A stretch of DNA of 64,000 bases from Halomonas salipaludis. GTDB lineage: Bacteria; Pseudomonadota; Gammaproteobacteria; Pseudomonadales; Halomonadaceae. Location: NCBI RefSeq assembly GCF_002286975.1, contig NZ_NSKB01000004.1:62001-126000 (forward strand). Direction: 5' to 3'. The position numbers and the translations under genes are program-made. Below the pieces are notes generated by a model. That model saw only the letters and a list, made by a program, of their open reading frames with translations. It was not told where the DNA came from and did no database searches. Positions within the stretch are counted from its first letter, which is position 1; each line of letters starts with the position of its first letter. Below, piece by piece: positions 1-64,000 of the stretch.

Positions 1-259
1 GGGCCAGCCCTTCACGCTCGGCGATGGCCTGGCGGGCCTGGCGGTAGTCGGGATCCGGGTAGCGCGCCAGGGCCGGCAGGGTCGCGCGCAGCTGCGCCTC
101 CAGCCAGGCCGGCGGACCCAGCGGGTTGATATTGGCGCTGAGGTCAATCAGCGGTCGGTCGCCGGGCCAGCCGTGGCGCTGGGCCAGGGCTGTAAAGGCG
201 CCTGGCTGGCCACCGTGTAGCGGCCAGGCACCACGGCCTGTCGCATCGGTCATGTTCAT
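1..259 (-). CDS. cobC: Threonine-phosphate decarboxylase, N-terminal part (runs off the left edge)
   Basis: PLP-dependent enzyme that decarboxylates L-threonine phosphate to aminopropanol phosphate for the lower-ligand linker of cobalamin. Only about 86 N-terminal codons are present. They contain the family opening HGG and the stretch DLSANINPLGPP, typical of CobC/CobD aminotransferase-fold proteins. Two in-frame ATGs (259 and 253) lie behind a GGGAGA ribosome binding site, and 259 is used here. It lies on the same strand as cobD and cobT, but a gene on the opposite strand intervenes. Family call is firm; the exact start is not. Confidence 0.8.
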   Translation of the reverse strand, partial: MNMTDATGRGAWPLHGGQPGAFTALAQRHGWPGDRPLIDLSANINPLGPPAWLEAQLRATLPALARYPDPDYRQARQAIAEREGLA

Positions 260-409
260 GAATCTCCCTGCAACAGCAGCGACGCTACCATGAGCAGCAG
301 GACATTGCCTGCCGACCTGATAACGGTCAAGGCGAACCGCCCTATTTCGGCTAGGGTGTAAGTAACGGCCACTATTCGAGTGCTGCCTCTTGCTGCGGGA
401 GAATCCGCC

Positions 410-874
410 ATGCGCTTCCATCAAGTCAGGGAATTGGTGTCCTGGGCAGCGAATTTTCATGCCCGTATGGCTGAGCAGTATCGTCAGCTGGCGGCTATCT
501 CCGAAAGCGAGCGTGAACGCATGGCGCTCGAGTATCTCGCACAGCGTGAAGATAAACAGCACACCGAGCTGACCCGCTATGCAACCGAGAATGGCGACCA
601 TCGAGCTGTGCTAGAGACCTGGTTCGACGACCCTACGGACTTTCCCCATCCGCCGGTTGTCGAGCGCTTGCCAGAGCGAATTGGCGGCAGCGAGATACAG
701 AACGTGATGTCCACCGCCCTGACCGCGCACCGCACCTTTCAGGATCTCTACACCCACCGGGCGGAGCGAGCCGCCGGGGCCCGAGAGCTAGCCTTTTTTC
801 AATCACTGGCTGACGGTCATGAAGCCGAAGTGCGCCACATCGTCAGGGACCTGCAGCGACTCGACGCCTACTGA
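410..874 (+). CDS. Ferritin-like/helical-bundle protein of unknown function
   Basis: About 154 residues, almost all predicted helix and rich in Glu, His, Arg and Ala. Candidate metal-binding pairs are the EDKQH stretch near residue 46 and HEAEVRH near the C-terminus, spaced as in ferritin-like or rubrerythrin-like four-helix bundles. A GTG at 380 is in frame, but the ATG at 410 has GGGAGAA six bases upstream and is preferred. It has no signal peptide or membrane segment. It sits alone on the plus strand between minus-strand cobalamin genes. The function is not recognised, and the ferritin-like assignment rests on helical pattern and Glu/His placement only. Confidence 0.6.
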   Translation: MRFHQVRELVSWAANFHARMAEQYRQLAAISESERERMALEYLAQREDKQHTELTRYATENGDHRAVLETWFDDPTDFPHPPVVERLPERIGGSEIQNVMSTALTAHRTFQDLYTHRAERAAGARELAFFQSLADGHEAEVRHIVRDLQRLDAY

Positions 875-896
875 TAACGCTTTACGCTGAACTGGC

Positions 897-1907
897 TCAC
901 GGTACGACACTTCGCAGTATCAGTAGCGCCATGACCAGCAGCAGCAGGCTCACCACCCAACCACCGTGCATCAAGCGTATCGCAGCGCCGATATCCGCCG
1001 CGCACAGCGGCCGGTGCGGGCTGCCCAGGGTTGCGCGATGCGATACCTCGCCGGCGTAGTAATTGACACCACCCAGCTGCACGCCGAGCAGGTTGGCCAC
1101 CATCGCCTCCGGCCAGCCGGCGTTGGGGCTGGGGTGCCGCGGTGCCTCGCGCCACGTGGCCGCCAGCGCCCCGCGCCGTTGCCACTCACCAGGCAGCCAC
1201 CCGCTCGACAGCCAGATCGCCAAGGCGGTGAGCCGCGCCGCCGGCCAGTTGGCCAGGTCATCGAGCCGCGCCGAGGCCCAGCCGAAGTCGCGATAGCGGG
1301 CGTTGCGATAGCCGACCATGGAGTCGAGGGTGTTCACCGCCTTGTACGCCAGCGCCAGCGGTGCACCGCCGATCAGTGCCCAGAACAGCGGCGCGGTAAT
1401 GCCATCGACGCTGTTCTCGGCGACGGTCTCGACGGCGCCGCGGGCGATTTCGCTCTCATCAAGCGCCTGGGTGTCGCGACCGACGATCATGCCCAGTGCC
1501 CGGCGCGCCGCGGGCAGGTCCCCCTCGGCAAGCGGTACTGCCACCGCGCGCCCGGCGTCGGCTAGGCCCTTGATCGCCAGGCAGCTCCACAGCAGCCATA
1601 GCTCAGCAGCCCAGCCAAGCCAGGGGTGCAGCCACCCCAGCAGGGTGAGCAGCGCCCAACCGACGGCATAGGCGCCCACTACCACCAGCGCGGTCATCAA
1701 CGCCCCCCGGCGGCGGCGCGATGCAGCCGGGCCGTGGTTCCAGCGCGCCTCCAGCCAGGCGATGGCACGCCCGATACCTACCACCGGATGCGGCAGGCGC
1801 CGCGGGTCCCCCGCAAGCAGATCGAGAATGATCGCCGCCAGCAGCAGGCCCAGGCCGGCGAGGGTCAAGGGCACGGCGAGCGCGCCGGACAGCAGCCATT
1901 GCGACAT
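897..1907 (-). CDS. cobD: Adenosylcobinamide-phosphate synthase (CobD/CbiB)
   Basis: Integral membrane enzyme that attaches the aminopropanol (phosphate) arm to adenosylcobyric acid. The 336-residue length fits the family. An N-terminal hydrophobic segment is followed by DLLAGDPRRLPHPVVGIGR, then EIARGAVETVAENSVDG and YKAVNTLDSMVGY, all characteristic CbiB blocks, with several further hydrophobic segments. The gene lies 11 bp downstream of cobT on the same strand, so they are probably cotranscribed. Its product would be used with that of the upstream cobC decarboxylase. Confidence 0.93.
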   Translation of the reverse strand: MSQWLLSGALAVPLTLAGLGLLLAAIILDLLAGDPRRLPHPVVGIGRAIAWLEARWNHGPAASRRRRGALMTALVVVGAYAVGWALLTLLGWLHPWLGWAAELWLLWSCLAIKGLADAGRAVAVPLAEGDLPAARRALGMIVGRDTQALDESEIARGAVETVAENSVDGITAPLFWALIGGAPLALAYKAVNTLDSMVGYRNARYRDFGWASARLDDLANWPAARLTALAIWLSSGWLPGEWQRRGALAATWREAPRHPSPNAGWPEAMVANLLGVQLGGVNYYAGEVSHRATLGSPHRPLCAADIGAAIRLMHGGWVVSLLLLVMALLILRSVVP

Positions 1908-1918
1908 GCGCGAGCCTC

Positions 1919-2965
1919 TTACGCTGGGCCGGCGCTGATGCCGGCGGTCTCGAAGGTGGCCATCTCGCTGAGCATGCGACAGGCCGCCTCCAGCAGTGCA
2001 AAGGCCAGCGCCGCGCCGCTGCCCTCGCCGAGGCGCAGCTCGAGGTCGAGCAGCGGGCTGGCCTCCAGGGCCGCCAGCGCCTCACCGTGCCCCGCTTCAT
2101 GTGAGCGGTGGGCGAAGATCAGGTAGTCGCGCAGCTCAGGCGCCAACCGACACGCCAGCAGCGCCGCCACCGTCGCGATAAAGCCATCCACCAACAGCGG
2201 TACCCGCCGCGCCGCGCCCTCCATGAAGGCCCCGGCGATGGCGGCGATCTCCAGGCCACCGAGGCTAGCCAGCACGCCGAGGGGGTCGTCGGCATCCGGC
2301 GCCCGCGCGGCAATGGCCGCCTCGATCACGGCCCGCTTGCGCACCAGGCCGGCGTCATCGATGCCGGTGCCGCGCCCCACCAGTTCGGCGACCGGCCGCC
2401 CGGTCAGAACCGCCAGCAGCGCACTGCTGGCGGAGGTGTTGGCGATGCCCATCTCGCCGACGATCAGGCAGCGGCAGCCGGCCTCCACGGCGCGCTCGGC
2501 GGCGCGCTGCCCCACGCCGATAGCCTGCATGGCCTCGCCGCGGGTCATGGCATCCTCGACGGCGAAGTTGCCGGTGCCGGCACGAACCTTCTCGTCGACC
2601 ACGCCCGCCCCCGACACGACGCTGGCAACCCCGACATCGATCACCTCGAGCCGCGCGCCGATCTGCCGCGCGAAGACATTGATCGCCGCCCCGCCGGCGA
2701 CGAAGTTGGCGACCATCTGTGCCGTGACCGACTGGGGAAAGGCCGAGACGCCCTCGGCGGCGATGCCATGGTCGGCGGCGAACACCAGCACCCCGGGCGG
2801 GCTGACCCGCGGGAAGGATTCCCCGCGGATGCCGGCCAGCTGCACCGCCAGCGGCTCCAGCCGCCCCAGGCTGCCGGGTGGCTTGGTCAGGGTATCGAGA
2901 TGTGCCGCCGCCTGCGCAGCGCAGGCGGCATCGACATCGGGAAGGGAAGAAAAGGCGTCGCTCAC
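1919..2965 (-). CDS. cobT: Nicotinate-nucleotide--dimethylbenzimidazole phosphoribosyltransferase
   Basis: Makes alpha-ribazole phosphate from nicotinate mononucleotide and dimethylbenzimidazole for the cobalamin lower ligand; cytoplasmic. At 348 residues it is a normal length. Visible blocks are KPPGSLGRLE near residue 28, FAADHGIAAEGVSAFP, GEMGIANT and the C-terminal GEGSGAAL, whose Glu (about 314) matches the catalytic base of Salmonella CobT. The gene leads the cobT-cobD pair. No cobalamin-riboswitch core is evident in the 128 bp upstream, which it shares with the divergent radical SAM gene. Confidence 0.95.
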   Translation of the reverse strand: MSDAFSSLPDVDAACAAQAAAHLDTLTKPPGSLGRLEPLAVQLAGIRGESFPRVSPPGVLVFAADHGIAAEGVSAFPQSVTAQMVANFVAGGAAINVFARQIGARLEVIDVGVASVVSGAGVVDEKVRAGTGNFAVEDAMTRGEAMQAIGVGQRAAERAVEAGCRCLIVGEMGIANTSASSALLAVLTGRPVAELVGRGTGIDDAGLVRKRAVIEAAIAARAPDADDPLGVLASLGGLEIAAIAGAFMEGAARRVPLLVDGFIATVAALLACRLAPELRDYLIFAHRSHEAGHGEALAALEASPLLDLELRLGEGSGAALAFALLEAACRMLSEMATFETAGISAGPA

Positions 2966-3054
2966 GTGCCGCTCCTGGCCGCAGGTCCTGGGAAGGCGCC
3001 AATGGTAGCAGAGTCGCCGGGGCAGTTACCTTGCAGGCTCGGGCCACACCTCTA

Positions 3055-3074
3055 TACTGTATATCCATACACAC
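3055..3074 (+). promoter_or_regulatory. LexA box (SOS operator)
   Basis: The 20 bases match the gammaproteobacterial LexA consensus (TACTGT-ATATATAT-ACAGTA) at about 15 positions, including an intact TACTGTATAT left half. It lies 20 bp upstream of the radical SAM start codon, where bound LexA would block transcription. The Pseudomonas aeruginosa orthologue PA0069 is, from memory, a member of the LexA regulon, which agrees. The right half (ACAC instead of ACAG) is imperfect. Confidence 0.75.
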
Positions 3075-3093
3075 ATCCTGCGAGGTGCCAACG

Positions 3094-4176
3094 ATGCCCG
3101 CCTCACACTCAGCCGACTACCGGGCCCCGCTCAAGGGCCGTGGCGCCACCTATGATCCTCACAATCGCTTCGCCCCCACCCACAGCGACGCGGTGGACGA
3201 CGGCTGGTGGCAGGACGAGGCGCCGGCAACGCTGGCCACCGAGGTGCGCGAGGAGCATCCCAAGACGGCGCTGTCGTGGAATCGCTCGCCGGATCTCGGC
3301 TTCGACCGCTCGATCAACCCCTACCGCGGTTGCGAGCACGGCTGCGTCTACTGCTACGCGCGGCCCAGCCACGCCTACTGGGACCTCTCGCCGGGGCTCG
3401 ACTTCGAGACCAAGCTGATCGCCAAGAGCGGCCTGGTGGAGCGCCTCGAGGAGGAGCTGTGCAAGCCGGGCTATGTATGCCGACCGATCAACCTCTCCGG
3501 CAATACCGACTGCTACCAGCCCATCGAGGCCGAATGGCAGACCACTCGCCGGGTGCTGGAACTGCTGCTGGCCTGCCGCCATCCGGTCACCCTGGTGACC
3601 AAGAGCGCGCTGATCCTGCGCGACAGCGAACTGCTGGCCGAGATGGCCGAGCAGCGCCTGGTGCGGGTCTTCGTCAGCCTCACCAGCCTGGATGCCAATC
3701 TCAAGCGCAGCCTGGAGCCGCGCACCGCCTCGCCCCAGGCGCGGCTGCGGGTGATTCGCGAGCTCAACACCGTGGGTGTGCCGGTGGGGGCACTGCTCTC
3801 ACCGATGATTCCCGGCCTCAATGACCATGAGTTAGAATCACTGCTCGAGGCCGCCTGCCGCGCCGGTGCGCGCACCGCCGGCTGGATGCTGCTGCGCCTG
3901 CCCCACGAGGTGGCGCCGCTGTTCGAGGCCTGGCTCGAGGCCCACTACCCCGAGCGCGCCGCCAAGGTGATGAGCCTGATTCGCCAGTGCCGCGGCGGCA
4001 AGGACTACGACGGCCGCTTCGGGCATCGCTTCCGCGGCGAGGGCGTCTTCGCCGACCTGCTGGCTCAGCGCTTCCAGCACGCCAGGCGCCGCCTGGGCAT
4101 GGCCGAACGTATCGACGAGGGCCTCGATTGCAGCCAATTCAGACCACCCACTGCACAGGGCGATCTCTTCCTTTGA
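3094..4176 (+). CDS. PA0069-family radical SAM protein (SplB-like)
   Basis: Predicted 4Fe-4S/S-adenosylmethionine radical enzyme, related to the spore-photoproduct-lyase superfamily; its substrate is unknown. It has 360 residues. The cluster motif CEHGCVYC (Cys80, Cys84, Cys87, a CX3CX2C spacing) follows DRSINPYRG, and NLSGNTDCYQP lies downstream. The ATG at 3094 is chosen because GCGAGG precedes it and the LexA box lies just upstream. Its stop codon overlaps the start of the next gene (TGATG), so the two are translationally coupled. The SOS operator suggests a DNA-damage role, which is inference. Confidence 0.9.
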   Translation: MPASHSADYRAPLKGRGATYDPHNRFAPTHSDAVDDGWWQDEAPATLATEVREEHPKTALSWNRSPDLGFDRSINPYRGCEHGCVYCYARPSHAYWDLSPGLDFETKLIAKSGLVERLEEELCKPGYVCRPINLSGNTDCYQPIEAEWQTTRRVLELLLACRHPVTLVTKSALILRDSELLAEMAEQRLVRVFVSLTSLDANLKRSLEPRTASPQARLRVIRELNTVGVPVGALLSPMIPGLNDHELESLLEAACRAGARTAGWMLLRLPHEVAPLFEAWLEAHYPERAAKVMSLIRQCRGGKDYDGRFGHRFRGEGVFADLLAQRFQHARRRLGMAERIDEGLDCSQFRPPTAQGDLFL

Positions 4177-5204
4177 TGTCAGGCAATCCGCCATCCCGCT
4201 GCCCATTTGCCGTGCTGCTGCCCCTGCTGATGCTGTTGGCGGGGTGCAGCGGTGGTGCCACGCTGCAGCCACCTGGGCCAGGGGGAGAAGCGCCGCAGCT
4301 GGATGGACACTACGTGACCGCCGAGGATGGCTACCGCCTGCCGCTATGGCACTGGCCACCGGCCGGTGAGGCCCCCGACGCAGTGGTACTGGCGGTGCAC
4401 GGCTTCAACGACCACGGCGGCAGCTTCGACGTGCTGGCCGAGGCGCTGACCGAGCACAACATCGAGGTCTATGCCTTCGACCAGCGCGGCTTCGGCGTTA
4501 CCCGCCAGCGCCGGCTGTGGCCCGGTCACCAGCGAATGGTCGATGACATCGACCTGCTCGCCCGGCTGCTGCGTGAGCGCCACCCAGAGACGCCGCTGTA
4601 CCTGGTCGGCAAGAGCATGGGCGGCGCGCTGGTAATGCTCACCATGAGTCGCAATACCCCACCGCCGGTGGATGGCAGCGTACTGATTGCCCCGGCGGTG
4701 TGGGGCCAGGTGGCGATGCCCTGGTACCAGCGCGTGGGGCTATGGCTGGGCGTGCGGTTGATACCCGACGTGGCCTTCTCGGCGCGCGCCGCCGAGCGGC
4801 TGGGTATCGAGCCCACCGACGACCCAGAGATCATCGCCAAGCTGGCCGAGGATCCGCGTATCCTGCGCCGCGCACGGGTCGATACGCTCTACGGCCTGAC
4901 CCGCACCATGGATCTAGCGCTGGAGCGCGCCGCCCAGGTCGCCGGCCCTACCCTGCTGCTCTACGGCGACAACGATCAGGTGATCCCCCCGGAGGCGATG
5001 TGCGCCCTGCTCGAACGGCTGCCGGCCGACGTTACGGCGGACTGGCGCCTGGCGCTCTACCCGGACGGCTACCATATGCTGACCCGCTATACCCAACGCC
5101 AGCGTACCGAGGCCGATATCGCCGCCTGGTTGAAGGCGCCCTCGGCGCCGCTGCCGTCGGGTTCGGAGGCCTCTTTGCCCGAGGCGCGCCAGACGCTGTG
5201 TTGA
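4176..5204 (+). CDS. Alpha/beta hydrolase lipoprotein (serine aminopeptidase S33/monoacylglycerol lipase type)
   Basis: 342 residues. Its hydrophobic signal ends in a lipobox LLAGC, predicting lipidation at Cys24 and membrane attachment. The hydrolase domain has HGFNDHGGSFD (oxyanion region), FDQRGFG, the nucleophile elbow GKSMGG with Ser147, a late Asp in LLYGDNDQVIPP and a C-terminal YPDGYHML His, so the triad looks complete. The closest recalled families are lysophospholipase and monoglyceride lipase. The start overlaps the stop of the SOS-linked radical SAM gene, making co-expression likely. The substrate is unknown. Confidence 0.88.
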   Translation: MSGNPPSRCPFAVLLPLLMLLAGCSGGATLQPPGPGGEAPQLDGHYVTAEDGYRLPLWHWPPAGEAPDAVVLAVHGFNDHGGSFDVLAEALTEHNIEVYAFDQRGFGVTRQRRLWPGHQRMVDDIDLLARLLRERHPETPLYLVGKSMGGALVMLTMSRNTPPPVDGSVLIAPAVWGQVAMPWYQRVGLWLGVRLIPDVAFSARAAERLGIEPTDDPEIIAKLAEDPRILRRARVDTLYGLTRTMDLALERAAQVAGPTLLLYGDNDQVIPPEAMCALLERLPADVTADWRLALYPDGYHMLTRYTQRQRTEADIAAWLKAPSAPLPSGSEASLPEARQTLC

Positions 5205-5209
5205 GCGCA

Positions 5210-5227
5210 GTATGATATTGCTCATAC
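5210..5227. repeat. Inverted repeat GTATGA-N6-TCATAC
   Basis: A perfect 6-bp inverted repeat just after the hydrolase stop. A second related pair (TCATAC...GTATG, 5258-5279) follows before the cation-efflux gene. There is no T-run, so it is more likely a regulator site in the efflux gene's leader than an intrinsic terminator. No known regulator is assigned. Confidence 0.4.
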
Positions 5228-5315
5228 AGGACTGATTCGGTACTATTTAGCCATTGATCATACGACTACGACGAGTATGCATCGTCGAGCGACCTGAGCA
5301 GACCGTAACCTGACC

Positions 5316-6455
5316 ATGACTGCTGACCAACGCGCCACCCGCAGTATCACGATACTGGCCATCTGGGTCGATGCCCTGGTGGGTATCATCAAGGTAATTG
5401 TCGGGGTGATGGTGAGCTCCACCGCTCTGATCGCCGACGGCATCCACTCCTTCTCCGACCTGATCACCGACGGGTTCGTACTGGCCGCCACCCACTATGG
5501 GCAACAAGGGCCAGACCACGACCACCCCTACGGTCACGGCCGCATCGAAACCCTGGCCACGCTGTTCCTGGGCAGCATGCTGATTTTCGTCGCCGGGGCC
5601 ATCGCCTGGTCGAGCGTCGAGCGCCTGCTCTCGAATACCGCGATCCCCCCTCCCGGCTACTGGGCCGTCGGCATCGCCTTGGTAACACTACTGGCCAAGG
5701 AGGCGCTCTACCAGGCCACCATGCGGGTGGCGCGACGCACCCAGTCACGCCTGCTGGAGGCCAACGCCTGGCACTCGCGCTCCGATGTATTCTCCACCGC
5801 AGTGGTCATCGTGGCGATGCTCGGTACCCAGTGGGGTTACGGTTGGCTGGATACCCTCGCCGCAGTGGTCGTCGGGCTGCTGGTGGGCAAGGTCGGCTGG
5901 AGCTTGCTGTGGGACGCCGGCCGCGAGCTGATCGACACCGCCCTGCCGGTGAGTACCCAGCACGCCATGCGCGATGTTGCCATGAGCGTGCCTGGGGTTA
6001 CCGGTATTCACGACCTGCGCACCCGGCTTTCCGCCGGGCGCACCATGCTCGACCTTCACGTAGTGGTATCACCGCGGATCAGCGTCTCCGAGGGCCACGA
6101 GATCGGCAATGAGGTCAGCCGGCGGCTGCGCCGGTCCTTCCCCGCGCTGACCGACCTCACCTTCCATATCGATCCGGAAGACGACGCCGGTGAGGGCGAC
6201 CCCAGCCGCTTCCCCGGCCTGCCGCTGCGCCCCGACGTGGAAGCGACACTGGCCGAGCGCTGGCAGCCGCTCGAGGTATGGCCCGAGATACGCGATATCG
6301 AACTGCACTACCTGGAAGGCGCGGTCACCGTGGTGGTGTGTCTCGATGAGCAGGCGGCCTTCTCCAGTCCGGCAGTGATCGAGCAGTTGGGCGAGCGGGC
6401 ACAGGATATCGACTGGTTCGCCCAGGTCGAGGTCAAGCGCCTGGCCAGCGCCTAG
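5316..6455 (+). CDS. Cation diffusion facilitator family transporter
   Basis: 379 residues with the CDF layout: an N-terminal block of about six hydrophobic helices, then a cytoplasmic beta-alpha-beta domain from about residue 210. Metal-site motifs are visible in helix 2 (ADGIHSFSDLITD, giving D and DxxxD) and in the HDHPYGHGRIETLA loop, with HSRSDVFST in helix 5. It exports divalent metals such as Zn, Fe, Cd or Mn by proton exchange; the specific ion cannot be read. It has a longer C-terminal tail than E. coli FieF. It converges with the next gene, overlapping by 4 bp. Confidence 0.9.
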   Translation: MTADQRATRSITILAIWVDALVGIIKVIVGVMVSSTALIADGIHSFSDLITDGFVLAATHYGQQGPDHDHPYGHGRIETLATLFLGSMLIFVAGAIAWSSVERLLSNTAIPPPGYWAVGIALVTLLAKEALYQATMRVARRTQSRLLEANAWHSRSDVFSTAVVIVAMLGTQWGYGWLDTLAAVVVGLLVGKVGWSLLWDAGRELIDTALPVSTQHAMRDVAMSVPGVTGIHDLRTRLSAGRTMLDLHVVVSPRISVSEGHEIGNEVSRRLRRSFPALTDLTFHIDPEDDAGEGDPSRFPGLPLRPDVEATLAERWQPLEVWPEIRDIELHYLEGAVTVVVCLDEQAAFSSPAVIEQLGERAQDIDWFAQVEVKRLASA

Positions 6456-7144
6456 TCTCGTTCAGGCGTTCGATAGTCGGCCAGCACGCTGCCACACGCC
6501 TCCACCTCCTGCTCATGCTGTGGGTCGATCCACGGCTCGGCCAGGGCCTCAGCATACCACTGTTGCATGGCGGGCAGCGCCAGCAGCCGCTCGACATAGG
6601 CGGTAGAGGCCTCGCCCAGCGGCAGCCCAAAGCTCTGCACCCGAAAGGCGACCGGGGCAAAGAAGGCGTCCACGGCACTGAACGCCTCGCCGGCCAGGAA
6701 GGGCCCACCGAAGCGCGCCAGGCCCTGCTGCCATAGCTCCTCCAAACGCGCCAGATTGCCGAGCAGGGCGTCGTCGAGGCGCGCCATGCGCACCCGTACG
6801 CCACAGCTCATTGGGCACTGACTGCGCAGCGCCGAAAAACCGGCATGCATCTCGGCGCTGGCACTGCGCGCCCAGGCCCGCGCCGCGCCATCCGACGGCC
6901 ACACCCCTGGATGGCGCTCGGCAAGGTACTCGACGATGGCCAGCGACTCCCACACCACCTGCTCGTCATCTACCAGGCATGGCACCAGGCCAGTCGGCGA
7001 GAAGTCGCGAAAGCGCGTCCAGCTGGAGTCGGGCTCGAAGGGACTCAGCTGCTCGTCGAAGGCGATGCCCAGCTCGCGCATCAGCACCCAGGGGCGCAGC
7101 GACCAGGAGGAGTAGTGCTTGTTGGCGATATGCAGGCGGTACAT
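6452..7144 (-). CDS. Glutathione S-transferase family protein
   Basis: 230 residues with an N-terminal thioredoxin-like domain (YRLHIANKHYSSWSLRPWVLM, with Ser residues at the usual catalytic position), the cis-Pro region GLVPCLVDD and the ESLAIVEYLAE glutathione-binding element, followed by an all-helical C-terminal domain. The cytosolic enzyme conjugates or reduces substrates with glutathione; the substrate is unknown. The ATG at 7144 is chosen because the fold begins there, while the longer frame upstream lacks homology. It is convergent with the cation-efflux gene and divergent from the glycosyltransferase. Confidence 0.88.
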   Translation of the reverse strand: MYRLHIANKHYSSWSLRPWVLMRELGIAFDEQLSPFEPDSSWTRFRDFSPTGLVPCLVDDEQVVWESLAIVEYLAERHPGVWPSDGAARAWARSASAEMHAGFSALRSQCPMSCGVRVRMARLDDALLGNLARLEELWQQGLARFGGPFLAGEAFSAVDAFFAPVAFRVQSFGLPLGEASTAYVERLLALPAMQQWYAEALAEPWIDPQHEQEVEACGSVLADYRTPERD

Positions 7145-7291
7145 GGCAGTCCTTGCGAAGGGTGGAGGGCCCTTCAATATAGCTGCCATGGCAAGTGCCA
7201 GGCCAGCCGCCTCATAACGCCTCATTGTCACCATGACGTCACCGTGAGCGCACAGGATGGTGGAAATCAGCCGCCATGCCGAGTCCTCTCC

Positions 7292-8539
7292 ATGAAGATA
7301 CTGATGCTGTCCGACGTCTATTTCCCGCGCATCAACGGTGTCGCCACTTCCATCGCCAGCTTCCGCGACGCGCTGGAACGGCTCGGCCATTCAGTCACGC
7401 TGATCTGCCCGGACTACCCGGTGGGCCAGGTGGACGAGCCGAACGTGCTGCGCGTTTCATCGCGCGGGGTGGCAAACTCTCCCGAGGACCGCATGATGCG
7501 CTACCGCGAGGTGATGGCTCTGCTGCCGAGCCTCGCCGTGGAGCGCTTCGATCTGGTGCATATCCACACGCCCTTCGTCGCCCACTATGCCGGCACGGCG
7601 CTGGCAAAGCGCCTGGGTCTCCCGGCGCTTGCGACCTATCACACCCTGTTCGAGGAGTACCTGCCCCACTACGTGCGCGGCGTACCCAGCGGCTGGTTGC
7701 GCTTTATCGCTAGGCGCCTCTCGGTGCGGCAGTGCCGGCGGCTCAAGGCGCTGGTGGCGCCCTCCCACGCCATGCGCGAGACGCTGGAGCGCTATGGCGT
7801 CAAGACCCGCGTGACGGTGATCCCCACCGGCCTGGCGCTGGAGCGCTTCAGCCAGCCCGCCGATGAGGAGGACTTTCGCGCCCGTTACGAGCTCCCGGAC
7901 AACGCCCGCCTATTACTGTTCGTCGGGCGTCTCGCCTTTGAAAAGAACATCGCGTTCCTGATCGACCTGCTGCCGCGAATACTCGCCGAGCACCCTGACA
8001 CGCGTCTGATCATTACCGGCGAGGGGCCGGCCCGCGTCGAGCTGACCCGCCGCGCGCGGCAGATTGGCATGGAGTACGCCGTACGCTTCCTCGGCTACCT
8101 GGATCGCCACGGCCAGCTACAAGCCGCCTATCGCGCCGCCGATGTCTTCGTCTTCGCGTCACGCACCGAGACCCAGGGGCTGGTGCTGCTGGAGGCCCTG
8201 GCGCTAGGCACGCCAGTGGTCTCCACCGCCATGATGGGCACCCGCGACGTATTGATAGAAGGCGAGGGTTGCCTGATTGCCAACGAGGAGCTCGACGACT
8301 TCGCCGCCAAGGTGAGCCGGCTGCTCGGCGACGAGACGCTGCGCAGCGAGCTCGCCCGCCGTGCCAAGCACTATGCGACAGGCTGGCACGAGGACGCCAA
8401 GGGCATCGAACTGGCCGCGCTCTATGCACGGCTGTGTGCCAAGCAGGGCCCTCAGCCGAATGCCGTTGCAGAACTGCCTGCCGCATCGGTAGGCGCACCA
8501 CCGCCGCTGGCGCCGCTGACATCCCGAGTAGAGGACTAG
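7292..8539 (+). CDS. GT4-family glycosyltransferase
   Basis: 415 residues, GT-B fold. The N-terminal opening MKILMLSDVYFPRINGVATS is that of the alpha-mannosyltransferase/MgtA-like group. HIHTPFVAHYAG and the retaining-enzyme motif E-x7-E (Glu293, Glu301, in ETQGLVLLE) are present. It probably transfers a hexose to a membrane lipid or polysaccharide from a nucleotide sugar, at the inner face of the membrane. The last 30 residues (Ala/Pro-rich) are a low-complexity tail. The next gene starts 44 bp downstream, so an operon is plausible. Confidence 0.9.
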   Translation: MKILMLSDVYFPRINGVATSIASFRDALERLGHSVTLICPDYPVGQVDEPNVLRVSSRGVANSPEDRMMRYREVMALLPSLAVERFDLVHIHTPFVAHYAGTALAKRLGLPALATYHTLFEEYLPHYVRGVPSGWLRFIARRLSVRQCRRLKALVAPSHAMRETLERYGVKTRVTVIPTGLALERFSQPADEEDFRARYELPDNARLLLFVGRLAFEKNIAFLIDLLPRILAEHPDTRLIITGEGPARVELTRRARQIGMEYAVRFLGYLDRHGQLQAAYRAADVFVFASRTETQGLVLLEALALGTPVVSTAMMGTRDVLIEGEGCLIANEELDDFAAKVSRLLGDETLRSELARRAKHYATGWHEDAKGIELAALYARLCAKQGPQPNAVAELPAASVGAPPPLAPLTSRVED

Positions 8540-8583
8540 GCTGAGTCCAGGGTACGACCACTAAACCCATGGAGCGTAAGTAA

Positions 8584-9381
8584 ATGACCGATAACCTTGA
8601 AGCGCTGAGCGACACCCTGCAGCGCGCAGCCAGAGCGGCCGGCGATATCCTGCGGGAGGGCTACCACGCTGCCGGCACCATCGAGTTCGACAGCAAGGGG
8701 GCCTCGGACTTCGTCAGCCATTATGATCGGGCGGCGGAGCAGGCGATCATCGACACGATCCGTCTGATTCATCCCGAGGTGGGCTTCCTTGGCGAAGAGA
8801 GCGGCATCACCGCCGCTGGCGATAGCGACCTTCGCGTGGTCATCGATCCGCTGGACGGCACCAACAATTTCCTGCACAAGGTGCCCCACTTCTCGGTCTC
8901 CATTGCCGTGGAACGTGGCGCCGAACTGCTGATGGGAGTGGTCTACCAGCCGCTGCTCGATGAAATGCTGTGGGCCGTTCACGGTCGGGGCGCTTTCCTG
9001 GGTGATCAGCGCCTGCGCCTTCCCCCAGCCAGGCCGCTCAACGAAATGCTGGTCGGCACCTGCCTGCCCTACCACGGCAAGGGCGATTGCCAACTCAGTT
9101 GCCGCCAGCTAGCCCAACTCATGCCGCAGGTATCTGGGATTCGCAGTCCAGGCTCGGCCGCGCTGGAAGTCGCCTATGTAGCACTCGGACGTTTCGATGC
9201 CTTCTGGTCCCAAGGTGCCGAACTGGAGTGGTGGGATATTGCCGCCGGCATCGTCATCGCCCGCGAAGCGGGCTGCAAGGTTACCGATCTAAGTGGCAAC
9301 TCGGCGCCACGCGAGTGGCACAGCCTGCTGGTTGCCCACCCTGACCGGCATGGGCCCTTGGCCGAGTGTCTGACCAGCTGA
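8584..9381 (+). CDS. Inositol monophosphatase family protein
   Basis: 265 residues with the complete Mg-dependent phosphatase signature: GEESG (Glu71, Glu72), DPLDGTNNF (Asp88, Asp91) and EWWDIAAG (Asp218). Family members hydrolyse inositol phosphate, fructose-1,6-bisphosphate or PAP. The lack of CysQ-specific context and the position behind a GT4 glycosyltransferase leave the substrate open. The ATG at 8584 follows a GGAGCGTAAGTAA leader. It probably acts in the same sugar-phosphate or lipid pathway as its neighbour, which is inference. Confidence 0.9.
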   Translation: MTDNLEALSDTLQRAARAAGDILREGYHAAGTIEFDSKGASDFVSHYDRAAEQAIIDTIRLIHPEVGFLGEESGITAAGDSDLRVVIDPLDGTNNFLHKVPHFSVSIAVERGAELLMGVVYQPLLDEMLWAVHGRGAFLGDQRLRLPPARPLNEMLVGTCLPYHGKGDCQLSCRQLAQLMPQVSGIRSPGSAALEVAYVALGRFDAFWSQGAELEWWDIAAGIVIAREAGCKVTDLSGNSAPREWHSLLVAHPDRHGPLAECLTS

Positions 9382-9474
9382 GTACGGCGACTGGCATGCT
9401 GCCCCACTTCGGCAGATTACCAGTACACCGCACCCAGGCCCGAGATCGCCACTACCGCGACCAGTAGCCACCAC

Positions 9475-11145
9475 CTATTCACCGTCGTCCTCGGTCGCCA
9501 GGTCGACGATGCGCCCTTGCGGCACATGGCTTACCTCGTCGAGTTCGAGCAGATGGTCGCGCAGCATTTCCCAGTCGGTGGTGCCGACGATGGTGCCTCG
9601 GCCATCGTCGTAGGCCGCTCCCAACACGTGATGGCTGTCACCCCCGGCGGCGGTGAAATTGTTGGTAGCGACGATATAGCGCTGGTCGGGTGCGATGGCA
9701 TCCAGCGAGCCGTCGACCTCGACCTCCAGGGTCACGACCCGCTCACCCGGCGCTTCCCGGCTGTCGTAGGTGAGTCGGGTACCGTCGGAGACGTGCAGGA
9801 AGCCGCCATTCTCGCCTGGCGCATCGGCCAGGGCGATCTCGAACGTCTCGATCAACTCGGCACCGCTTAGCTCGACCAGCGTCAGGCGGTTGCCGAACGG
9901 CTGCACGGTGATGAGATCGCCGACGGTGACGTCGCCTGCCGGCAGCGGCTCACGGATGCCGCCGCCGTTCTGCAGCGCCATCAGCGTGTCGGCTTCCACC
10001 CGCCGGGCGGCAGCCAGCTGGCCATCGGCGATCAAGTTGCCCAGCGCCGTCTCGTTGGCACGCACGCTCCGTTCATCGCCATCACCATGGCGGGGATTGG
10101 CCAGGGTCTCCGTCAGCGTCACGCCTACCGTCTCGTCGCGCAGGGACTCGATGGCCGCCGTGTAGGGCGCCAACAGCTCGGCGGCTTGGGGGTCGGGGTC
10201 GCTGTTCTCCACCGCCAGCAGCTCGCCGCTGACATCCACCACCATGCCGTCGCCGTCGAAGATCACCTCCATCACACCGAGATATTCACCGTACTCGCCG
10301 GCCTGGCCGATCACCGTTGGTGCCATGGTCTCGCCGCGCTGGTTCTCGGTGACCAGGGTCGGCGGATCGAGCCGGGTATGGCTATGCCCGCCGATGATGA
10401 TATCGATACCTTCGACCTGCTGGGCCAGCAGCAGGTCATTGCCGACGCTGGGATCACTGTCATAGCCGAGGTGGGTCAAAGCGATGATCTTGTCGATGCC
10501 TTCGGCTTCGAAGCGCTCGACCATCGCCTCGGCGACCTCGCGGTAGTCGCTGAAGCTCACGTCACCAGGGCTCGAGATATTCGGCGTGTCTTGGGTAGTG
10601 AGGCCGAAGATGCCGATGCGCTCACCTTGATGCTCGACCACGATGCCATCATGGATCGTGCCGCCCTCGGGTGCCTCGACCAGCGACTCGCCGAGCAGCG
10701 CCTCGAACTCGGGTGACGCGGAAAAGTCCATGTTGGCGGCGACGATCGGGAACTCGGCGGCCTCGAAGAAGGCCGCCAGCGCCAGATGCCCCTCCTCAGG
10801 GTCGCCTAGATCGAACTCATGGTTACCGGGTACGAAGGCGTCGTAGCCCATCAGGTTCATGAACTCGACGGCGTCCTGGCCATGGAACTCGGTGAAGTAG
10901 AGCGTACCGGAGAAGATGTCGCCGGCGTCCAGCAGCAGGCCGTCGCCGTAGCGATCGCGCGCCTTGTCGAGCGTGGTGACCAGCTGCGGATAGGCGTCGG
11001 TGCGGCCATGCAGATCATTGGTATGGAATAGCGTGAGGGTATAGCGCTCATCGGCGGGATCGGCACTCACCAGCCCCGCAACCAGCAGGCCCGCAACCAG
11101 CAGGCCCGCAAGGCCTACCACCAGACGCCCTTGTCTATTTCGCAT
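9475..11145 (-). CDS. UshA-type bifunctional metallophosphatase/5'-nucleotidase, exported
   Basis: 556 residues with a signal peptide (Arg-rich start, then repeats of GLLVA, cleavage near residue 28). The metallophosphoesterase domain has FHTNDLHGR (Asp44, His46), GNHEFD and GGHSHTRL. The C-terminal 5'-nucleotidase domain has NGGGIR and the substrate-stacking region LTVVQPFGNRL-like (TVQPFGNRLTLVELSG). It hydrolyses extracellular nucleotides in the periplasm. The ATG at 11145 is chosen over the longer frame because AAAGGAG precedes it and the signal peptide starts there. The signal-peptide codons contain a 15-bp tandem repeat (11075-11104). Confidence 0.92.
   Translation of the reverse strand: MRNRQGRLVVGLAGLLVAGLLVAGLVSADPADERYTLTLFHTNDLHGRTDAYPQLVTTLDKARDRYGDGLLLDAGDIFSGTLYFTEFHGQDAVEFMNLMGYDAFVPGNHEFDLGDPEEGHLALAAFFEAAEFPIVAANMDFSASPEFEALLGESLVEAPEGGTIHDGIVVEHQGERIGIFGLTTQDTPNISSPGDVSFSDYREVAEAMVERFEAEGIDKIIALTHLGYDSDPSVGNDLLLAQQVEGIDIIIGGHSHTRLDPPTLVTENQRGETMAPTVIGQAGEYGEYLGVMEVIFDGDGMVVDVSGELLAVENSDPDPQAAELLAPYTAAIESLRDETVGVTLTETLANPRHGDGDERSVRANETALGNLIADGQLAAARRVEADTLMALQNGGGIREPLPAGDVTVGDLITVQPFGNRLTLVELSGAELIETFEIALADAPGENGGFLHVSDGTRLTYDSREAPGERVVTLEVEVDGSLDAIAPDQRYIVATNNFTAAGGDSHHVLGAAYDDGRGTIVGTTDWEMLRDHLLELDEVSHVPQGRIVDLATEDDGE
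11075..11104. repeat. 15-bp tandem repeat inside the nucleotidase signal peptide
   Basis: Two exact copies of cccgcaaccagcagg followed by a partial third. They encode the repeated LLVAG hydrophobic core of the signal sequence. Copy-number change would alter the hydrophobic length in frame, five residues per unit. Confidence 0.7.
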
Positions 11146-11312
11146 CGTGACGACTCCTTTCGTTGATGAGGCACGTTCCCCGGGCATGATGAGCTGTCTC
11201 CCATCTCTGCCTATATTAGCACTCACCCCTGGGAGAGCCGACATCTCACTGTCATGCCGTGGCCTTAGGCTGGACGCTCAAGATGAAGCAAAGCGCGACC
11301 CAGGAGGCCGAT

Positions 11313-11462
11313 ATGGCCAATAACGAACGCCCTCCGCTCAGCGACGACGAGATCGAAAGTCTGGTGCAACTGGCCAATGGCAACGCCCTGTCCAGGCAGC
11401 GCCGGCGTGACCGCGAGGCCGCCCGGCGGCGCCAGCAGCGCCGCCGCGGACGCGACGAATAG
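11313..11462 (+). CDS. Small basic protein (49 aa), function unknown
   Basis: Begins MANNERPPLSDDEIESL with a near-perfect AGGAGG five bases before the ATG at 11313. The N-terminal half is acidic and the C-terminal half almost purely Arg/Gln (RRRDREAARRRQQRRRGRDE), giving a polar, probably disordered or nucleic-acid-binding tail. The in-frame ATG at 11259 lacks such a site. It converges head-on with the ABC ATPase gene, whose stop is 7 bp away. The strong ribosome binding site is the main evidence that it is a real gene. Confidence 0.6.
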   Translation: MANNERPPLSDDEIESLVQLANGNALSRQRRRDREAARRRQQRRRGRDE

Positions 11463-11468
11463 CACGCC

Positions 11469-12587
11469 TCAGTCGAACAATACGCTGTCCCGCTCGCCGT
11501 CAGCGGCGCTGACCACGAACCCCTGACGCACGCCGACGGCAACCTCGCTGCCCTCCTCAAGCGCCTGGGCGCTGTCGGTACGCACACGCACCAGGCAATC
11601 GCCGACCCGCACGTGATACTCCCAGGCGTCGCCGAGGTAGGCGCGGATCTTGATCGTGCCGCGGGCAAGCCCTGGCTGGGCAGCCTCCTGCGATGCCGTC
11701 AGTTGCACATGCTCGGGGCGCACGGCGAGGCTGGCCGGCCCCCGCTCGGGGGTATCGAGGTTGACCTCTAGCGTCGCACTGGCCTCCCCCGCGTCGCCCC
11801 AGCGAATCGCTACCGTATCACCCTCGCGGCGCAACACCTCGCAGGGCAGGTAGGAGACGGTGCCGATGAAGTCGAGCACGAAGCGGGTCGCCGGCCGGGT
11901 ATAGACCTCGGTGGGCGTACCGATCTGGTGCAGCACCCCGGCCGACATCACGCCAATACGGTCGGACATCGCCAACGCTTCGTCCTGGTCGTGGGTCACG
12001 TAGAGGATCGGCAGGCCGGTATCGCGCTGGACCTGCTTGAGCTCGGCGCGCATCGACTCGCGCAGTTTGGCGTCGAGGTTGGAGAGCGGTTCGTCGAGCA
12101 GCAGCAAGCTAGGCTCGATGGCCAGCGCCCGTCCCAGCGCCACGCGCTGCTGCTGGCCGCCGGAGAGCTGACTCGGCATGCGTGCGCCGAGGTCGCCCAT
12201 TCCGAGCATGTCCAGCACCCGCTGGACGCGAGCCTTGATCGCGTCGCGCGGCAGGCCGCGAACCTTGAGCGGGTAGCCGATGTTCTCGAAGATATTCATG
12301 TGCGGCCACACCGCATAGCTCTGGAAGACCATGCCGATGGGCCGCTTGTTGGGCGGCAGGTCGCGCCGCGTGGCTGCATCGAACACGGTACGGCCGGCCA
12401 TCTGGATGGCGCCCTGCTGGGCACTCTCGAGCCCCGCCACGCTGCGCAGGGTGGTGGTTTTGCCGCAGCCGCTGGGCCCGATCAGCGAGAAGAATTCGTT
12501 GGCGTCGATGGACAGCGAGACGTTGTCCACCGCAGTGACCTGACCGTAGCGCTTGGTCAGGCCGTCGAGGGTCAGAATGGCAGTCAT
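11469..12587 (-). CDS. ABC transporter ATP-binding protein (FbpC/PotA type)
   Basis: 372 residues. Walker A GPSGCGKTT (37-45), signature LSGGQQQR, Walker B LLLLDEP and switch THDQDEAL are all intact. They are followed by a TOBE-type C-terminal domain of about 130 residues (LAVRPEHVQL, IRAYLGDAWEYHV). It energises the two-domain permease encoded just upstream, whose stop overlaps its start by 4 bp. It is the last gene of a three-gene import operon read leftwards from 15374. The length and TOBE domain fit the Fe3+/spermidine/aminoethylphosphonate group; the substrate is uncertain. Confidence 0.92.
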   Translation of the reverse strand: MTAILTLDGLTKRYGQVTAVDNVSLSIDANEFFSLIGPSGCGKTTTLRSVAGLESAQQGAIQMAGRTVFDAATRRDLPPNKRPIGMVFQSYAVWPHMNIFENIGYPLKVRGLPRDAIKARVQRVLDMLGMGDLGARMPSQLSGGQQQRVALGRALAIEPSLLLLDEPLSNLDAKLRESMRAELKQVQRDTGLPILYVTHDQDEALAMSDRIGVMSAGVLHQIGTPTEVYTRPATRFVLDFIGTVSYLPCEVLRREGDTVAIRWGDAGEASATLEVNLDTPERGPASLAVRPEHVQLTASQEAAQPGLARGTIKIRAYLGDAWEYHVRVGDCLVRVRTDSAQALEEGSEVAVGVRQGFVVSAADGERDSVLFD

Positions 12588-14326
12588 GCGTCAGATTTCC
12601 CCGCGCGTCGCTCGCGGCGCCGCGCTTCGAGTTTGGTAAGCCACTGGGTAAACAGGTAGAGCAGCAGAATCACCGGCAGGGTCAACACCGCCAGCGCTGC
12701 GGCGCGCCCGGTAAAGCCGGAGTCCTGCATCAGGAAGATCCATACGCCGATGGTCTCCGCGCCGGTGGTCCAGATCAGCACCGAGACGGTCAGCTCGTTG
12801 AACGCCGAGATGAAGATCAGCACCCACCCGGCCAGCATCCCTGGGCGCAACAGCGGCAGGGTGATGTCACGAATGGTGCGCAGCCGGCTGGCGCCGGAGG
12901 TCCAAGCCGCCTCTTCCAGCGAGTCGTGGATCTGCTGCAGGGTGCTGCGCGTGCTCTGCAGGCCGAAGGCCATGTAGCGCATGATGTAGCCCGCCAGCAG
13001 GATCCACAGCGTGCCGTAGAGCGTGGGGCCGAAGGCCGGGTTGCTCCAGGCCAGGATCATCGACACGCCGATCACCGAGCCCGGCAGCGCAAAGGGCACC
13101 GTGGCGATACCGTCGAGCAGGCCGGCACCGCGCTGGCGCGCCTTGACGTTGAGGTAGGCGATCATCGCCGAGACGATGACGATGATGGTCGCCGCCGCCG
13201 GCGCCAGGATCAGGCTGTTGACGATGCCGCGCCGCGCGCCGCTCTGATTGAGCACCGCAATGTAGTGGCGCAGGGTGAAGTTCTCGGCGCTGAGGTCGGC
13301 CCCCCAGAAGCGCAGCAGCGAGGTGAGCACCAGCGCGAACACCGGCATCACCACGATTACCACCAGCGTCAGATAGAGCACCATCAGCACCCAGGGACGC
13401 CCCCGCCCCAGGCGAATGACGTTGGGCGTCACCGACTTGCCGGAGATCACTGCATACTGGCCGCGGCTGCCCTCCAGGCGTCGGAAGGCCACCAGGCAAA
13501 CGATCGCCACCAGCACCAGCAGCACCGACATGGCCGTGGCCAGCGGCATGTTGGGAATGGTCAGCGCCTCGTAGATGCGCGTGGTCAGCACGTAGAACTG
13601 GGCGCGCATGCCCAGCACTGCGGGAATGCCGAAATTGTCGATGGACGACACGAAAGCCAGCAGCGCCCCGCCGAGGATCGCCGGGCGCACCAGCGGCAGA
13701 GTAATGTCCTTCATGATGCGCAGCGGCCCTACCCCCGAGGTGCGCGCCGCCTCCTCCAGGCTGCTGTCCATGCGCGCCAGCGCCCCGGCCACGGTGATGA
13801 ACACGAACGGGTAGTTGGTCACCGCCAGTACGAAGATGATGCCGCCCGGCGAATAGATATTCCATGGCGGCGGCGCGCCGAACAGCTCGCGCCACCACTG
13901 CGTAAATAGCCCCACCGGGCCGGCCAGCTGCACCCATCCGATCGCCGAGAACAGCGGCGGAATCGCGAACGGCAGCACCAGCAGCACGCTGAGCAGCGCC
14001 TTGTGGGGCACATCGGTACGCTGCACCACGAAGGCCGCCAGAGTACCGATCACCACCGCAAGGCCAGTGGCCAGCACCGAGACCCACAGGGTATTCCACA
14101 ACGCCATGTAGTTGGAGGGGCGCAGAAACACCGCCGAGTAGTTGGCCAGCGACCACTCGCCGTCGACCATCAGGCTGCGCCAGAACACCTGGTAGAGGGG
14201 GTAGACGATGGTGATGCCGACGAACAGTGCCAGCAGCAGCAGCAGCACTCGGCGATAGTCCAGCCACCAGCGCAGTAGCGCCGGCGCCTGGCTCACCTCA
14301 TGCAGCGGGGTAATACGTTGCGACAT
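12584..14326 (-). CDS. ABC transporter permease, fused double-domain (FbpB/PhnU-V type)
   Basis: 580 residues with about twelve hydrophobic segments in two homologous halves. Each half carries an EAA loop that contacts the ATPase: EEAARTSGVGPLRIMKDITLPL (first) and EEAAWTSGASRLRTIRDITLPLLRP (second). Two permease halves in one chain is normal for the FbpB family. The gene overlaps the ATPase gene by 4 bp and lies 64 bp downstream of the binding-protein gene, with a GC stem-loop between. The imported substrate is probably ferric iron, a polyamine or a phosphonate. Confidence 0.92.
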   Translation of the reverse strand: MSQRITPLHEVSQAPALLRWWLDYRRVLLLLLALFVGITIVYPLYQVFWRSLMVDGEWSLANYSAVFLRPSNYMALWNTLWVSVLATGLAVVIGTLAAFVVQRTDVPHKALLSVLLVLPFAIPPLFSAIGWVQLAGPVGLFTQWWRELFGAPPPWNIYSPGGIIFVLAVTNYPFVFITVAGALARMDSSLEEAARTSGVGPLRIMKDITLPLVRPAILGGALLAFVSSIDNFGIPAVLGMRAQFYVLTTRIYEALTIPNMPLATAMSVLLVLVAIVCLVAFRRLEGSRGQYAVISGKSVTPNVIRLGRGRPWVLMVLYLTLVVIVVMPVFALVLTSLLRFWGADLSAENFTLRHYIAVLNQSGARRGIVNSLILAPAAATIIVIVSAMIAYLNVKARQRGAGLLDGIATVPFALPGSVIGVSMILAWSNPAFGPTLYGTLWILLAGYIMRYMAFGLQSTRSTLQQIHDSLEEAAWTSGASRLRTIRDITLPLLRPGMLAGWVLIFISAFNELTVSVLIWTTGAETIGVWIFLMQDSGFTGRAAALAVLTLPVILLLYLFTQWLTKLEARRRERRAGKSDA

Positions 14327-14341
14327 GCGCGAACACCATGA

Positions 14342-14365
14342 CGCGGCGCCCGCTGGGGTGCCGCG
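14342..14365 (-). other. Stem-loop between binding-protein and permease genes
   Basis: CGCGGC and GCCGCG arms with inner CCC/GGG pairing lie in the 64 bp between the two genes and have no T-run. Such hairpins commonly stabilise the 3' end of the binding-protein message, so that it exceeds permease message. This role is inferred from position. Confidence 0.45.
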
Positions 14366-14390
14366 CTGCGTGGAAGGGTGAAGGCGTCAA

Positions 14391-15374
14391 TCAGTACAGC
14401 TCGGAGAAGCGCTCGCGCAGCTCGTCACCGTTCTCGGCCATCCAGTCGAAGTCGATCTCCAGCGCGACGATCTGGTCGGCGGTGGGCAGCCCTTCGGGCG
14501 GATCGACGTCGGTGCGAACCGGCATGAAGAACTTGTCGACCAGCACCTGCTGGCCCTCTTCGGAGAGGATGAAGTCGAGGAAGGCGCGTGCCGCGGCATC
14601 GCTCTCCGACTCGGCGGTTACCGCCAGCGGGCTGGGCAACGCCAGTACGCCATCTTCGGGGAAGCTGAAGGCCACCGGCGCACCCTCGGCGGCCTGGCCG
14701 GCCATGATGTAGTCGATACCCTTGATCACCGCGAACTCGCCGCTGACCACCCCGCGGGTGACGTCACCAGTGCCGCGCACCACCTGCATGCCGGCCTCGC
14801 GGGCGCGCTCGTACCACTCGAAGCCGAGCTCATCGCTCTGGGTGAAGGCACCCAGCATGTTGAAGTTGGTACCGCTATGTAGCGGGCTGGCCGAGGCCGC
14901 CTGGGGCCCCCACTCGAGGAACTCCTCCCAGCTACGCGGCACTTCGTCCTCGCTGACCATGTTGGTGTTGTAGCCGATGCCCATATGGTGGACGCGGCCG
15001 GCGAAGAACATGTCGTCCGCGTCGCGCAGCCCCTCGGGAATCGCGTGCTTGTGTTCGCTGTCGTGGGCGGCCAGCCAGCCCTGCTCCTTGAGATTAAGGA
15101 ACAGCGCCGGGTTGGCGGCCCAGATCACGTCGGCGCGCAGCCTGCCAGCCTCGATCTCGGAGAAGATCCGCTGCTCGAGCTCCACGCTGCCAGAGTAGAG
15201 CAGGTCAATCTCGATCTCCGGGTGGCGCTCCTCGAAGGCCTCGATGATCGGTTCGACCACATCCAGCTGCATCGATGAGTAGAAGGTCACGGTGCCGGAC
15301 GGCTCGGCCCAGGCGGTAGAGGTCATGCCAACGGCCAGAGCCGTGACAGCGGCAAGCGAGGTCAAGGTCTTCAT
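14391..15374 (-). CDS. ABC transporter periplasmic substrate-binding protein (AfuA/FbpA-like)
   Basis: 327 residues. The signal peptide ends at AWA about residue 23. The mature protein opens with GTVTFYSSMQLDVVEPIIEAFEERHP, the hallmark of family-1 iron/AEP-type binding proteins, and continues with DVIWAANPALFLNLKEQGWL. The tandem Tyr pair that coordinates ferric iron in classic FbpA is not evident in the expected region (GIDYIMAG has one Tyr), so a phosphonate or other ligand is possible. It is first gene of the operon, so probably the most expressed. Confidence 0.88.
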   Translation of the reverse strand: MKTLTSLAAVTALAVGMTSTAWAEPSGTVTFYSSMQLDVVEPIIEAFEERHPEIEIDLLYSGSVELEQRIFSEIEAGRLRADVIWAANPALFLNLKEQGWLAAHDSEHKHAIPEGLRDADDMFFAGRVHHMGIGYNTNMVSEDEVPRSWEEFLEWGPQAASASPLHSGTNFNMLGAFTQSDELGFEWYERAREAGMQVVRGTGDVTRGVVSGEFAVIKGIDYIMAGQAAEGAPVAFSFPEDGVLALPSPLAVTAESESDAAARAFLDFILSEEGQQVLVDKFFMPVRTDVDPPEGLPTADQIVALEIDFDWMAENGDELRERFSELY

Positions 15375-15537
15375 GGAGGCGCTCCCATATGCTTACGTAT
15401 GTTGTTGTTTTACCCTAGGGGCCATAAATGACGGCTAGGTGGCGAAGCAATGACGTTGTTGCCACAGCAGCATAGTCACACTTTTTATAAGCCACCATGT
15501 TCCGCCTTGTACTCAACTTGACCCCAGGTTACGCAGC

Positions 15538-16098
15538 ATGAAATTCGCCACCCTCGGCCCCGCCGGCAACAACCACGAACTGGTGCTCGAGCGCTACCTC
15601 GAGCGCCGCGCCATTCAGGATGCCGAGATCGAGCTGCATGAAGACTTCGATAGCGCCTTTGCGGCGCTGCTGAACGGTGGGGTCGACTTCCTGCTGCAGT
15701 GCACCGCCCACCCCAGCCACGCCGAATGGGTAGGCCGCAGCATGCATCGCGCCTTCCCGGTGGACAGCTTCATCGCCCCCAGCAAGCCGCTGGCGATCCT
15801 CGCCCGTAGCGACGTAGCGCGCCCCCGGCAACTCGGACTGCAGCCGGCCACCCGCTACTACGCCGACCTCTCCGGCTACGCCGAGCTGGTCGAGGAGCCG
15901 ACCACCGTCAGCGTTGCCGAGGGGCTGCTGGCCGGGCGCCTCGAGGCGGGCATCTGCGCCCTCGAGTACCTCGAGCGCCACCCCGAGCGGCTGCGCCTGG
16001 TGGCCGATCTTGGCCCGGCGCTGGATACCTGGGTGGTGTTCGGCCGCCGGCCACTGGACGGCGACCTGATCCACTGCGCCCCGGTGCCGGCTAGATAG
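15538..16098 (+). CDS. Prephenate-dehydratase-like (BacA-type) protein
   Basis: 186 residues starting MKFATLGPAGNNHELVLERYL, resembling the prephenate dehydratase opening (GPAGTYS...) on a periplasmic-binding-protein type II fold. It lacks a signal peptide and has no ACT regulatory domain. The dehydratase TRF-type catalytic motif is not visible; the nearest equivalent is ATRYYAD. The bacilysin enzyme BacA is the closest recalled analogue of this size. Its last 8 bp overlap the convergent TRAP permease gene. Catalytic function is uncertain; it may be a decarboxylase or dehydratase, or a soluble ligand binder. Confidence 0.6.
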   Translation: MKFATLGPAGNNHELVLERYLERRAIQDAEIELHEDFDSAFAALLNGGVDFLLQCTAHPSHAEWVGRSMHRAFPVDSFIAPSKPLAILARSDVARPRQLGLQPATRYYADLSGYAELVEEPTTVSVAEGLLAGRLEAGICALEYLERHPERLRLVADLGPALDTWVVFGRRPLDGDLIHCAPVPAR

Positions 16099-17881
16099 CG
16101 AAGATCACCACTGCCCCGGCCACGATCAGCGCCAGCCGCAGCCACCACGCCTTGCGCGCGATCACCCCGAACGAGATGCCGGTGAGGCCCACGGCGATCT
16201 TCAGCGCATCGACCAACGCACCGACGGGGTTGCTGTCGAGGCGGATGATGTCGGGGTTGCTGATCATCGCCAGTGGGATGATATACAGCCCGATGCCCAG
16301 CGCCATGGCCTTGAGCGCCACCTTGAGCCAGTTTTCGCCGACCATGCCCGCGGCGATGAACACCCCGCCACATACTGGCGGCGTGATCGTCGACAGCAGC
16401 GCGAACCAGAACACGAACAGGTGCGCCAGCAGCGGCTCCAGGCCCAGCGCCGTCAAGGCCGGACCGGCCACCGAGACGCAGATCACATAGGCCGCGGTGG
16501 TCGGCACCTCCATACCCAGGATCAGACAGGCCAGCGCGGTGAGCAGCAGCGCCGGCCACAGCATGTCATTGGAGAGCGACAGGATCCCCGAGGTGATCTT
16601 GACCCCCAGCCCGGTCAGCGACAGCACGCCGATCACCAGCGAGGCGCAGATGATGATCGCGCCGATCACCGCAACCTGGCGCCCGGCAGTCACCGCCGCA
16701 TCGGCCAGGCGGGTCAAGAAACCGCGCAGCGAGAAGCTCAGCGTGACGTCGAAGAACAGCAGTGCCATGCCAGCGAAGATCGCGATGCTCGCCGCATACT
16801 GCGGGGTATAGCCGCCCAGGAATATCCGCTCCAGCAGCAGCACGAACGGCACTGCGAAGAACAGCGAGGTGATCAGCACCTCCTTGGGGCTGGGCCGCTC
16901 GCTCTCGGCCACGGGCTTGAGGTCGTGGCGGGTGGCGTAGGCGTTGATACCCACCCACACCGTGACGAAGTAGAGAATCGCCGGCAGCAGCGCCGCGGCC
17001 ATGATCTGGGTGTAGGGGGTGCCGGTCAGCTCGACCATCACGAAGGCGCCGGCGCCCATCAGCGGCGGCATGATCTGCCCGCCCGACGAGGCCACCGCCT
17101 CCACCGCGCCGGCCAGCGCCCGCGGGTAGCCCAGCCGCACCATGGAGGGAATGGTGATCGCCCCGGTAGAGGCCACGTTGGCCGAGGCCGAGCCGGAGAT
17201 CGAGCCCATCAGCGCCGAGGAGATCACCGAGACCTTGGCTGCGCCGCCGGTCAGGCGGCCGGCGAAGGCGCTGGCCAGGTTCATGAAGCCCTGCCCCGCT
17301 TCACCGGCATTGAGCACCGCGCCGAAGATAACGAAGATCGCCACCACCCCGACGCTGACCCCGGTCAGCGAGCCCCACAGCCCGCTCTCGGCAATGGTCA
17401 GGGTGCCCACGTAGCTGGCCATGGGCATGCCCGGGTGGCCAAACACACCGGGCAGGTACTGCCCAAGGGCGCCATAGGCAAGTGCGGCAAGCGCCACCAG
17501 TGGCAGCGGCCAGCCGATGGCGCGCCGCGCCGCTTCCAGGGCCAGGAAGATCAGGAACCCCCCGATGGCCATCTGCAGCGAAGTGTCGATAAAGCCATAT
17601 TGGTTGGCCAGCGTCCGTTCGTTGAGGGCGATATAGGCGCAGGCCGCGACACCCAGGCCGGTCAGCAGCCAGCCGCTGATGCGCTGCCAGGGCGTCCTGG
17701 CCATGAAGATCAACACCCAGGGCAGCGCCAGCGCCATGTGCATCGGCCGGCTGACCAGCGCCGGGGTCAGGCCGTAGAAGATCAGGCCGAGATGGAATAC
17801 CACCGTGGCCGCGCCCAACGCCACCCAAGCAGGATGCAGGCGACGCCCACCATCGGCATCAGAAGTGAGTAGTAACGACAT
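16091..17881 (-). CDS. TRAP transporter permease, fused 4TM/12TM (DctQM type)
   Basis: 596 residues with many hydrophobic helices. The membrane fusion of small and large TRAP subunits shows the conserved SISGSASANVASTGAITIPSM and EAVASSGGQIMPPLMGAGAF blocks, plus GMEVPTTAAYV and STITPPVCGGVF. It drives secondary uptake coupled to Na+ or H+, with the TAXI binding protein encoded 92 bp upstream. The substrate is unknown, as TAXI systems are mostly uncharacterised. The gene is slightly shorter than many 4TM/12TM fusions. Confidence 0.93.
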   Translation of the reverse strand: MSLLLTSDADGGRRLHPAWVALGAATVVFHLGLIFYGLTPALVSRPMHMALALPWVLIFMARTPWQRISGWLLTGLGVAACAYIALNERTLANQYGFIDTSLQMAIGGFLIFLALEAARRAIGWPLPLVALAALAYGALGQYLPGVFGHPGMPMASYVGTLTIAESGLWGSLTGVSVGVVAIFVIFGAVLNAGEAGQGFMNLASAFAGRLTGGAAKVSVISSALMGSISGSASANVASTGAITIPSMVRLGYPRALAGAVEAVASSGGQIMPPLMGAGAFVMVELTGTPYTQIMAAALLPAILYFVTVWVGINAYATRHDLKPVAESERPSPKEVLITSLFFAVPFVLLLERIFLGGYTPQYAASIAIFAGMALLFFDVTLSFSLRGFLTRLADAAVTAGRQVAVIGAIIICASLVIGVLSLTGLGVKITSGILSLSNDMLWPALLLTALACLILGMEVPTTAAYVICVSVAGPALTALGLEPLLAHLFVFWFALLSTITPPVCGGVFIAAGMVGENWLKVALKAMALGIGLYIIPLAMISNPDIIRLDSNPVGALVDALKIAVGLTGISFGVIARKAWWLRLALIVAGAVVIFAI

Positions 17882-17910
17882 CAGGAGAATTCAGTCAGGG
17901 AGTAACGGCC

Positions 17911-17940
17911 GCCGCGGCCACCCCTGGGGGTAACCGCGGC
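17911..17940 (-). other. Stem-loop between TAXI binding protein and TRAP permease
   Basis: Outer arms GCCGCGG/CCGCGGC enclose an inner ACCCC/GGGGT stem. It lies between the binding-protein stop (17974) and the permease start (17881), with no T-run. Its position suggests partial termination or mRNA 3'-end protection that favours binding protein over permease. Confidence 0.5.
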
Positions 17941-17973
17941 GCATGGAAGGAGGGAACCAGCAGCGAACATTTG

Positions 17974-18939
17974 CTAGCGCAGCACGTCGGGGACCTCGAT
18001 ATCGGCCTCGTCATAGTAGCGCAGCGCCCCCGGGTGCAGGGTGCCAGCGATGTTGCCCACCATGTCGTGCTCGATGCTGCCCCACCAGGGCGACTCCTCG
18101 GCCATCGTCTCGCGGCGTTCCCAGAACGTCTTGGTCAGCTGGTAGGCGGTGTCGTCGTCCATGTTGCTGGTGGTGTAGGCGATCACCGGCAGCGACGTGG
18201 TCTCCACGTCCTCGCCGACCCCGGAGTAGGTGCCGCCGGGAATGGTCTGACGCGCAGCGCCGGTCTGCTCGATCTCATCGTCGCTCAGCGACACCAGGCT
18301 GATCGACATGCTCGCGGCGGTCTCGATCACGTTGGGCGTGGGGAAGGAGCTGGCGGTGACGAAGGCATCCACCTGGCCGTTCTGCAGCGCGTCCGGCCCG
18401 CTGCCGATGGAGGCATCGGCGATATCCACCTTGTCGAGCAGGTCGAACAGCTCCAGGTAGCGCTCCGCCTCGCGGGCGCCGAAGGTGCCGCGACCGATCA
18501 GGATATGCTTGCCTTCCAGGTCCTGCATCGAGATCACGCCCTCGTCGCCAGCGGCCACGAAGTGCATGGTGATGGCGGGAATCGGGAACAGCCCGCGGAT
18601 CTCCTGGAAGCGCGGGCTCTGGCGCTCGGCAAAGGGTCCCTCGCCGGCCAGCGCCTGCTCCACCAGTCCCGGCGGCGTGGTGAACACATAGTTGCCCTGG
18701 CGCGCCATCACTTCCATGACGTTCTGCACCGAGCCCTGGCTCTCCTCGAGGGTCAGCACGATCTCGTCGTCGGTGCCGCGGCGGATCGCCTCGGACAGCT
18801 CGACGCCCATCTGGTAGTAGGCGGTGCCGGCAGAGGCCGACTTGTAGGTGACGCGGGTCTCGGCCTGGGCCTGGAAGGCCAGGGTGGTCATGGCGACCGC
18901 CGCGGCAGAGGCCAGCAGGGTGCGTGGGAAGTGGCGCAT
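17974..18939 (-). CDS. TAXI-family TRAP transporter solute-binding protein
   Basis: 321 residues with a signal peptide to about AQA (residue 24), then TRVTYKSASAGTAYYQMGVELSEAIRRG. This is the TAXI opening, and GRGTFGAREAERYLELF and the closing YYDEADIEVPDVLR also fit. The ATG at 18939 follows GGGAGA by five bases, while the longer upstream frame is not part of the protein. It delivers an unknown (often organic acid or amino acid) ligand to the fused permease downstream. It leads a two-gene operon. Confidence 0.92.
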   Translation of the reverse strand: MRHFPRTLLASAAAVAMTTLAFQAQAETRVTYKSASAGTAYYQMGVELSEAIRRGTDDEIVLTLEESQGSVQNVMEVMARQGNYVFTTPPGLVEQALAGEGPFAERQSPRFQEIRGLFPIPAITMHFVAAGDEGVISMQDLEGKHILIGRGTFGAREAERYLELFDLLDKVDIADASIGSGPDALQNGQVDAFVTASSFPTPNVIETAASMSISLVSLSDDEIEQTGAARQTIPGGTYSGVGEDVETTSLPVIAYTTSNMDDDTAYQLTKTFWERRETMAEESPWWGSIEHDMVGNIAGTLHPGALRYYDEADIEVPDVLR

Positions 18940-19077
18940 ATAGATCTCCCGTGGGGCGCGTCCAGTGGCAGCGCCCTCCAATCGTTGATTATCGGCGGTG
19001 CAGCGGCGACACCGCTTCGTTATTAGGCAACTACGTAATAGAGCATCTCCGTTGCCGCGAGACAACTGCTCATCACG

Positions 19078-19743
19078 CTACCAGGGCAGCGGCTCACCGT
19101 TGCTGTGCCAAAAACCGCCGCTGGTTTCCAGGGAGAGCGCCTCGATACGCGCCGCGATTCCGGCCGCCGCCTCATCCGGCGAAATCAAGCCGCCGAAGTT
19201 GACCATGCGCGTCTGCACATAACCGGGATGAAGCTGGGCAACAGCGATACCGCGCGGCGCGAGGTCCACCGCCAGCGACTTGCCGAAGGCGTTGAGCGCC
19301 GCCTTCGAGGCGCGATAGCCGTAGCGACCGCCGGAGTCGTTGTCGGCGATGGAACCCATGCGGCTGGTGATATTGGCGATCTTGCTGCCCTCCCCCAGGC
19401 ACCCCAGCAGCGCCTCGGCTACGCGCAGCGGCGCATAGGCGTTGATCTCCATCTGCTCGCGAATCGTGTCGAAGTCGATCTCGCCGAGCTGCTCGTCGCG
19501 CAGCAGGCCGGCATTATTGATCAGCAAGTCGAGCCGGGTACCGTCCAGCGCCTCTGCCAAGCCCGCCACATCGGCCTCTCGGGTCACATCGATACCCTCG
19601 ATGACCCGTTCGGCCACGTCAGCCAGCTCCGCGGAGGCCGAGCGGCATACCCCGATGACCTGCCAGCCCTCGCGATGGTAGTGCTGTGCCAGCGCAAGCC
19701 CGACGCCGCGATTGGCGCCGGTGATCAATACCGTGGACGTCAT
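19078..19743 (-). CDS. Short-chain dehydrogenase/reductase (C-factor-like)
   Basis: 221 residues, Rossmann fold. The nucleotide motif TGANRGVGLALA lies at the N-terminus, NNAG mid-protein and the catalytic YRASK (Tyr-x3-Lys) later. The ATG at 19743 has AGGAGG four bases upstream and is preferred over an in-frame ATG at 19758. It is an NAD(P)-dependent oxidoreductase of unknown substrate, close to the C-signal/sniffer-type group. It lies 68 bp downstream of tctA on the same strand and may be read by transcript from the tct operon. Confidence 0.9.
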   Translation of the reverse strand: MTSTVLITGANRGVGLALAQHYHREGWQVIGVCRSASAELADVAERVIEGIDVTREADVAGLAEALDGTRLDLLINNAGLLRDEQLGEIDFDTIREQMEINAYAPLRVAEALLGCLGEGSKIANITSRMGSIADNDSGGRYGYRASKAALNAFGKSLAVDLAPRGIAVAQLHPGYVQTRMVNFGGLISPDEAAAGIAARIEALSLETSGGFWHSNGEPLPW

Positions 19744-19811
19744 CTCGCCTCCTGACATGGTTAGGGTTCCAACCAAGCCTGGGGGCAAGTGGGTAAGGAC
19801 GCAAGGGCGAC

Positions 19812-21317
19812 TTAATGTGCCGCTGCACGCGCCTTGAGGCGCTGCCGCACGACCTTCAGAATCGGTGATATCACGGCGAGCAGGGTAATTGCCGCCAGCC
19901 CCATCGACAGTGGGCGTGCCACCAGGGCGCTCCACTCACCCTGACCGATCAGCAGCGCCAGGCGCAGGTTGGACTCAGCCATGGTGCCCAGCACCACGCC
20001 CAGCACCACCGGTGCCAGTGGGTACTGCATGCGGTCGAGAAATACCCCCACCACGGCAAAGGCCAGCAGCAGGAACACATCGAACATGCTGTTATTGACC
20101 GAGTAGACCCCGACGATGGTCAGCGAGAAGACGATCGGGATCAGTAGCAGCGGCGGCAGCTTGAGAATCTTGACGAATACCCGCGACCCCAAGTAGCCAC
20201 CCAGCACGATCAACAGCGCCGCAGTGATCAGCATCTGTAGCATGAAGCCATAGACGATCTCGCCACTATCGCGAAACAGCGCCGGCCCGGGTTGCAGGCC
20301 ATGCACCAGCAGGCCACCGAGAATCACCGCCGAGACGGAGCTACCGGGAATCCCCAAGGTGAGTGCCGGCACCAGAGCGGCGGCATTATCGGCGTTATTG
20401 CCACACTCGGCAGCGGCTACGCCCTCTTCGGCACCGTGGCCGAAGCGCTCAGGTGTTTTCGAGGCGCGCTTGGCCTCGTTATAGCTCATGAACGAGGCCA
20501 TATTGCCACCGGCCCCGGGCAGGATCCCGACCACCACACCGATCAGCGAGGAGCGCAGCCAGGTAGGCCATAGCAAGCGATACGGTACGCGCTCGGACTG
20601 AGCAAGATCTAGCCTGGCCTCCTGTACCGGCTTGCGTTCACGCACCGCTCGTTCGGCCAGGCGCAGCGTCGGCGGGATACCAAACAGACCGATCAACACC
20701 ACGACGATATGGAAGCCACCGGTCAGCTCACTCTGGCCGAAGGTCAAGCGGCCAGCCCCTGATACAGTGTCGATCCCGACCATGCCGATCAAGAGCCCTA
20801 TGGCAGCCGCCACGATCCCCTTCCAGGGATCGTTGCCGACAAGCACTGCGATGCTCGCCAGGCCAAAGAAGGCAACCCAGAAGTAGTCGGCGGGCCCGAA
20901 AGCCAGCGTTACCCGCGAGAGAGGTGGCGCCAGCGTAATCAACGCTACCGCACTGGCAATGCCGCCGATGGCAGAGGAAACCACGGCAATTTTCAGCGCT
21001 AGCGGCGCGCGGCCCTGGTCCGACATCGGGCCACCATCAAGAATCGTCGCAACCGAAGCCGGCGTACCAGGAATCCGCAGCAGAATCGAAGGGATCGCGC
21101 CACCATACATAGCACCATTATAAATACCGGCCATCATGCCCAGCCCCACCAGCGGGTGCAGCCCAAAGGTCAGCGGGATCAGGATGGCGATGCCCATGGT
21201 CGCGCTGAGGCCAGGGAGCGCGCCGATGCATATCCCCAGAATCGTGCCGCCCACCATGGCCAGCAGGTTTTCCCACTCGAGGATTAGTACGAGAGACGTC
21301 GCAAGTGAATCCAGCAT
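19812..21317 (-). CDS. tctA: Tripartite tricarboxylate transporter, large permease TctA
   Basis: 501 residues, about 12 membrane helices. TctA hallmarks are GALPGLSATMGIAILIPLTFGL, the GIYNGAMYGGAIPSILLRIPGTPAS block and GSSVSAVILGGLLVHG. It works with TctB and the periplasmic receptor TctC to import di- or tricarboxylates. It is last of the tctCBA group read leftwards from a CoA-transferase/lyase pair, which implies that the imported acid is activated to a CoA thioester and cleaved. Confidence 0.95.
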   Translation of the reverse strand: MLDSLATSLVLILEWENLLAMVGGTILGICIGALPGLSATMGIAILIPLTFGLHPLVGLGMMAGIYNGAMYGGAIPSILLRIPGTPASVATILDGGPMSDQGRAPLALKIAVVSSAIGGIASAVALITLAPPLSRVTLAFGPADYFWVAFFGLASIAVLVGNDPWKGIVAAAIGLLIGMVGIDTVSGAGRLTFGQSELTGGFHIVVVLIGLFGIPPTLRLAERAVRERKPVQEARLDLAQSERVPYRLLWPTWLRSSLIGVVVGILPGAGGNMASFMSYNEAKRASKTPERFGHGAEEGVAAAECGNNADNAAALVPALTLGIPGSSVSAVILGGLLVHGLQPGPALFRDSGEIVYGFMLQMLITAALLIVLGGYLGSRVFVKILKLPPLLLIPIVFSLTIVGVYSVNNSMFDVFLLLAFAVVGVFLDRMQYPLAPVVLGVVLGTMAESNLRLALLIGQGEWSALVARPLSMGLAAITLLAVISPILKVVRQRLKARAAAH

Positions 21318-21334
21318 GTCGTTCTACCGCCTCC

Positions 21335-21826
21335 TCAACGCAGGAAGAATTCTCGCGGCAGGGGCCGCTCGAAGACCCCGATGAAAATCAGATACAGCAT
21401 GCCCAGCACGATCGCTGCATTAATGGCGATGCCCAGCAGGTGGCGATAGCCGAGAGCATAAGGCAGCGCCAACAACATCAAGCCCGTAGCGGAGAAGAAC
21501 CCCAAGGGACGCACTAGCAAGGCGTAGAGCAGCAGCCCCACCGCAGCGATCAGGATCTGGCGCAGCGCCAACCAGTCTTCGCGCTGCCACTGTTTGCGTG
21601 GCGCCGTCCATAGGCGGTGGCGAAGGAGCAGCAGCGCCTTGAGCCCGAGACCCAGCGAACCGAACAGCATGACTGCGCCGATCAACATCGGAAACATGCC
21701 GCTGTCACCCCGCAGGGTGGTGCCGTAATAGAACACCGAAACTGCCAGTAAGCCGGTGATCAGCGACGAGACGGCATCGCGTCTCGCGGCTCCGATCTCA
21801 CCCCTTTCTTCGCTCAACTCACTCAT
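21335..21826 (-). CDS. tctB: Tripartite tricarboxylate transporter, small permease TctB
   Basis: 163 residues with four hydrophobic segments (SLITGLLAVSVFYYGTTL, MFPMLIGAVMLFGSLGLGL, ILIAAVGLLLYALLV and the C-terminal pair), as in TctB. The ATG at 21826 is preferred to an in-frame GTG at 21835. It lies 17 bp upstream of tctA and 66 bp downstream of tctC. It completes the membrane complex. Confidence 0.88.
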   Translation of the reverse strand: MSELSEERGEIGAARRDAVSSLITGLLAVSVFYYGTTLRGDSGMFPMLIGAVMLFGSLGLGLKALLLLRHRLWTAPRKQWQREDWLALRQILIAAVGLLLYALLVRPLGFFSATGLMLLALPYALGYRHLLGIAINAAIVLGMLYLIFIGVFERPLPREFFLR

Positions 21827-21892
21827 GAGATACACCCGTTATGCATGCCAATGAGCGCGGCAGCCGCCGCGTTCGTGAGTGGGATGGCGGCA

Positions 21893-22861
21893 TCACTCCG
21901 CCCAGGGGTCCTCGTCCCAGATCGCCGACATCTCGGTATAGGTTTCATCGATCAGGGCTGCGTACTCGTCGGGAGCCATATAGTCCACCAGCAGTAACCG
22001 ATCGTCAGCGCTGGCCAGGAACGCATCGCTTTGCACCGCTTGTGCGACAGCGTCGACCAGCGCGTCTCGCACCTCGTCAGGTAGCCCGGCCGGCGCCATC
22101 AACCCACGGTAGGAGCCCGCCACGATCTCGGTGCCCACCTCGCCCATGGTCGGCACATCGGGCACCAGATCGATGCGCTCGGCAGCCATTACGCCGAGGA
22201 TCTTGAGTTCACCGTCGTTATGCAGCGGGCCGGCTTCACTGATGCCCATTACGCTGGCATCGACATGGCTACCCAGCAGCGCGGCGCGGCTCGGCGCGCC
22301 GCCAGCAAAAGGAATGTGATTAACGCTGAGGTCCGAAGCGCGCAAGAAGCGGATTAGCGCGGTATGCATGGCGCCACCGCCACCCGAGTTGCCCACCGAG
22401 ACGCTGCCAGGGTTCGCCTCGACGTGCGCCATCCACTCCTCAAGACTGTTATGAGGACTGTTCGCCGGCACCACCACGGCCCCCGGCTCGGTCACCACGT
22501 TGGCCAACAGCTGAAAACTATCGAGATCGTAGGACGGGGAACGCTCGATCATCGGGTTGAGAATCGACGGTACATTGATGATGCCAATGGTGTAGCCGTC
22601 CGGATTGGCGTCGGCCACCGCCGTAAAGCCAATCTCGCCACCGCCCCCCGGACGGTTTATCACCGCGATCCGAGTGCCCTCGCCCAGCGCCTCCTCAATG
22701 TGCGGCGCCAAGGAACGGGCCAGCACATCGGAACCACCGCCGGCCGAGTAGCCGACGACCATTTCGATATTGGCACTGGGATAGTCGGCCTGGGCCGACA
22801 CGGCGAACCCGGCCGCCATCGCGCCGGCAAGAAGCGTCTTGGTAAGTGTGATGCGTGGCAT
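21893..22861 (-). CDS. tctC: Tripartite tricarboxylate transporter receptor TctC (Bug family)
   Basis: 322 residues. The signal peptide ends at AQA about residue 24. The mature domain has YPSANIEMVVGYSAGGGSDVLARSL, VINRPGGGGEIGF and NPDGYTIGI, all Bug-family ligand-pocket features. It binds the carboxylate in the periplasm and presents it to TctAB. The start follows AGGAGATATACT. It is probably under the IclR-linked promoter at 25 kb through the two genes upstream. Confidence 0.93.
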   Translation of the reverse strand: MPRITLTKTLLAGAMAAGFAVSAQADYPSANIEMVVGYSAGGGSDVLARSLAPHIEEALGEGTRIAVINRPGGGGEIGFTAVADANPDGYTIGIINVPSILNPMIERSPSYDLDSFQLLANVVTEPGAVVVPANSPHNSLEEWMAHVEANPGSVSVGNSGGGGAMHTALIRFLRASDLSVNHIPFAGGAPSRAALLGSHVDASVMGISEAGPLHNDGELKILGVMAAERIDLVPDVPTMGEVGTEIVAGSYRGLMAPAGLPDEVRDALVDAVAQAVQSDAFLASADDRLLLVDYMAPDEYAALIDETYTEMSAIWDEDPWAE

Positions 22862-22934
22862 AGTATATCTCCTGATGCGTTGTTGTTGATGAAGCGTCTG
22901 AATCGCCTGACAGGGGCCAGCCCCGCCTCAGCAA

Positions 22935-23765
22935 TCAGCCGTTACTTACATTGCGGGATACTTGCCCGCGGTAGTCCCACAGCCAGCCCTTGGGCATCGG
23001 GCCCTTGTTGCGCCCTCCCTGGCACTGCTGCTCCCAAGCGTGAGCAAGAATGCCCACGCTGCGCGACAGGCAGAACAGCCCCCGCGCCAGCGGCGCAGGA
23101 AATCCCAGCTCGGCATGGATCACGGCCGTGGCCCCGTCGATATTGAGCGGAATGGGCTTGCCCTTCTTCGCCTGCAGCTGACGCTCGATCTCACGTGCGA
23201 TACCGGCATAGGTGCCGCTCACTTCGCCGCGCTCGGCGGCATCATCGACCAGCGCCAAAAGACGCGGCGCCCGCGGGTCGACCGGGTGAAAGCGATGCCC
23301 GAAACCCGGCACGATCTTGCCGTGCTCCGCTCGCCACGCCTCTAGCCCCTGCGCCACGACTTGCGGCAACGTCCCGCCTTCCTGCAGCCGCCCCTCAATG
23401 GCGCGGTACAGCTCGATCGCCTGCTCGCCAGCCCCGCCATGGATGTCATCGAGCACGTTGATCGCCGAGGCCATGGCATTGTTGAGGCTGCCACCACAGG
23501 TCATCGCCATACGCGCAATCGCAATGCTCGGCGCTTGGGGGCCATGGTCCACCGCCCCCACCAACGTGGCCTCGAGCAGCGCTGCCTGGGCGTTGCTAGG
23601 CAACTCGCCACGTGTCATCAACCACACCATCTCGGCGAAGCCAACACGGCCGATCAGCTGCTCGATGGGATAGCCGTGGTAGCGGATCTCGCCTGGGCGC
23701 ATATCGATGATCTCGGTCTGCCACCAGTCGGCAGCCTGGGTATCGAGCGTCGTGGTCTCTGACAT
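22935..23765 (-). CDS. Citrate-synthase-like citryl-CoA/(acyl)malyl-CoA lyase
   Basis: 276 residues, much shorter than citrate synthase (about 430) but with the citrate synthase catalytic set: His109 in DDIHGGAGE, His157 in GFGHRFHPVDPR and Asp210 in PLNIDG. Proteins of this size beside TctABC and a CoA-transferase are annotated as citryl-CoA lyase, cleaving citryl-CoA or a related hydroxyacyl-CoA to acetyl-CoA plus an oxoacid. It lies 11 bp downstream of the CoA-transferase. Substrate (citrate, citramalate or similar) is inference. Confidence 0.82.
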   Translation of the reverse strand: MSETTTLDTQAADWWQTEIIDMRPGEIRYHGYPIEQLIGRVGFAEMVWLMTRGELPSNAQAALLEATLVGAVDHGPQAPSIAIARMAMTCGGSLNNAMASAINVLDDIHGGAGEQAIELYRAIEGRLQEGGTLPQVVAQGLEAWRAEHGKIVPGFGHRFHPVDPRAPRLLALVDDAAERGEVSGTYAGIAREIERQLQAKKGKPIPLNIDGATAVIHAELGFPAPLARGLFCLSRSVGILAHAWEQQCQGGRNKGPMPKGWLWDYRGQVSRNVSNG

Positions 23766-23776
23766 CGTTATCTCCG

Positions 23777-24952
23777 TTAGCTGTCGCGGTGTGTGGCGGG
23801 CATGGGCGTGGCACGGCCCAGCAGGCGCGCATTGTCGGCGCCCAGCCGAGGCGGCGGAGTCGCCACCCGCGGCGCCTGGCCGTCGAAGCGGTAGCCGCCG
23901 CTAACCACTTCGAGCGGTCGCCCAATACCGCTATCGTCGAAACGTTCGATCAAGCCGCGGTCACGCACCTGAGGGTGCGCCAGCGCCTCGGCCACGCTAT
24001 ACACCGGCCCCGCAGGCACGCCGACGGCCACCAGCGCTTTCCACCAATGCGCCGTGGTCGCGCCTGCCAGAGCCGACTCGATCAGCTCGGCCAGTGCCTG
24101 GCGGTGCTCGAGACGCGCCTGGCGCTCGGCGAAGCGCGGATCAACGATCAACTCCTGGCGGCCGACCACTCGGCACAGCGCCTCGAACTGCTCCTGTTTG
24201 TTGGCGGCGATATTGAGCAGGCCATCCGCGGTGCGAAAGGTGCCCGAAGGGCTGGCAGTGACGTTGTCGTTACCCAGAGGGCCGGGCGCACGATCAGCCA
24301 CCAGTAGGTTGGAAACTGCCCACCCCATGGTCGCTAGCACCGAATCCAGCATTGATACATCGATAAAGTGTGCCTTGCGTGGCGTTTCGGCCAGAGCGGC
24401 ATTGATGGTCATAGCGGCAGTCAGCCCACCGATGGTATCGGCCAACGGGTAGCCCACCCGATATGGGGCGTTATCCGGAGCGCCGGTGATGCTCATCACC
24501 CCCGACATGCCCTGGATGATCTGATCGTAGGCGGGATAGTTGGCCAGCGGTCCATCCTGGCCAAAGCCGGAGATGGCGCAGTACACCAACCTTTCATTGA
24601 CGGTTTTCAGATAGTCGAAAGCGAGCCCCAGGCGCTTCATCACGCCGGGGCGGAAGTTCTCCACCAGCACGTCGGCGTTGGCGACCAGCTCGATGAAATG
24701 AGCGCGATCGCTTTCCTCCTTGAGGTCTAGGGTAACCGAGCCTTTGCCCGCGTTCTGGGCCAGAAACGATACCCCCATCAGCTCACGATTGAGGGCAGAG
24801 TCGGCACCGAGCTGACGGGCCAAGTCGCCACCCTGAGGCCGCTCCACCTTGAGGACTTCTGCTCCCAGGTGTGCCAACTGGTGGCAACAAAAGGGGCCCG
24901 CCAACACATTGGTCAGATCCAACACGCGGACGCCGGTGAGCGGCTTCGACAT
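23777..24952 (-). CDS. Class III (CaiB/BaiF) CoA-transferase
   Basis: 391 residues: MSKPLTGVRVLDLTNVLAGPF opening, KVERPQGGD, AQNAGKGSVTLDLK, LVENFRPGVMKRLG and YPLADTIGG, where Asp172 matches the catalytic Asp of formyl-CoA transferase. It would move CoA, probably from succinyl-CoA or acetyl-CoA, to the imported carboxylic acid for the lyase downstream. The start at 24952 has GAGGGAA upstream and lies at the edge of a 104-bp control region that is repeated 1964 bp away. Confidence 0.92.
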   Translation of the reverse strand: MSKPLTGVRVLDLTNVLAGPFCCHQLAHLGAEVLKVERPQGGDLARQLGADSALNRELMGVSFLAQNAGKGSVTLDLKEESDRAHFIELVANADVLVENFRPGVMKRLGLAFDYLKTVNERLVYCAISGFGQDGPLANYPAYDQIIQGMSGVMSITGAPDNAPYRVGYPLADTIGGLTAAMTINAALAETPRKAHFIDVSMLDSVLATMGWAVSNLLVADRAPGPLGNDNVTASPSGTFRTADGLLNIAANKQEQFEALCRVVGRQELIVDPRFAERQARLEHRQALAELIESALAGATTAHWWKALVAVGVPAGPVYSVAEALAHPQVRDRGLIERFDDSGIGRPLEVVSGGYRFDGQAPRVATPPPRLGADNARLLGRATPMPATHRDS

Positions 24953-25053
24953 ACAATTCCCTCTAGCAGAATTTATTTCGCTAGACGGAATATAAATCAT
25001 CCATTCCGCCCAATGCAATGCGTTCTACCCATCGCTATACTAAGGTCTAATCA
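24950..25053. repeat. Divergent control region, copy 1 of a direct repeat
   Basis: Aligns without gaps to 26914-27017, about 79 of 104 bases identical by eye. Conserved blocks are ATTCCCTCT, GGAATATAA, ATTCCGCC and a 14-base block ending CGTTCTA. Leftward promoter: TTGCAT, 18 bp, TATATT. Rightward promoter: ATGCAA, 17 bp, TATACT; the two -35 elements overlap. ATTTC-N7-GGAAT and GGAAT...ATTCC inverted repeats over the leftward -10 look like an IclR-type operator. The left promoter serves the CoA-transferase operon; the right one now faces no intact gene. Confidence 0.8.
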
Positions 25054-25145
25054 GGAAAATATGTCACTGAGGATGACGACCCTCGCTCGAGCGTTGGGTA
25101 AAACGTAAAGAGAGGTCCGTTCAGTCGGGACGCCGCCTTGGGCGA

Positions 25146-25847
25146 TCAGACCGGGCAACCTTTCTGGCGCAGACTTGCATCGAAGCGCTCGGTATCCAGC
25201 TTGCCGGCTTCGTTCTCAGCGCGGATGCGCGCTTCTTTTTCCGCATGAGCTTGGCACTGGGCCAGGATGGCCTCGGCCTCGTCGGCAGGAATTGCGATGA
25301 CACCATCGGCATCGCCGAGAATCAGGTCGCCAGGCTGGACAGACAGACCGGCGCAAGCGATCGGTACATTGACCTGCCCCGGCCCCTCCTTGCTGGGGCC
25401 GCGGTGGGTGTGACCGAGCGCGTAGACAGGCAACCCACCTTCCGCCCACTCGGCAACATCGCGTAGAACACCATCGATCACGAAGCCACCCAGCTGTCGA
25501 GAGATCGCCGTTGTGCGCATCAGGCCACCGGTAACGGCCGTGGAGAGGTCTCCGCCGCCATCGATGACGATGATGTCGCCCGGCTGGGCCCGCTGCATTG
25601 CGGCATGAACCATAAGGTTGTCGCCGGGACGAGTACGCACGGTAACCGCGGGGCCGCACATCGTGAGGCCAAGATCGTTGTGGTAGGCCCGTAATCCCAC
25701 CGTCCCGGTATGGCGCCCCATCACGTCGCCGGCATGCGCTACGGGCACCCGACGAAAGGCGTTTACCAACGCCGTGGTTAGCGTGGTGCGGCGCGGATGG
25801 ATATAAAAACCCATTGGCCAACGCCCAGTCTCGGTGTTCGCACTCAT
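25146..25847 (-). CDS. RraA-like 4-hydroxy-4-methyl-2-oxoglutarate aldolase/oxaloacetate decarboxylase
   Basis: 233 residues. The RraA fold shows AGDVMGRHTGTVGL, GDIIVIDGGGD and FVIDGVLRDVAEWA, with Arg129-Asp130 matching the substrate Arg and metal Asp of class II HMG aldolase, and DLILGDADGVIAIP. Such enzymes cleave HMG or oxaloacetate-like acids to pyruvate with a divalent metal. Its start overlaps the stop of the dehydrogenase gene by 4 bp (ATGA). It forms a two-gene cassette flanked by the repeated control region. Confidence 0.88.
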   Translation of the reverse strand: MSANTETGRWPMGFYIHPRRTTLTTALVNAFRRVPVAHAGDVMGRHTGTVGLRAYHNDLGLTMCGPAVTVRTRPGDNLMVHAAMQRAQPGDIIVIDGGGDLSTAVTGGLMRTTAISRQLGGFVIDGVLRDVAEWAEGGLPVYALGHTHRGPSKEGPGQVNVPIACAGLSVQPGDLILGDADGVIAIPADEAEAILAQCQAHAEKEARIRAENEAGKLDTERFDASLRQKGCPV

Positions 25848-26815
25848 GGTGTTGCCTCCAATAAGTCTTCGTTGACAATCCGCCCATGCGCGGGACGCTG
25901 TCCGACCAGCATGGCCAAGGCGTTCTCTGCGGCAGCGCGAGCGGTCCATGCCAAGGCGGCATCACTGTTTCCTCCCACATGGGGCATGATGACCACCTGG
26001 GGCATCTGTAATAGGCGATGCCCGGGGTGGGCCGGCTCTTCGGCCAGGGTGTCGAGCCCCGCTCCCCGGAGATGGCCACTGGCAATGCTCTCGGCCAGTG
26101 CATCCTCGTCGACCAGCCCACCGCGTGCGGTGTTGATGACGATCGCTCCGGGGCGCAACGCAGCAAGTGCTGTCGTATCCATCAAGTGGCGTGTCTCAGG
26201 CAGCAGAGGGCAGTGCAGGGACACCACATCGCTTGCGGCTAGCAGCTCCATCAGGCTTGCTGCCTGGCGAACGCCGTCATGCATCTCGCCTACTGCTGGG
26301 TCATAGGCCATCACGTGCATACCGATGGCGCTGGACATGCGTGCGACATGTCGAGCGATGACGCCATACCCCACGAGTCCCAATGTACGGCCGGAGAGCT
26401 GCATACCAGGGGCTTGTCTTGGCCACTCTCCTGCACGCACGCGTTCGCTAAGCGTTGGGATGTCGCGGGCTACCGCGAGCATCAAGCCGATAGCGAGTTC
26501 TGCTACTGACTGTGCATTGGTACTCCCCACCACTGTGACGGGAATATTGCGTTCCGCTGCGGCTTGAATGTCCACGGCATCGTGACCGACGCCATGACGC
26601 GATATCACACGTAGCCCTTGGCATGCGGTAATCGCCTCTCGCCCAATGGGCAGCGTGCGCGCTATCACCGCGTCAATGGGCTGGCTGGACATGATGTCGA
26701 CGAGGAGATCCTCCTCGCCGAGTGGGATGAACAATAGGCGGCAACCGGCTTGTTCCAGCACCTCCAGTCCATCTTCAGCCAAGCGCGGCGCAGTAATCAG
26801 AACGGTGTAGCTCAT
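25844..26815 (-). CDS. D-isomer-specific 2-hydroxyacid dehydrogenase
   Basis: 323 residues. The NAD-binding motif is GLVGYGVIA, with catalytic Arg in NTARGGLVDE, Glu in LAEEPAHPGH and His in MPHVGGNS, all in the usual order for SerA/hydroxypyruvate-reductase-type enzymes. It interconverts a 2-oxoacid and a D-2-hydroxyacid with NAD(P). It is coupled to the RraA-like aldolase by 4-bp overlap, so the pair probably converts a hydroxyacid to an oxoacid that the aldolase cleaves. A short leader ORF ends across its start codon. Confidence 0.92.
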   Translation of the reverse strand: MSYTVLITAPRLAEDGLEVLEQAGCRLLFIPLGEEDLLVDIMSSQPIDAVIARTLPIGREAITACQGLRVISRHGVGHDAVDIQAAAERNIPVTVVGSTNAQSVAELAIGLMLAVARDIPTLSERVRAGEWPRQAPGMQLSGRTLGLVGYGVIARHVARMSSAIGMHVMAYDPAVGEMHDGVRQAASLMELLAASDVVSLHCPLLPETRHLMDTTALAALRPGAIVINTARGGLVDEDALAESIASGHLRGAGLDTLAEEPAHPGHRLLQMPQVVIMPHVGGNSDAALAWTARAAAENALAMLVGQRPAHGRIVNEDLLEATP

Positions 26816-26916
26816 CGCTTACCCTCTGCATATATCACCATCCAAGGGTCATGACCTGTTGGCTTCGAACGGCGCGAGCTTGCCTGGGGATGCTGGTGAA
26901 TAAGTGGTTTAGACAT
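26812..26916 (-). CDS. Hybrid leader ORF (34 aa) coupled to the hydroxyacid dehydrogenase
   Basis: Starts with the same first codons (MSKPL) and the same GAGGGAATT ribosome binding site as the CoA-transferase, being the copied 5' end of that gene, then diverges (IHQHPQASSRRSK...) and stops at a TGA overlapping the dehydrogenase ATG (ATGA). It would place ribosomes at the dehydrogenase start. Probably a by-product of the control-region duplication rather than a functional peptide. Confidence 0.5.
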   Translation of the reverse strand: MSKPLIHQHPQASSRRSKPTGHDPWMVIYAEGKR

Positions 26917-27017
26917 GAAATTCCCTCTGACAGAATACATTCCACCAGAAGGAATATAAGGCAAAAATTCCGCCTGTTGCAATGCGTTCTATCCGGCGAC
27001 ATACTAAAGTCTGATCA
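26914..27017. repeat. Divergent control region, copy 2 of a direct repeat
   Basis: Direct-repeat partner of 24950-25053 at an offset of 1964 bp. Both promoters look intact: leftward TTGCAA, 18 bp, TATATT into the dehydrogenase-aldolase genes; rightward TTGCAA (26977), 17 bp, CATACT (27000) into the IclR gene. A perfect inverted repeat ATTCC-N7-GGAAT, followed by a second ATTCC, covers the leftward -10 region and is the probable IclR operator. Confidence 0.8.
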
Positions 27018-27030
27018 AAGGAGAGATACC

Positions 27031-27681
27031 ATGGCCGAGCAACGCGTCGAATCCGTGGAGCGTGCCCTGACCCTGCTCAACGCCTTTCGCGCTGATAAAC
27101 CAGCCTGGACTCTGGCCGAGCTGGCTAACGAAACAGGGTTCTACAAGAGTACTATCCTGCGCTTGATGGGCTCGCTAGAACGCTTCGGTTACGCCCAGCG
27201 CGACCGTGATGGTCTCTACCACCCCGGGCCGGCCCTGCTGCGGCTGGGCCAACTAGGGCAGACAAGCGTCAGCCTCGAGGCAGTGGTTAGGCCGATACTG
27301 GAACAGCTACGCGACCAAACACGCGAGACCGCCTCGTTTTTTATACGCGATGGCGACGAGCGAGTGTGCCTATACCGCGAGAACGGCCGCCATGAGGTGC
27401 GCCATCACGTTGAGGAAGGGGCGCGTCTAGCGCTGGGCCAAGGTGCCGCCGGCCTGGTGCTCGCCCACCCTAGCCCGCAGCGTGGCGAGGTCATTCACTC
27501 TTTTGGCGCCCGCGAAGCCAGCCTGGCAGCGATTGCCGTTCCCATCATCGACAGCCGTGGCAAGCTGCACGGCGCACTGGCCATCTCGGGACTGATCAGC
27601 CGCTTCGATGACGACGCCTGTGTGCGGTTTGGAGAGGTGCTCAAGGAGAAAGCCGTTCAACTCGAACGGCAGATTGGGTGA
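27031..27681 (+). CDS. IclR-family transcriptional regulator
   Basis: 216 residues. The N-terminal winged helix-turn-helix (residues about 5-65: SVERALTLLNAF, WTLAELANETGFYKSTILRLMGSLERFGY) is followed by a ligand-binding GAF-like domain (VRPILEQLRDQTRETASFF, IAVPIIDSRGKLHGALAISG). The ATG at 27031 follows AAAGGAGAG. It is divergent from the dehydrogenase-aldolase pair, and the copied control region links it to the CoA-transferase operon too. It is the likely ligand-responsive regulator of the whole 19.8-27 kb block. Confidence 0.92.
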   Translation: MAEQRVESVERALTLLNAFRADKPAWTLAELANETGFYKSTILRLMGSLERFGYAQRDRDGLYHPGPALLRLGQLGQTSVSLEAVVRPILEQLRDQTRETASFFIRDGDERVCLYRENGRHEVRHHVEEGARLALGQGAAGLVLAHPSPQRGEVIHSFGAREASLAAIAVPIIDSRGKLHGALAISGLISRFDDDACVRFGEVLKEKAVQLERQIG

Positions 27682-27693
27682 CAGGGACTGATA

Positions 27694-28284
27694 TTATCGT
27701 TCAGCATGTGCCTGGTAAGTGTTAATCGAGCTTGGCGGCTCATCACTTGCCAGTCTTCCATACAGTGCGGAGTCGGAAACAAATCCATTGACTTCCCAAC
27801 GCTGCCTAAGCAGGCCCTCTTTAGTGAAACCGAGTTTTTCCAGAGCCTTCGCCGAGGACTGGTTTTCTGGATCAATTTCAGCCTCAATGCGGCGCAGCCC
27901 TAATGCATCGAAGCCGTAGTCAATCAATACTTCACCTGCCTCACTGATATAGCCTTTCCCCCAACAAGAGCTGCTCAATCCAAAACCGATTTCAGCACGC
28001 CTGGACTCTTTATCATAATTGAAAAGCATGCATTTCCCAGCCAACGTCCCATCAGGTTTCAAATATATACCCAGGACAAGGGACTCTTGACGCCACATAG
28101 AGTCGTTGCTGCTATTTATAAAGTCAACAGCATCTTGAAGATTCGTCCAGGGTGCGGTGTTCCAGTATTTCATCACCTCAGGATCAGAGAATATTTCCAG
28201 TAAACCTTCCGATTCATTGATGGCTAGTGGCCGCAACGTTAATCGATCTGTCTCAATCACCGGGAAAAACACTTCTTCGGACAT
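27694..28284 (-). CDS. GNAT-family N-acetyltransferase (RimJ/RimL-like)
   Basis: 196 residues. It opens IETDRLTLRPLAINESEGLLEIFSDPEVMKYW, then has the acetyl-CoA loop region CWGKGYISEAGEVLIDYGFDALGLRRIEAEIDPENQSSAKALEKLGF, typical of RimJ/RimL-type acetyltransferases acting on small molecules or N-termini. Base composition is clearly AT-richer than the flanks, with codons such as ATA and AGA, which suggests horizontal acquisition. The ATG at 28284 is preferred to the longer frame. It converges with the IclR gene. Confidence 0.9.
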   Translation of the reverse strand: MSEEVFFPVIETDRLTLRPLAINESEGLLEIFSDPEVMKYWNTAPWTNLQDAVDFINSSNDSMWRQESLVLGIYLKPDGTLAGKCMLFNYDKESRRAEIGFGLSSSCWGKGYISEAGEVLIDYGFDALGLRRIEAEIDPENQSSAKALEKLGFTKEGLLRQRWEVNGFVSDSALYGRLASDEPPSSINTYQAHAER

Positions 28285-28380
28285 ATATTCTCCGACTGGA
28301 TATGCTTTTTTCAGCTTAGTTATACGCCACCATGATGATGTCAAGCTATGCCATGGGTAGCAACTGTTTGTCACTGCCCA

Positions 28381-29049
28381 CTAGCCTTCCCGCTGCAGCT
28401 TCGCGCGCCGCGCGACTTCTGCCGGCGTCGGGGGATCCATGCCGAAGTCACCGGTTTCAACCCTGCCTTGGCGCAGGTACTTGGCAATCACAATACCGTT
28501 GGGCGATACGCGATGGGTCGCGAGCCGATACGCCGCAGCACTCGCAGCGTCGTCGAACAGCCGCTTGCCGCGGCCGAGCACCACGGGGAAGGTAAAGGTA
28601 GTGATCTCATCGACGAGGTCGCTGGCAAGCAGCGTCTTAACCAGCCCAGAGCTGCCTTGCGTGAGTAGCGCAGGCCCCTCCTCCTGCTTCAGCCTGGCGA
28701 CCTCGCTCGCCGCATCGCTCAAGACCACCGAGCCCTCCCAGGTCAATGCCAGGCCCTTGCGAGTCGCAACATACTTGTTGATCGAGTTGAAGGTTCTGGC
28801 GATGGCATCGTCAGGCCCCTGCTCGGCATACGGCCAGTGCGCGGCGAAGATCTCGTAGGTCTTGCGCCCCAATAGCAGATCGAATGGCTGGCTGAACAGC
28901 TTGTCGATCTCTTCTCCAAATACCTCGTCCGCCAGCGGCGCGACCCAGCCACCGTAGCGGAATCCGCCGGTCGGGTCCTCCTGCGGCCCACCAGGGGCCT
29001 GTATCACGCCGTCGAGCGACAGCATGGCGCCAACGATCACCTTGCGCAT
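28381..29049 (-). CDS. Dihydrofolate-reductase-family protein (RibD C-terminal domain)
   Basis: 222 residues, opening MRKVIVGAMLSLDGVIQAPGGP, with DLLLGRKTYEIFAAHWP, NKYVATRKGL and GSSGLVKTLLASDLVDE, the DfrA/RibD-C fold seen in many small oxidoreductases of unknown substrate. AGGAGG precedes the ATG. Base composition is GC-rich like the core genome, unlike the GNAT and YciI genes on either side. No functional partner is evident. Confidence 0.9.
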   Translation of the reverse strand: MRKVIVGAMLSLDGVIQAPGGPQEDPTGGFRYGGWVAPLADEVFGEEIDKLFSQPFDLLLGRKTYEIFAAHWPYAEQGPDDAIARTFNSINKYVATRKGLALTWEGSVVLSDAASEVARLKQEEGPALLTQGSSGLVKTLLASDLVDEITTFTFPVVLGRGKRLFDDAASAAAYRLATHRVSPNGIVIAKYLRQGRVETGDFGMDPPTPAEVARRAKLQREG

Positions 29050-29445
29050 AAACTCATCCTCCTGGTTGGCTGCTACCCCCCGTAGTCGAATGAGGCATCA
29101 CGGAATCGACACAGCCTGCTTGTCGAATGCTGAAGCGGCGGGCTTCTTGGCCAGCAGCGATGCTTTCAACAAAGATGTGCGAGGCTCGCTGTGCACAACG
29201 CAAAGTGCAAGTGAGTGGCCCCCGACGAACGAGCCCCTCACCCGAATGCACTGTGCGCCCTGCTTTTACTACCGAAGCGCCGCCGATAGCCGGGATCACG
29301 CCAATGACGAGTCAGAAACTCTTGGAACACGGAATCTTTACAACCGTCGGAAGCCCTGAAAGGCACCGAAACGCCCCGTTACACGCAAGTAGCAGTGAGT
29401 GGAAAATTCTAGGATGCCCCGATACACATTATCCTTCATGTTCCA
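29050..29445. other. Intergenic stretch without a supportable gene
   Basis: About 400 bp between the reductase and the YciI gene. Open frames on both strands are short and lack ribosome binding sites or recognisable motifs. No hairpin with a T-run, tRNA or insertion-sequence end was seen. It may be degraded DNA at the edge of an acquired segment. Confidence 0.5.
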
Positions 29446-29733
29446 TCAGTCTAGAAGAAAGTTCAGCCTCTCATCAGTCTTCTTCGGGTCAATTTCGAGT
29501 ATTTCTGCGGTAACAATATTTTCTGCTACAAAAGGATCCTGATTGACACGGTGTTCAAGGTCTTCGCGTGAAATGCCATGAGCCATAATAGAGCCGCCTA
29601 GGCTGGGCTTGAGACTACCGGCCATCAAGAAAACACCATCCTCGAATCCACTCTTTATCCATTGATTGTGTAACTCCATGAAGGCACTTGCCTGGCTTTT
29701 ATTTTCCGAAAACCGTAAGAGAACGATAAACAT
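29446..29733 (-). CDS. YciI-family protein
   Basis: 95 residues: MFIVLLRFSENKSQASAFMELHNQWIKSGFEDGVFLMAGSL, with the family pattern of an early LHxxW and a later DPF (NQDPFVAEN), typical of YCII ferredoxin-like-fold proteins with a conserved His-Asp pair. Function is poorly known in the family. Its start overlaps the stop of the TetR gene by one base, so the two form an operon. It is AT-rich compared with the core. Confidence 0.88.
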   Translation of the reverse strand: MFIVLLRFSENKSQASAFMELHNQWIKSGFEDGVFLMAGSLKPSLGGSIMAHGISREDLEHRVNQDPFVAENIVTAEILEIDPKKTDERLNFLLD

Positions 29734-30326
29734 CAGGACACCTCCGATTTAGCATTTCTATGACGTTCAAGAGAGATTAGCCATTCATTCAGGCGACCTA
29801 CTTCGCTACTGATGAACTCTTCGTCCTGGAAAGCACTAGCTAGTGTCGCCACCCCCTGACTGGCTGCCAGAAGGTGCATTGCCAGCTGGTCAGCATCACC
29901 GTGACGACCAAGCAGTTCAAACTGCCGTCGCAACCAGGCTCTGAAAAGAGTGAACAGTTCATTGGCATTGCTCTTGGCAGGATGCTCCAGTTTGGCGAGC
30001 TCCGAACAGAGTGTGCCGACCGGACAGCCATAGCGCTTAATCTTTGCCCGATTCATGATCAGAATATTGATAAAGCTTCTAATTCGGTCACCAGGGGAAT
30101 CTCCTTGCACTTCCCACTCCTCCAGCATTGATCTCGTACGGGCCAAACGACGATTGATTACACTATCAAGGATTTCGTCCTTGGTCTTGAAGTGATAGTA
30201 GAAGTTTCCGCGGGAAATGCCTACGGCTTCCGCTATTTGTGAAAAAGTAGTGTGCTCAAAGCCCTGCTCATAGAACAGTTGATCCGCTTCAGCGATGATG
30301 CAGTCTCTTGTCTGCGTGTTGGCCAC
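29733..30326 (-). CDS. TetR/AcrR-family transcriptional regulator
   Basis: 197 residues. N-terminal helix-turn-helix: FEHTTFSQIAEAVGISRGNFYYHFKTKDEILDSVI. The helical C-terminal region is that of the YciI/TetR-linked group (MEEWEVQGDSPGDRIRSFI, CPVGTLCSELAKL). It is the first gene of a two-gene operon with yciI-like. Two 16-bp inverted repeats 30-75 bp upstream of its start are probable autoregulatory operators. The sequence is AT-rich, suggesting acquisition with the yciI-like gene. Confidence 0.92.
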   Translation of the reverse strand: MANTQTRDCIIAEADQLFYEQGFEHTTFSQIAEAVGISRGNFYYHFKTKDEILDSVINRRLARTRSMLEEWEVQGDSPGDRIRSFINILIMNRAKIKRYGCPVGTLCSELAKLEHPAKSNANELFTLFRAWLRRQFELLGRHGDADQLAMHLLAASQGVATLASAFQDEEFISSEVGRLNEWLISLERHRNAKSEVS

Positions 30327-30357
30327 CAGAACACTCCTTTCTTATCACCCGAGCATG

Positions 30358-30400
30358 TAGGACGCTCATCCTATATAGCAAATCTAGGACAAGCGACCTA
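30358..30400. promoter_or_regulatory. Tandem TetR-type operator
   Basis: Two related 16-bp sites, TAGGA-N6-TCCTA (30358-30373) and TAGG-N8-CCTA (30385-30400), both reading TAGGAC on the left, are centred 27 bp apart. They lie directly upstream of the tetR-yciI operon, as expected of a self-repressing TetR protein. Confidence 0.65.
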
Positions 30401-30560
30401 ATGCGTCAAGCGGCAGACGCCGCTCTTTTACATTAGCCTGGGTAGTAGCGTGCTGGCTGCAAAGAGGTGAAGTGCAGGCCAACGCAACTCGCCCCGCCAT
30501 GTAGCATGGCGAGGCGAGATGGTGGGCAGGCTGCCCAGTAGCTGGTGAAGTCGCAGCCGG

Positions 30561-32012
30561 CTAGCCGTTGACCGCCTTGGCGATGCGCTCGCCGATGTCC
30601 TGGTCGATGTTGCGCCAGTATTGGATGGCACGTTCCAGCACCTCGGGGGAAACGCCATCCTTGAGGTGGCCGCTGGCGTTATTGACCAGCCGCTCGCGCT
30701 GGGCGTCGTCCATCACCTCGTTGATCAGGGTATTGGCCTGGCTGACGTCGTCATCGTCCGGGCGCAGGGTATAGGCGGCACGCACGAATTCTCCGTCGGC
30801 TGCCCAGGTGGTGTCCTCGGGGTAGCGTTCGGGGTCGGCGTGGGGGCCACCCTTGCTGTTGGGCGCATAGACCGGGTCGGTGACATTGTGCATGCGCATG
30901 GCACCGTCCTTGCTGTAGCTGTGCACCGGCACCTTGGGCGAGTTGACCGGGATATGCTTGTAGTTGACCCCGAGCCGCGCGCGATGGGCATCGGCGTAGG
31001 AGAAGCCGCGGGCCAGCAGCATCTTGTCCGGGCTGAGGCCGATACCAGGCACCAGACTATTGGGCTCGAAGGCGGCCTGTTCGATCTCGGTGTGGTAGTC
31101 GGTGGGGTTGCGATCCAGCGTCAGTCGGCCCACTTCGTGCAGCGGGTAGTCGCCCTTGGGCCACACCTTGGTGAGATCGAAGGGGTTGATGCGGTAGGTC
31201 TTGGCGTCGTCGAACGGCATGATCTGGACCTTGAGCGTCCAGCTCGGGTGGTTGCCGTTCTTGATGGCGTCGTAAAGGTCGCGGGTATGGTAGTCGCCAT
31301 CGGCACCCGCCAGCTGATCGGCCTCTTCCTGGGTCAGGCACTCGATGCCCTGGTCGGTCTTGAAGTGGTACTTGACCCAGAAGCGCTCGCCCTTGGCGTT
31401 GACCCACATATAGGTGTGGCTGGAGTAGCCGTTCATGTTGCGCCAGGTCTTGGGAATGCCACGATCACCCATCAGCCAGGTGACCTGGTGGGCGGACTCC
31501 GGCGAGAGCGTCCAGAAGTCCCACTGCATGTCGTGGTCGCGCAGGTTGGTGTCGGCGCGGCGCTTCTGGGAGCGGATGAAGTGCTGGAACTTCAGCGGGT
31601 CGCGGATGAAGAACACCGGGGTGTTATTGCCCACCATGTCGTAGTTGCCCTCGGAGGTGTAAAACTTGAGGGAGAAACCACGCGGGTCGCGCCAGGTGTC
31701 GGGGCTGCCCCGCTCCCCCGCCACCGTCGAGAAGCGGATCAGCGTCTCGGTGGTGGTGCCGGGCTGGAACACAGCGGCCTTGGTGTACTGGCTGAGGTCC
31801 TGGGTCACCTCGAAGCGGCCGAAGGCACCGCCACCCTTGGCGTGGGGCTGGCGCTCGGGAATCCGCTCGCGGTTGAAGTTGGCCATCTGCTCGATGAGGT
31901 AGTGGTCGTGCAATACGAGCGGGCCATCCGGGCCTACGCTGAGCGAGTGCTCGTCGCTTGAGACCGGGATTCCTGCATCATTGGTGGTCGGTTTGCGGTC
32001 ATCGCTAGTCAC
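30561..32012 (-). CDS. katA: Monofunctional haem catalase
   Basis: About 483 residues, a small-subunit clade catalase. The active-site His region is [14 protein letters not shown], the distal Asn region [15 protein letters not shown], and the proximal haem ligand lies in [15 protein letters not shown] (Tyr near residue 340). It breaks down hydrogen peroxide in the cytoplasm. The start is taken as GTG at 32012, seven bases after AAGGAGG, instead of a TTG six bases earlier that sits on the ribosome binding site. Two perfect inverted repeats lie in its leader. No other oxidative-stress genes adjoin it. Confidence 0.94.
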
Positions 32013-32037
32013 GGTCAATCCTCCTTGTCTGAACGCG

Positions 32038-32056
32038 AGGCGTAGTCGCTACGCCT
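32038..32056. promoter_or_regulatory. Inverted repeat in the catalase leader
   Basis: Perfect 8-bp arms AGGCGTAG/CTACGCCT with a 3-base loop, 26-44 bp upstream of the catalase start. It could be an operator or a leader hairpin close to the ribosome binding site. No known regulator consensus is matched. Confidence 0.45.
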
Positions 32057-32107
32057 GCTCAGCCTAGTGGAAGCTCCGCCTTCCTTCACACAACCTGGGA
32101 TAATTGT

Positions 32108-32131
32108 GGCGATAGTCTTTACGCTATCGCC
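32108..32131. promoter_or_regulatory. Inverted repeat GGCGATAG-N8-CTATCGCC upstream of catalase
   Basis: Perfect 8-bp arms between the minus-strand hypothetical gene and catalase. No T-run follows on the minus strand, so termination would be weak. The ATAG...CTAT core recalls an OxyR half-site, but the 8-base spacing differs from the usual 7. Confidence 0.4.
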
Positions 32132-32165
32132 TGGCGACGCTGCGCCTTACAAGGCACACTAGCGC

Positions 32166-32513
32166 TCACTGGCTCGCCTCTTGACCACGCCACCACTCGG
32201 CATATGAGCTGTTGCGCGGATGCTTGCCGGTCTCGTCCGGCGCGTTGTCATCCCACCATACCGGGCCGCGCTCGCCAAGGGCGATCTTCGCCACATCCAC
32301 CGCCTGGCGCGCCTGGCGCGCCTCGCGCAAGGCCTCGTCATCCTCGGCCTGCTTGGCGAGCTTGACCGCGCGGCGCGCCTGCATCAGCGCCTTGACCCGC
32401 GCGCGTCGAGTGGTGTCGTCGAGGGCGGGATCGGTCTTGCGCCAGAGCTTTTGCTTGGCAACGAAGTAGCGGCCATCCGGCGTCTCGGGGTAATCGGCGC
32501 GGCGCTTGCTCAT
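32166..32513 (-). CDS. Conserved hypothetical protein (115 aa)
   Basis: A charged, Lys/Arg/Ala-rich protein: SKRRADYPETPDGRYFVAKQKLWRKTDPAL, a central helix (ARVKALMQARRAVKLAKQ, QARQAVDVAKIALGERGPVWWDDNAPDETGKHP) and a short tail. It has no signal or membrane segment. Its start overlaps the stop of the isochorismatase-family gene by 4 bp, so it is translationally coupled. I recall similar small proteins in related genomes but no assigned function. Confidence 0.8.
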   Translation of the reverse strand: MSKRRADYPETPDGRYFVAKQKLWRKTDPALDDTTRRARVKALMQARRAVKLAKQAEDDEALREARQARQAVDVAKIALGERGPVWWDDNAPDETGKHPRNSSYAEWWRGQEASQ

Positions 32514-33058
32514 AGCGTTGCCAGTACCTCGGCGGTGCTACGCACCGTGCAGAACTCACCGTGCAGGCTCGCCAGGTTAGCGCCGTGCATCTGTTCGGCG
32601 CTGTAGTGGGTGCCATCCGGCCCGGTGCGCTCGAAGGTGGCGGTGGCATCGCCAACCAGCGTCACCGAGAAGCCGAGGTTGCCGGCCATGCGGGTGGAGG
32701 TGGAGACGCAGTGGTCGGTGGTCAGGCCGACGATCACCAGTTCGCCGATGCCACGCTCGCGCAGATAGGCCTCGAGGGTGGTGCCGATAAAGGCGCTGTT
32801 GACCGATTTGCAGAACTCCGGCTCGCCGTCGCGGGGTTGGGCCTCGGGCTTATAGGCATTGCCGGGGGCGTCGGCACGCAGCGGCGACCCCGCCTCCACC
32901 GAGCAGTGACGCACGTGCAGCACGGGGCGCTCGGCATTGCGCCACGCCGCCAGCAGTGCGGCGATATTGGTCTCTGTCCCGGGGTTGTTGCGGGCGCCGT
33001 AGGCAGCATCGTCGAGGCCCTGCTGTACATCGATGACCAGTAGTGCGGGCGGTTGCAT
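32510..33058 (-). CDS. Cysteine hydrolase, isochorismatase family
   Basis: 182 residues: ALLVIDVQQGLDD (catalytic Asp), FCKSVNSAFIGTTLEAYLRERGIGELVIVGLTTDHCVSTSTR, with Cys in DHCV as nucleophile and the expected Lys upstream. It is a nicotinamidase-like amidohydrolase of unknown substrate. The ATG at 33058 is used because AAGGAG lies six bases upstream; an earlier in-frame ATG at 33064 abuts the ribosome binding site. Coupled to the hypothetical gene downstream. Confidence 0.9.
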   Translation of the reverse strand: MQPPALLVIDVQQGLDDAAYGARNNPGTETNIAALLAAWRNAERPVLHVRHCSVEAGSPLRADAPGNAYKPEAQPRDGEPEFCKSVNSAFIGTTLEAYLRERGIGELVIVGLTTDHCVSTSTRMAGNLGFSVTLVGDATATFERTGPDGTHYSAEQMHGANLASLHGEFCTVRSTAEVLATL

Positions 33059-33229
33059 TGGCATCTCCTTGGCGGTGGGGGTAATGGCGGTGCGCCTGAC
33101 AAGTCGCGTATTCCCCGGCACCATGATAGGCCACTCATCGCGCTCGTGGTGCCTTTGATATGCACCGCAGAGCGGCTTGGTGCCAGCGCGCGCCCCTTCA
33201 CGCGCGTCTGCGGCAGATGAGCGTTTCGG

Positions 33230-33322
33230 TCAGCGAGTCAACGCCACGGCAGCGCCAATCGCCACGGCGATCAGGACCAGGCCAGCCAGGTTACCGGCAT
33301 AGCGGACGTATTGATGTAGCAT
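33230..33322 (-). CDS. Small single-pass membrane protein (30 aa)
   Basis: MLHQYVRYAGNLAG followed by a hydrophobic helix (LVLIAVAIGAAVAL) and TR. GGGAG lies seven bases before the ATG and it is 11 bp downstream of the ferric-reductase remnant, on the same strand. It could be a small accessory subunit of that former membrane oxidoreductase. Evidence is limited to the ribosome binding site, the clean membrane helix and the position. Confidence 0.4.
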   Translation of the reverse strand: MLHQYVRYAGNLAGLVLIAVAIGAAVALTR

Positions 33323-33333
33323 GCTGCACTCCC

Positions 33334-34083
33334 TCAAACGATGGCGAAACGGTCGGATGTAAGCCGGGTGGCGGGCACCCCAAGCTCGATCAGGGCGCAC
33401 TCTGACGCGTTCATCATCGGCGGTGGCCCGCAGATGAAGTACTCGCGCTGGCCATCGTCTTGCGGTAGGCAGCGCTCCAGCAGCGCCTTGTCGATATAGC
33501 CCTCCTCGCCCTGCCAGCCCGCGGGCGGGTCGCTGAGCACGTGGATCACCTTGAGCGGCAGCTCGGCCTCGTGGGTCAGGGTAGTGGCATCGCCCAGCGC
33601 CGGCTGGTTGTCGACCACTTGCCAGGGCCGCCTGCGCAGCCGCCACCACTCGTAGGAAAGCCCCAGCTGCACCCGCCATAGGGAGCTTACGATCAGCACC
33701 ACGCTGGCACCCAGCAGGCCGACCAGCGCGAAGGCACGCAGGGTGTCGTCGCGGGGGTCGAGAAACTCGAGATAGCTCGGGTCGGCGGCGAAGATCAGCA
33801 GCGGATGCAGCAGCACCAACCATAGTGCTAGCAGGCCGGTCTGGCGGTGAAACTGCAGGATATTGTCGAAGCCGACGCTTTCGGCAAACCAGCGGTGCCG
33901 GCCGGAGATGACCACCTGCATGCCGAACACGCCCAGCGCCAGCAGCCCGAACATCACCCCGGTGGCGCCGAGCAGGCCGCGGGTTTCCTGGGGCGGAGAG
34001 AGTAGCGCGATGCCCAACGGCAACAGCGCCATCAGCACATACAGGCTGCCCCACAGCAGCCCACGGCGAGTGATGGGTCTCAT
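33334..34083 (-). pseudogene. Ferric-reductase-like transmembrane flavoprotein, internally deleted
   Basis: 249 codons where relatives have about 440. The membrane part is good (FHRQTGLLALWLVLLHPLLIF, with haem His). After LSYEWWRL the chain jumps to RRRPWQVV, losing about 45 residues including further membrane helices. After DATTLT it jumps to EAELPLKVIHVLSDPP, losing the FAD and first NAD blocks. The end (YFICGPPPMM) is intact. Both deletions keep the frame, so a short product could be made, but it lacks the FAD-binding domain and should not reduce iron. The start at 34083 follows GGAGGACCG. Confidence 0.75.
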
Positions 34084-34213
34084 CGGTCCTCCTTGGCTCG
34101 CATCCATGCTTGCCCGGCCAGTGTGGCCCAGGCCAGTGGCATATCTAAGTCGCTCCGTTCGCTGCTAGGGGATGTATATCACTACCCTGCTCACTGCCAT
34201 TAAGGAGGATGAC

Positions 34214-34791
34214 ATGAGCCAGGACGCCACCCGGCAAGCTCACACCCACCTGTTCGACGATGCACGCTCGCGCCTGGAGGAGGTCTTCGAGACCCTCGAT
34301 ATCAGCCCTGACGCCCGCGAGCGGCTGATGCAGCCGGCGCTATCGCTGCAGGTCAGCGTGCCGGTGCGCATGGACGACGGCAGCCTCAAGGTATTTCCCG
34401 GCTGGCGGGTGCAGTACGACACCAGCCTCGGCCCGGCCAAGGGCGGCATTCGCTTTCACCCTGCAGTCGACCAGCTCGAGGTCACCACGCTGAGTTTCTG
34501 GATGGCGGTCAAGTGCGCGGTGGTCAGCCTGCCCTTCGGCGGCGGCAAAGGGGCGTACAGGTCGACCCCAAGCAGCTCTCACACGAGTGGGTGCAGAACC
34601 ACAGCGGCGACCGCTGGACGGAGGAGAGCGTCAACCAGCGCCTGGATGCGGTGTTGGAGCGCGAGGCGCGTCGGGTACTCGACCGCGCCGAAGAGGAGAA
34701 TATCTCCTACCGCAAGGCGGCCTATCGCCAGGGCATCGAGCGTATCGCCGGGGCGATTCGCGAGCGCGGCAACAACCAGGACGGTGAGTAG
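34214..34791 (+). pseudogene. gdhA: Glu/Leu-type glutamate dehydrogenase, internally deleted and frameshifted
   Basis: Strong AAGGAGG and a good N-terminus (GWRVQYDTSLGPAKGGIRFHP, MAVKCAVVSLPFGGGKG). One base is missing in the G-run after AAAGGGG, throwing the frame. The shifted frame continues VQVDPKQLS and then fuses to the family's C-terminal helix region (HEWVQNHSGDRW...YRQGIERIAGAIRERG). About 230 residues, the whole NAD-binding domain, are missing. Total 578 bp against about 1270 normally. Non-functional unless the assembly is wrong here. Confidence 0.85.
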
Positions 34792-34803
34792 CCTCCGCCA
34801 GGG

Positions 34804-35961
34804 CTACACCTGTTCCAGCACCAGGCGTGCGGCGCGCTCCTTACAGCGCGTCCATGCGCCGCGCTGACGGAATTCGTCGGCGTCGAGGCACCTGCTGCGC
34901 TGGCAGTCTTCATCGAATTGGCGGTTGAGGATAGCGGCCAGGTCTTCGCTGAGTATCAGCGCGCTGCACTCCTCGTCCTTGCCCATCGAGCGGTGATTGA
35001 CGTTCACCGAGCCGATACAGGCCAGCAGGTCGTCGACGATGGCCAGCTTGGCATGCAGCATGGTCGGCGCAAATACCCACACCTTGGCACCGGCTGTGAG
35101 CAGGCGCTCGACGCTGGGCTGCCCGGCGAGCTGCGAGATGCGGCTATCGTTATGCTTGCCGGGCACCAGGATCTCGACCTCGACGCCGCGAGCCAGAGCG
35201 TCGAGCATGGTCTGCACCAGGGTCTCGTCGGGGGCGAAATAGGCCGTGACAATGCGCAGGCGGACATGACTCACCGACACCAGCGAGCGCATCATCGCCG
35301 CGGACTCGGTCCAGCCGATGGTCGAGGAGGCACGCACGAACTGGATCGGCACGCCGTCATGATGAGGCTTCACGCGCTCGCGGATCGCTTCCCAGCGCCA
35401 TGCGCCGCACTCGTTCCAGTTGTCGAGAAAGGCCGCATAGAGGCCGATCACCGCCGGCCCTTCCACCCGCACGTGGGTCTCGCGCCACTCGCCGGGATGA
35501 CGTGCATCGCCCTCCCACTCCTCGGCAATCCCCACCCCTCCGGTGAATCCGATACGGTCGTCGCACACCAGGATCTTGCGGTGGGTGCGTTTGTCGAAGC
35601 GCCACGGCCGCCACAGCTTGAGTGGACGGAACCAGCGAATCTCCACGCCGGCCTGAGACATGTGATCGACCAGCTCGCGCGACATCTTCTTGGCGCCGAT
35701 GGAATCGAGCACCACGCGAACTCTCAGGCCCTCTTCGGCACGGCGCGACAAGGCATGACCAAAGCGACGCGCAATGTCGCCGGTCCAGTAGACGAAGGTC
35801 ACCAGCTCGATGGAGTACTTGGCTTGCTCAATGGCCTCGAGCATGGCGGGAAAGATTTCCACGCCATTGCGTAATATCTCGACCCGGTTGCCATCGACGA
35901 AGTGTGCCCCCAGGGTGTACTCCATCTCGGTGCGGTAGTACTCGGGCGAGCGGCGCATCAA
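34804..35961 (-). CDS. Phospholipase D-family protein (cardiolipin synthase, ClsB-like)
   Basis: 385 residues with two HKD motifs: HRKILVCDD (His127, Lys129, Asp134), then LHAKLAIVDD further on. They flank GFTGGVGIAEEW and IGSVNVNHRSMGKDEE. It lacks the N-terminal membrane helices of ClsA, so it matches the ClsB/ClsC type that joins phospholipids at the membrane. Its start overlaps the stop of the PepSY gene by 4 bp (ATGA), making them an operon. It converges on the gdhA remnant 12 bp away. Confidence 0.9.
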   Translation of the reverse strand: MMRRSPEYYRTEMEYTLGAHFVDGNRVEILRNGVEIFPAMLEAIEQAKYSIELVTFVYWTGDIARRFGHALSRRAEEGLRVRVVLDSIGAKKMSRELVDHMSQAGVEIRWFRPLKLWRPWRFDKRTHRKILVCDDRIGFTGGVGIAEEWEGDARHPGEWRETHVRVEGPAVIGLYAAFLDNWNECGAWRWEAIRERVKPHHDGVPIQFVRASSTIGWTESAAMMRSLVSVSHVRLRIVTAYFAPDETLVQTMLDALARGVEVEILVPGKHNDSRISQLAGQPSVERLLTAGAKVWVFAPTMLHAKLAIVDDLLACIGSVNVNHRSMGKDEECSALILSEDLAAILNRQFDEDCQRSRCLDADEFRQRGAWTRCKERAARLVLEQV

Positions 35962-36428
35962 TCGCGGTCGACGCGGCTGGCGCTGTCGCTGCCTTGGTTG
36001 ACGTAGACCTCGAGCTCACGGCCACTTTCATCGTCGCCCTCGATCTCGATCATGCCCTGCTTGTCGATCTGGATCTCCTCGAACTCGACCATGCCTTCGC
36101 TGGCGGCGATGGCAAAGACGCTGCGCACGTCCTCCTCGCTCATGCCCCAGGCGCCGGTGATACGCCGTTCGCGCTCTTCCTGCAGCAGTTGGCCATCGCT
36201 CAACGACAGGCGCACATCGACGTACCACTCGTCATCGGACCAGCCTTCGATCTCGACGCTGGCATTGCTCTTGGCCTCGATCTCCTCGAAGTGGGTAATG
36301 CCGTAGTCGCTGGCCGCGCCCAGGATGTCATCCAGACGATCCATCGCCAGCCGGTCGGCGTGGGCTACGCCCACGGCCATCAGCATCGTAGCGGCCGGTA
36401 TCAACAGGCAGCGCTTGAAATACACCAT
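35958..36428 (-). CDS. Secreted PepSY-like domain protein
   Basis: 156 residues. The signal peptide (MVYFKRCLLIPAATMLMAVGVAHA) is cleaved near residue 24. The mature protein has two similar units of about 60 residues (ITHFEEIEAKSNASVEIEGW... and MVEFEEIQIDKQGMIEIEGD), each resembling PepSY/YkwD-type small domains that bind or inhibit periplasmic partners. GGAGG six bases before the ATG at 36428. It is coupled to the phospholipase D-family gene. Acidic, as expected for a halophile periplasm. Confidence 0.8.
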   Translation of the reverse strand: MVYFKRCLLIPAATMLMAVGVAHADRLAMDRLDDILGAASDYGITHFEEIEAKSNASVEIEGWSDDEWYVDVRLSLSDGQLLQEERERRITGAWGMSEEDVRSVFAIAASEGMVEFEEIQIDKQGMIEIEGDDESGRELEVYVNQGSDSASRVDRD

Positions 36429-36523
36429 CGCAATCCTCCATGAATATGCCATGCCTGCGCCCTGCGGCGCAGATCACTAGCTAATGACCCTAGGCACGGC
36501 TATTGGTTCTTCAACGAATACTG

Positions 36524-36961
36524 TTACTCGCAGACGATGCGCGGCAGGTAGAAGCTCACCACCCAGTTGGGTGCGTCGACGATCTCGCTGATACGCAGGT
36601 CACCGCACACCGAGCACAGCATGTAGGCCTGCTCGGCGGGCAGGTTGCGTGTCTTGACCAGCCACTCAATGGCACCCTCCAGCGCCTAGCGCGCGCCGCT
36701 CATCAGGTCCGGGCCGATGCCGGTGAAGACCTCGTAGCCGGCGCCGTCGAGATGGCGCGTCACCGGGTTGATGCGCTCGAACGGCATCGACGCCACCGCC
36801 TCGATACCCGAGTCGCGATTGAAGTGGCCACCCGCGGCATCGTGGCAGACCACCGTCAGGGTGATGCCCGGCGCCACCTGCTCCACCGCGGCGATGCTGT
36901 TGTCCCAGCCGTGGTGGCAGTGGTGGCCGTGAATGGTCTTGATCGGCAGCGCTTGGCTCAT
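36524..36961 (-). pseudogene. Acetamidase/formamidase remnant with internal deletion and nonsense codon
   Basis: The N-terminus (HGHHCHHGWDNSIAAVEQVAPG, FERINPVT) fuses in frame to the C-terminal part (RHLDGAGYEVFTGIGPDLM). A TAG at 36686-36688 follows, and the last 53 codons (ALEGAIEWLV, YMLCSVCGDLRISEIVDAPNWVVSFYLP) continue in the same frame to a TAA. About 146 codons remain of roughly 350-400. Start ATG overlaps the amidase stop region by 4 bp behind AGGAGGT, so it was the last gene of the amide operon. Confidence 0.88.
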
Positions 36962-38226
36962 GCGGGTACCTCCTGGCTCATCAGGGTACGGGCGATCTGC
37001 AGCAGCCGCTGGTCCTGCCAGCGGTCCGCCACCAGTTGAACGCCCACCGGCATGCCGGCGGTGCCGTGACTGAGCGGCAGGTTGAGGCACGGCACGCCGA
37101 GCAGCGTCCAGGCGCGGCAGTAGAGCGGGTCGCCGGTGGCCTCGATACCTTGCGGCGCCACCCCGGCGGCGCTGGCAGCGAGAATCACGTCGACCTGCTC
37201 ATCGAACACGCCGCTCAGCGCCTGCTGCATGGCATTGGTGGCGCGGCGCGCTTCGAGATAGCGGGCGTGGCTGATGGCTCTGCCCTCCTCGAGCAGCTCG
37301 ACCAGCTTGGGGCCCATCTGCGCGGCGAAGCGCGCGTACTCGCTGGCCAGGGTCTGGGCGGCCTCGTAGGCCATGACCACCTTCTGGTGTTCGACCAGCG
37401 CCTCGTAGCGCGCGTCCAGCGCCAGTGGCACCAGCGTGGCGCCGGCCTGCTCGAGACGCGACTGGGCATGGGCCAGGGCCTGTTCGACGTCGTCGTCCGG
37501 CGCGACGTCTCCCGGCAGGCTGCGCACACCGACCCGCACCCCGGCGAGGCTCTCCAGTGGCGTGATCCGCGGGGCACGGGTCAGCGCCGAGAAGGTGGTG
37601 CAGATATCCTCGATATGCCGCGCGAACCAGCCCAGGGTATCCAGCGACGGTGCAAAGGATTTGACCCCGGCGGCGCTCACGGTGTCGAAGGTGGGCTTGA
37701 AACCGAACACCCCGCAGAAGCTTGCCGGGCGAATCATGCTGCCGGCGGTCTGGGTACCGAAGGCCAGTGGTACCATGCCATCGGCCACCGCCGCCGCCGA
37801 GCCGCTCGACGAACCGCCTGGGGTGCGGGTGAGATCGTGGGGGTTGTGGGTCTTGCCGGGCGTGAAGTAGGCGAACTCGGTGGAGACCGTCTTGCCCTTG
37901 ATCAGCGCGCCCTGCTCCCTGAGCAGCGTCACCAGGGCGGCGTCCACCAGCGCCCCGTCGGAGTGCAGATAGCCGCGGGTGCCCCAGCGGGTCGGCAGAT
38001 CGACGGTCTCGATGATGTCCTTGAGCCCCACCGGGACACCGTACAGCGGTCGCTCGGCGAGCCGCTCATCCAGCGCGGCGGGGGCCTCGGCCAGCGCTTC
38101 CCAGGCCTGAACCTCGGGTTCGCGCTGATCGATGCGCAGGCTGCAGGCATGCCACCAGTCGAGCGGCATGGCGCGGCCCTCGGCCAGAGCGGCGTGATAG
38201 GCGTCGATGGTCATATCTTGATTCAC
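36958..38226 (-). CDS. Amidase-signature family amidase
   Basis: 422 residues with the Ser-cisSer-Lys triad: Lys69 in VGLKDI, the GGSSSGSAAAVA block (Ser 139-141) and Ser163 in TQTAGSMIRPASFCG. It hydrolyses an amide to a carboxylate plus ammonia. It is in an operon with an SsuABC-type importer, a TauE/SafE exporter and a decayed acetamidase, suggesting scavenging of an amide or ureide as nitrogen source; the substrate is not readable. The AGGAGATAAGCC leader precedes the ATG at 38226. Confidence 0.93.
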   Translation of the reverse strand: MNQDMTIDAYHAALAEGRAMPLDWWHACSLRIDQREPEVQAWEALAEAPAALDERLAERPLYGVPVGLKDIIETVDLPTRWGTRGYLHSDGALVDAALVTLLREQGALIKGKTVSTEFAYFTPGKTHNPHDLTRTPGGSSSGSAAAVADGMVPLAFGTQTAGSMIRPASFCGVFGFKPTFDTVSAAGVKSFAPSLDTLGWFARHIEDICTTFSALTRAPRITPLESLAGVRVGVRSLPGDVAPDDDVEQALAHAQSRLEQAGATLVPLALDARYEALVEHQKVVMAYEAAQTLASEYARFAAQMGPKLVELLEEGRAISHARYLEARRATNAMQQALSGVFDEQVDVILAASAAGVAPQGIEATGDPLYCRAWTLLGVPCLNLPLSHGTAGMPVGVQLVADRWQDQRLLQIARTLMSQEVPA

Positions 38227-38256
38227 GTGGCTTATCTCCTAGGTCGATGGAGCGGC

Positions 38257-39045
38257 TCATACGATCAGCTTCAGGCCGACCACCAGCATCAACAGGGCAA
38301 ACAGCCGCCTGAGCAGCCGCGGCGAGAGGTGGTGGGCGAGCCGCACGCCGACGCGGGCGCAGGGCACGCTGAACAGCGCGATGCCGATAAAGGCTGGCCA
38401 GTAGAGGTAGCCGCTGCTGTAGGCCGGCAGGCTGGCCTGCCCCTGGCCGGTGAACATGAAGGTTGCGGCCCCTACCGCCGCGATCGGCAGGCCGCAGGCC
38501 GCCGAGGTGCCAATGGCGCGCGCCAGGGTGGCGCCGCTGCGCGCCAGCCAGGGCACGCTGAGCACCCCACCGCCCACGCCGAACAGCGCCGAGAAGGTGC
38601 CGATCGAGGTACTCACCACCAGCATGGCCGGCATGCCGGCCGGCTGCCGCCCCGGCTTGGGTGGCCTGGCCAGCAGCATGCGCAGCGCCAGCAGCAGCAT
38701 GAAGATACCGAAATAGCGCTCCAGCAACTCGGCGCGCAGCTGGTCGGCGATCAATCCCCCCAGTACCGCGCCGAGCATCAGCCCGGGCAGCATGCGTTTG
38801 AGCAGGTCGACGACCACCGCGCCCTTCTGCCAATGCCCCAGCGCCGAGGAGGCGCCAGTCACGGTGATGATGGCCAGCGAAGTGCCGATGGCCAGATGGA
38901 TGACCACGGCAGGATCGACGCCCTGCTGATTGAGCGCCACGATCAGCGCCGGCACGATCACCACGCCCCCACCAATACCGAACAGCCCGGCGATCATGCC
39001 GGCCACGGCACCCACCAGGCAGAAGAACAGCAGCGCAGACAGCAT
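38257..39045 (-). CDS. TauE/SafE-family sulfite exporter-like membrane protein
   Basis: 262 residues with two repeats of four hydrophobic helices. Each repeat begins with the family pattern: GMIAGLFGIGGGVVIVPALI in the first and GTFSALFGVGGGVLSVPWL in the second. Members export sulfite or organic anions with protons. The gene sits between the ABC importer's binding protein and the amidase in one operon, so it may export the acid product of amide hydrolysis or sulfur waste; that is inference. Confidence 0.9.
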   Translation of the reverse strand: MLSALLFFCLVGAVAGMIAGLFGIGGGVVIVPALIVALNQQGVDPAVVIHLAIGTSLAIITVTGASSALGHWQKGAVVVDLLKRMLPGLMLGAVLGGLIADQLRAELLERYFGIFMLLLALRMLLARPPKPGRQPAGMPAMLVVSTSIGTFSALFGVGGGVLSVPWLARSGATLARAIGTSAACGLPIAAVGAATFMFTGQGQASLPAYSSGYLYWPAFIGIALFSVPCARVGVRLAHHLSPRLLRRLFALLMLVVGLKLIV

Positions 39046-39117
39046 TCGAACCTCGCTCCAGACACCATGACGGATGGGGCCCTAGGGATCCCATCCGAGA
39101 ATACGCTGCCAGAGCGC

Positions 39118-40098
39118 TTATTGAACGACCTCGCTGGCAAAGGAGGCGTCGACGATATCGTCGTAGTACATCTCGCCCTGGATATTGCCGACGAACTGCT
39201 GCATCTCGATGGCGTTGGTGAAGGCGTCTTCGGTGATCGTCACGCTCTCGGGGTAGACGTTGTTGTCGATCATGCGCTGTACCGCGGCGTCCACCACGTC
39301 GCCCTGCAAGTCACCGAACTCCATGCGCGCCACCGCCTTGGCAGTATCGGCGTCGGCGTGGATCAGCGCCAGCGAGTCGTTGATGGCGCTGACGAAGCGC
39401 ATCACCAGGTCGGGGTTGTCGTCGATCATCTCCTGGGAGGTGTTGATGGTCGAGAAGGCATACTCGGGATAGTCGTCGGTGAAGGCGTGAATGATCTCCA
39501 GGCCCTGGGAGATGCCCTGCTCGACCTGCGGCTGATAGGCCACCGCGATATCGCCGCGTCCAGACAGCACCGGGCCGAGCTCGGAACCATTCTGCACTTC
39601 GGTGAGGGTGACCTCACCATTGAGGCCGGCATCCTCGATCAGGCGCTTGATCAGGGTGTTCGACGTGCCCGGGGCCAGGCCTACCACCACCTCCTTGCCT
39701 TCGAGGTCGGCCGGCGACGAGTAGTCGAGATCGGGATGTGCCAGCACCCACACCGGGGCGCTGTTGGCCACCGCGCTGATCGCCTTGCCGCTGCCGCCCT
39801 GCTCCTGGGCGAAGCCGACATGCTCCGGGCCATGTACCGAGAACTGCGACTCACCGGACAGCACCGAGGCCAGCGCCGCCGGCCCCGAGCCCGCTGAACG
39901 CACCACCGGCACATCGATGTTGTGAGCATTGAACAGCCCCTCGTGCTTGGCCACATAGACCGGCAGATAGAGCAGCGAATGGAAGGCCTCGTTGATCAGG
40001 ATGGTGTCCATATCGTCGGCCTGGGTATGGGCAGAAGCGCCCAGTGCCAGCAGGCCGGCGCCGAAGGCGATACGCTTGTAAGTTGTTGAGATGCTCAT
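39118..40098 (-). CDS. ABC transporter substrate-binding protein (SsuA/THI5-like)
   Basis: 326 residues. The signal peptide ends near HTQA (residue 27). The mature protein has FHSLLYLPVYVAKHEGLFNAHNIDVPVVRSAGSGPAALASVLSG, the NMT1/SsuA-like fold that binds sulfonates, pyrimidines or amides, and GLAPGTSNTLIKRLIEDAGL. It works with the permease and ATPase genes just upstream. The ligand is probably the amide substrate of the downstream amidase, inferred from the operon. Confidence 0.9.
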   Translation of the reverse strand: MSISTTYKRIAFGAGLLALGASAHTQADDMDTILINEAFHSLLYLPVYVAKHEGLFNAHNIDVPVVRSAGSGPAALASVLSGESQFSVHGPEHVGFAQEQGGSGKAISAVANSAPVWVLAHPDLDYSSPADLEGKEVVVGLAPGTSNTLIKRLIEDAGLNGEVTLTEVQNGSELGPVLSGRGDIAVAYQPQVEQGISQGLEIIHAFTDDYPEYAFSTINTSQEMIDDNPDLVMRFVSAINDSLALIHADADTAKAVARMEFGDLQGDVVDAAVQRMIDNNVYPESVTITEDAFTNAIEMQQFVGNIQGEMYYDDIVDASFASEVVQ

Positions 40099-40159
40099 GG
40101 TGCAGTGCCTCTTGTGGTTATGGTCAATGCTACTCGGGGTATCAACTCAATGAGTGGTG

Positions 40160-40996
40160 CTATTGTTGTCCTTTTTCCCACGGCAACAGCCGCTTCTCGA
40201 CCTGCGATACGATCACGTAAAGCACGATGGCCACGATCATCAGCATGATGACCCCGACCCAGACGACGTTGAGATTGAACAGGTTGCCGGCGACGAAGAT
40301 CATGCGACCCAGGCCACGGTCGGAGGAGATGAATTCACCGCCGATCTCGGCGATCAGGGCGAAGCCGATATTCAAGCGGAAGGCGGAGATGATCCATGGC
40401 AGCGTGGCCGGCGCGACCACCTTGGTAAACACTGCACGCCGGCTGGCGCCCAACGAGCGCATCAGGTTGATCAGGTTGCGGTCGATCTGGTGGGTACCCT
40501 GGTAGGCGGAGAGCAGCGCGACCACGAAGGTGGCAACGAACGCCAGCATGATCTTGGAGAACATGCCCGAGCCGAACCAGATGATGATCATCGGCGCCAG
40601 GGCGATCTTGGGCAGGCCATTGAGGGCGACCATGAACGGATCGATGATGCGTGCCACGCTGCGCGAGAACCACAGCAGCAAGCCGCAGATGGAGCCCAGA
40701 ATACTCCCCGCCAGGAACCCCACCACGGTGGCATAAACGGTGGCGATGGTATCGTTGAGCAGCTGACCGGACTGGATCAGTCGCCAGGCTTCACCGGCGA
40801 TGCCTACCGGCGAGCCCATCAGGAAGGAGTTGATCCAGCCGACGTTGACCCCGACTTGCCACAGGATGATCACCAGCGCCAGCCCGGCGCCGCGCCACAG
40901 GTTATCGGTCAGCAGCGTATTGCCGGCCAGCTGTTCGTCGTTCTCCTTGACGCTGCCGGCGCGAATCACATGGGTATGCAGCTGTGCTTCGCTCAT
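40160..40996 (-). CDS. ABC transporter permease (SsuC/TauC type)
   Basis: 278 residues, six hydrophobic segments. The EAA loop reads MRSLGASRRAVFTKVVAPATLPWIISAFRLNIGFALIAEI, typical of nitrate/sulfonate/taurine-type BPD permeases. The ATG at 40996 is within the 4-bp overlap with the ATPase gene (ATGA). The longer upstream frame belongs to overlap with that gene and is not used. Confidence 0.92.
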   Translation of the reverse strand: MSEAQLHTHVIRAGSVKENDEQLAGNTLLTDNLWRGAGLALVIILWQVGVNVGWINSFLMGSPVGIAGEAWRLIQSGQLLNDTIATVYATVVGFLAGSILGSICGLLLWFSRSVARIIDPFMVALNGLPKIALAPMIIIWFGSGMFSKIMLAFVATFVVALLSAYQGTHQIDRNLINLMRSLGASRRAVFTKVVAPATLPWIISAFRLNIGFALIAEIGGEFISSDRGLGRMIFVAGNLFNLNVVWVGVIMLMIVAIVLYVIVSQVEKRLLPWEKGQQ

Positions 40997-41838
40997 GACT
41001 CGCCCCCGGCGATCTGGATATCCAGGTCGTCCCAGATGCTGTCGAAGAAGCCCTGGTAGCGGGAGTCGCTGCGCGCCTTGAGACATGATCCCAGTTCGCG
41101 GGACAGCCCCACGTCGTAGATCTTCTTTACCGAGGTAGGACGCTGGGTCATCACCGCCACGCGGTCGGACATGGCAATCGCTTCGCCGATATCATGAGTG
41201 ATCAAGACCACCGTCTTGTGGTGCTCCTTGAGGATCGAGACGATCTCCTCCTCGAGAACAAGACGTGTCTGGTAGTCGAGTGCCGAGAACGGCTCATCCA
41301 GCAGGATGAGGTCAGGGTCGGTAATCAAGGTGCGGATCAATGCCACCCGCTGCCGCATGCCGCCGGAGAGGGTATTGGGGTATTGATCGGCAAAATCGGC
41401 CAGGCCGTAGCGTGCCAGCTGGTCGCGCGCCATCTCATAGCGGCGAGCCTTGCGCACGCCCTGAATCTCGAGACCCAGGCAGACGTTGTCGATGATGGTG
41501 CGCCACGGAAAAAGCAGGTCGCGCTGCAGCATGTAGCCGATCCGTGCGCCGCAGTTGGGGTCGCTGCCGCGCAGCGTGATGCTGCCATCGCTGGGCTCCA
41601 GCAGGCTGGCAATGATGTTGAACATGGTGCTCTTGCCACAGCCACTGGGGCCCACGATGCTGACAAATTCTTCCTGCTTGATATCGAGGCTAATGTCTTC
41701 GATCACCTCGATAGATTCAGCACCCGGGCTGCTGAAGGTCTTCTTGATGCCATCGAGAGTGATGACGCTGTGGCGCTGCACGCCCTGCGCACCAGGCGGG
41801 GCTGCTCGGCTTACGGAGGCGGCCATTGATGCATTCAT
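40993..41838 (-). CDS. ABC transporter ATP-binding protein (SsuB/TauB type)
   Basis: 281 residues with Walker A GPSGCGKST, MLQRDLLFPWRTIIDNV (Q-loop), LSGGMRQRVALIRTL signature, DLILLDEPFSALD Walker B and LITHDIGEAIAMSD switch His. It drives the importer encoded with the two following genes and leads the amide-uptake operon. The ATG at 41838 (with a second ATG 12 bases later) follows AAAGGATC. It is divergent from cobO across 259 bp. Confidence 0.92.
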   Translation of the reverse strand: MNASMAASVSRAAPPGAQGVQRHSVITLDGIKKTFSSPGAESIEVIEDISLDIKQEEFVSIVGPSGCGKSTMFNIIASLLEPSDGSITLRGSDPNCGARIGYMLQRDLLFPWRTIIDNVCLGLEIQGVRKARRYEMARDQLARYGLADFADQYPNTLSGGMRQRVALIRTLITDPDLILLDEPFSALDYQTRLVLEEEIVSILKEHHKTVVLITHDIGEAIAMSDRVAVMTQRPTSVKKIYDVGLSRELGSCLKARSDSRYQGFFDSIWDDLDIQIAGGES

Positions 41839-42097
41839 CGCTTGATCCTTTGGGGATGCCTGAGTCAAGCAGACGCTGCATAGAGCGTGCCAAAAATCGA
41901 TTTCAAAGCATGAAATCAATGTGATGTCTAAATAACGAGAAGCGGTGCCTTTACCGCCATTCACCAAGGTGAGCAATTCCAGTGTCCTGGCGACAGCACC
42001 ATGCACCATGATAATGAATGCATCCCCTCGGGCAGGCTGACGAGCCGCCGCCAGTGGCGTAGGCTTTGACCTCCTTCGTCCATCACCAGGAGCCACC

Positions 42098-42697
42098 ATG
42101 AGCGACCGCCAGGCGCGCCATCAGCAGTCGATGCAGAAACTCAAGAGTCATGTCGATGACAAGGTCGCCCAGGCCACCGAGCAACGCGGCCAGCTGCTGG
42201 TGTTCACCGGTAACGGCAAGGGCAAGACAACCGCCGCCTGGGGCACGGTGACCCGCGCGCTGGGCTATGGCTACAAGGTCGGCGTGGTGCAGTTCATCAA
42301 GGGGCTATGGGAGTGCGGCGAGCGCCAGCGGCTGGAGGAGGATGCCAACCTGGAGGTGGCGATCATGGCCACCGGCTTCACCTGGGAGACCCAGAATCGC
42401 AAGCTGGATACCCAGGCGTGCCAGGCGGTGTGGCGCGATGCCGAGCGCATGCTGGCCGACCCGCAGGTGTATCTGGTGGTCCTCGACGAGATCACCTATA
42501 TGCTCAAGTTCGGCTACCTCGACATTGCCACCGTCAAACAGGCGATCGAGGCGCGCCCCGGCGAGCAGACGGTGATCGTCACCGGGCGCAACGCACACCG
42601 CGAGCTGGTGGCGATGGCCGACACCGTGACCGAGATGCAGGAGACCCGGCACGCCTTCAATAGTGGGCTGCAGGCACGCCGCGGCATCGATTACTAG
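42098..42697 (+). CDS. cobO: Corrinoid adenosyltransferase CobO/BtuR
   Basis: 199 residues. P-loop GNGKGKTT (38-45) precedes AAWGTVTRALGYGYKVGVVQFIKG and LDEITYMLKFGYLD, and a C-terminal RRGIDY typical of CobA/BtuR. It adds the 5'-deoxyadenosyl group to reduced corrinoids, serving the cobalamin steps encoded at 1-3 kb. AGGAGCCACC precedes the ATG. It stands alone here, far from the other cob genes, and no riboswitch core was seen in the upstream 259 bp. Confidence 0.95.
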   Translation: MSDRQARHQQSMQKLKSHVDDKVAQATEQRGQLLVFTGNGKGKTTAAWGTVTRALGYGYKVGVVQFIKGLWECGERQRLEEDANLEVAIMATGFTWETQNRKLDTQACQAVWRDAERMLADPQVYLVVLDEITYMLKFGYLDIATVKQAIEARPGEQTVIVTGRNAHRELVAMADTVTEMQETRHAFNSGLQARRGIDY

Positions 42698-42862
42698 GAA
42701 AACACTGCACAAATGCCTACACGAGCGAATCACTGCGTTGCGCGGTGCTCGGAATCCTCACATATACCCCATATGCTCCGGTTCCTGTGCTCCGGGCGCC
42801 TTGTGCTTCATCTCGCTCGGCGATTTGTTCAGCGCTTCCATAGGGCTGTCTAGTAAGACGTA

Positions 42863-43348
42863 TCAGTCGCGGAAGTTATCATACTGCAGCGCCAGGTCGG
42901 GGCCCTGCTCGCCCTTGAGCAGCGCGATCACCTGCTGCAGGTCGTCGCGCTTCTTGCCGGTCACGCGCACCTTGTCGCCCTGGATCTGGGTCTGGACCTT
43001 GAGCTTGCTGTCCTTGATCTGCTTGATGATCGCCTTGCTGTCGGCCTGCTCCAGGCCCTGCTTGAGCTTGACGTCCTGGCGCGCCTTGACGCCTGACAGG
43101 ACCGGGTCCTGCTCGTCCATGCAGCGCGCGTCGATACCGCGGGCGATCAGCTTGTTGCGCAGCACGTCGAGCATCTGCTTGAGCTGAAAATCGACATCGG
43201 CCTGCAGCGAGACCACCTCGCCGTTGAGCTCGAAGCTGGCATCCACGCCCTTGAAGTCGAAGCGCGTCTGGATTTCGCGGTTGGCCTGGTCGACGGCGTT
43301 GCTGGCTTCGTGCTTGTCGAACTCGGAGACGATATCGAAAGAGGGCAT
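42863..43348 (-). CDS. yajQ: YajQ-family nucleotide/cyclic-di-GMP-binding protein
   Basis: 161 residues covering the full family: MPSFDIVSEFDKHEASNAVDQANREIQTRFDFKG, then DFQLKQMLDVLRNKLIARGID and KDSKLKVQTQIQGDKVRVTGKKRDDLQQVIALL. Two ferredoxin-like folds are expected. Members bind nucleic acid or cyclic-di-GMP and act as co-regulators. It is a single gene between cobO and a GNAT gene. Confidence 0.95.
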   Translation of the reverse strand: MPSFDIVSEFDKHEASNAVDQANREIQTRFDFKGVDASFELNGEVVSLQADVDFQLKQMLDVLRNKLIARGIDARCMDEQDPVLSGVKARQDVKLKQGLEQADSKAIIKQIKDSKLKVQTQIQGDKVRVTGKKRDDLQQVIALLKGEQGPDLALQYDNFRD

Positions 43349-43468
43349 TGGCGTGGGCTCCTTGGAAAACTGGCGACGATTCTATGCCAGGCCCGCGGGC
43401 ATTGCACCCGCTGCCCAGTGCCTATCGCAGATAGCCACACGATTCGAGACGGATCGGCCGGCTCGACC

Positions 43469-43942
43469 CTACACCGCCTCGCGCGCCTCGCTCTCGAGGC
43501 GCTTCTGCATCTGCCAGGCGGCGCAGCCGTCGACGTAGTAGTCGTCGAGCCAGCGCACCAGCTGGAAACCGGCGCGGCGGTAGAGCCCCAGGGCGACACG
43601 GTTGTCGGCACGAACTTCCAGGGTTATTGCCGCCAGTTCGCGGTAGCGCGCCTCGGCCTCCAGCGCGTCGAGCAGGCGCCGCCCCAGGCCGCCACCACGG
43701 GCCTCGGGGCGCACGCAGAACGAATAGAGCCGCGCCTGGCGGCTGTTGCGCCGCAGCAGCAGGGTGCCGTAGCCGAGCAGCGTGCCGGCATCGGCCACCG
43801 CCAGCAGGGTCACCGCGTTGGCGCCCTTGAGCAGATGGGCCAGCTGGCGTCGGCTGAAGCGGTCGCCGTCGAAGCAGTCGTGCTCCAGCTGGCAGAGGGC
43901 GTCGAGATCGGAGGGGTGCGCCGAGCGCAGATAGGTGGTCAT
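43469..43942 (-). CDS. GNAT-family N-acetyltransferase (RimI-like)
   Basis: 157 residues. The acetyl-CoA loop is VRPEARGGGLGRRLLDALEAEA, followed by ITLEVRADNRVALGLYRRAGFQLV, as in RimI-type N-alpha-acetyltransferases. The ATG at 43942 is chosen because the fold begins there (TTYLRSAHPSDLDALCQLEHDCFDG). It is divergent from the RimK-like ligase gene with 156 bp between starts; a similar pairing in other marine bacteria suggests a joint role, possibly sequential ligation and acetylation of a small molecule. Confidence 0.9.
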   Translation of the reverse strand: MTTYLRSAHPSDLDALCQLEHDCFDGDRFSRRQLAHLLKGANAVTLLAVADAGTLLGYGTLLLRRNSRQARLYSFCVRPEARGGGLGRRLLDALEAEARYRELAAITLEVRADNRVALGLYRRAGFQLVRWLDDYYVDGCAAWQMQKRLESEAREAV

Positions 43943-44098
43943 GGTGGCGTATCGTGACGTTTGCGCGGATTGTCGCTGTACTGCCAACGCATGTCAGCGT
44001 CTGGCAAGATGAAATTATTTCACCATGATGCGCTATTGTTCCTGCGCCACCTTGGTCGCATGCTAGCGCCGAATCTCCCCTGCCCCGGAGCCCATGAC

Positions 44099-45586
44099 AT
44101 GTGTCCGCTGCGAATCGTCGTCGACCAGCCCGCCGACTGGCGCCCCTACTACCCCAGCGACGACTTGATCAGCGCTGCGGACTTTCTTGCCGATGAGCGG
44201 CTCTCGCCACAGCACGACGCCGCGACGCATGTCATCAACCTGTGCGCCGGGCTCGACTATCTCGACACCGGCTACTATGTGTCGCTGCTCGCCCAAGCCC
44301 GTGGCCAGCGCGTGTTACCCAGCGTTGAGACCCTCAACCAGCTGTCGCGCAAGGCGCTGATCGACCTGCAGCTGGAGAGCCTCGCCCCGCTGCTCGGCGA
44401 CCTGTCACGGCGTGGCGCCCTGAGCGGCGATGAACTGACCCTGCGGGTGATGTTCGGCGAGTGCCAGGATCCTGCGCTGGCCAAGCTGGCCCGCCGACTG
44501 TTCGAGCGACTGCCCTGCCCGCTGCTCGAGGCGCGCTTCAGCCACCGCGGTGACGGCTGGCGGCTGAGCCGGCTCAAGCCGCTGCCGCTGACCTCGCTGG
44601 CCCCGGACGAACAGGATCTGTTCGCCAGCGCGCTCAACCGCCACTCGCGCAAGGTATGGCGCACGCCCAAGGCGCGGCGCCGCTATCGCTTCGACCTGGC
44701 GATCCTGGTCGACCCCCAGGAGGCGCTGCCGCCGAGCAACAAGAGCGCGCTGAAGCAGTTCATCCGCGCTGGTCGCCGGCTGGGTATCGATGTATCGCTG
44801 ATCACCCGCCGCGATGCCGGTCGCCTGGCCGAGTTCGATGCGCTGTTCATACGCGAGACCACTGCGCTCGACCATCACACCTACCGCATGGCGCGCCGCG
44901 CCGAGCATGAGGGACTGGTGGTGATCGACGACCCGCGTTCGATCCTGCGCTGCACCAACAAGGTCTACCTGCACGCGCTGCTGCGCGCCAAGCACATCGC
45001 CTGCCCCGACGGCCTGCTGCTGCATCGCGACGACCTCACCGCGCTGCCCGGCAAGGTTGCCGACCTGACCTACCCCATGGTGCTCAAGGTGCCCGATGGC
45101 GCCTTCTCCCGCGGCATCGTCAAGATCGAGTCCCACGCACAGCTGGTCGAGGAGGCGCGCCGGCTGTTCGACAGCTCGGCGCTGCTGCTGCTGCAGGAGT
45201 GGCTGCCCACCGAGTACGACTGGCGCATCGGCGTGCTCGACGGCCAGGTGCTGTTTGCCAGCCGCTACTATATGGCGCGCGGCCACTGGCAGATCTACCA
45301 GCACGCCAACGGCAAGGTGAAGAGCGGCGGCTTCAGTACCCACCCACCCCACGAGGTGCCGCCGGCGGTGCTCAAGGCCGCCCTCAAGGCCACCCGCCTG
45401 ATCGGCGATGGCCTGTACGGCGTCGACCTCAAGCAGATCGGCGAGCGGGTGGTGGTGATCGAGATCAACGACAACCCCAACGTCGACGCCGGTATCGAGG
45501 ATGCGGTGATGGGCGCCCGACTCTACGAGCGCATCATGGCAGTGTTTCTGGAGCGGATGGAGGCACGCCGCCGCTTGCAGCGCTGA
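44099..45586 (+). CDS. RimK-like ATP-grasp ligase with N-terminal RLAN-type domain
   Basis: 495 residues. The N-terminal about 200 residues (RIVVDQPADWRPYYPSDDLISAADFLAD, HVINLCAGLDYLDTGYYVSLLAQARG) resemble the RimK-like ATP-grasp N-terminal domain. The rest is an ATP-grasp fold with FIRETTALDHHTYRMARRAE, PMVLKVPDGAFSRGI, LLLQEWLPTEYDWRIGVLDG and the metal site EINDNPNVDAGIEDA. It should join a carboxylate to an amine (peptide-like bond) using ATP; the substrates are unknown. The start at 44099 follows GGAG by eight bases; earlier in-frame ATGs exist. Confidence 0.88.
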   Translation: MCPLRIVVDQPADWRPYYPSDDLISAADFLADERLSPQHDAATHVINLCAGLDYLDTGYYVSLLAQARGQRVLPSVETLNQLSRKALIDLQLESLAPLLGDLSRRGALSGDELTLRVMFGECQDPALAKLARRLFERLPCPLLEARFSHRGDGWRLSRLKPLPLTSLAPDEQDLFASALNRHSRKVWRTPKARRRYRFDLAILVDPQEALPPSNKSALKQFIRAGRRLGIDVSLITRRDAGRLAEFDALFIRETTALDHHTYRMARRAEHEGLVVIDDPRSILRCTNKVYLHALLRAKHIACPDGLLLHRDDLTALPGKVADLTYPMVLKVPDGAFSRGIVKIESHAQLVEEARRLFDSSALLLLQEWLPTEYDWRIGVLDGQVLFASRYYMARGHWQIYQHANGKVKSGGFSTHPPHEVPPAVLKAALKATRLIGDGLYGVDLKQIGERVVVIEINDNPNVDAGIEDAVMGARLYERIMAVFLERMEARRRLQR

Positions 45587-45597
45587 GCCTCTCTACG

Positions 45598-46440
45598 TCA
45601 GGCCACGCAGACCTCGTAGCCGGTGAACTTGCGCAGGTTGATCACACCCGTGTCGAGCAGCAGGTACTGGCCCTTGAGGCCCAGCAGGGTACCGGCGACC
45701 TCGGGCTGCTTGTCGAAGTTGTGCGAGACGATCTTTTGCGGATGCTCGAGCACCGGATAGTCGAAGTGCAACGCTGCGGCATCCAGCGGGCGCAGGCTGT
45801 CGGCGCCGAAACGCTCGCGCAGGCCGGCCAGGCCGCTATCGAGGCTGGCCATCAGGCGGTCGCGCTCGGCGATCAGGTCAAGCGGCTCGACCTCGCCCTT
45901 GAGCATCGCCCGCCAGTTGGTTCGATCGGCGACCTGCTCCTTGAACAGCATCTCGACGAACCCCGACTGCTGGCGGGTGTCGACCTCCATGATCGGCAGC
46001 GCCTGGATCGCCCCTTGGTCGAGCCAGCGGGTCGGCATCTGGGTGGCGCGGGTAATGCCCACCTTGAGCCCCGAGGAGTTGGCCAGGTAGACCACATGCG
46101 GCTGGAAGCAGTGGCGTTCGGCCCACTCCGGCTCGCGGCAGGTGCCGGCATCGAAGTGGCAGGTCTCGGGCTTGACGATACAGGTATCGCACTGCGCCAG
46201 CTTCTTGAAGCACGGGTAGCAGTAGCCCTGGGCAAAGCTCTTCTTGGTAGCGCGTCCGCAGTGGGTGCAGGCGATGGCGCCGGTATGCCGCAGCACAAGC
46301 GGCTGGCCGAGACGCGCATTGAGGTCGAGGCGCGCCTCGCCGGCGCGCAGCGTGTACTGGGCCGGCGCATCGCCACTGCCCGGGACGATTGCCATCTTGG
46401 TCAGACAGCCCTGCACGGCGGTGTCGATCAGTTCACCCAC
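45598..46440 (-). CDS. DUF2797 zinc-ribbon-like protein
   Basis: 280 residues from a GTG at 46440 that overlaps the preceding gene by 13 bp. Four Cys pairs typical of the family: IACTHCGR, GYCYPCFKKLAQCDTC and PETCHFDAGTCREPEW. Then VYLANSSGLKVGITRATQMPTRWLDQGA resembles a GIY-YIG-like core (YLANSSGLKVGIT). Function is unknown; a nucleic-acid role is possible. The longer upstream frame is read through from another gene. A later ATG (LTKMAIVPG) is an alternative start. Confidence 0.85.
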   Translation of the reverse strand: MGELIDTAVQGCLTKMAIVPGSGDAPAQYTLRAGEARLDLNARLGQPLVLRHTGAIACTHCGRATKKSFAQGYCYPCFKKLAQCDTCIVKPETCHFDAGTCREPEWAERHCFQPHVVYLANSSGLKVGITRATQMPTRWLDQGAIQALPIMEVDTRQQSGFVEMLFKEQVADRTNWRAMLKGEVEPLDLIAERDRLMASLDSGLAGLRERFGADSLRPLDAAALHFDYPVLEHPQKIVSHNFDKQPEVAGTLLGLKGQYLLLDTGVINLRKFTGYEVCVA

Positions 46441-46679
46441 TTGATGCTGTCCTCGCCGTCGCTGCTGCAGCTGGTGCGTTCCAGGTAGCCGACGCGCTCC
46501 TCGGCGGGCACCTTGTGCTCGGCTTCGTACTTGATCACCGCCTCCAGGCACAGCTCGACCTGCTCGGCACTGAGCACCCGCCCGTCGGGCCACTTGCGCA
46601 GCGCCACCGCCTGCTTGAGGCTTGCATAGATCGCCGGCGACATCTGCTCCACCATGCGATCGAAGGTCATCTCACTCAT
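46428..46679 (-). CDS. DUF1315 (YeaC-like) small protein
   Basis: 83 residues: MTFDRMVEQMSPAIYASLKQAVALRKWPDGRVLSAEQVELCLEAVIKYEAEHKVP, matching the YeaC family, which has no known function. It overlaps the DUF2797 gene by 13 bp and precedes it, and the pair is often adjacent in gammaproteobacteria. GAGAGAGCA leader precedes the ATG. Confidence 0.88.
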   Translation of the reverse strand: MSEMTFDRMVEQMSPAIYASLKQAVALRKWPDGRVLSAEQVELCLEAVIKYEAEHKVPAEERVGYLERTSCSSDGEDSIKWVN

Positions 46680-46706
46680 TGCTCTCTCCCGTTCGCGTCA
46701 CGCGGC

Positions 46707-47561
46707 TCAGCGGCGCCGCGCACGCTCGCTATAGTACCAGCCCAGCACCAGACCCACCGCCAGTCCGCCGACGTGGGCCTCGTTGGCGACGTTGCCGAAA
46801 CCGACCATGCCGGCAAAGCCGGTCATGGTGAAGACCATCCAGCCGAGCATGAACACCACCAGCATCTGCGGCACGAAGAAACCGCTGTGTGGTGCACGCC
46901 GCGACATCAGCCAGACGTAGCCAAGCAGCGCATAGTCGACCCCCGACATGCCGCCGAACAACACCGTGCCGGTAGCGTACTGGGCCAGGTTGGCGCCGAT
47001 GCCGCTGACCAGCACCAGCATCAGTATCTGCCGTGAGCCCTGCAGCGCCTCGATCTGGCGGCCGAAGTACCACAGCCACAGCATATTGAAGATCAGGTGC
47101 ATCCAGCCGAAGTGCAGGAACGCCGGCGACAACAGCCGCCACACCTGCCCCGACGCCAACGCTTCGCCCAGCGGCATGGCCACCAGGCTGCCGTTGGATA
47201 CCCCCAGCGGCACGATCGCCAGCATGGCAATGACCATATCGCCGAACAGCGCCATTAGCCCGAACACCGCGAGGCTCAACGCTACGCAGCCGGCAGTGAT
47301 CGGCGCCAGATGAAACGGGGTGACCAGCGAGGCGGTCCCGCCACCGCTGGCCGCGCGGCGTTTGCCCTCGGGCATGAGCGCCTCGCCGTTGCGCCAGCGC
47401 TCGAGCAGTTCCATCAGCGCCTCGCGCTGTTCGAGGTCGGCCAGCCACAGAGTGTAGCCGTGCTCGTTCTCGGTGAAGCGGTGGCCGATGCGATGGGCCC
47501 ACAGCGCCTCGCGCAGCGGGCGGGTGTCGGTATCGCGGGGCAGTTCAAGCACCTTGTACAT
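46707..47561 (-). CDS. Rhomboid-family intramembrane serine protease (GlpG-like)
   Basis: 284 residues. An N-terminal cytoplasmic domain of about 80 residues precedes six hydrophobic helices. Catalytic features in GlpG order: His155-x3-Asn159 in WMHLIFNM, Ser206 in GGMSGVDYALLGY and His263 in ANEAHVGGLAVG. It cleaves membrane-protein segments within the bilayer. It lies 27 bp upstream of the DUF1315 gene on the same strand, so the three may be cotranscribed. It has no link to the glp genes at 53-61 kb despite the name. Confidence 0.93.
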   Translation of the reverse strand: MYKVLELPRDTDTRPLREALWAHRIGHRFTENEHGYTLWLADLEQREALMELLERWRNGEALMPEGKRRAASGGGTASLVTPFHLAPITAGCVALSLAVFGLMALFGDMVIAMLAIVPLGVSNGSLVAMPLGEALASGQVWRLLSPAFLHFGWMHLIFNMLWLWYFGRQIEALQGSRQILMLVLVSGIGANLAQYATGTVLFGGMSGVDYALLGYVWLMSRRAPHSGFFVPQMLVVFMLGWMVFTMTGFAGMVGFGNVANEAHVGGLAVGLVLGWYYSERARRR

Positions 47562-47625
47562 GGCGTCTTCCTTTCTCGACGGCGCCTATCGGCCAATCTA
47601 TGGCGCACATGATACCCGACGCACA

Positions 47626-47655
47626 GAAAAAATCCGGCGGAGGGGGCCGCCGGAT
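47626..47655 (-). terminator. Rho-independent terminator
   Basis: Perfect 9-bp stem ATCCGGCGG/CCGCCGGAT with a 6-base loop. On the minus strand it is followed by six T residues. It ends leftward transcription from the phosphoesterase gene or from a short RNA in the 100 bp before it. Confidence 0.85.
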
Positions 47656-47699
47656 CGAAAAGCAAGGGATCATTCAAGGGAACACTTACTCTGATAGGC

Positions 47700-47725
47700 C
47701 CAGCGGCCATGAGTTCAGCCGCTGG
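47700..47725. other. Perfect stem-loop downstream of the phosphoesterase gene
   Basis: CCAGCGGC/GCCGCTGG arms with a 10-base loop, between the phosphoesterase stop (47757) and the terminator (47655). It has no T-run in the minus direction, so it is not itself a terminator. A T6 run lies just before it on the minus strand. With the terminator it gives a short, highly structured 3' region that could be an mRNA tail or a small RNA. Confidence 0.5.
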
Positions 47726-47756
47726 CATAAAAAATCGTGTAACGATTTGTTTCGAG

Positions 47757-48752
47757 CTAGTCGAAGTCGATTTCCCACGGCTGCGGCCGTGCCTGCTCTT
47801 CACGGGGCACGCTGACCCACACGAAATGATTGGCATCCAGGCGCTGCTCACCGCTCCAGCGATAGGCCACCAGTCGGCCGTATTTCACCGCGCTGTAGTC
47901 GAGGCAGGCGATGTTGGGCGCCGGTAGCGCCGGGATGCCCTCGCACCAGTAGTGACCGATGAACAGCGGCGGCTTCTCCGGGCCGTAGTAGCTGAGGCGC
48001 TGGCGCTCGGCGTCGCTCAGCGGGCGCAGTTCGAGATCGTCAGGCAGGTTGTCGGGCTGGAAGATCACGTCACCATAGAACTGCGGATCACGCGCCCAGA
48101 AATGGGTGCGGAAGGTCTTGCGGGTAAAGCCGTCGCCGGAGTGAATTTCGATGCCTTCGGGAAGCGGCAGGTGGCTGCCGCGGGTCAATCTATCGAGGGC
48201 GCGGAAGGCCAGGGTATCGGAATCCACCGAGGCCTCGAGCATGGCCCGGTCGAGGCATGCGTCGGGACATTCATGGCGCAGCGCGTCGATCAGCGGCTGG
48301 TCCCAACAAGCGTGCACCACGCGCAGCTCGCCGAGGTCGAGGAACAGCGGGATCTGCATGAACCAGGCCAGCACATCGTCCCACTCGCCGGGGTGGTCGC
48401 GGTACTGCTCGAGGGTATTCATGATGATGCGATTGTGGCGTGGCGTATGCGGCCGCAGCCAACCATGGTCGCCGAGGCGATGACAGTAGGCCAGGGCGTT
48501 GTACTCGTGGTTGCCCATGACGATCTGCGCCTCGCCCTCCTCGACCATGCGCCGCGCGATATTGACCGCGAGGCGAATCCGCGGCCCGCGATCGATCAGG
48601 TCGCCGAGGAAGATGACCTTGCGCCGCGGATGGCGATAGACGCCACCGCGCTGATGGTAGCCGAGCTTCTCGAGCAGCGCGGCCAGGGTCGCCCCGCAGC
48701 CGTGCACGTCGCCGATCAGATCATAGCCTTCGATAGTGGACGCCAGGGTCAC
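47757..48752 (-). CDS. PPP-family metallophosphoesterase (ApaH/Ser-Thr phosphatase-like)
   Basis: 331 residues with the calcineurin-like motifs in order: GDVHGC, GDLIDRGPR, GNHEYNALA, then VVHACWD and FIGHYW. Members hydrolyse diadenosine tetraphosphate or phosphoproteins. The C-terminal part differs from E. coli ApaH, so the substrate is open. The gene follows nadK after one base on the same strand, so they are likely cotranscribed. A strong terminator follows. Confidence 0.88.
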   Translation of the reverse strand: MTLASTIEGYDLIGDVHGCGATLAALLEKLGYHQRGGVYRHPRRKVIFLGDLIDRGPRIRLAVNIARRMVEEGEAQIVMGNHEYNALAYCHRLGDHGWLRPHTPRHNRIIMNTLEQYRDHPGEWDDVLAWFMQIPLFLDLGELRVVHACWDQPLIDALRHECPDACLDRAMLEASVDSDTLAFRALDRLTRGSHLPLPEGIEIHSGDGFTRKTFRTHFWARDPQFYGDVIFQPDNLPDDLELRPLSDAERQRLSYYGPEKPPLFIGHYWCEGIPALPAPNIACLDYSAVKYGRLVAYRWSGEQRLDANHFVWVSVPREEQARPQPWEIDFD

Positions 48753-48753
48753 C

Positions 48754-49635
48754 TCAATCTCCCAACCGGCTGCTCCAGCCGAGCTTGCTGCGACACACTT
48801 CGTAGTAGTTGTAGCCGTGGGGATGCAGCAGCGTCAGGCGCTGCGGCTTGCGCCGCACGTAGAGGATGTCGTCCGGCTTGGAGACCACCTTGGTCTGGCC
48901 GTCGCAGCTGACGTGGGGATAGGCCTCGTTGGTCTCACCGATATGGATGCGAATCTCGGACGCCGCGTCGACCACGATCGGCCGGCTCGACAGGGTATGC
49001 GGAAACATCGGCACCAGGGTAATGGCATCGAGCTTGGGATGCATGATCGGCCCGCCGCCGGACAGCGCATAGGCGGTGGAGCCAGTTGGCGTGGCGATGA
49101 TCAGGCCGTCGCTGCGCTGGCTATAGACGAATTGGCCGTCGATGAACAGCTCGAACTCGATCATCCGCACCGCCTTGCCGGGGTGCATGACCACGTCGTT
49201 GAGGGCATCGGCGGCGCCCACCAGCACCTCACCACGATACACCTCGGCGTCGAGCAGGAAACGCTCTTCGACCTCGTAGTGTCCGGCCAGCACTTCGCCG
49301 ACCCGCTCCTCCAGCTCGTTGGGCGAAATATCGGTCAAGAACCCCAGCCGCCCACGATTGACGCCGAGCACCGGGGTGCCGCTACGGCACATCGCCCGGC
49401 CGGCGCCAAGCAGGCTGCCATCGCCACCGACCACGATCGCCAGGTCGCAGATCTCGCCAAGGGTCTCGCGGCTCGCCTCGCGGTGGCCGTGGTCGAGCAG
49501 CACCGTGGCAGTACGATCCTCGATCACCAGCGCATAGCCGTGGCCGTCGAGAAAGCGGATCAGCCGCTTGAGGGTGTCCACCACCTTGGCGCTGCCCAGC
49601 CGGCCAATCAGGCCGATGGTCTTGAAAGTCGTCAT
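48754..49635 (-). CDS. nadK: NAD kinase
   Basis: 293 residues. The GGDGS signature (70-74), VLGVNRGRLGFLTDI, LNDVVMHPGKAVRMIEFELFIDG and GLIIATPTGSTAYALSGGGPIMHP are all intact. It phosphorylates NAD to NADP with ATP in the cytoplasm. The ATG at 49635 is chosen because the fold (FKTIGLIGRLGSAKV) starts there. It leads a pair with the phosphoesterase. Confidence 0.97.
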   Translation of the reverse strand: MTTFKTIGLIGRLGSAKVVDTLKRLIRFLDGHGYALVIEDRTATVLLDHGHREASRETLGEICDLAIVVGGDGSLLGAGRAMCRSGTPVLGVNRGRLGFLTDISPNELEERVGEVLAGHYEVEERFLLDAEVYRGEVLVGAADALNDVVMHPGKAVRMIEFELFIDGQFVYSQRSDGLIIATPTGSTAYALSGGGPIMHPKLDAITLVPMFPHTLSSRPIVVDAASEIRIHIGETNEAYPHVSCDGQTKVVSKPDDILYVRRKPQRLTLLHPHGYNYYEVCRSKLGWSSRLGD

Positions 49636-49716
49636 GTTATCGCCCTTGTGCCGAGGCCAATCATTATGCGGTGTGCCCTCGGCCCGGGCAAACGCCCCCA
49701 TTACTGCGGGTATGCT

Positions 49717-50598
49717 TCAGGCCTGACGATAAGCGTGCAGCGCCTTGCGGCGCTTGCCCCACCACTCGTTGATCAGCAACGCAGCGAGGATGATGCCGCC
49801 GCCCAGTGCCAGCCGAAGCAAGTCGGCATCGCGATTCCAGATCACCAGATTGACCAGCAGACCGGCGGGGATCAGGGCGTTGTTCATGATCGCCAGCGCC
49901 CCGGCATCGACCAGCGTCGCGCCCTTGTTCCACAGGAAGTACCCCACTCCCGAGGCCGCCAGGCCCAACCACAGCAGCACGCCCCACTGCAGCCCCGTGG
50001 TGGGCAGCATACTGCGGTTGCCAAGCAGCAGATAGGCCACCGCCGCCAGGCACAGCGCGCCCAGGTAGAACCAGCCGAACACGCCCAGCTGCGGCAACTC
50101 CGCCGGCAGTCGCGCGGCCAGATGCCGGTAGGCGACCTGGCCGAAGGCGAAGCACAGGTTGGCGCCCTGCACGACCAGGAAACCCTGCCAGAAGCCGCTG
50201 TCGATGCCATCGTAGCGAATCACCGCCGCGCCGAGCACGGCAAGCAGCGCGGTCAGCAGGTAGAATGGCGAGAAGCGCCGCGCCATGGCGTCGTCGAGCA
50301 GGGTCACGTAGAGCGGTGTGAAGATGGTGAACAGCAGCACCTCGGGTACCGACAGCAACAGAAAGGACTGGTAGAAGAACACGTACATCAGCCCCAGCTG
50401 TATCGCCCCGATGCCCATCAGCGCCAGCTTGTGGCCATGTGCCAGCAGCCGCGGCTTGAGAAACGGCACGAACAGCAGCGCCGCCAGGGCGATCCGGGTC
50501 AATACCGCAAAGTAGCTGTCGACCTGGCCCGACAGGTAGACGCCGATCAGTGAGAACGAGAAGGCCCACAGCGCCGTGATGCCGATCAGATAACCCAT
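49717..50598 (-). CDS. EamA/DMT-family transporter
   Basis: 293 residues with ten hydrophobic helices in two EamA repeats (GYLIGITALWAFSFSLIGVYLSG; LGLMYVFFYQSFLLLSVPEVLLFTIFTPLYVTLLDDA). It exports or imports a small metabolite, unknown. The ATG at 50598 follows AAGGG; an in-frame ATG at 50634 is possible. It is divergent from the DUF6314 gene, with the two starts only about 10 bp apart. Confidence 0.88.
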   Translation of the reverse strand: MGYLIGITALWAFSFSLIGVYLSGQVDSYFAVLTRIALAALLFVPFLKPRLLAHGHKLALMGIGAIQLGLMYVFFYQSFLLLSVPEVLLFTIFTPLYVTLLDDAMARRFSPFYLLTALLAVLGAAVIRYDGIDSGFWQGFLVVQGANLCFAFGQVAYRHLAARLPAELPQLGVFGWFYLGALCLAAVAYLLLGNRSMLPTTGLQWGVLLWLGLAASGVGYFLWNKGATLVDAGALAIMNNALIPAGLLVNLVIWNRDADLLRLALGGGIILAALLINEWWGKRRKALHAYRQA

Positions 50599-50608
50599 TA
50601 GTGAACCC

Positions 50609-51082
50609 TTGAGAATTGAAAAGTTGACGGACATTATACGCATCACTCAGCGACTGGCCAGCATCGCACGGATCAGCTTCACTTCCTGTTCCGGCGAGCG
50701 CTCGCAGTGCGCCTGGAGCGGCAGCGGCCAGGGTAGCGTGGAGGTCGGCCGCGACCCCGACGGCCTGCGTTTCCACGAACAGGGCCACTTCAGGCTCGAC
50801 CGCGGCGACGCCGAGGTAGCCTTTCGCAACGTCTATCGCTGGGCGCTTCACGACGAGCATATCGGGCTCTATCACGAGCGCCGCGGCAAGGCGCATGCGG
50901 TATGGCTGTTCGACCTGGTGACCAGCGCCGAGGAGGGCGTCCTGGTCGCCCGCGACGCCCACCTGTGCGGCGACGATCGGTACAGCGCGCGGCTGAGCCT
51001 GCGCGACGATGGCGTCGACCTCGACTGGCGGATCAGTGGCCCACGCAAGGACGAGCGGCTCTACTACCGCTATCGGCAGTAA
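50609..51082 (+). CDS. DUF6314-like protein (start uncertain)
   Basis: About 150 residues: WSGSGQGSVEVGRDPDGLRFHEQGHFRLDR, then FRNVYRWALHDEHIGLYHERRGKAHAVWLFDLV and YSARLSLRDDGVDLDWRISGPRKDERLYYRYRQ, a lipocalin-like beta pattern I associate with DUF6314. The only starts are TTG codons at 50609 and 50624, with weak ribosome binding sites, and the first 20 residues are unconvincing. It lies back to back with the EamA gene. Function is unknown. Confidence 0.65.
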   Translation: MRIEKLTDIIRITQRLASIARISFTSCSGERSQCAWSGSGQGSVEVGRDPDGLRFHEQGHFRLDRGDAEVAFRNVYRWALHDEHIGLYHERRGKAHAVWLFDLVTSAEEGVLVARDAHLCGDDRYSARLSLRDDGVDLDWRISGPRKDERLYYRYRQ

Positions 51083-51354
51083 CATTACCTACCCTCTGCA
51101 ACTCAAGCATCACATAGCGGATCAGCAGCGATGGCGTCTTGGTGAACTCCTGCGCAAGCTGGATGTGCCGCGCCATCACTTCAGTGATGCCAATCAGCGG
51201 ACGCGGCGATGCGGGCACTTTGCCACCACCATCGGTGCAGGCCGCCACGTCATCTCTCAGCAGTGACCGCAGGCTTCCCATGTCGCCATTACGAGAAGCG
51301 GAGAAGAAGGCCGCAGCAATTCAAGTGAGACATGACAACAAGGGCACCGGCCAA

Positions 51355-52560
51355 TTACCCTTCCGCATCCGGAAACCCATGCTGCCTGGCGGCCCACACG
51401 ACGATTAGCGTTCCCGCTAGCAGCACCAGCAGAACGGGCGAGAATGCGGTGACGCCGATGCGATCCAGCAGGATACCGCCGACAATTCCGCCACCTGCTA
51501 TCGCCATGTTCCAGGCCGTGACCAGCATCGACTGCGCAACATCAGCCGCATTACCGGCCGTCTTGGCGACGGCGGTCTGGAACAGCGTCGCCGCGCCGCC
51601 AAAGGCCAGCCCCCAGGCAGCCACTGCGGCATACACCACGCCAGGAGCATCGCCCGCCACACCGAGCGCCAGCGCAGAAAGGCCGAACAAGAGCGTGCTG
51701 GCAAGCGTCAGCGCACGCAGATGGCGGTCGATCAGCACACCGATGATCCAGATACCCAACAATGCCGTGATACCAAACACCAGTAACACCAGATCGGTAC
51801 GCTCGGCCATTCCCGCCATCGCCAGAAACGGCGCGATGTAGGTATAGAGGATGTTGTGCGCGAGGACGAAGGCCAATACCACGAACAGTACCGGGCGGAT
51901 ACCCGGCAGGGTGAACACCTGACCGAGTGACAACCGCTTGCCCATGGCCTGACCCGCGAAGTCCGGCAGCTTGACGTGCACCCAAGCCATCAGTATCAGC
52001 GCCAGTAGGCTCATGAGGCCAAAGCACATCCGCCAGCCCACCAGATTGCCCAGAAATGTGCCCGCCGGCACCCCGAGTGACAGCGCCAATGGCGTACCCA
52101 CCATCGCAATGGCGATGGCCCGACCCTTTTGGTGATCGGGCACCATGCGTGCGGCATAGCCTGCCAGTAGTGCCCAAAGTAGCCCTGCCGACACACCCGC
52201 CAGGAAGCGCGCCACCATCGTTAGGAGATAGCTGCTGGAAAACGTCGTGACAGTATTGGCGACGACAAAGCCCGTCAGGGCTGCCAGCAGCAACGGGCGA
52301 CGGCGCATGCCTTGCGTGGCGGCAGTCAGAGGTATCGCGGCGACCAGCGAGCCGATGGCGTAGAGGGTGACGAACTGTCCGGCCAGCGCTTCGGAAATCC
52401 CCAGGCCAGCGCTAATGTGCGGCAGCAAGCCCGCCGGTAAGGCTTCCGTGAGGATAGTGACGAAACCCGCTAACGCCAGGGCCAGCAGCGATGCGATAGG
52501 AAGGCGTGCGACACCTTGATCTGTGCCACCACCAAGAGCCGTTGTGGTTGAACTTGCCAT
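51355..52560 (-). CDS. MFS transporter (DHA1-type, arabinose/sugar-efflux-like)
   Basis: 401 residues with 12 hydrophobic helices. Motif A region GMRRRPLLLAAL after helix 2 and the GYAARMVPDHQKGRAIAIAMVGTPLALSLGVPAGTFLG block typical of YdhP/AraJ-type exporters. It is divergent from a LysR regulator, a common arrangement for inducible efflux. The ATG at 52560 follows AAAGGC; the longer frame is not needed. Confidence 0.9.
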   Translation of the reverse strand: MASSTTTALGGGTDQGVARLPIASLLALALAGFVTILTEALPAGLLPHISAGLGISEALAGQFVTLYAIGSLVAAIPLTAATQGMRRRPLLLAALTGFVVANTVTTFSSSYLLTMVARFLAGVSAGLLWALLAGYAARMVPDHQKGRAIAIAMVGTPLALSLGVPAGTFLGNLVGWRMCFGLMSLLALILMAWVHVKLPDFAGQAMGKRLSLGQVFTLPGIRPVLFVVLAFVLAHNILYTYIAPFLAMAGMAERTDLVLLVFGITALLGIWIIGVLIDRHLRALTLASTLLFGLSALALGVAGDAPGVVYAAVAAWGLAFGGAATLFQTAVAKTAGNAADVAQSMLVTAWNMAIAGGGIVGGILLDRIGVTAFSPVLLVLLAGTLIVVWAARQHGFPDAEG

Positions 52561-52701
52561 AACGTTGCCTTTTCGAGTGCCGATCTCCCGCGCAAATGCC
52601 ACGGAATCGGCATGAATGGAATGTAGGCAGCGATATTGAGAGAACCCTCAACGCAAGACAATAATGCTAATATTCCGAATATACCGGACAAATATTCTCA
52701 A

Positions 52702-53601
52702 ATGGATGTAACGATGGAGTCGCTCAACGGCATCGCATTCTTCGTACAAGCGGCGGAAGCCCGTAGCTTTTCCGAGGCCGGGCGCATCCTCGGCGTGTCC
52801 TCATCAGCGGTGGGCAAAAGCGTGTCCAGGATGGAAGAGCGCTTGGGAGTGCGCCTGCTCCATCGCAGCACGCGCAGCATCACCTTGACCAATGAAGGCG
52901 CGCTGTTTCTGGAACGCTGTCGGCGCATCCTGTGCGAAATCGAAGCGGCCGAACTGGAGCTGTCCGAGACCCGGCAGGCGCCACGGGGTCGGCTGCGTAT
53001 CAGTCTCCCCCTGGTCGGCATGCTGGTCATGCCCGCCCTGACCGCGTTCATGCGACGTTATCCAGACATCGAACTGGACGTGGATTTCTCGGATCGCTTG
53101 GTGAACGTGATCGAGGAGGGCTTCGATGTGGTGATGCGCACCGGCGAACCCAACGACTCGCGTTTGATGGCCCGTCAAGTCGGTAGCTACCGGCTGCAAC
53201 TGGTCGCCTCCCCCGGCTATCTGGCCGACCACGGAACACCTAAGATTCCTGAAGATCTCGCCGATCACGCTTGCCTGCAGCACAAGTTTCCTTCCACGGG
53301 AAAGTTTGAGCCATGGCCGTTGAAGCGCATCGAAGGGGCGCCGGAATGGGAGGTCCCGGCCAGTATGGCGTGTAACACGTCTGCCGCCTTAATGGACGTG
53401 GCCGTGGCAGGTCTTGGCATTGCGTGCCTGCCAGACTTCATGGTGCGGCAGGCCATCGAGCGGGGAGAGTTGGTGTCGGTGCTGGATGCGCATGTCGAGC
53501 ACCAGGGCACCTTCCGGCTGCTGTGGCCATCGAGCAAACACCTGGCGCCGAAGCTGCGCGTCTTCATCGACTTCATGGTCGAGACACTGTTCAAGCACTA
53601 A
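52702..53601 (+). CDS. LysR-family transcriptional regulator
   Basis: 299 residues. Winged helix-turn-helix: ESLNGIAFFVQAAEARSFSEAGRILGVSSSAVGKSVSRMEERLGVRLLHRSTR. Effector domain: APRGRLRISLPLVGMLVMPALTAFMRRYPDIELDVDFSDRLVNVIEEGFDVVMRTGEP, as in the DsdC/AaeR-like group. It probably controls the divergent MFS exporter. The start is 52702 or 52714; neither has a strong ribosome binding site. AT-rich intergenic DNA with GAATAT and AATATT elements lies between the two genes. Confidence 0.9.
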   Translation: MDVTMESLNGIAFFVQAAEARSFSEAGRILGVSSSAVGKSVSRMEERLGVRLLHRSTRSITLTNEGALFLERCRRILCEIEAAELELSETRQAPRGRLRISLPLVGMLVMPALTAFMRRYPDIELDVDFSDRLVNVIEEGFDVVMRTGEPNDSRLMARQVGSYRLQLVASPGYLADHGTPKIPEDLADHACLQHKFPSTGKFEPWPLKRIEGAPEWEVPASMACNTSAALMDVAVAGLGIACLPDFMVRQAIERGELVSVLDAHVEHQGTFRLLWPSSKHLAPKLRVFIDFMVETLFKH

Positions 53602-53620
53602 CTGCATGCATAGTGACGTT

Positions 53621-53654
53621 AAAAAAGCCCCGCCGGTGCTGAGCCGTGCGGGGC
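53621..53654 (-). terminator. Rho-independent terminator of the glpSTPQUV operon
   Basis: GCCCCGC/GCGGGGC stem with a 14-base loop. On the minus strand it is followed by TTTTTT, 20 bp after the binding-protein stop. It also stands between the convergent LysR gene and the operon. Confidence 0.9.
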
Positions 53655-53673
53655 AATGGAGGCTAGTTGCCGA

Positions 53674-55413
53674 TCAACGGGTACCGGCGGCCATCCACTC
53701 TTCCATCATCTGGTCGTAGGGGATCGTGGTGCCCTGCGGCATCTCGTCGTCGAGCTTGGGCTTGGGTGCGCCGGGCTGCTCGAACCAGTACTCCGCGTCC
53801 TGCTCGTCGTTGAGCACCGGCGCATAGGTCTCGAAGACGTTGGCCCGCGCCAGGCGCGCCATGATGTCGTCCATCGCCCCCGCCAGGTTGTCGAGGCCTT
53901 CCTGGGGCGTGACTTCACCGCTCATCACCGGCGCCAGGTTCTGCCACCACAGCGGTGCCATGCGCGGATAGTCGGGCACGTTAGTGCCGGTCGGCGTCCA
54001 GTTGGACTCGTTGGGGCTGCGATAGAACTCCACCAGGCCGCCCAGCTTGGGCGCCAGCTCGGTCATCTGATCGGAGAAGATGTCCGACTCGCGGATCGGG
54101 GTCAGGCCGTGCATCAGCTTCTCAAGCGACACCGACTTGGCGGTGGTGAACTGGCCGAACAGCCAGGCCGCGGTACGCCGGTCCTCCGGGGTGGAGTCGA
54201 AGAAGGTCCAGGAGCCCACGTCCTGATAGCCGACCTTCATGCCCTCTTCCCAGTACGGCCCCACCGGTGACGGCGCCATGCGCCACTTGGGATTCCCCTC
54301 GTCGTCGGTGACCGGCACGCTGGGATCGGTCATGTCGGCGGTGAAGGCGGTGTACCAGAAGATCTGCTGGGCGATCTGGCCCTGGGCCGGCACCGGGCCG
54401 GCTTCACCGAAGGTCATGCCCTGGGCCTCTTCCGGGGCGTAGGCGTTGAGCCAGTCCACGGCTTTCTGCATGGCGAACACCGAGGCTGGGGCATTGGTGC
54501 CGCCGCCGCGGGTCACGCTGGCGCCCACCGGGCGACTCTCTTCGTCGACGCGAATGCCCCAGTCATCCACCGGGTTGCCGAACGGAACCCCGGGGCTGCC
54601 CATGCCGGCCATGGAGAGCCAGGAGTCGTGGAAACGCCAGCCCAGCGACGGGTCGCGGCGACCGTAGTCCATGTGGCCGTAGACGCGCTGACCGTCGATC
54701 TCACCGACGTGCTCGGTGAAGAACTCGGCGATCTCCTCGTAGGCCGTCCAGTTGGTGGGCACGCCCAGGTCGTAGCCGTAGATGTCGCGGAACTGCTCCT
54801 GCAGGTCTTCGCGTTCGAACCAGTCGTAGCGGAACCAGTAGAGATTGGCGAACTGCTGGGTGGGGAGCTGGTAGATACTGCCATCCGGGCCGGTGGTGTA
54901 CTGGATGCCGATGAAGTCGTCGAGATCCAGGCTTGGCAGTGTAAAGTCGGCCCACTCGTTCTCCATGGCCTCGGAAAGGTTGATGGTGGTGCCGTAGCGG
55001 ATATGCGTGCCGATGGCGTCGGAATCATTGACGTAGCCGTCGTAGATGCTGTTGCCGGACTGCATCTGAGTCTGCATGTTATCAACCACATCACCTTCAC
55101 CGATGATGTTGTGGGTGACCTCGATACCGGTCAGCTCTTCAAAGGCCGGGGCTAGTACATCACGTTCCCACACATGCGTGGTCAAGCCTTCCGCTACCGT
55201 GCTGATCTGCATGCCGCGGAACGGCTCCGCCGCTTCGGCGAACCACAGCAGCTCCTCGATCTGCTCCTCACGGGACAGCGTCGAGTTCTGGAAGTGTTCA
55301 TCCACCAGCCTTTCGGCGATGGCCCTGGCATCGTGGTTGTCAGCGTGGAGCGCCGCCGAGGCGAGCATCAGGCTGCTGGCGAGCACCGTCAGTTTCATCC
55401 TGGTATGTTTCAT
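53674..55413 (-). CDS. glpV: Glycerol ABC transporter binding protein GlpV
   Basis: 579 residues, large for a binding protein but normal for GlpV-type receptors. The signal peptide ends at LHA (about residue 24). The mature sequence has LLWFAEAAEPFRGMQISTVAEGLTTHVWERDVLAPAFEELTGIEV, the ISTVAEGL region being typical of the family. It captures glycerol in the periplasm for GlpPQST. It is the last gene of the operon in the order S-T-P-Q-U-V known from Rhizobium leguminosarum. The ATG at 55413 follows GAGGTCATC. Confidence 0.9.
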   Translation of the reverse strand: MKHTRMKLTVLASSLMLASAALHADNHDARAIAERLVDEHFQNSTLSREEQIEELLWFAEAAEPFRGMQISTVAEGLTTHVWERDVLAPAFEELTGIEVTHNIIGEGDVVDNMQTQMQSGNSIYDGYVNDSDAIGTHIRYGTTINLSEAMENEWADFTLPSLDLDDFIGIQYTTGPDGSIYQLPTQQFANLYWFRYDWFEREDLQEQFRDIYGYDLGVPTNWTAYEEIAEFFTEHVGEIDGQRVYGHMDYGRRDPSLGWRFHDSWLSMAGMGSPGVPFGNPVDDWGIRVDEESRPVGASVTRGGGTNAPASVFAMQKAVDWLNAYAPEEAQGMTFGEAGPVPAQGQIAQQIFWYTAFTADMTDPSVPVTDDEGNPKWRMAPSPVGPYWEEGMKVGYQDVGSWTFFDSTPEDRRTAAWLFGQFTTAKSVSLEKLMHGLTPIRESDIFSDQMTELAPKLGGLVEFYRSPNESNWTPTGTNVPDYPRMAPLWWQNLAPVMSGEVTPQEGLDNLAGAMDDIMARLARANVFETYAPVLNDEQDAEYWFEQPGAPKPKLDDEMPQGTTIPYDQMMEEWMAAGTR

Positions 55414-55475
55414 GATGACCTCGTTATTGCTTATTGTTGTCTTCCGTGACGCGAAATCCATCCGTGTACTTCGTC

Positions 55476-55748
55476 TCACCCCCAGCGCATCAGTATCAGA
55501 AGCCAAACCACTGACACAGCCAGGGCGAACCAGATCGTGATATCGGTAAAACCCACCACGATCAGGTGAATGTAGGCCGCGCTGAGCAGCCCGATGAACA
55601 GGCGATCACCGCGGGTGGTAGCGATAGGCAAGAATCCCTTGCGCTCCACCGTGGGTGAGATCACCTCCCAGGCGGTCATGCCGGCGAGAATCGCGGCAAT
55701 CGTCGAGAAGAACACCGCCGTGGGTAGGGTCCAGACCATCCAAGCCAT
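55476..55748 (-). CDS. glpU: DUF2160 membrane protein GlpU
   Basis: 90 residues, three hydrophobic helices (WTLPTAVFFSTIAAILAGMTAWEV, LFIGLLSAAYIHLIVVGF, IWFALAVSVVWLLILMRWG). DUF2160 proteins occupy this place in glycerol ABC operons, between the second permease and the binding protein. No transport role has been proven for it in the examples I recall. Position and length fit GlpU. Confidence 0.88.
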   Translation of the reverse strand: MAWMVWTLPTAVFFSTIAAILAGMTAWEVISPTVERKGFLPIATTRGDRLFIGLLSAAYIHLIVVGFTDITIWFALAVSVVWLLILMRWG

Positions 55749-55760
55749 CTGTGTATCCCC

Positions 55761-56660
<900 letters not shown>

Positions 56661-56661
56661 A

Positions 56662-57549
56662 TCAGACGCCTCCCCGCTCGGCCTTGTCTTTCTGCATGTT
56701 CATGATCGCGGTATAGAACACCCAGCAGACCAGCAGGATGATCAGGAAATAGATCAGCGAGAATGCCGCCGATGGACCCAGGTCCTGCTGGCCGATGGCC
56801 ATGGTGGTCAGCGACTGGCTGAGGAAGGTGGTACTGCTGCCCGGCCCGCCGCCGGTCAACACGAAGGGCTCGGCGTAGATCATGAAGGAGTGCATGAAGC
56901 GCAGCAGCACGCCGATGACCAGCACGTTGGTCAGCTTGGGTAGCTGAATGTAGCGGAACACCGCCCACTTGGAGGCCCGATCGATGCGCGCCGCCTGATA
57001 GTAGGCCTCGGGGATCGAGCGCAGGCCGCTGTAGCAGAGCAGCGCAATCAGCGGCGTCCAGTGCCAGACGTCCATCAAGATGATCGTCGCCCAGGCATCC
57101 ACCGGATTGCCGGTGATGTTGTAGCCGTAGCCCAGCCCGCGCAGCCCGGCCCCCATCAGGCCGATATCGCCGCGAGTGAATATCTGCCAGATACTACCCA
57201 CCACATTCCATGGAATCAGCAGCGGTAGGGTGATCAGGATCAACACCGCCGAGGCCTGCCAGCCGCGCTTGGGCATCAGCAACGCGATACCGATGCCCAG
57301 TGGTACCTGTATCGCCAGCACAGTGAACGAGAAGGCGAACTGACGCAGCAGCGCCGCCTGCAGTCCGGCATCGTTGAGGGTGCGCTCGAACCACTCTACG
57401 CCGGTGAAGAAGCGGGTGTTGGCGTCGAACACGTCCTGCACCGAGTAGTTGACCACCGTCATCAGCGGAATGATCGCCGAGAATGCCACCAGCACCAGCA
57501 TCGGCAGCACCAGCAGCCAGGCTCTGTTGTTATATACCTTATTAACCAT
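56662..57549 (-). CDS. glpP: Glycerol ABC transporter permease GlpP (MalF/UgpA type)
   Basis: 295 residues, six hydrophobic helices, and an EAA loop LRSIPEAYYQAARIDRASKWAVFRYIQLPKLTNVLVIGVLL. It forms the channel with GlpQ. Its start overlaps the preceding ATPase gene by 8 bp. Opening MVNKVYNNRAWLLVLPMLVLV is a classical CUT1 permease N-terminus. Confidence 0.9.
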   Translation of the reverse strand: MVNKVYNNRAWLLVLPMLVLVAFSAIIPLMTVVNYSVQDVFDANTRFFTGVEWFERTLNDAGLQAALLRQFAFSFTVLAIQVPLGIGIALLMPKRGWQASAVLILITLPLLIPWNVVGSIWQIFTRGDIGLMGAGLRGLGYGYNITGNPVDAWATIILMDVWHWTPLIALLCYSGLRSIPEAYYQAARIDRASKWAVFRYIQLPKLTNVLVIGVLLRFMHSFMIYAEPFVLTGGGPGSSTTFLSQSLTTMAIGQQDLGPSAAFSLIYFLIILLVCWVFYTAIMNMQKDKAERGGV

Positions 57550-58642
57550 GCTCCATCTCCACTCGGTATTCGTCGGCGTAGAGCCCCAGCCAGCGCTCGG
57601 GGAAACGCAGGTGGGCCGTCCCGTGCGGCACCGCCTGATCTTCGTTCAAGCGCACCTTGAACAGCTCGTCTCCCAGGTAGCAGGACATGATGCGGTAGGT
57701 GCCCAGGTCCTGGACGTCCTTGACGCTGACCGCGAGCGTCTGATCACCGGGCGCATCGGCCAGCTCGATGAACTCGGGGCGAATCCCCAGCTTGAGGTTG
57801 TCGGTGCGACAGCCCCGCGCGCAGTCGGCCAGACGCTGGCTCACCGGGATCGCGAGATCGCCGTACATTAGCGAGCCTGAGGTGATGCTGACGGGAATGA
57901 AGTTCATGCCGGGGCTACCGATGAAGTAGCCGACGAAGGTATGCGCGGGCGCTTCGAACAGCTCGGTAGGTGTACCGAACTGCACCACCTGCCCTGCGTA
58001 CATCACCGCGATCTTGTCAGCGAAGGTCGAGGCCTCGAGCTGATCGTGGGTGACATAGATCATGGTGATATTGAACTGCTCGTGGATCTCCTTGAGCTTG
58101 CGGCGCAATTTCCACTTGAGCTGGGGGTCGATCACCGTCAGCGGCTCATCGAACAGGATCGCCGAGACATCGTCGCGCACCAGGCCGCGCCCCATGGAAA
58201 CCTTCTGCTTCTCATCGGCGGTAAGATTCTTGGCCTTGCGGGTGAGCTGGGCCGTTAGGTCGAGGATATCGGCGATCTCCCTGACCCGCGGCTCCACCTT
58301 GCTCTCCGGCGTACCGATATTGCGCAGCGGAAATGCCAGATTGTCGAACACCGTCATGGTGTCGTAGACCACCGGAAACTGGAACACCTGGGCGATGTTG
58401 CGCTCCTCTGGAGGGAGGTCGTTGACGATCTGCTTGTCGAAGACCACTTCGCCTTCGGATGGGGTGAGGAGTCCGGAGATGATATTGAGCAGCGTCGACT
58501 TGCCGCAGCCGGACGGCCCCAGCAGCGCATAGGCGCCGCCCTGGTGCCAGGTATGGCTCATCTCGCGGATGGCATAGTCCTCGGGCGTGCTTGGGCTCGC
58601 CGAGTAACTGTGGGCCAGCGACTTGAGGATGATCTCGGCCAT
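57542..58642 (-). CDS. glpT: Glycerol ABC transporter ATPase GlpT (degenerate signature motif)
   Basis: 366 residues. Walker A GPSGCGKST, Walker B AILFDEPLTVID and switch His in VTHDQLEAS are normal, but the signature is NLTADEKQKV instead of LSGGQ. A TOBE-type C-terminal domain is present. It pairs with GlpS, whose signature is normal. It starts one base before the glpS stop. The ATG at 58642 is used because the longer upstream frame is a reading of glpS in another frame. Confidence 0.88.
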   Translation of the reverse strand: MAEIILKSLAHSYSASPSTPEDYAIREMSHTWHQGGAYALLGPSGCGKSTLLNIISGLLTPSEGEVVFDKQIVNDLPPEERNIAQVFQFPVVYDTMTVFDNLAFPLRNIGTPESKVEPRVREIADILDLTAQLTRKAKNLTADEKQKVSMGRGLVRDDVSAILFDEPLTVIDPQLKWKLRRKLKEIHEQFNITMIYVTHDQLEASTFADKIAVMYAGQVVQFGTPTELFEAPAHTFVGYFIGSPGMNFIPVSITSGSLMYGDLAIPVSQRLADCARGCRTDNLKLGIRPEFIELADAPGDQTLAVSVKDVQDLGTYRIMSCYLGDELFKVRLNEDQAVPHGTAHLRFPERWLGLYADEYRVEMEHG

Positions 58643-58643
58643 G

Positions 58644-59732
58644 TCAGCGCTCTCCCCGGTGGCTTGGCACATGCACGATGGCGCCATGCTGGTCGAAGGC
58701 GTACATCTTGTGAGTAGGCAGGTAAACCTTGATGCGCTGGTCGGTGTCGAAGCGATGTACACCGCCCAGGTGCAACACCAGGGAGAAGATGTCGTTGCGC
58801 ACGTGCAGGAAGGTTTCCGACCCGCTGATCTCGGCCAGTTCGACGCTCACCTCGACTTCCAGGTCGCTAGGATGGTGGCGCGACAGGCTGATATGCGAGG
58901 CGCGCACGCCGAAGTGGTAGCTACCCGGGTCCAGCCGCGAGAACACCTCATCGGCGGAGAAATAGAGCGTCTCGTCGAACGACACCTCGCTACCGGAGAC
59001 CAGCCCGGGCACCACGTTGATGGGCGGTTCGGAAAACATTTCGGCGGTGAGAATATCGCGCGGACGATGGTAGACGTCCTCGGTACGCCCATACTGCAGC
59101 AACCGCCCCTCATGCAGTACCGCGGTGTGGCCACCGAGCGCCAGCGCTTCGTTGGGTTCGGTGGTGGCATAGACGGCAATGCAGTTCTTGGCCTTGAACA
59201 GCTCGCGCAGCTCATCGCGAAACTCTTCACGCAGCTTGTAATCGAGGTTGACCAGCGGCTCGTCGAACAGGATCAGGTCGGCATCCTTGACCAGGGCCCG
59301 CCCCATCGCCGTACGCTGCTGCTGCCCCCCGGAGAGCTCGAGCGGATAGCGGTCGAGGAGATGCTCGATGTGCAGCATCTCGGCGGTCTCGTAAACCCGG
59401 CGATGAATCTCCTGCTTGTCGACCCGCGCCAGTTGCAGCGGCGAGGCGATATTGTCGAAGACATTGAGGGTGGGATAGTTGATGAACTGCTGGTAGACCA
59501 TCGATACGTTGCGCTTACGCACCGGCACCCCGGTGACATCGCGACCATGCATCTTGACCTTGCCCCGGGTTGGCGCTTCGAGCCCCGCCATCAAGCGCAT
59601 CAACGTCGTCTTGCCGGCCAAGGTGCGCCCCAGCAGTACGTTGAACGAACCGGGCGCCAGCTCCAGGCTGACGTCCTCGATGTGGGTGCTGGCGCCGACT
59701 ACATGATCGATATTTTCTAATATCAAAGACAT
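58644..59732 (-). CDS. glpS: Glycerol ABC transporter ATPase GlpS (degenerate Walker A and switch)
   Basis: 362 residues. Signature [15 protein letters not shown] and Walker [14 protein letters not shown] are normal. Walker A reads GRTLAGKTT, lacking the usual small residues, and the switch region is [10 protein letters not shown], with Thr where His is expected. The first gene of glpSTPQUV, with [15 protein letters not shown] opening. It is divergent from glpD across about 480 bp of AT-rich control DNA. Confidence 0.88.
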
Positions 59733-60208
59733 GCCGAACTCATCATGTTTGTTGTATGGGTGACGACGTCACTCGTGTTCTCGAACCCTAGTGCACTTTC
59801 GTTCGAACATACAATCATGAAATTCCGAACACCCTGCAAAGCGCCTCCCCTGCGCTGAATTTTACGATTAACCCACTGTTATTAATGATTATTTCATCGC
59901 GTTATACTTTTGACTAAGCCGCTATCGCTTGTGGCGACCGCTTCCGTGATGCCTTGCAGCGACCTCAAAACCATTTAATGCCTTGATAAGTATTATTTTT
60001 TCCGAAACCACAAGCCCAGCAGAATACCTTCCAATCTCGCCAAAAATGCAATTTTTTACTTCAATATCAATATATTGGCGCCATTACATGGATGATTCAC
60101 GACCGCGCTTGATGTTCGTTAGAATTTATTCTATGTTCGTTTTCAAACACACATCTCCTGACCCGTCACCATGTGGCAACCCAGCGACGACACAGATGGA
60201 ATAGCGCC
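59733..60208. promoter_or_regulatory. AT-rich divergent control region of glpSTPQUV and glpD with GlpR-like half-sites
   Basis: No gene in 476 bp. The motif ATGTTCG, the half-site of DeoR-family GlpR in enterobacteria, occurs as ATGTTCGTT at 60112-60120 and 60133-60141 (21 bp apart) and reversed as TTCGTTCGAACAT near 59798-59810. Degenerate copies lie at 59775-59786 (GTGTTCTCGAAC) and 59823-59831 (reversed). Together these suggest cooperative repression of both sides by a GlpR whose gene is not in the window. Confidence 0.6.
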
Positions 60209-61714
60209 ATGCCCTCACCTTCAGCGACACCGTGTATGGACCTCTTCGTGATTGGCGGGGGGATCAATGGCACCGGCATCGCCAACGATGCCGCAGGACG
60301 CGGCCTTACGGTCGGCCTGTGCGAACAGGCCGACCTGGCCAGCGCCACTTCATCGGCCAGCAGCAAACTGATACATGGCGGGCTGCGCTATCTGGAGCAC
60401 CGCGAATTTCGTCTGGTGCGAGAGGCGCTCAAGGAGCGTGAAGTACTGTTGCGAAAAGCGCCTCACATCGTCTGGCCGCTGCGGTTCATCCTCCCTCACC
60501 AGCCCCACCTGCGGCCGGCCTGGATGATCCGCGCTGGGCTGTTCCTGTATGACCACCTCGGCAAGCGCGACAGCCTGCCCGGCTCGCGGCGGGTACGCTT
60601 CGATGCCGAGAGTCCACTGCACCCCGACATCGTGCAGGGCTTCGAATATTCCGATTGCTGGGTCGATGATGCGCGACTGGTGGTGCTCAATGCACTCCAG
60701 GCTCAGCACAACGGCGCCGAGATCATGGTGCGCACGCGCTGTATCGATGCGCGAGAGGAGCAGGGGCGTTGGGTCATCAGCCTGGAGAACACCCTGACCG
60801 GTGAGCGGTTGACGCGACACGCCAAGGTGCTGGTCAACGCCGCGGGGCCCTGGGTCGAGAGCTTCATTCGCCACAGCGCTCACCGCCAGTCGCGCTACGG
60901 CATTCGCATGATCCAAGGGAGCCACCTGGTGGTACCGCGCCTCAACCATGATGACCGCGCCTATATCCTGCAGAACAAGGATGGTCGCATCGTCTTCGTG
61001 CTGCCCTATCACCAGGACTTCAGCCTGATCGGCACCACCGACCGCCGCTATGAAGGGGATCCAGCGCGCGTTTCGGTCAGCGACGAGGAGACCGACTATA
61101 TCCTCGAGGTGGTCAACGCCCACTTCAAGCAGCAGTTGGGGCGCGACGACGTGCTGAGCAGTTTCTCTGGGGTACGGCCGCTATGCGACGACGAGTCTAC
61201 CGATCCTTCGGCGATGACCCGCGACTACACCCTCGATCTGGACAGTCACGGCGCGCCAATGTTGTCGATCTTCGGCGGTAAGATCACCACCTACCGCAAG
61301 CTGTCCGAGGCGGCATTGCGTGAGGTCGAAGAGCTATTGCCGCAGATGGGTCGCAGCTGGACGGCCGACGCGCTGCTGCCGGGTGGCGATATTCGCTCGC
61401 AGAGCGAGTTCAGCGCGCGCTTGATGCGTGACTACCCATTCCTCGGCGAGGCCAGGGCAAGGCGCTTTGCCTCGAGCTACGGCAGCCTGTGCCTGGGATT
61501 TCTCGCCGAGTGTAGCCGCGAGGAAGATCTTGGCGAGCATTTTGGCGCTGGCCTCAGCCAGCGCGAGGTGGATTACTTGATAGATCACGAATGGGCGCAC
61601 TGCGTGGACGACATTCTATGGCGGCGTACCAAGCTCGGCTTGTTGATCGACGCCGAGCAGCGACGCAGTCTCGAGGCCTATCTTGCCTCCCGACTGATGG
61701 TGAACTCGGCCTGA
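60209..61714 (+). CDS. glpD: Aerobic glycerol-3-phosphate dehydrogenase
   Basis: 501 residues. The FAD-binding opening MDLFVIGGGINGTGIANDAAGRG is preceded by a short 10-residue tail. SATSSASSKLIHGGLRYLEHREFRLVREAL, GPWVESF, LVVPRLNHDDRAYILQNKDGRIVFVLPY and FGGKITTYRKLSE are all family blocks. It oxidises glycerol-3-phosphate to DHAP at the inner membrane, feeding quinone. It is divergent from the glycerol importer, so import and catabolism are co-located; glycerol kinase is not in the window. Start 60209 or ATG 60236. Confidence 0.95.
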   Translation: MPSPSATPCMDLFVIGGGINGTGIANDAAGRGLTVGLCEQADLASATSSASSKLIHGGLRYLEHREFRLVREALKEREVLLRKAPHIVWPLRFILPHQPHLRPAWMIRAGLFLYDHLGKRDSLPGSRRVRFDAESPLHPDIVQGFEYSDCWVDDARLVVLNALQAQHNGAEIMVRTRCIDAREEQGRWVISLENTLTGERLTRHAKVLVNAAGPWVESFIRHSAHRQSRYGIRMIQGSHLVVPRLNHDDRAYILQNKDGRIVFVLPYHQDFSLIGTTDRRYEGDPARVSVSDEETDYILEVVNAHFKQQLGRDDVLSSFSGVRPLCDDESTDPSAMTRDYTLDLDSHGAPMLSIFGGKITTYRKLSEAALREVEELLPQMGRSWTADALLPGGDIRSQSEFSARLMRDYPFLGEARARRFASSYGSLCLGFLAECSREEDLGEHFGAGLSQREVDYLIDHEWAHCVDDILWRRTKLGLLIDAEQRRSLEAYLASRLMVNSA

Positions 61715-61721
61715 GGCACCC

Positions 61722-62027
61722 TCAGTCGTCTTGCGGAGCGGGCCTGGGCTGTAACAGCGGCGAGCGCTGACGCTCCTCTGCCTGTTCTTTTTTTACAAAG
61801 TGAAGATGCGCCTGGGGATTGATCTTCTGCCCCAACTCATCGGCGCCTTCCGCCAGCGTATCGTGATAGCGCTCCCAATCCTCCCAATCATGCGGCGTGC
61901 CACTTTTCGGGCGATGCTGGCCAGCCTCACGCGCCCGTGACCAGGCCAGTTCCTCAAGGGTATTGGGCTTGTCGTCGTCCTTGTCGAGTATCACGCCCTT
62001 CTTGGCCAGGTACTGACGTGCATCCAT
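61722..62027 (-). CDS. Hypothetical protein (101 aa)
   Basis: A highly polar, acidic protein: MDARQYLAKKGVILDKDDDKPNTLEELAWSRAREAGQ, then HDWEDWERYHDTLAEGADELGQKINPQAHLHF and a Pro-rich end. No signal, membrane segment or recognised domain. GGGGAAG precedes the ATG at 62027; longer upstream frames lack support. It ends 7 bp from the convergent glpD stop. Confidence 0.7.
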   Translation of the reverse strand: MDARQYLAKKGVILDKDDDKPNTLEELAWSRAREAGQHRPKSGTPHDWEDWERYHDTLAEGADELGQKINPQAHLHFVKKEQAEERQRSPLLQPRPAPQDD

Positions 62028-62240
62028 GATACTTCCCCTGCAACGATACATGTGGGGGCAGCCCATAATGGGCCTGCCGCTAACTGTTCGAGTCGTGAGT
62101 CCCGCCCCGGGTTCCTCCCGACAGCGTTGGCAAGGCGTGTTAATACCCGCCACGCGGCACCCTGGCGGACTCGGCTATGCTGATAGCGCGAGACACGCTT
62201 GCCCTCGAGGCAGCTCGTACCGGCACAAGGAGGATCGCTC

Positions 62241-62657
62241 ATGCCCAACAAGGCCCCTACTACCGTTCGCGAGATCATGTCACGTGATTGCTATCGGGTC
62301 AGCGCCACCACCTCGGTGAACACCCTGGTCGAAGGCTTGGCCCTGCACCGCTTGCCCGGGGTGCCGGTGGTCGATCAGCGCGATCATCTGATCGGCTTCA
62401 TTTCCGAGCAGGACGTGCTCGGCAAGGTACTCGAGAGTGCCTACCTCGATGACGAGCCGCCGCTGGTCAGAGAGCTGATGCGCCACGAGGTGCTCTCGGT
62501 CACGCCCAACAAGAGCATCACGGACCTCGCCCAGGAGATGCTCGGCACCAAGCCCAAGGTGTTTCCGGTGGTTGAGCAGGAGCGGCTGGTGGGCATCGTC
62601 ACTCGTCGCGACGTGCTGATGGCGATCCTGCGCATGCGCGGCAAGAACAAGCACTGA
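62241..62657 (+). CDS. CBS-domain pair protein
   Basis: 138 residues holding two CBS domains: TTVREIMSRDCYRVSATTSVNTLVEGLALHRLPGVPVVDQRDHLIGFISEQDV and LVRELMRHEVLSVTPNKSITDLAQEMLGTKPKVFPVVEQERLVGIVTRRDVL. These bind adenine nucleotides and sense energy state. AAGGAGGATCGCTC precedes the ATG. It is single-gene, with a terminator directly after it. Partner protein is unknown. Confidence 0.92.
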   Translation: MPNKAPTTVREIMSRDCYRVSATTSVNTLVEGLALHRLPGVPVVDQRDHLIGFISEQDVLGKVLESAYLDDEPPLVRELMRHEVLSVTPNKSITDLAQEMLGTKPKVFPVVEQERLVGIVTRRDVLMAILRMRGKNKH

Positions 62658-62678
62658 CCGTGCATTTCGGCTGGCAGA

Positions 62679-62702
62679 CGCCGCCCGCGGGCGGCGCTTT
62701 TC
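62679..62702 (+). terminator. Rho-independent terminator after the CBS gene
   Basis: CGCCGCCCG/CGGGCGGCG palindrome followed by CTTTTC on the plus strand, about 20 bp after the stop codon. Confidence 0.85.
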
Positions 62703-62724
62703 TTCTGCCCCTGCAGTGGCACAC

Positions 62725-62756
62725 AAAGAAAAGCCGCCACGCGTGAACGTGGCGGC
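62725..62756 (-). terminator. Rho-independent terminator facing leftward
   Basis: Perfect 9-bp stem GCCGCCACG/CGTGGCGGC, loop 6, followed on the minus strand by TTTTCTTTG. No minus-strand gene lies between it and the window end, so it would stop leftward transcription coming from the island side. Confidence 0.7.
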
Positions 62757-62925
62757 AAGATCGAAAGTAAGCATAAGCACGAGGTTCGCGACTGCTATCA
62801 ACGAATTGTGCTCATACTACTGCGACCACCGCCCAGCGAAATGATTCACCTCGAAGAGAATTTTTTTGCAACCCGCCCCACGCCTTGCATGGCTAAGCAC
62901 TTGGATTTACTATCCGAAGCGCCCT

Positions 62926-62999
62926 GCGGGTGTAGCTCAATGGTAGAGCAGAAGCTTCCCAAGCTTAAGACGAGGGTTCGATTCCCTTCACCCGCTCCA
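62926..62999 (+). tRNA. glyU: tRNA-Gly(CCC)
   Basis: 74 bases with the acceptor stem GCGGGTG/CACCCGC, a T discriminator and an encoded CCA. The D-loop is AGCTCAATGGTAGAGC, the anticodon loop TTCCCAA (CCC) and the T-arm GAGGGTTCGATTCCCTTC. The first anticodon-stem pair (G-A) is mismatched. An integrase gene follows 160 bp downstream, so its 3' end is the probable attachment site. Confidence 0.95.
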
Positions 63000-63159
63000 A
63001 TATACTGTACGAATATCCACGATCATACTTCACCACCCCGCTAGAACCCGCTATCTGCCTGACTTCCTTGTCCATACTTGCCCGGACATTACCAGGCATA
63101 GCACAAGGCACCGTGTATGGCCTATTGTATGGTGACCTTCCCAGCCATACACGAGCACC

Positions 63160-64000
63160 ATAAAGCGATCCGCCATAAAACGCCGCCCGCTTGCCGATAC
63201 CGTCCTGCAGACCCTTGAAGCCGAGGCCAAGGAATACCGCGAGAGCTACGGGGCAGACCGCCTGTATTTCATTGTCGCATCGTCAGGCCGCAAGCGCTGG
63301 GAGGTACGCTACAAGAAACCCAGCACCGGCAAGTGGGCGTGGATGGGCATTGGCGGCTACCCCGACAGGTCGGCCAAGTTCGCGCGCCAGGAGGCCCAGC
63401 GCATCGCTCAGCTGGTAGCCGATGGCATCGACCCGGTGCAGCAGCGGCGTGGCGACGAGGCGCATCCTTTCTCCGAGGCTGCCGAGGCGTGGTACCGCGA
63501 CAAGCAGGACCGGGGCCGTGCAGAGAAGACCCTCCGGGGCATTCGCTACTGGCTCGACAACGATGCTCTACCCGCCCTGGGGGCCCAGCCAGTCGACAAG
63601 ATCAGCCGCGGCGACTGTGCACGGCTGCAGGAGGCAATCGAGAAACGCGGCGCCTTCAACACCGCCGAGAAGTCGCGCACCTGGCTTAACCAGGTCTTCG
63701 GCCGCGCGATCGCCATGGGCCACACAGAGAACAACCCAGCCAGTAACCTGGCCGACATCGCCGCCCAGCCGCCCCAGGAGCAGCGCTACCCGCACCTGAT
63801 GGAGCCAGAGCTACCCGACTTCCTGCGAGCCCTAGAGCAGTCCCCTAGCAAGCTGGTGGTGCGCACCGCCGCCTGGATGGTGGTACGCACGGCATCCCGG
63901 CCTGGCATGGTGCGCTGGGCAGAGTGGAGCGAGATCGACGGCAACGTCTGGCGCGTGCCGGCGGCCAAGATGAAGATGCGCCGGGACCACGTGGTGCCAC
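63160..64000 (+). CDS. int: P4-type tyrosine recombinase (integrase), runs off the right edge
   Basis: About 280 codons of a tyrosine recombinase. The N-terminal DUF4102-like arm-binding part is LYFIVASSGRKRWEVRYKKPSTGKWAWMGIGGYPDRSAKFARQEAQ, then a SAM-like core (FSEAAEAWYRDKQDRG). The first catalytic Arg lies in RTASRPGMVRWAEWSEID, and RRDHVVP holds the His region. The frame is open from 63136, but no ATG, GTG or TTG occurs before ATG at 63343, inside the conserved domain. The likely start is ATA at 63160 or a codon near 63169. It sits beside tRNA-Gly, as integrases of genomic islands do. Confidence 0.85.
   Translation, partial: MKRSAIKRRPLADTVLQTLEAEAKEYRESYGADRLYFIVASSGRKRWEVRYKKPSTGKWAWMGIGGYPDRSAKFARQEAQRIAQLVADGIDPVQQRRGDEAHPFSEAAEAWYRDKQDRGRAEKTLRGIRYWLDNDALPALGAQPVDKISRGDCARLQEAIEKRGAFNTAEKSRTWLNQVFGRAIAMGHTENNPASNLADIAAQPPQEQRYPHLMEPELPDFLRALEQSPSKLVVRTAAWMVVRTASRPGMVRWAEWSEIDGNVWRVPAAKMKMRRDHVVP

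Follow-up and report, generated by a model that had tools for sequence, protein, structure and literature searches.

A duplicated iclR/caiB control region brackets a dehydrogenase/RraA gene pair in Halomonas salipaludis

Introduction

In the genome of Halomonas salipaludis, a gene for an IclR-family regulator and a gene for a family III CoA-transferase are separated by a dehydrogenase/RraA-like aldolase gene pair, and similar control sequences stand on both sides of this pair. How did such an arrangement come about, and do the two sequences place both operons under one regulator? We analyzed the locus in a stretch of 64,000 nucleotides of contig NZ_NSKB01000004.1 (positions 62,001 to 126,000), hereafter the window, together with the corresponding loci of related genomes. 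The window genome is denoted G000, and all coordinates are those of the window.

Results

Genes at the locus

The regulator gene, iclR (27031..27681, forward strand), encodes a protein of 216 aa, which belongs to the IclR family according to HTH_IclR (PF09339; 51.0 bits, cut-off 22) and IclR_C (PF01614; 53.3 bits, cut-off 24). Its best model was the PcaR/PcaU/PobR subfamily (TIGR02431), with a score of 101.6 bits that lies below the cut-off of 284.75. Within its own genome, the window IclR had one match at E 1e-30. The other genes are on the reverse strand. The pair consists of a D-2-hydroxyacid dehydrogenase gene (25844..26815; PF02826 and PF00389) and an RraA-like aldolase gene (25146..25847; Pfam, with the PRK06201 subfamily above cut-off). 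Beyond it lie caiB, encoding a CoA-transferase of family III (23777..24952; Pfam above cut-off, with seven NCBIfam models matched under their cut-offs), a citryl-CoA lyase-like gene, CCL (22935..23765; NF004864 above cut-off), and the tripartite tricarboxylate transporter genes TctC, TctB and TctA (19812..22861), of which TctC and TctA were recognized by Pfam/NCBIfam and TctB was assigned from position and size only. The identities given to the regulator, dehydrogenase, RraA-like and CoA-transferase genes in a preliminary description of the locus, made from the sequence alone, were upheld by these Pfam and NCBIfam searches.

A 34-aa open reading frame (26812..26916, reverse strand) precedes the dehydrogenase gene, starting with five caiB codons and ending in an ATGA overlap with that gene. 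It is probably a relic. Its interpretation as a conserved leader peptide was ruled out, as neither its start nor its reading frame recurs in the leader of the congener G003, which is of similar length.

The control region is present in two copies

Repeat search of the window yielded a single 115-nt family with two members, 76% identical and spaced by 1964 bp: copy A on the caiB side (24939..25053) and copy B between the dehydrogenase gene and iclR (26903..27017). A direct ungapped count gave 87 identical bases out of 115, against 52/115 for the next-best ungapped 115-mer on either strand of the window. A 131-bp query from copy A, searched against its own genome with a limit of E 0.001, matched copies A and B only, the latter with E 1.1e-16. 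Both copies contain the first five caiB codons (MSKPL), straight after which the likeness ends (6 of 33 further bases identical), as well as inverted repeats of the ATTCC/GGAAT type; the longest identical run is 14 bp. The ungapped alignment, the spacing of 1964 bp and the identity of about three quarters had all been noted in the preliminary description and stand, and the length given there, 104 bp, is replaced by the measured 115 bp. The duplicated control region is real.

Tandem inverted repeats and promoter-like sequences

Both copies keep two operator-like inverted repeats of 17 bp, 19 bp apart and of the form 5-7-5: O1 (24956..24972) and O2 (24975..24991) in copy A, and O1 (26920..26936) and O2 (26939..26955) in copy B, where the half-sites of O2 are fully complementary. 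The same two-repeat arrangement is present in 22 of the 23 relatives with the short caiB-CCL order, with O1 at the same place. Across 32 control regions (L034 entered as its two copies; repeat fetches L035-L040 and L089 dropped), we counted 56 exact 5-7-5 sites, compared with a shuffled mean of 0.6 and maximum of 5, and 104 sites when up to one mismatch was allowed (8.5 on average and 16 at most after shuffling), the motif having been defined on the same regions in which it was counted. Conservation per column among 22 relatives, computed without G088 (no site) and the five pair-in-line regions of genus g11 (other spacings), was 1.57 bits for the half-sites, 1.10 for the cores and 0.08 for the gap between sites. 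Genome-wide, a tighter O2-type pattern matched three times, twice inside the blocks; its backward-read control matched twice.

Group-1 IclR sites as described by Suvorova and Gelfand (2021; PMC8222616) are inverted repeats of 17-18 bp with 5-bp half-sites, 7-8 bp between them, and tandem centres 18-22 nt apart. O1 and O2 of both copies have this architecture, the pattern having been defined on these very regions. The full consensus from the same source, GKTYCRYW3-4RYGRAMC, stood out from shuffled sequence at the 5% level in 4 of the 32 regions, neither copy A nor copy B among them: copy A carries 3 mismatches to it (20 of 300 shuffles equally good) and copy B carries 5 (251 of 300).

A promoter scan reported TTGCAA-18-TATATT (26953..26982, reverse strand, 9/12) in copy B, directed toward the dehydrogenase/RraA pair, a match no better than chance (one found, 1.0 expected in the stretch). 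The scan reported neither an iclR promoter nor a counterpart in copy A, and found no other promoter-like site in 24900-27100. Read from the sequence, TTGCAA-17-CATACT (26977..27005, forward strand) points toward iclR. TTGCAA is palindromic and common to both promoter-like sites of copy B. Copy A has ATGCAA in its place, with A at 25013 in the copies A of both pair-bearing genomes and T in the other five sequences.

Gene order among relatives

Gene order was examined in 35 of the 38 IclR-positive genomes of the family (G200, G201 and G209 were left out). In 28 of them (23 plus 5), including the congener G004, iclR is directly divergent from caiB across one control region; the single-block state predicted for relatives thus exists. 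The dehydrogenase/RraA pair lies between two blocks in two of the 35, the window genome and its congener G003. The remaining five (L006, L007, L031, L032, L033) have no caiB within the 1.5 kb stretch beside iclR. In five genomes of genus g11, caiB-CCL-dehydrogenase-RraA form a single run. G216, one of the 23 single-block relatives, also belongs to g11.

Dehydrogenase relatives of 65-83% identity occur in 6 other genomes out of 275, and in all 7 genomes with a relative of at least 65% identity, counting that of the window, it adjoins this cluster. Among 390 genomes drawn evenly from the order, with at most five candidates scored per genome, only the window genome was found at E 1e-85. A contig search for relatives of the pair, in which records of the window itself or very close to it may be missing, yielded two Halomonas records at 72%, the rest of the best 80 of 234 reaching 47% at most. 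Among open-licence papers, no title pointed to a comparable case of inserted genes bracketed by a duplicated control region.

Conservation of each copy is highest toward its own neighbour

Comparison of the copies between genomes revealed opposite patterns of drift. Copy A is best kept on its caiB half (40/44 between the two copies A; 38/44 between copy A of G000 and the G004 block) and has drifted at the end facing iclR (31/41 between copies A). Conversely, copy B is best kept at the iclR end (39/41 for copy B of G000 against G004; 36/41 between copies B) and has drifted on the dehydrogenase half (33/44 and 32/43, respectively). Each copy is therefore best conserved on the half that faces its own neighbour. 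Copy A of G003 retains an iclR-like Shine-Dalgarno stretch.

In the maximum likelihood tree, the copies A of G000 and G003 group together (bootstrap 86), and the copies B form no clade (supports 36 and 42). Grouping by position was preferred; grouping of the copies within genomes was not rejected (AU p 0.098). Copy B of G000 shares 86/105 bases with the single block of G004, 84/105 with that of G097 and 84/104 with copy B of G003. In rpoB and gyrB, the window genome and G004, which carries no pair, are sisters (support 100); the G004 block has an A-like caiB half and a B-like iclR half. When the IclR and CaiB genes are joined, G000 and G003 fall together and the species topology is rejected (AU p 0.042); neither gene by itself rejects it (0.201 and 0.095).

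Discussion

Probable control of two operons by one regulator

We consider it probable that an iclR/caiB divergon was rearranged and that one IclR now controls both operons from the two copies of its control region. The prediction of common control, already made in the preliminary description, is supported by the inverted repeats kept in both copies and by the single IclR match in the genome; the binding itself is inferred, as are the sign of regulation, the effector and a shared pathway. In the proposed course of events, an ancestral iclR/caiB divergon with a single shared control region would have undergone a rearrangement in one genus that left this region in two copies, one on each side of the dehydrogenase/RraA pair. 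Copy A would drive caiB-CCL-Tct leftward, and copy B would drive the pair leftward and iclR rightward. The tandem inverted repeats of each copy, overlapping the leftward -10-like box and the leader, would be bound by IclR, which would repress or ligand-switch both operons together and would also act on iclR at copy B. The end of copy A that faces toward iclR, presumably serving no iclR, would be decaying, and the caiB-start part of copy B would now serve the pair only.

As for the history behind this regulation, one account, less likely than not, is that the pair came under the existing regulator through a second copy of that regulator's divergent control region, that in each copy the half facing no gene of its own decayed while the operators were kept, and that recombination within the flanking iclR and caiB genes carried the resulting allele from one species to another.

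Alternative explanations

A different origin, with the same present regulation, has close to an even chance of being correct. Two complete clusters may have been reduced: a second iclR-caiB-CCL-dehydrogenase-RraA unit, in the g11 order, would have stood in tandem with the resident caiB-CCL-Tct, whereupon each unit would have lost genes that the other made redundant, one its caiB-CCL and the other its iclR, so that the control region would never have been copied as an isolated piece. Between copies A and B, the five caiB codons show four differences, each of them synonymous and in the third position (1 in 495 for random placement among 12 bases), the Shine-Dalgarno stretch resembling that of iclR survives in copy A of G003, and the required gene run exists in the five g11 genomes. 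Moreover, the end of the G000 leader, in the frame of the ATGA overlap, resembles the C-terminus of the g11 CCL at equal distance from the dehydrogenase start, a likeness equalled by 3 of 2000 shuffles and by 1 of 440 ATGA sites in the window, necessarily the query site itself. However, the codon pattern and the CCL likeness were both spotted first and tested afterward, and the likeness is weaker for the G003 leader (65 of 2000 shuffles; 19 of 440 ATGA sites). Compared as DNA, the two leaders were equalled by 162 and 25 of 2000 shuffles; with the last 16 bases kept, the protein counts rose to 26 and 296 of 2000; and an unanchored comparison of the leaders with g11 CCL C-termini yielded no reliable match (63 and 441 of 3000 shuffles equally good), the best match of G000 lying elsewhere. 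Nor did any of the 35 genomes (stretches of ~3.5 to 17 kb) contain complete clusters in tandem. Because the five codons differ only synonymously, copy B was probably the beginning of a caiB gene that was formerly translated. The single-block relatives bear out the earlier prediction of an iclR directly divergent from caiB; the amendment is that copy B resembles such a gene start more than the copy of a bare control region. An operon with the pair behind the citryl-CoA lyase gene, as in the five g11 genomes, may have been its source, the CCL resemblance being only suggestive.

It is unlikely that the left side of copy B is a mere relic, with the pair expressed from another promoter or outside IclR control and copy B used by iclR only. 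Such a reading would accommodate the drift of the left half of copy B (32/43 between G000 and G003) and the loss of the leader frame in G003, but O1 and O2 outlast this drift in both genomes, with the O2 half-sites fully complementary, and the scan of 24900-27100 offered no alternative promoter-like site.

Quite improbable, in our view, is that the two blocks act as a recombination module through which the pair is gained and lost, G004 being the excised state. This agrees with the position of G004 as the pair-less sister by rpoB and gyrB and with the mixed character of its block, which resembles copy A toward caiB and copy B toward iclR; an ancestral block, however, predicts the same pattern. 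The excision between repeats envisaged in the preliminary description found no support, the copies sharing identical runs of at most 14 bp and the flanking iclR and caiB conflicting with the species markers. The rejection of the species topology by the joined IclR and CaiB genes points instead to whole-allele exchange, and because these flanks conflict with the markers, such exchange accounts for the absence of the pair from G004 no worse than excision. Judging from the marker, block and flank trees, excision has no advantage as the cause, and G004 may lack the pair through allele exchange. Finally, convergence of separate operator regions under one IclR, suggested by the recurrence of IclR sites within regulons (PMC8222616), is extremely improbable given 115 gapless bp that include five caiB codons and an iclR-facing stretch useless to copy A.

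Comparison with known systems

Under the favoured reading of one IclR acting at two copies, the duplicated control region is a tidy example of operon rewiring rather than a new kind of system. Several rewiring states of one operon coexist among relatives: some have a single divergon, the five g11 genomes carry the pair in line, and in G000 and G003 a second control region precedes the pair. This series allows a direct test of whether selection maintains the duplicated operators as the promoter halves that lack a gene decay.

The window locus resembles the group-1 IclR regulators with tandem palindromic operators (Suvorova and Gelfand 2021; PMC8222616) in its 17-bp sites, 5-bp half-sites and centres 19 bp apart, and in a regulator gene divergent from its presumed target; it differs in that the control region is doubled and brackets an enzyme pair, and in matching the full consensus only partly. 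With the single-block iclR/caiB-CCL divergons (G004, G097, G122) it shares a related regulator, the CoA-transferase, the CCL-like gene and the inverted repeats, whereas these have one control block and no dehydrogenase/RraA pair. The g11 run caiB-CCL-dehydrogenase-RraA-Tct (five genomes) comprises the same enzyme set and a divergent IclR gene, with proteins 65-72% (dehydrogenase), 77-79% (RraA), 59-61% (CaiB) and 47-48% (IclR) identical to those of the window, but there all genes follow one another after just one control region.

Gene order around the duplicated control region

The window encodes iclR (27031-27681, + strand) and, on the minus strand, a D-2-hydroxyacid dehydrogenase gene (25844-26815) and an RraA-like gene (25146-25847), together referred to as the pair, as well as caiB (23777-24952), a citryl-CoA lyase-like gene (CCL; 22935-23765) and tripartite tricarboxylate transporter (Tct) genes. 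Around the pair lie copies A (24939-25053, beside caiB) and B (26903-27017, between the dehydrogenase gene and iclR) of a control block, extended here to 115 bp from the 104 bp of the preliminary description and confirmed as a repeat: the copies are identical without gaps at 87 of 115 positions, compared to at most 52 of 115 elsewhere in the window. When the whole genome (G000) was queried with copy A, only copies A and B were matched at E 0.001 or better.

This IclR was found in 38 of 275 Halomonadaceae genomes (E 1e-45 or better), and gene order was inspected in 35 of these. A direct iclR/caiB divergon, spanning 120-222 bp with the two start codons included, is present in 23, and thus the arrangement predicted previously does exist in relatives. 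In 5 genomes, all of genus g11, the gene run that diverges directly from iclR is longer (caiB-CCL-dehydrogenase-RraA-Tct); 5 lack caiB within the stretch examined; and in 2, G000 and its congener G003, the pair is located between two blocks. In the family genomes G001 and G002, the IclR search at E 1e-30 gave nothing, and identity to CaiB reached 39% and 38% at best.

In G003, an amidohydrolase gene, presumably dihydroorotase-like, and luxS are located between copy A and the RraA gene (L034:6278-8376), in the orientation of the iclR-ward half of copy A, and are preceded by the palindrome GTTATGTTATAATATAAC, which we take to resemble a Zur box. Gene content to the right of iclR (window:27694-32018) also varies among congeners: G000 carries a GNAT-like gene (by eye), a TetR gene and others, then a catalase-like gene (by eye), the counterpart of which almost directly follows iclR in G003; the congener G004 carries different genes.

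Age and fate of the two copies

Over the block, G000 and G003 match at 86/105 positions for copy A and 84/104 for copy B, compared to 80/105 and 79/104 for A versus B within one genome. The copies A cluster together (bootstrap 86); the copies B form no clade (supports 36 and 42), and the single blocks of G004 (86/105) and of the family genome G097 (84/105) match G000 B as closely as G003 B does. Position-wise grouping is preferred, although within-genome grouping is not rejected (AU p 0.098), and the duplication therefore likely predates the G000/G003 split.

The caiB-side half is conserved between genomes in A (40/44) and drifted in B (32/43), whereas the iclR end is conserved in B (39/41 to G004, 36/41 between genomes) and drifted in A (31/41). 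In place of the self-complementary TTGCAA, which could serve as a -35 box for both directions, copy A reads ATGCAA in G000 as well as in G003. Thus, each copy has best kept the half still in use.

Origin of copy B and absence of the pair from G004

Between copies A and B, the five caiB codons differ at four positions, exclusively third positions, and the similarity stops directly thereafter, which suggests that copy B formerly headed a translated caiB gene. A 34-aa ORF starting at these codons overlaps the dehydrogenase gene by ATGA at its end, like CCL in the five g11 genomes. The ORF tail resembles the C-terminus of g11 CCL at a matching offset; this resemblance, first spotted by eye and tested afterwards, was equalled in 3 (G000) and 65 (G003) of 2000 shuffles at the protein level, in 162 and 25 at the DNA level, and in 26 and 296 at the protein level with the last 16 bases kept, and is only suggestive. 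Taken together, codons and ORF tail lead us to favour, at roughly an even chance, a tandem of two clusters from which genes were later lost; the alternative is duplication of the control region by itself. The core of the preliminary reading stands, but the excision proposed there is not supported and the origin is probably less simple.

G004, which lacks the pair, is the sister of G000 in the rpoB + gyrB tree (support 100). Excision by recombination between the repeats, as proposed earlier, is unlikely between the present copies because their longest identical run is 14 bp. Judging from trees and identities of the flanking genes, whole-allele exchange would explain G004 as well as excision. 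G000/G004 identity, computed over 130- to 400-base windows, is 89-96% in 3.4 kb on the left side of the cluster, 82-94% in the transporter and CCL genes, 80-87% in most of caiB and 79-95% in iclR. Joined IclR and CaiB place G000 beside G003 and reject the species topology (AU p 0.042), which neither protein rejects alone (0.201 and 0.095, respectively); the CCL tree prefers the species topology, and CaiB joined with CCL places G000 with G003 with a support of only 59. Raw identities to G003 and G004 barely discriminate (CaiB, 84.4% and 85.1%; IclR, 84.9% and 84.7%), and the higher GC3 of these genes in G004 could disturb the trees.

Putative pathway

Dehydrogenase relatives at >=65% identity occur in seven of the 275 genomes, including that of the window, and each adjoins RraA and this cluster; the pair therefore probably shares a pathway with caiB, CCL and the transporter. 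Plausibly, a tri- or dicarboxylate would be taken up, linked to CoA by transfer and split by the lyase into acetyl-CoA and an oxoacid; the pair would contribute 2-hydroxyacid oxidation and aldol cleavage. A more distant dehydrogenase/RraA pair (identities 43-47% and 60-63%) lies near a TctC gene in three family genomes (G088, G108 and G208; L086-L088), and so recurs with this transporter type; no caiB match was found in the 12-14 kb searched near it.

Operator-like inverted repeats

In 22 of the 23 short-arrangement relatives, two 17-bp inverted repeats, RTTYY-N7-RRAAY, are spaced by 19 bp close to the start of caiB (at most one mismatch each), and both match exactly in all four G000 and G003 copies; in G088 (L038), the control region contains none of them, though iclR is still divergent from caiB. 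Across 32 regions, the pattern matched 104 times when one mismatch was allowed (shuffled mean 8.5, maximum 16) and 56 times exactly (mean 0.6, maximum 5); since the pattern was derived from the same sequences, the counts gauge recurrence and place rather than provide an independent test. Column conservation in the 22 relatives was 1.57 bits for half-sites, 1.10 for cores and 0.08 for the gap between sites. A tighter pattern of the O2 type, one of the two repeats per block, matched the G000 genome three times, twice in these blocks (backward-read control, 2). The five g11 regions with the pair in line (L081-L085) carry GTTCT-N7-AGAAC sites at spacings unlike those of the other relatives, and in each region two of the sites have fully complementary half-sites.

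The repeats overlap the leftward -10-like TATATT and the leader, consistent with predicted repression. The sole site reported by a promoter scan was in copy B towards the pair, a count no higher than expected by chance.

The full IclR group-1 consensus of PMC8222616 reached the 5% level against shuffles in only 4 of the 32 regions, neither window copy among them. Published IclR group-1 sites are of the form found in G000 and G003, and the 19-bp spacing falls within their tandem spacing of 18-22 nt (PMC8222616). The duplicated control region around the pair is real and represents a tidy variation on a familiar kind of regulatory evolution.
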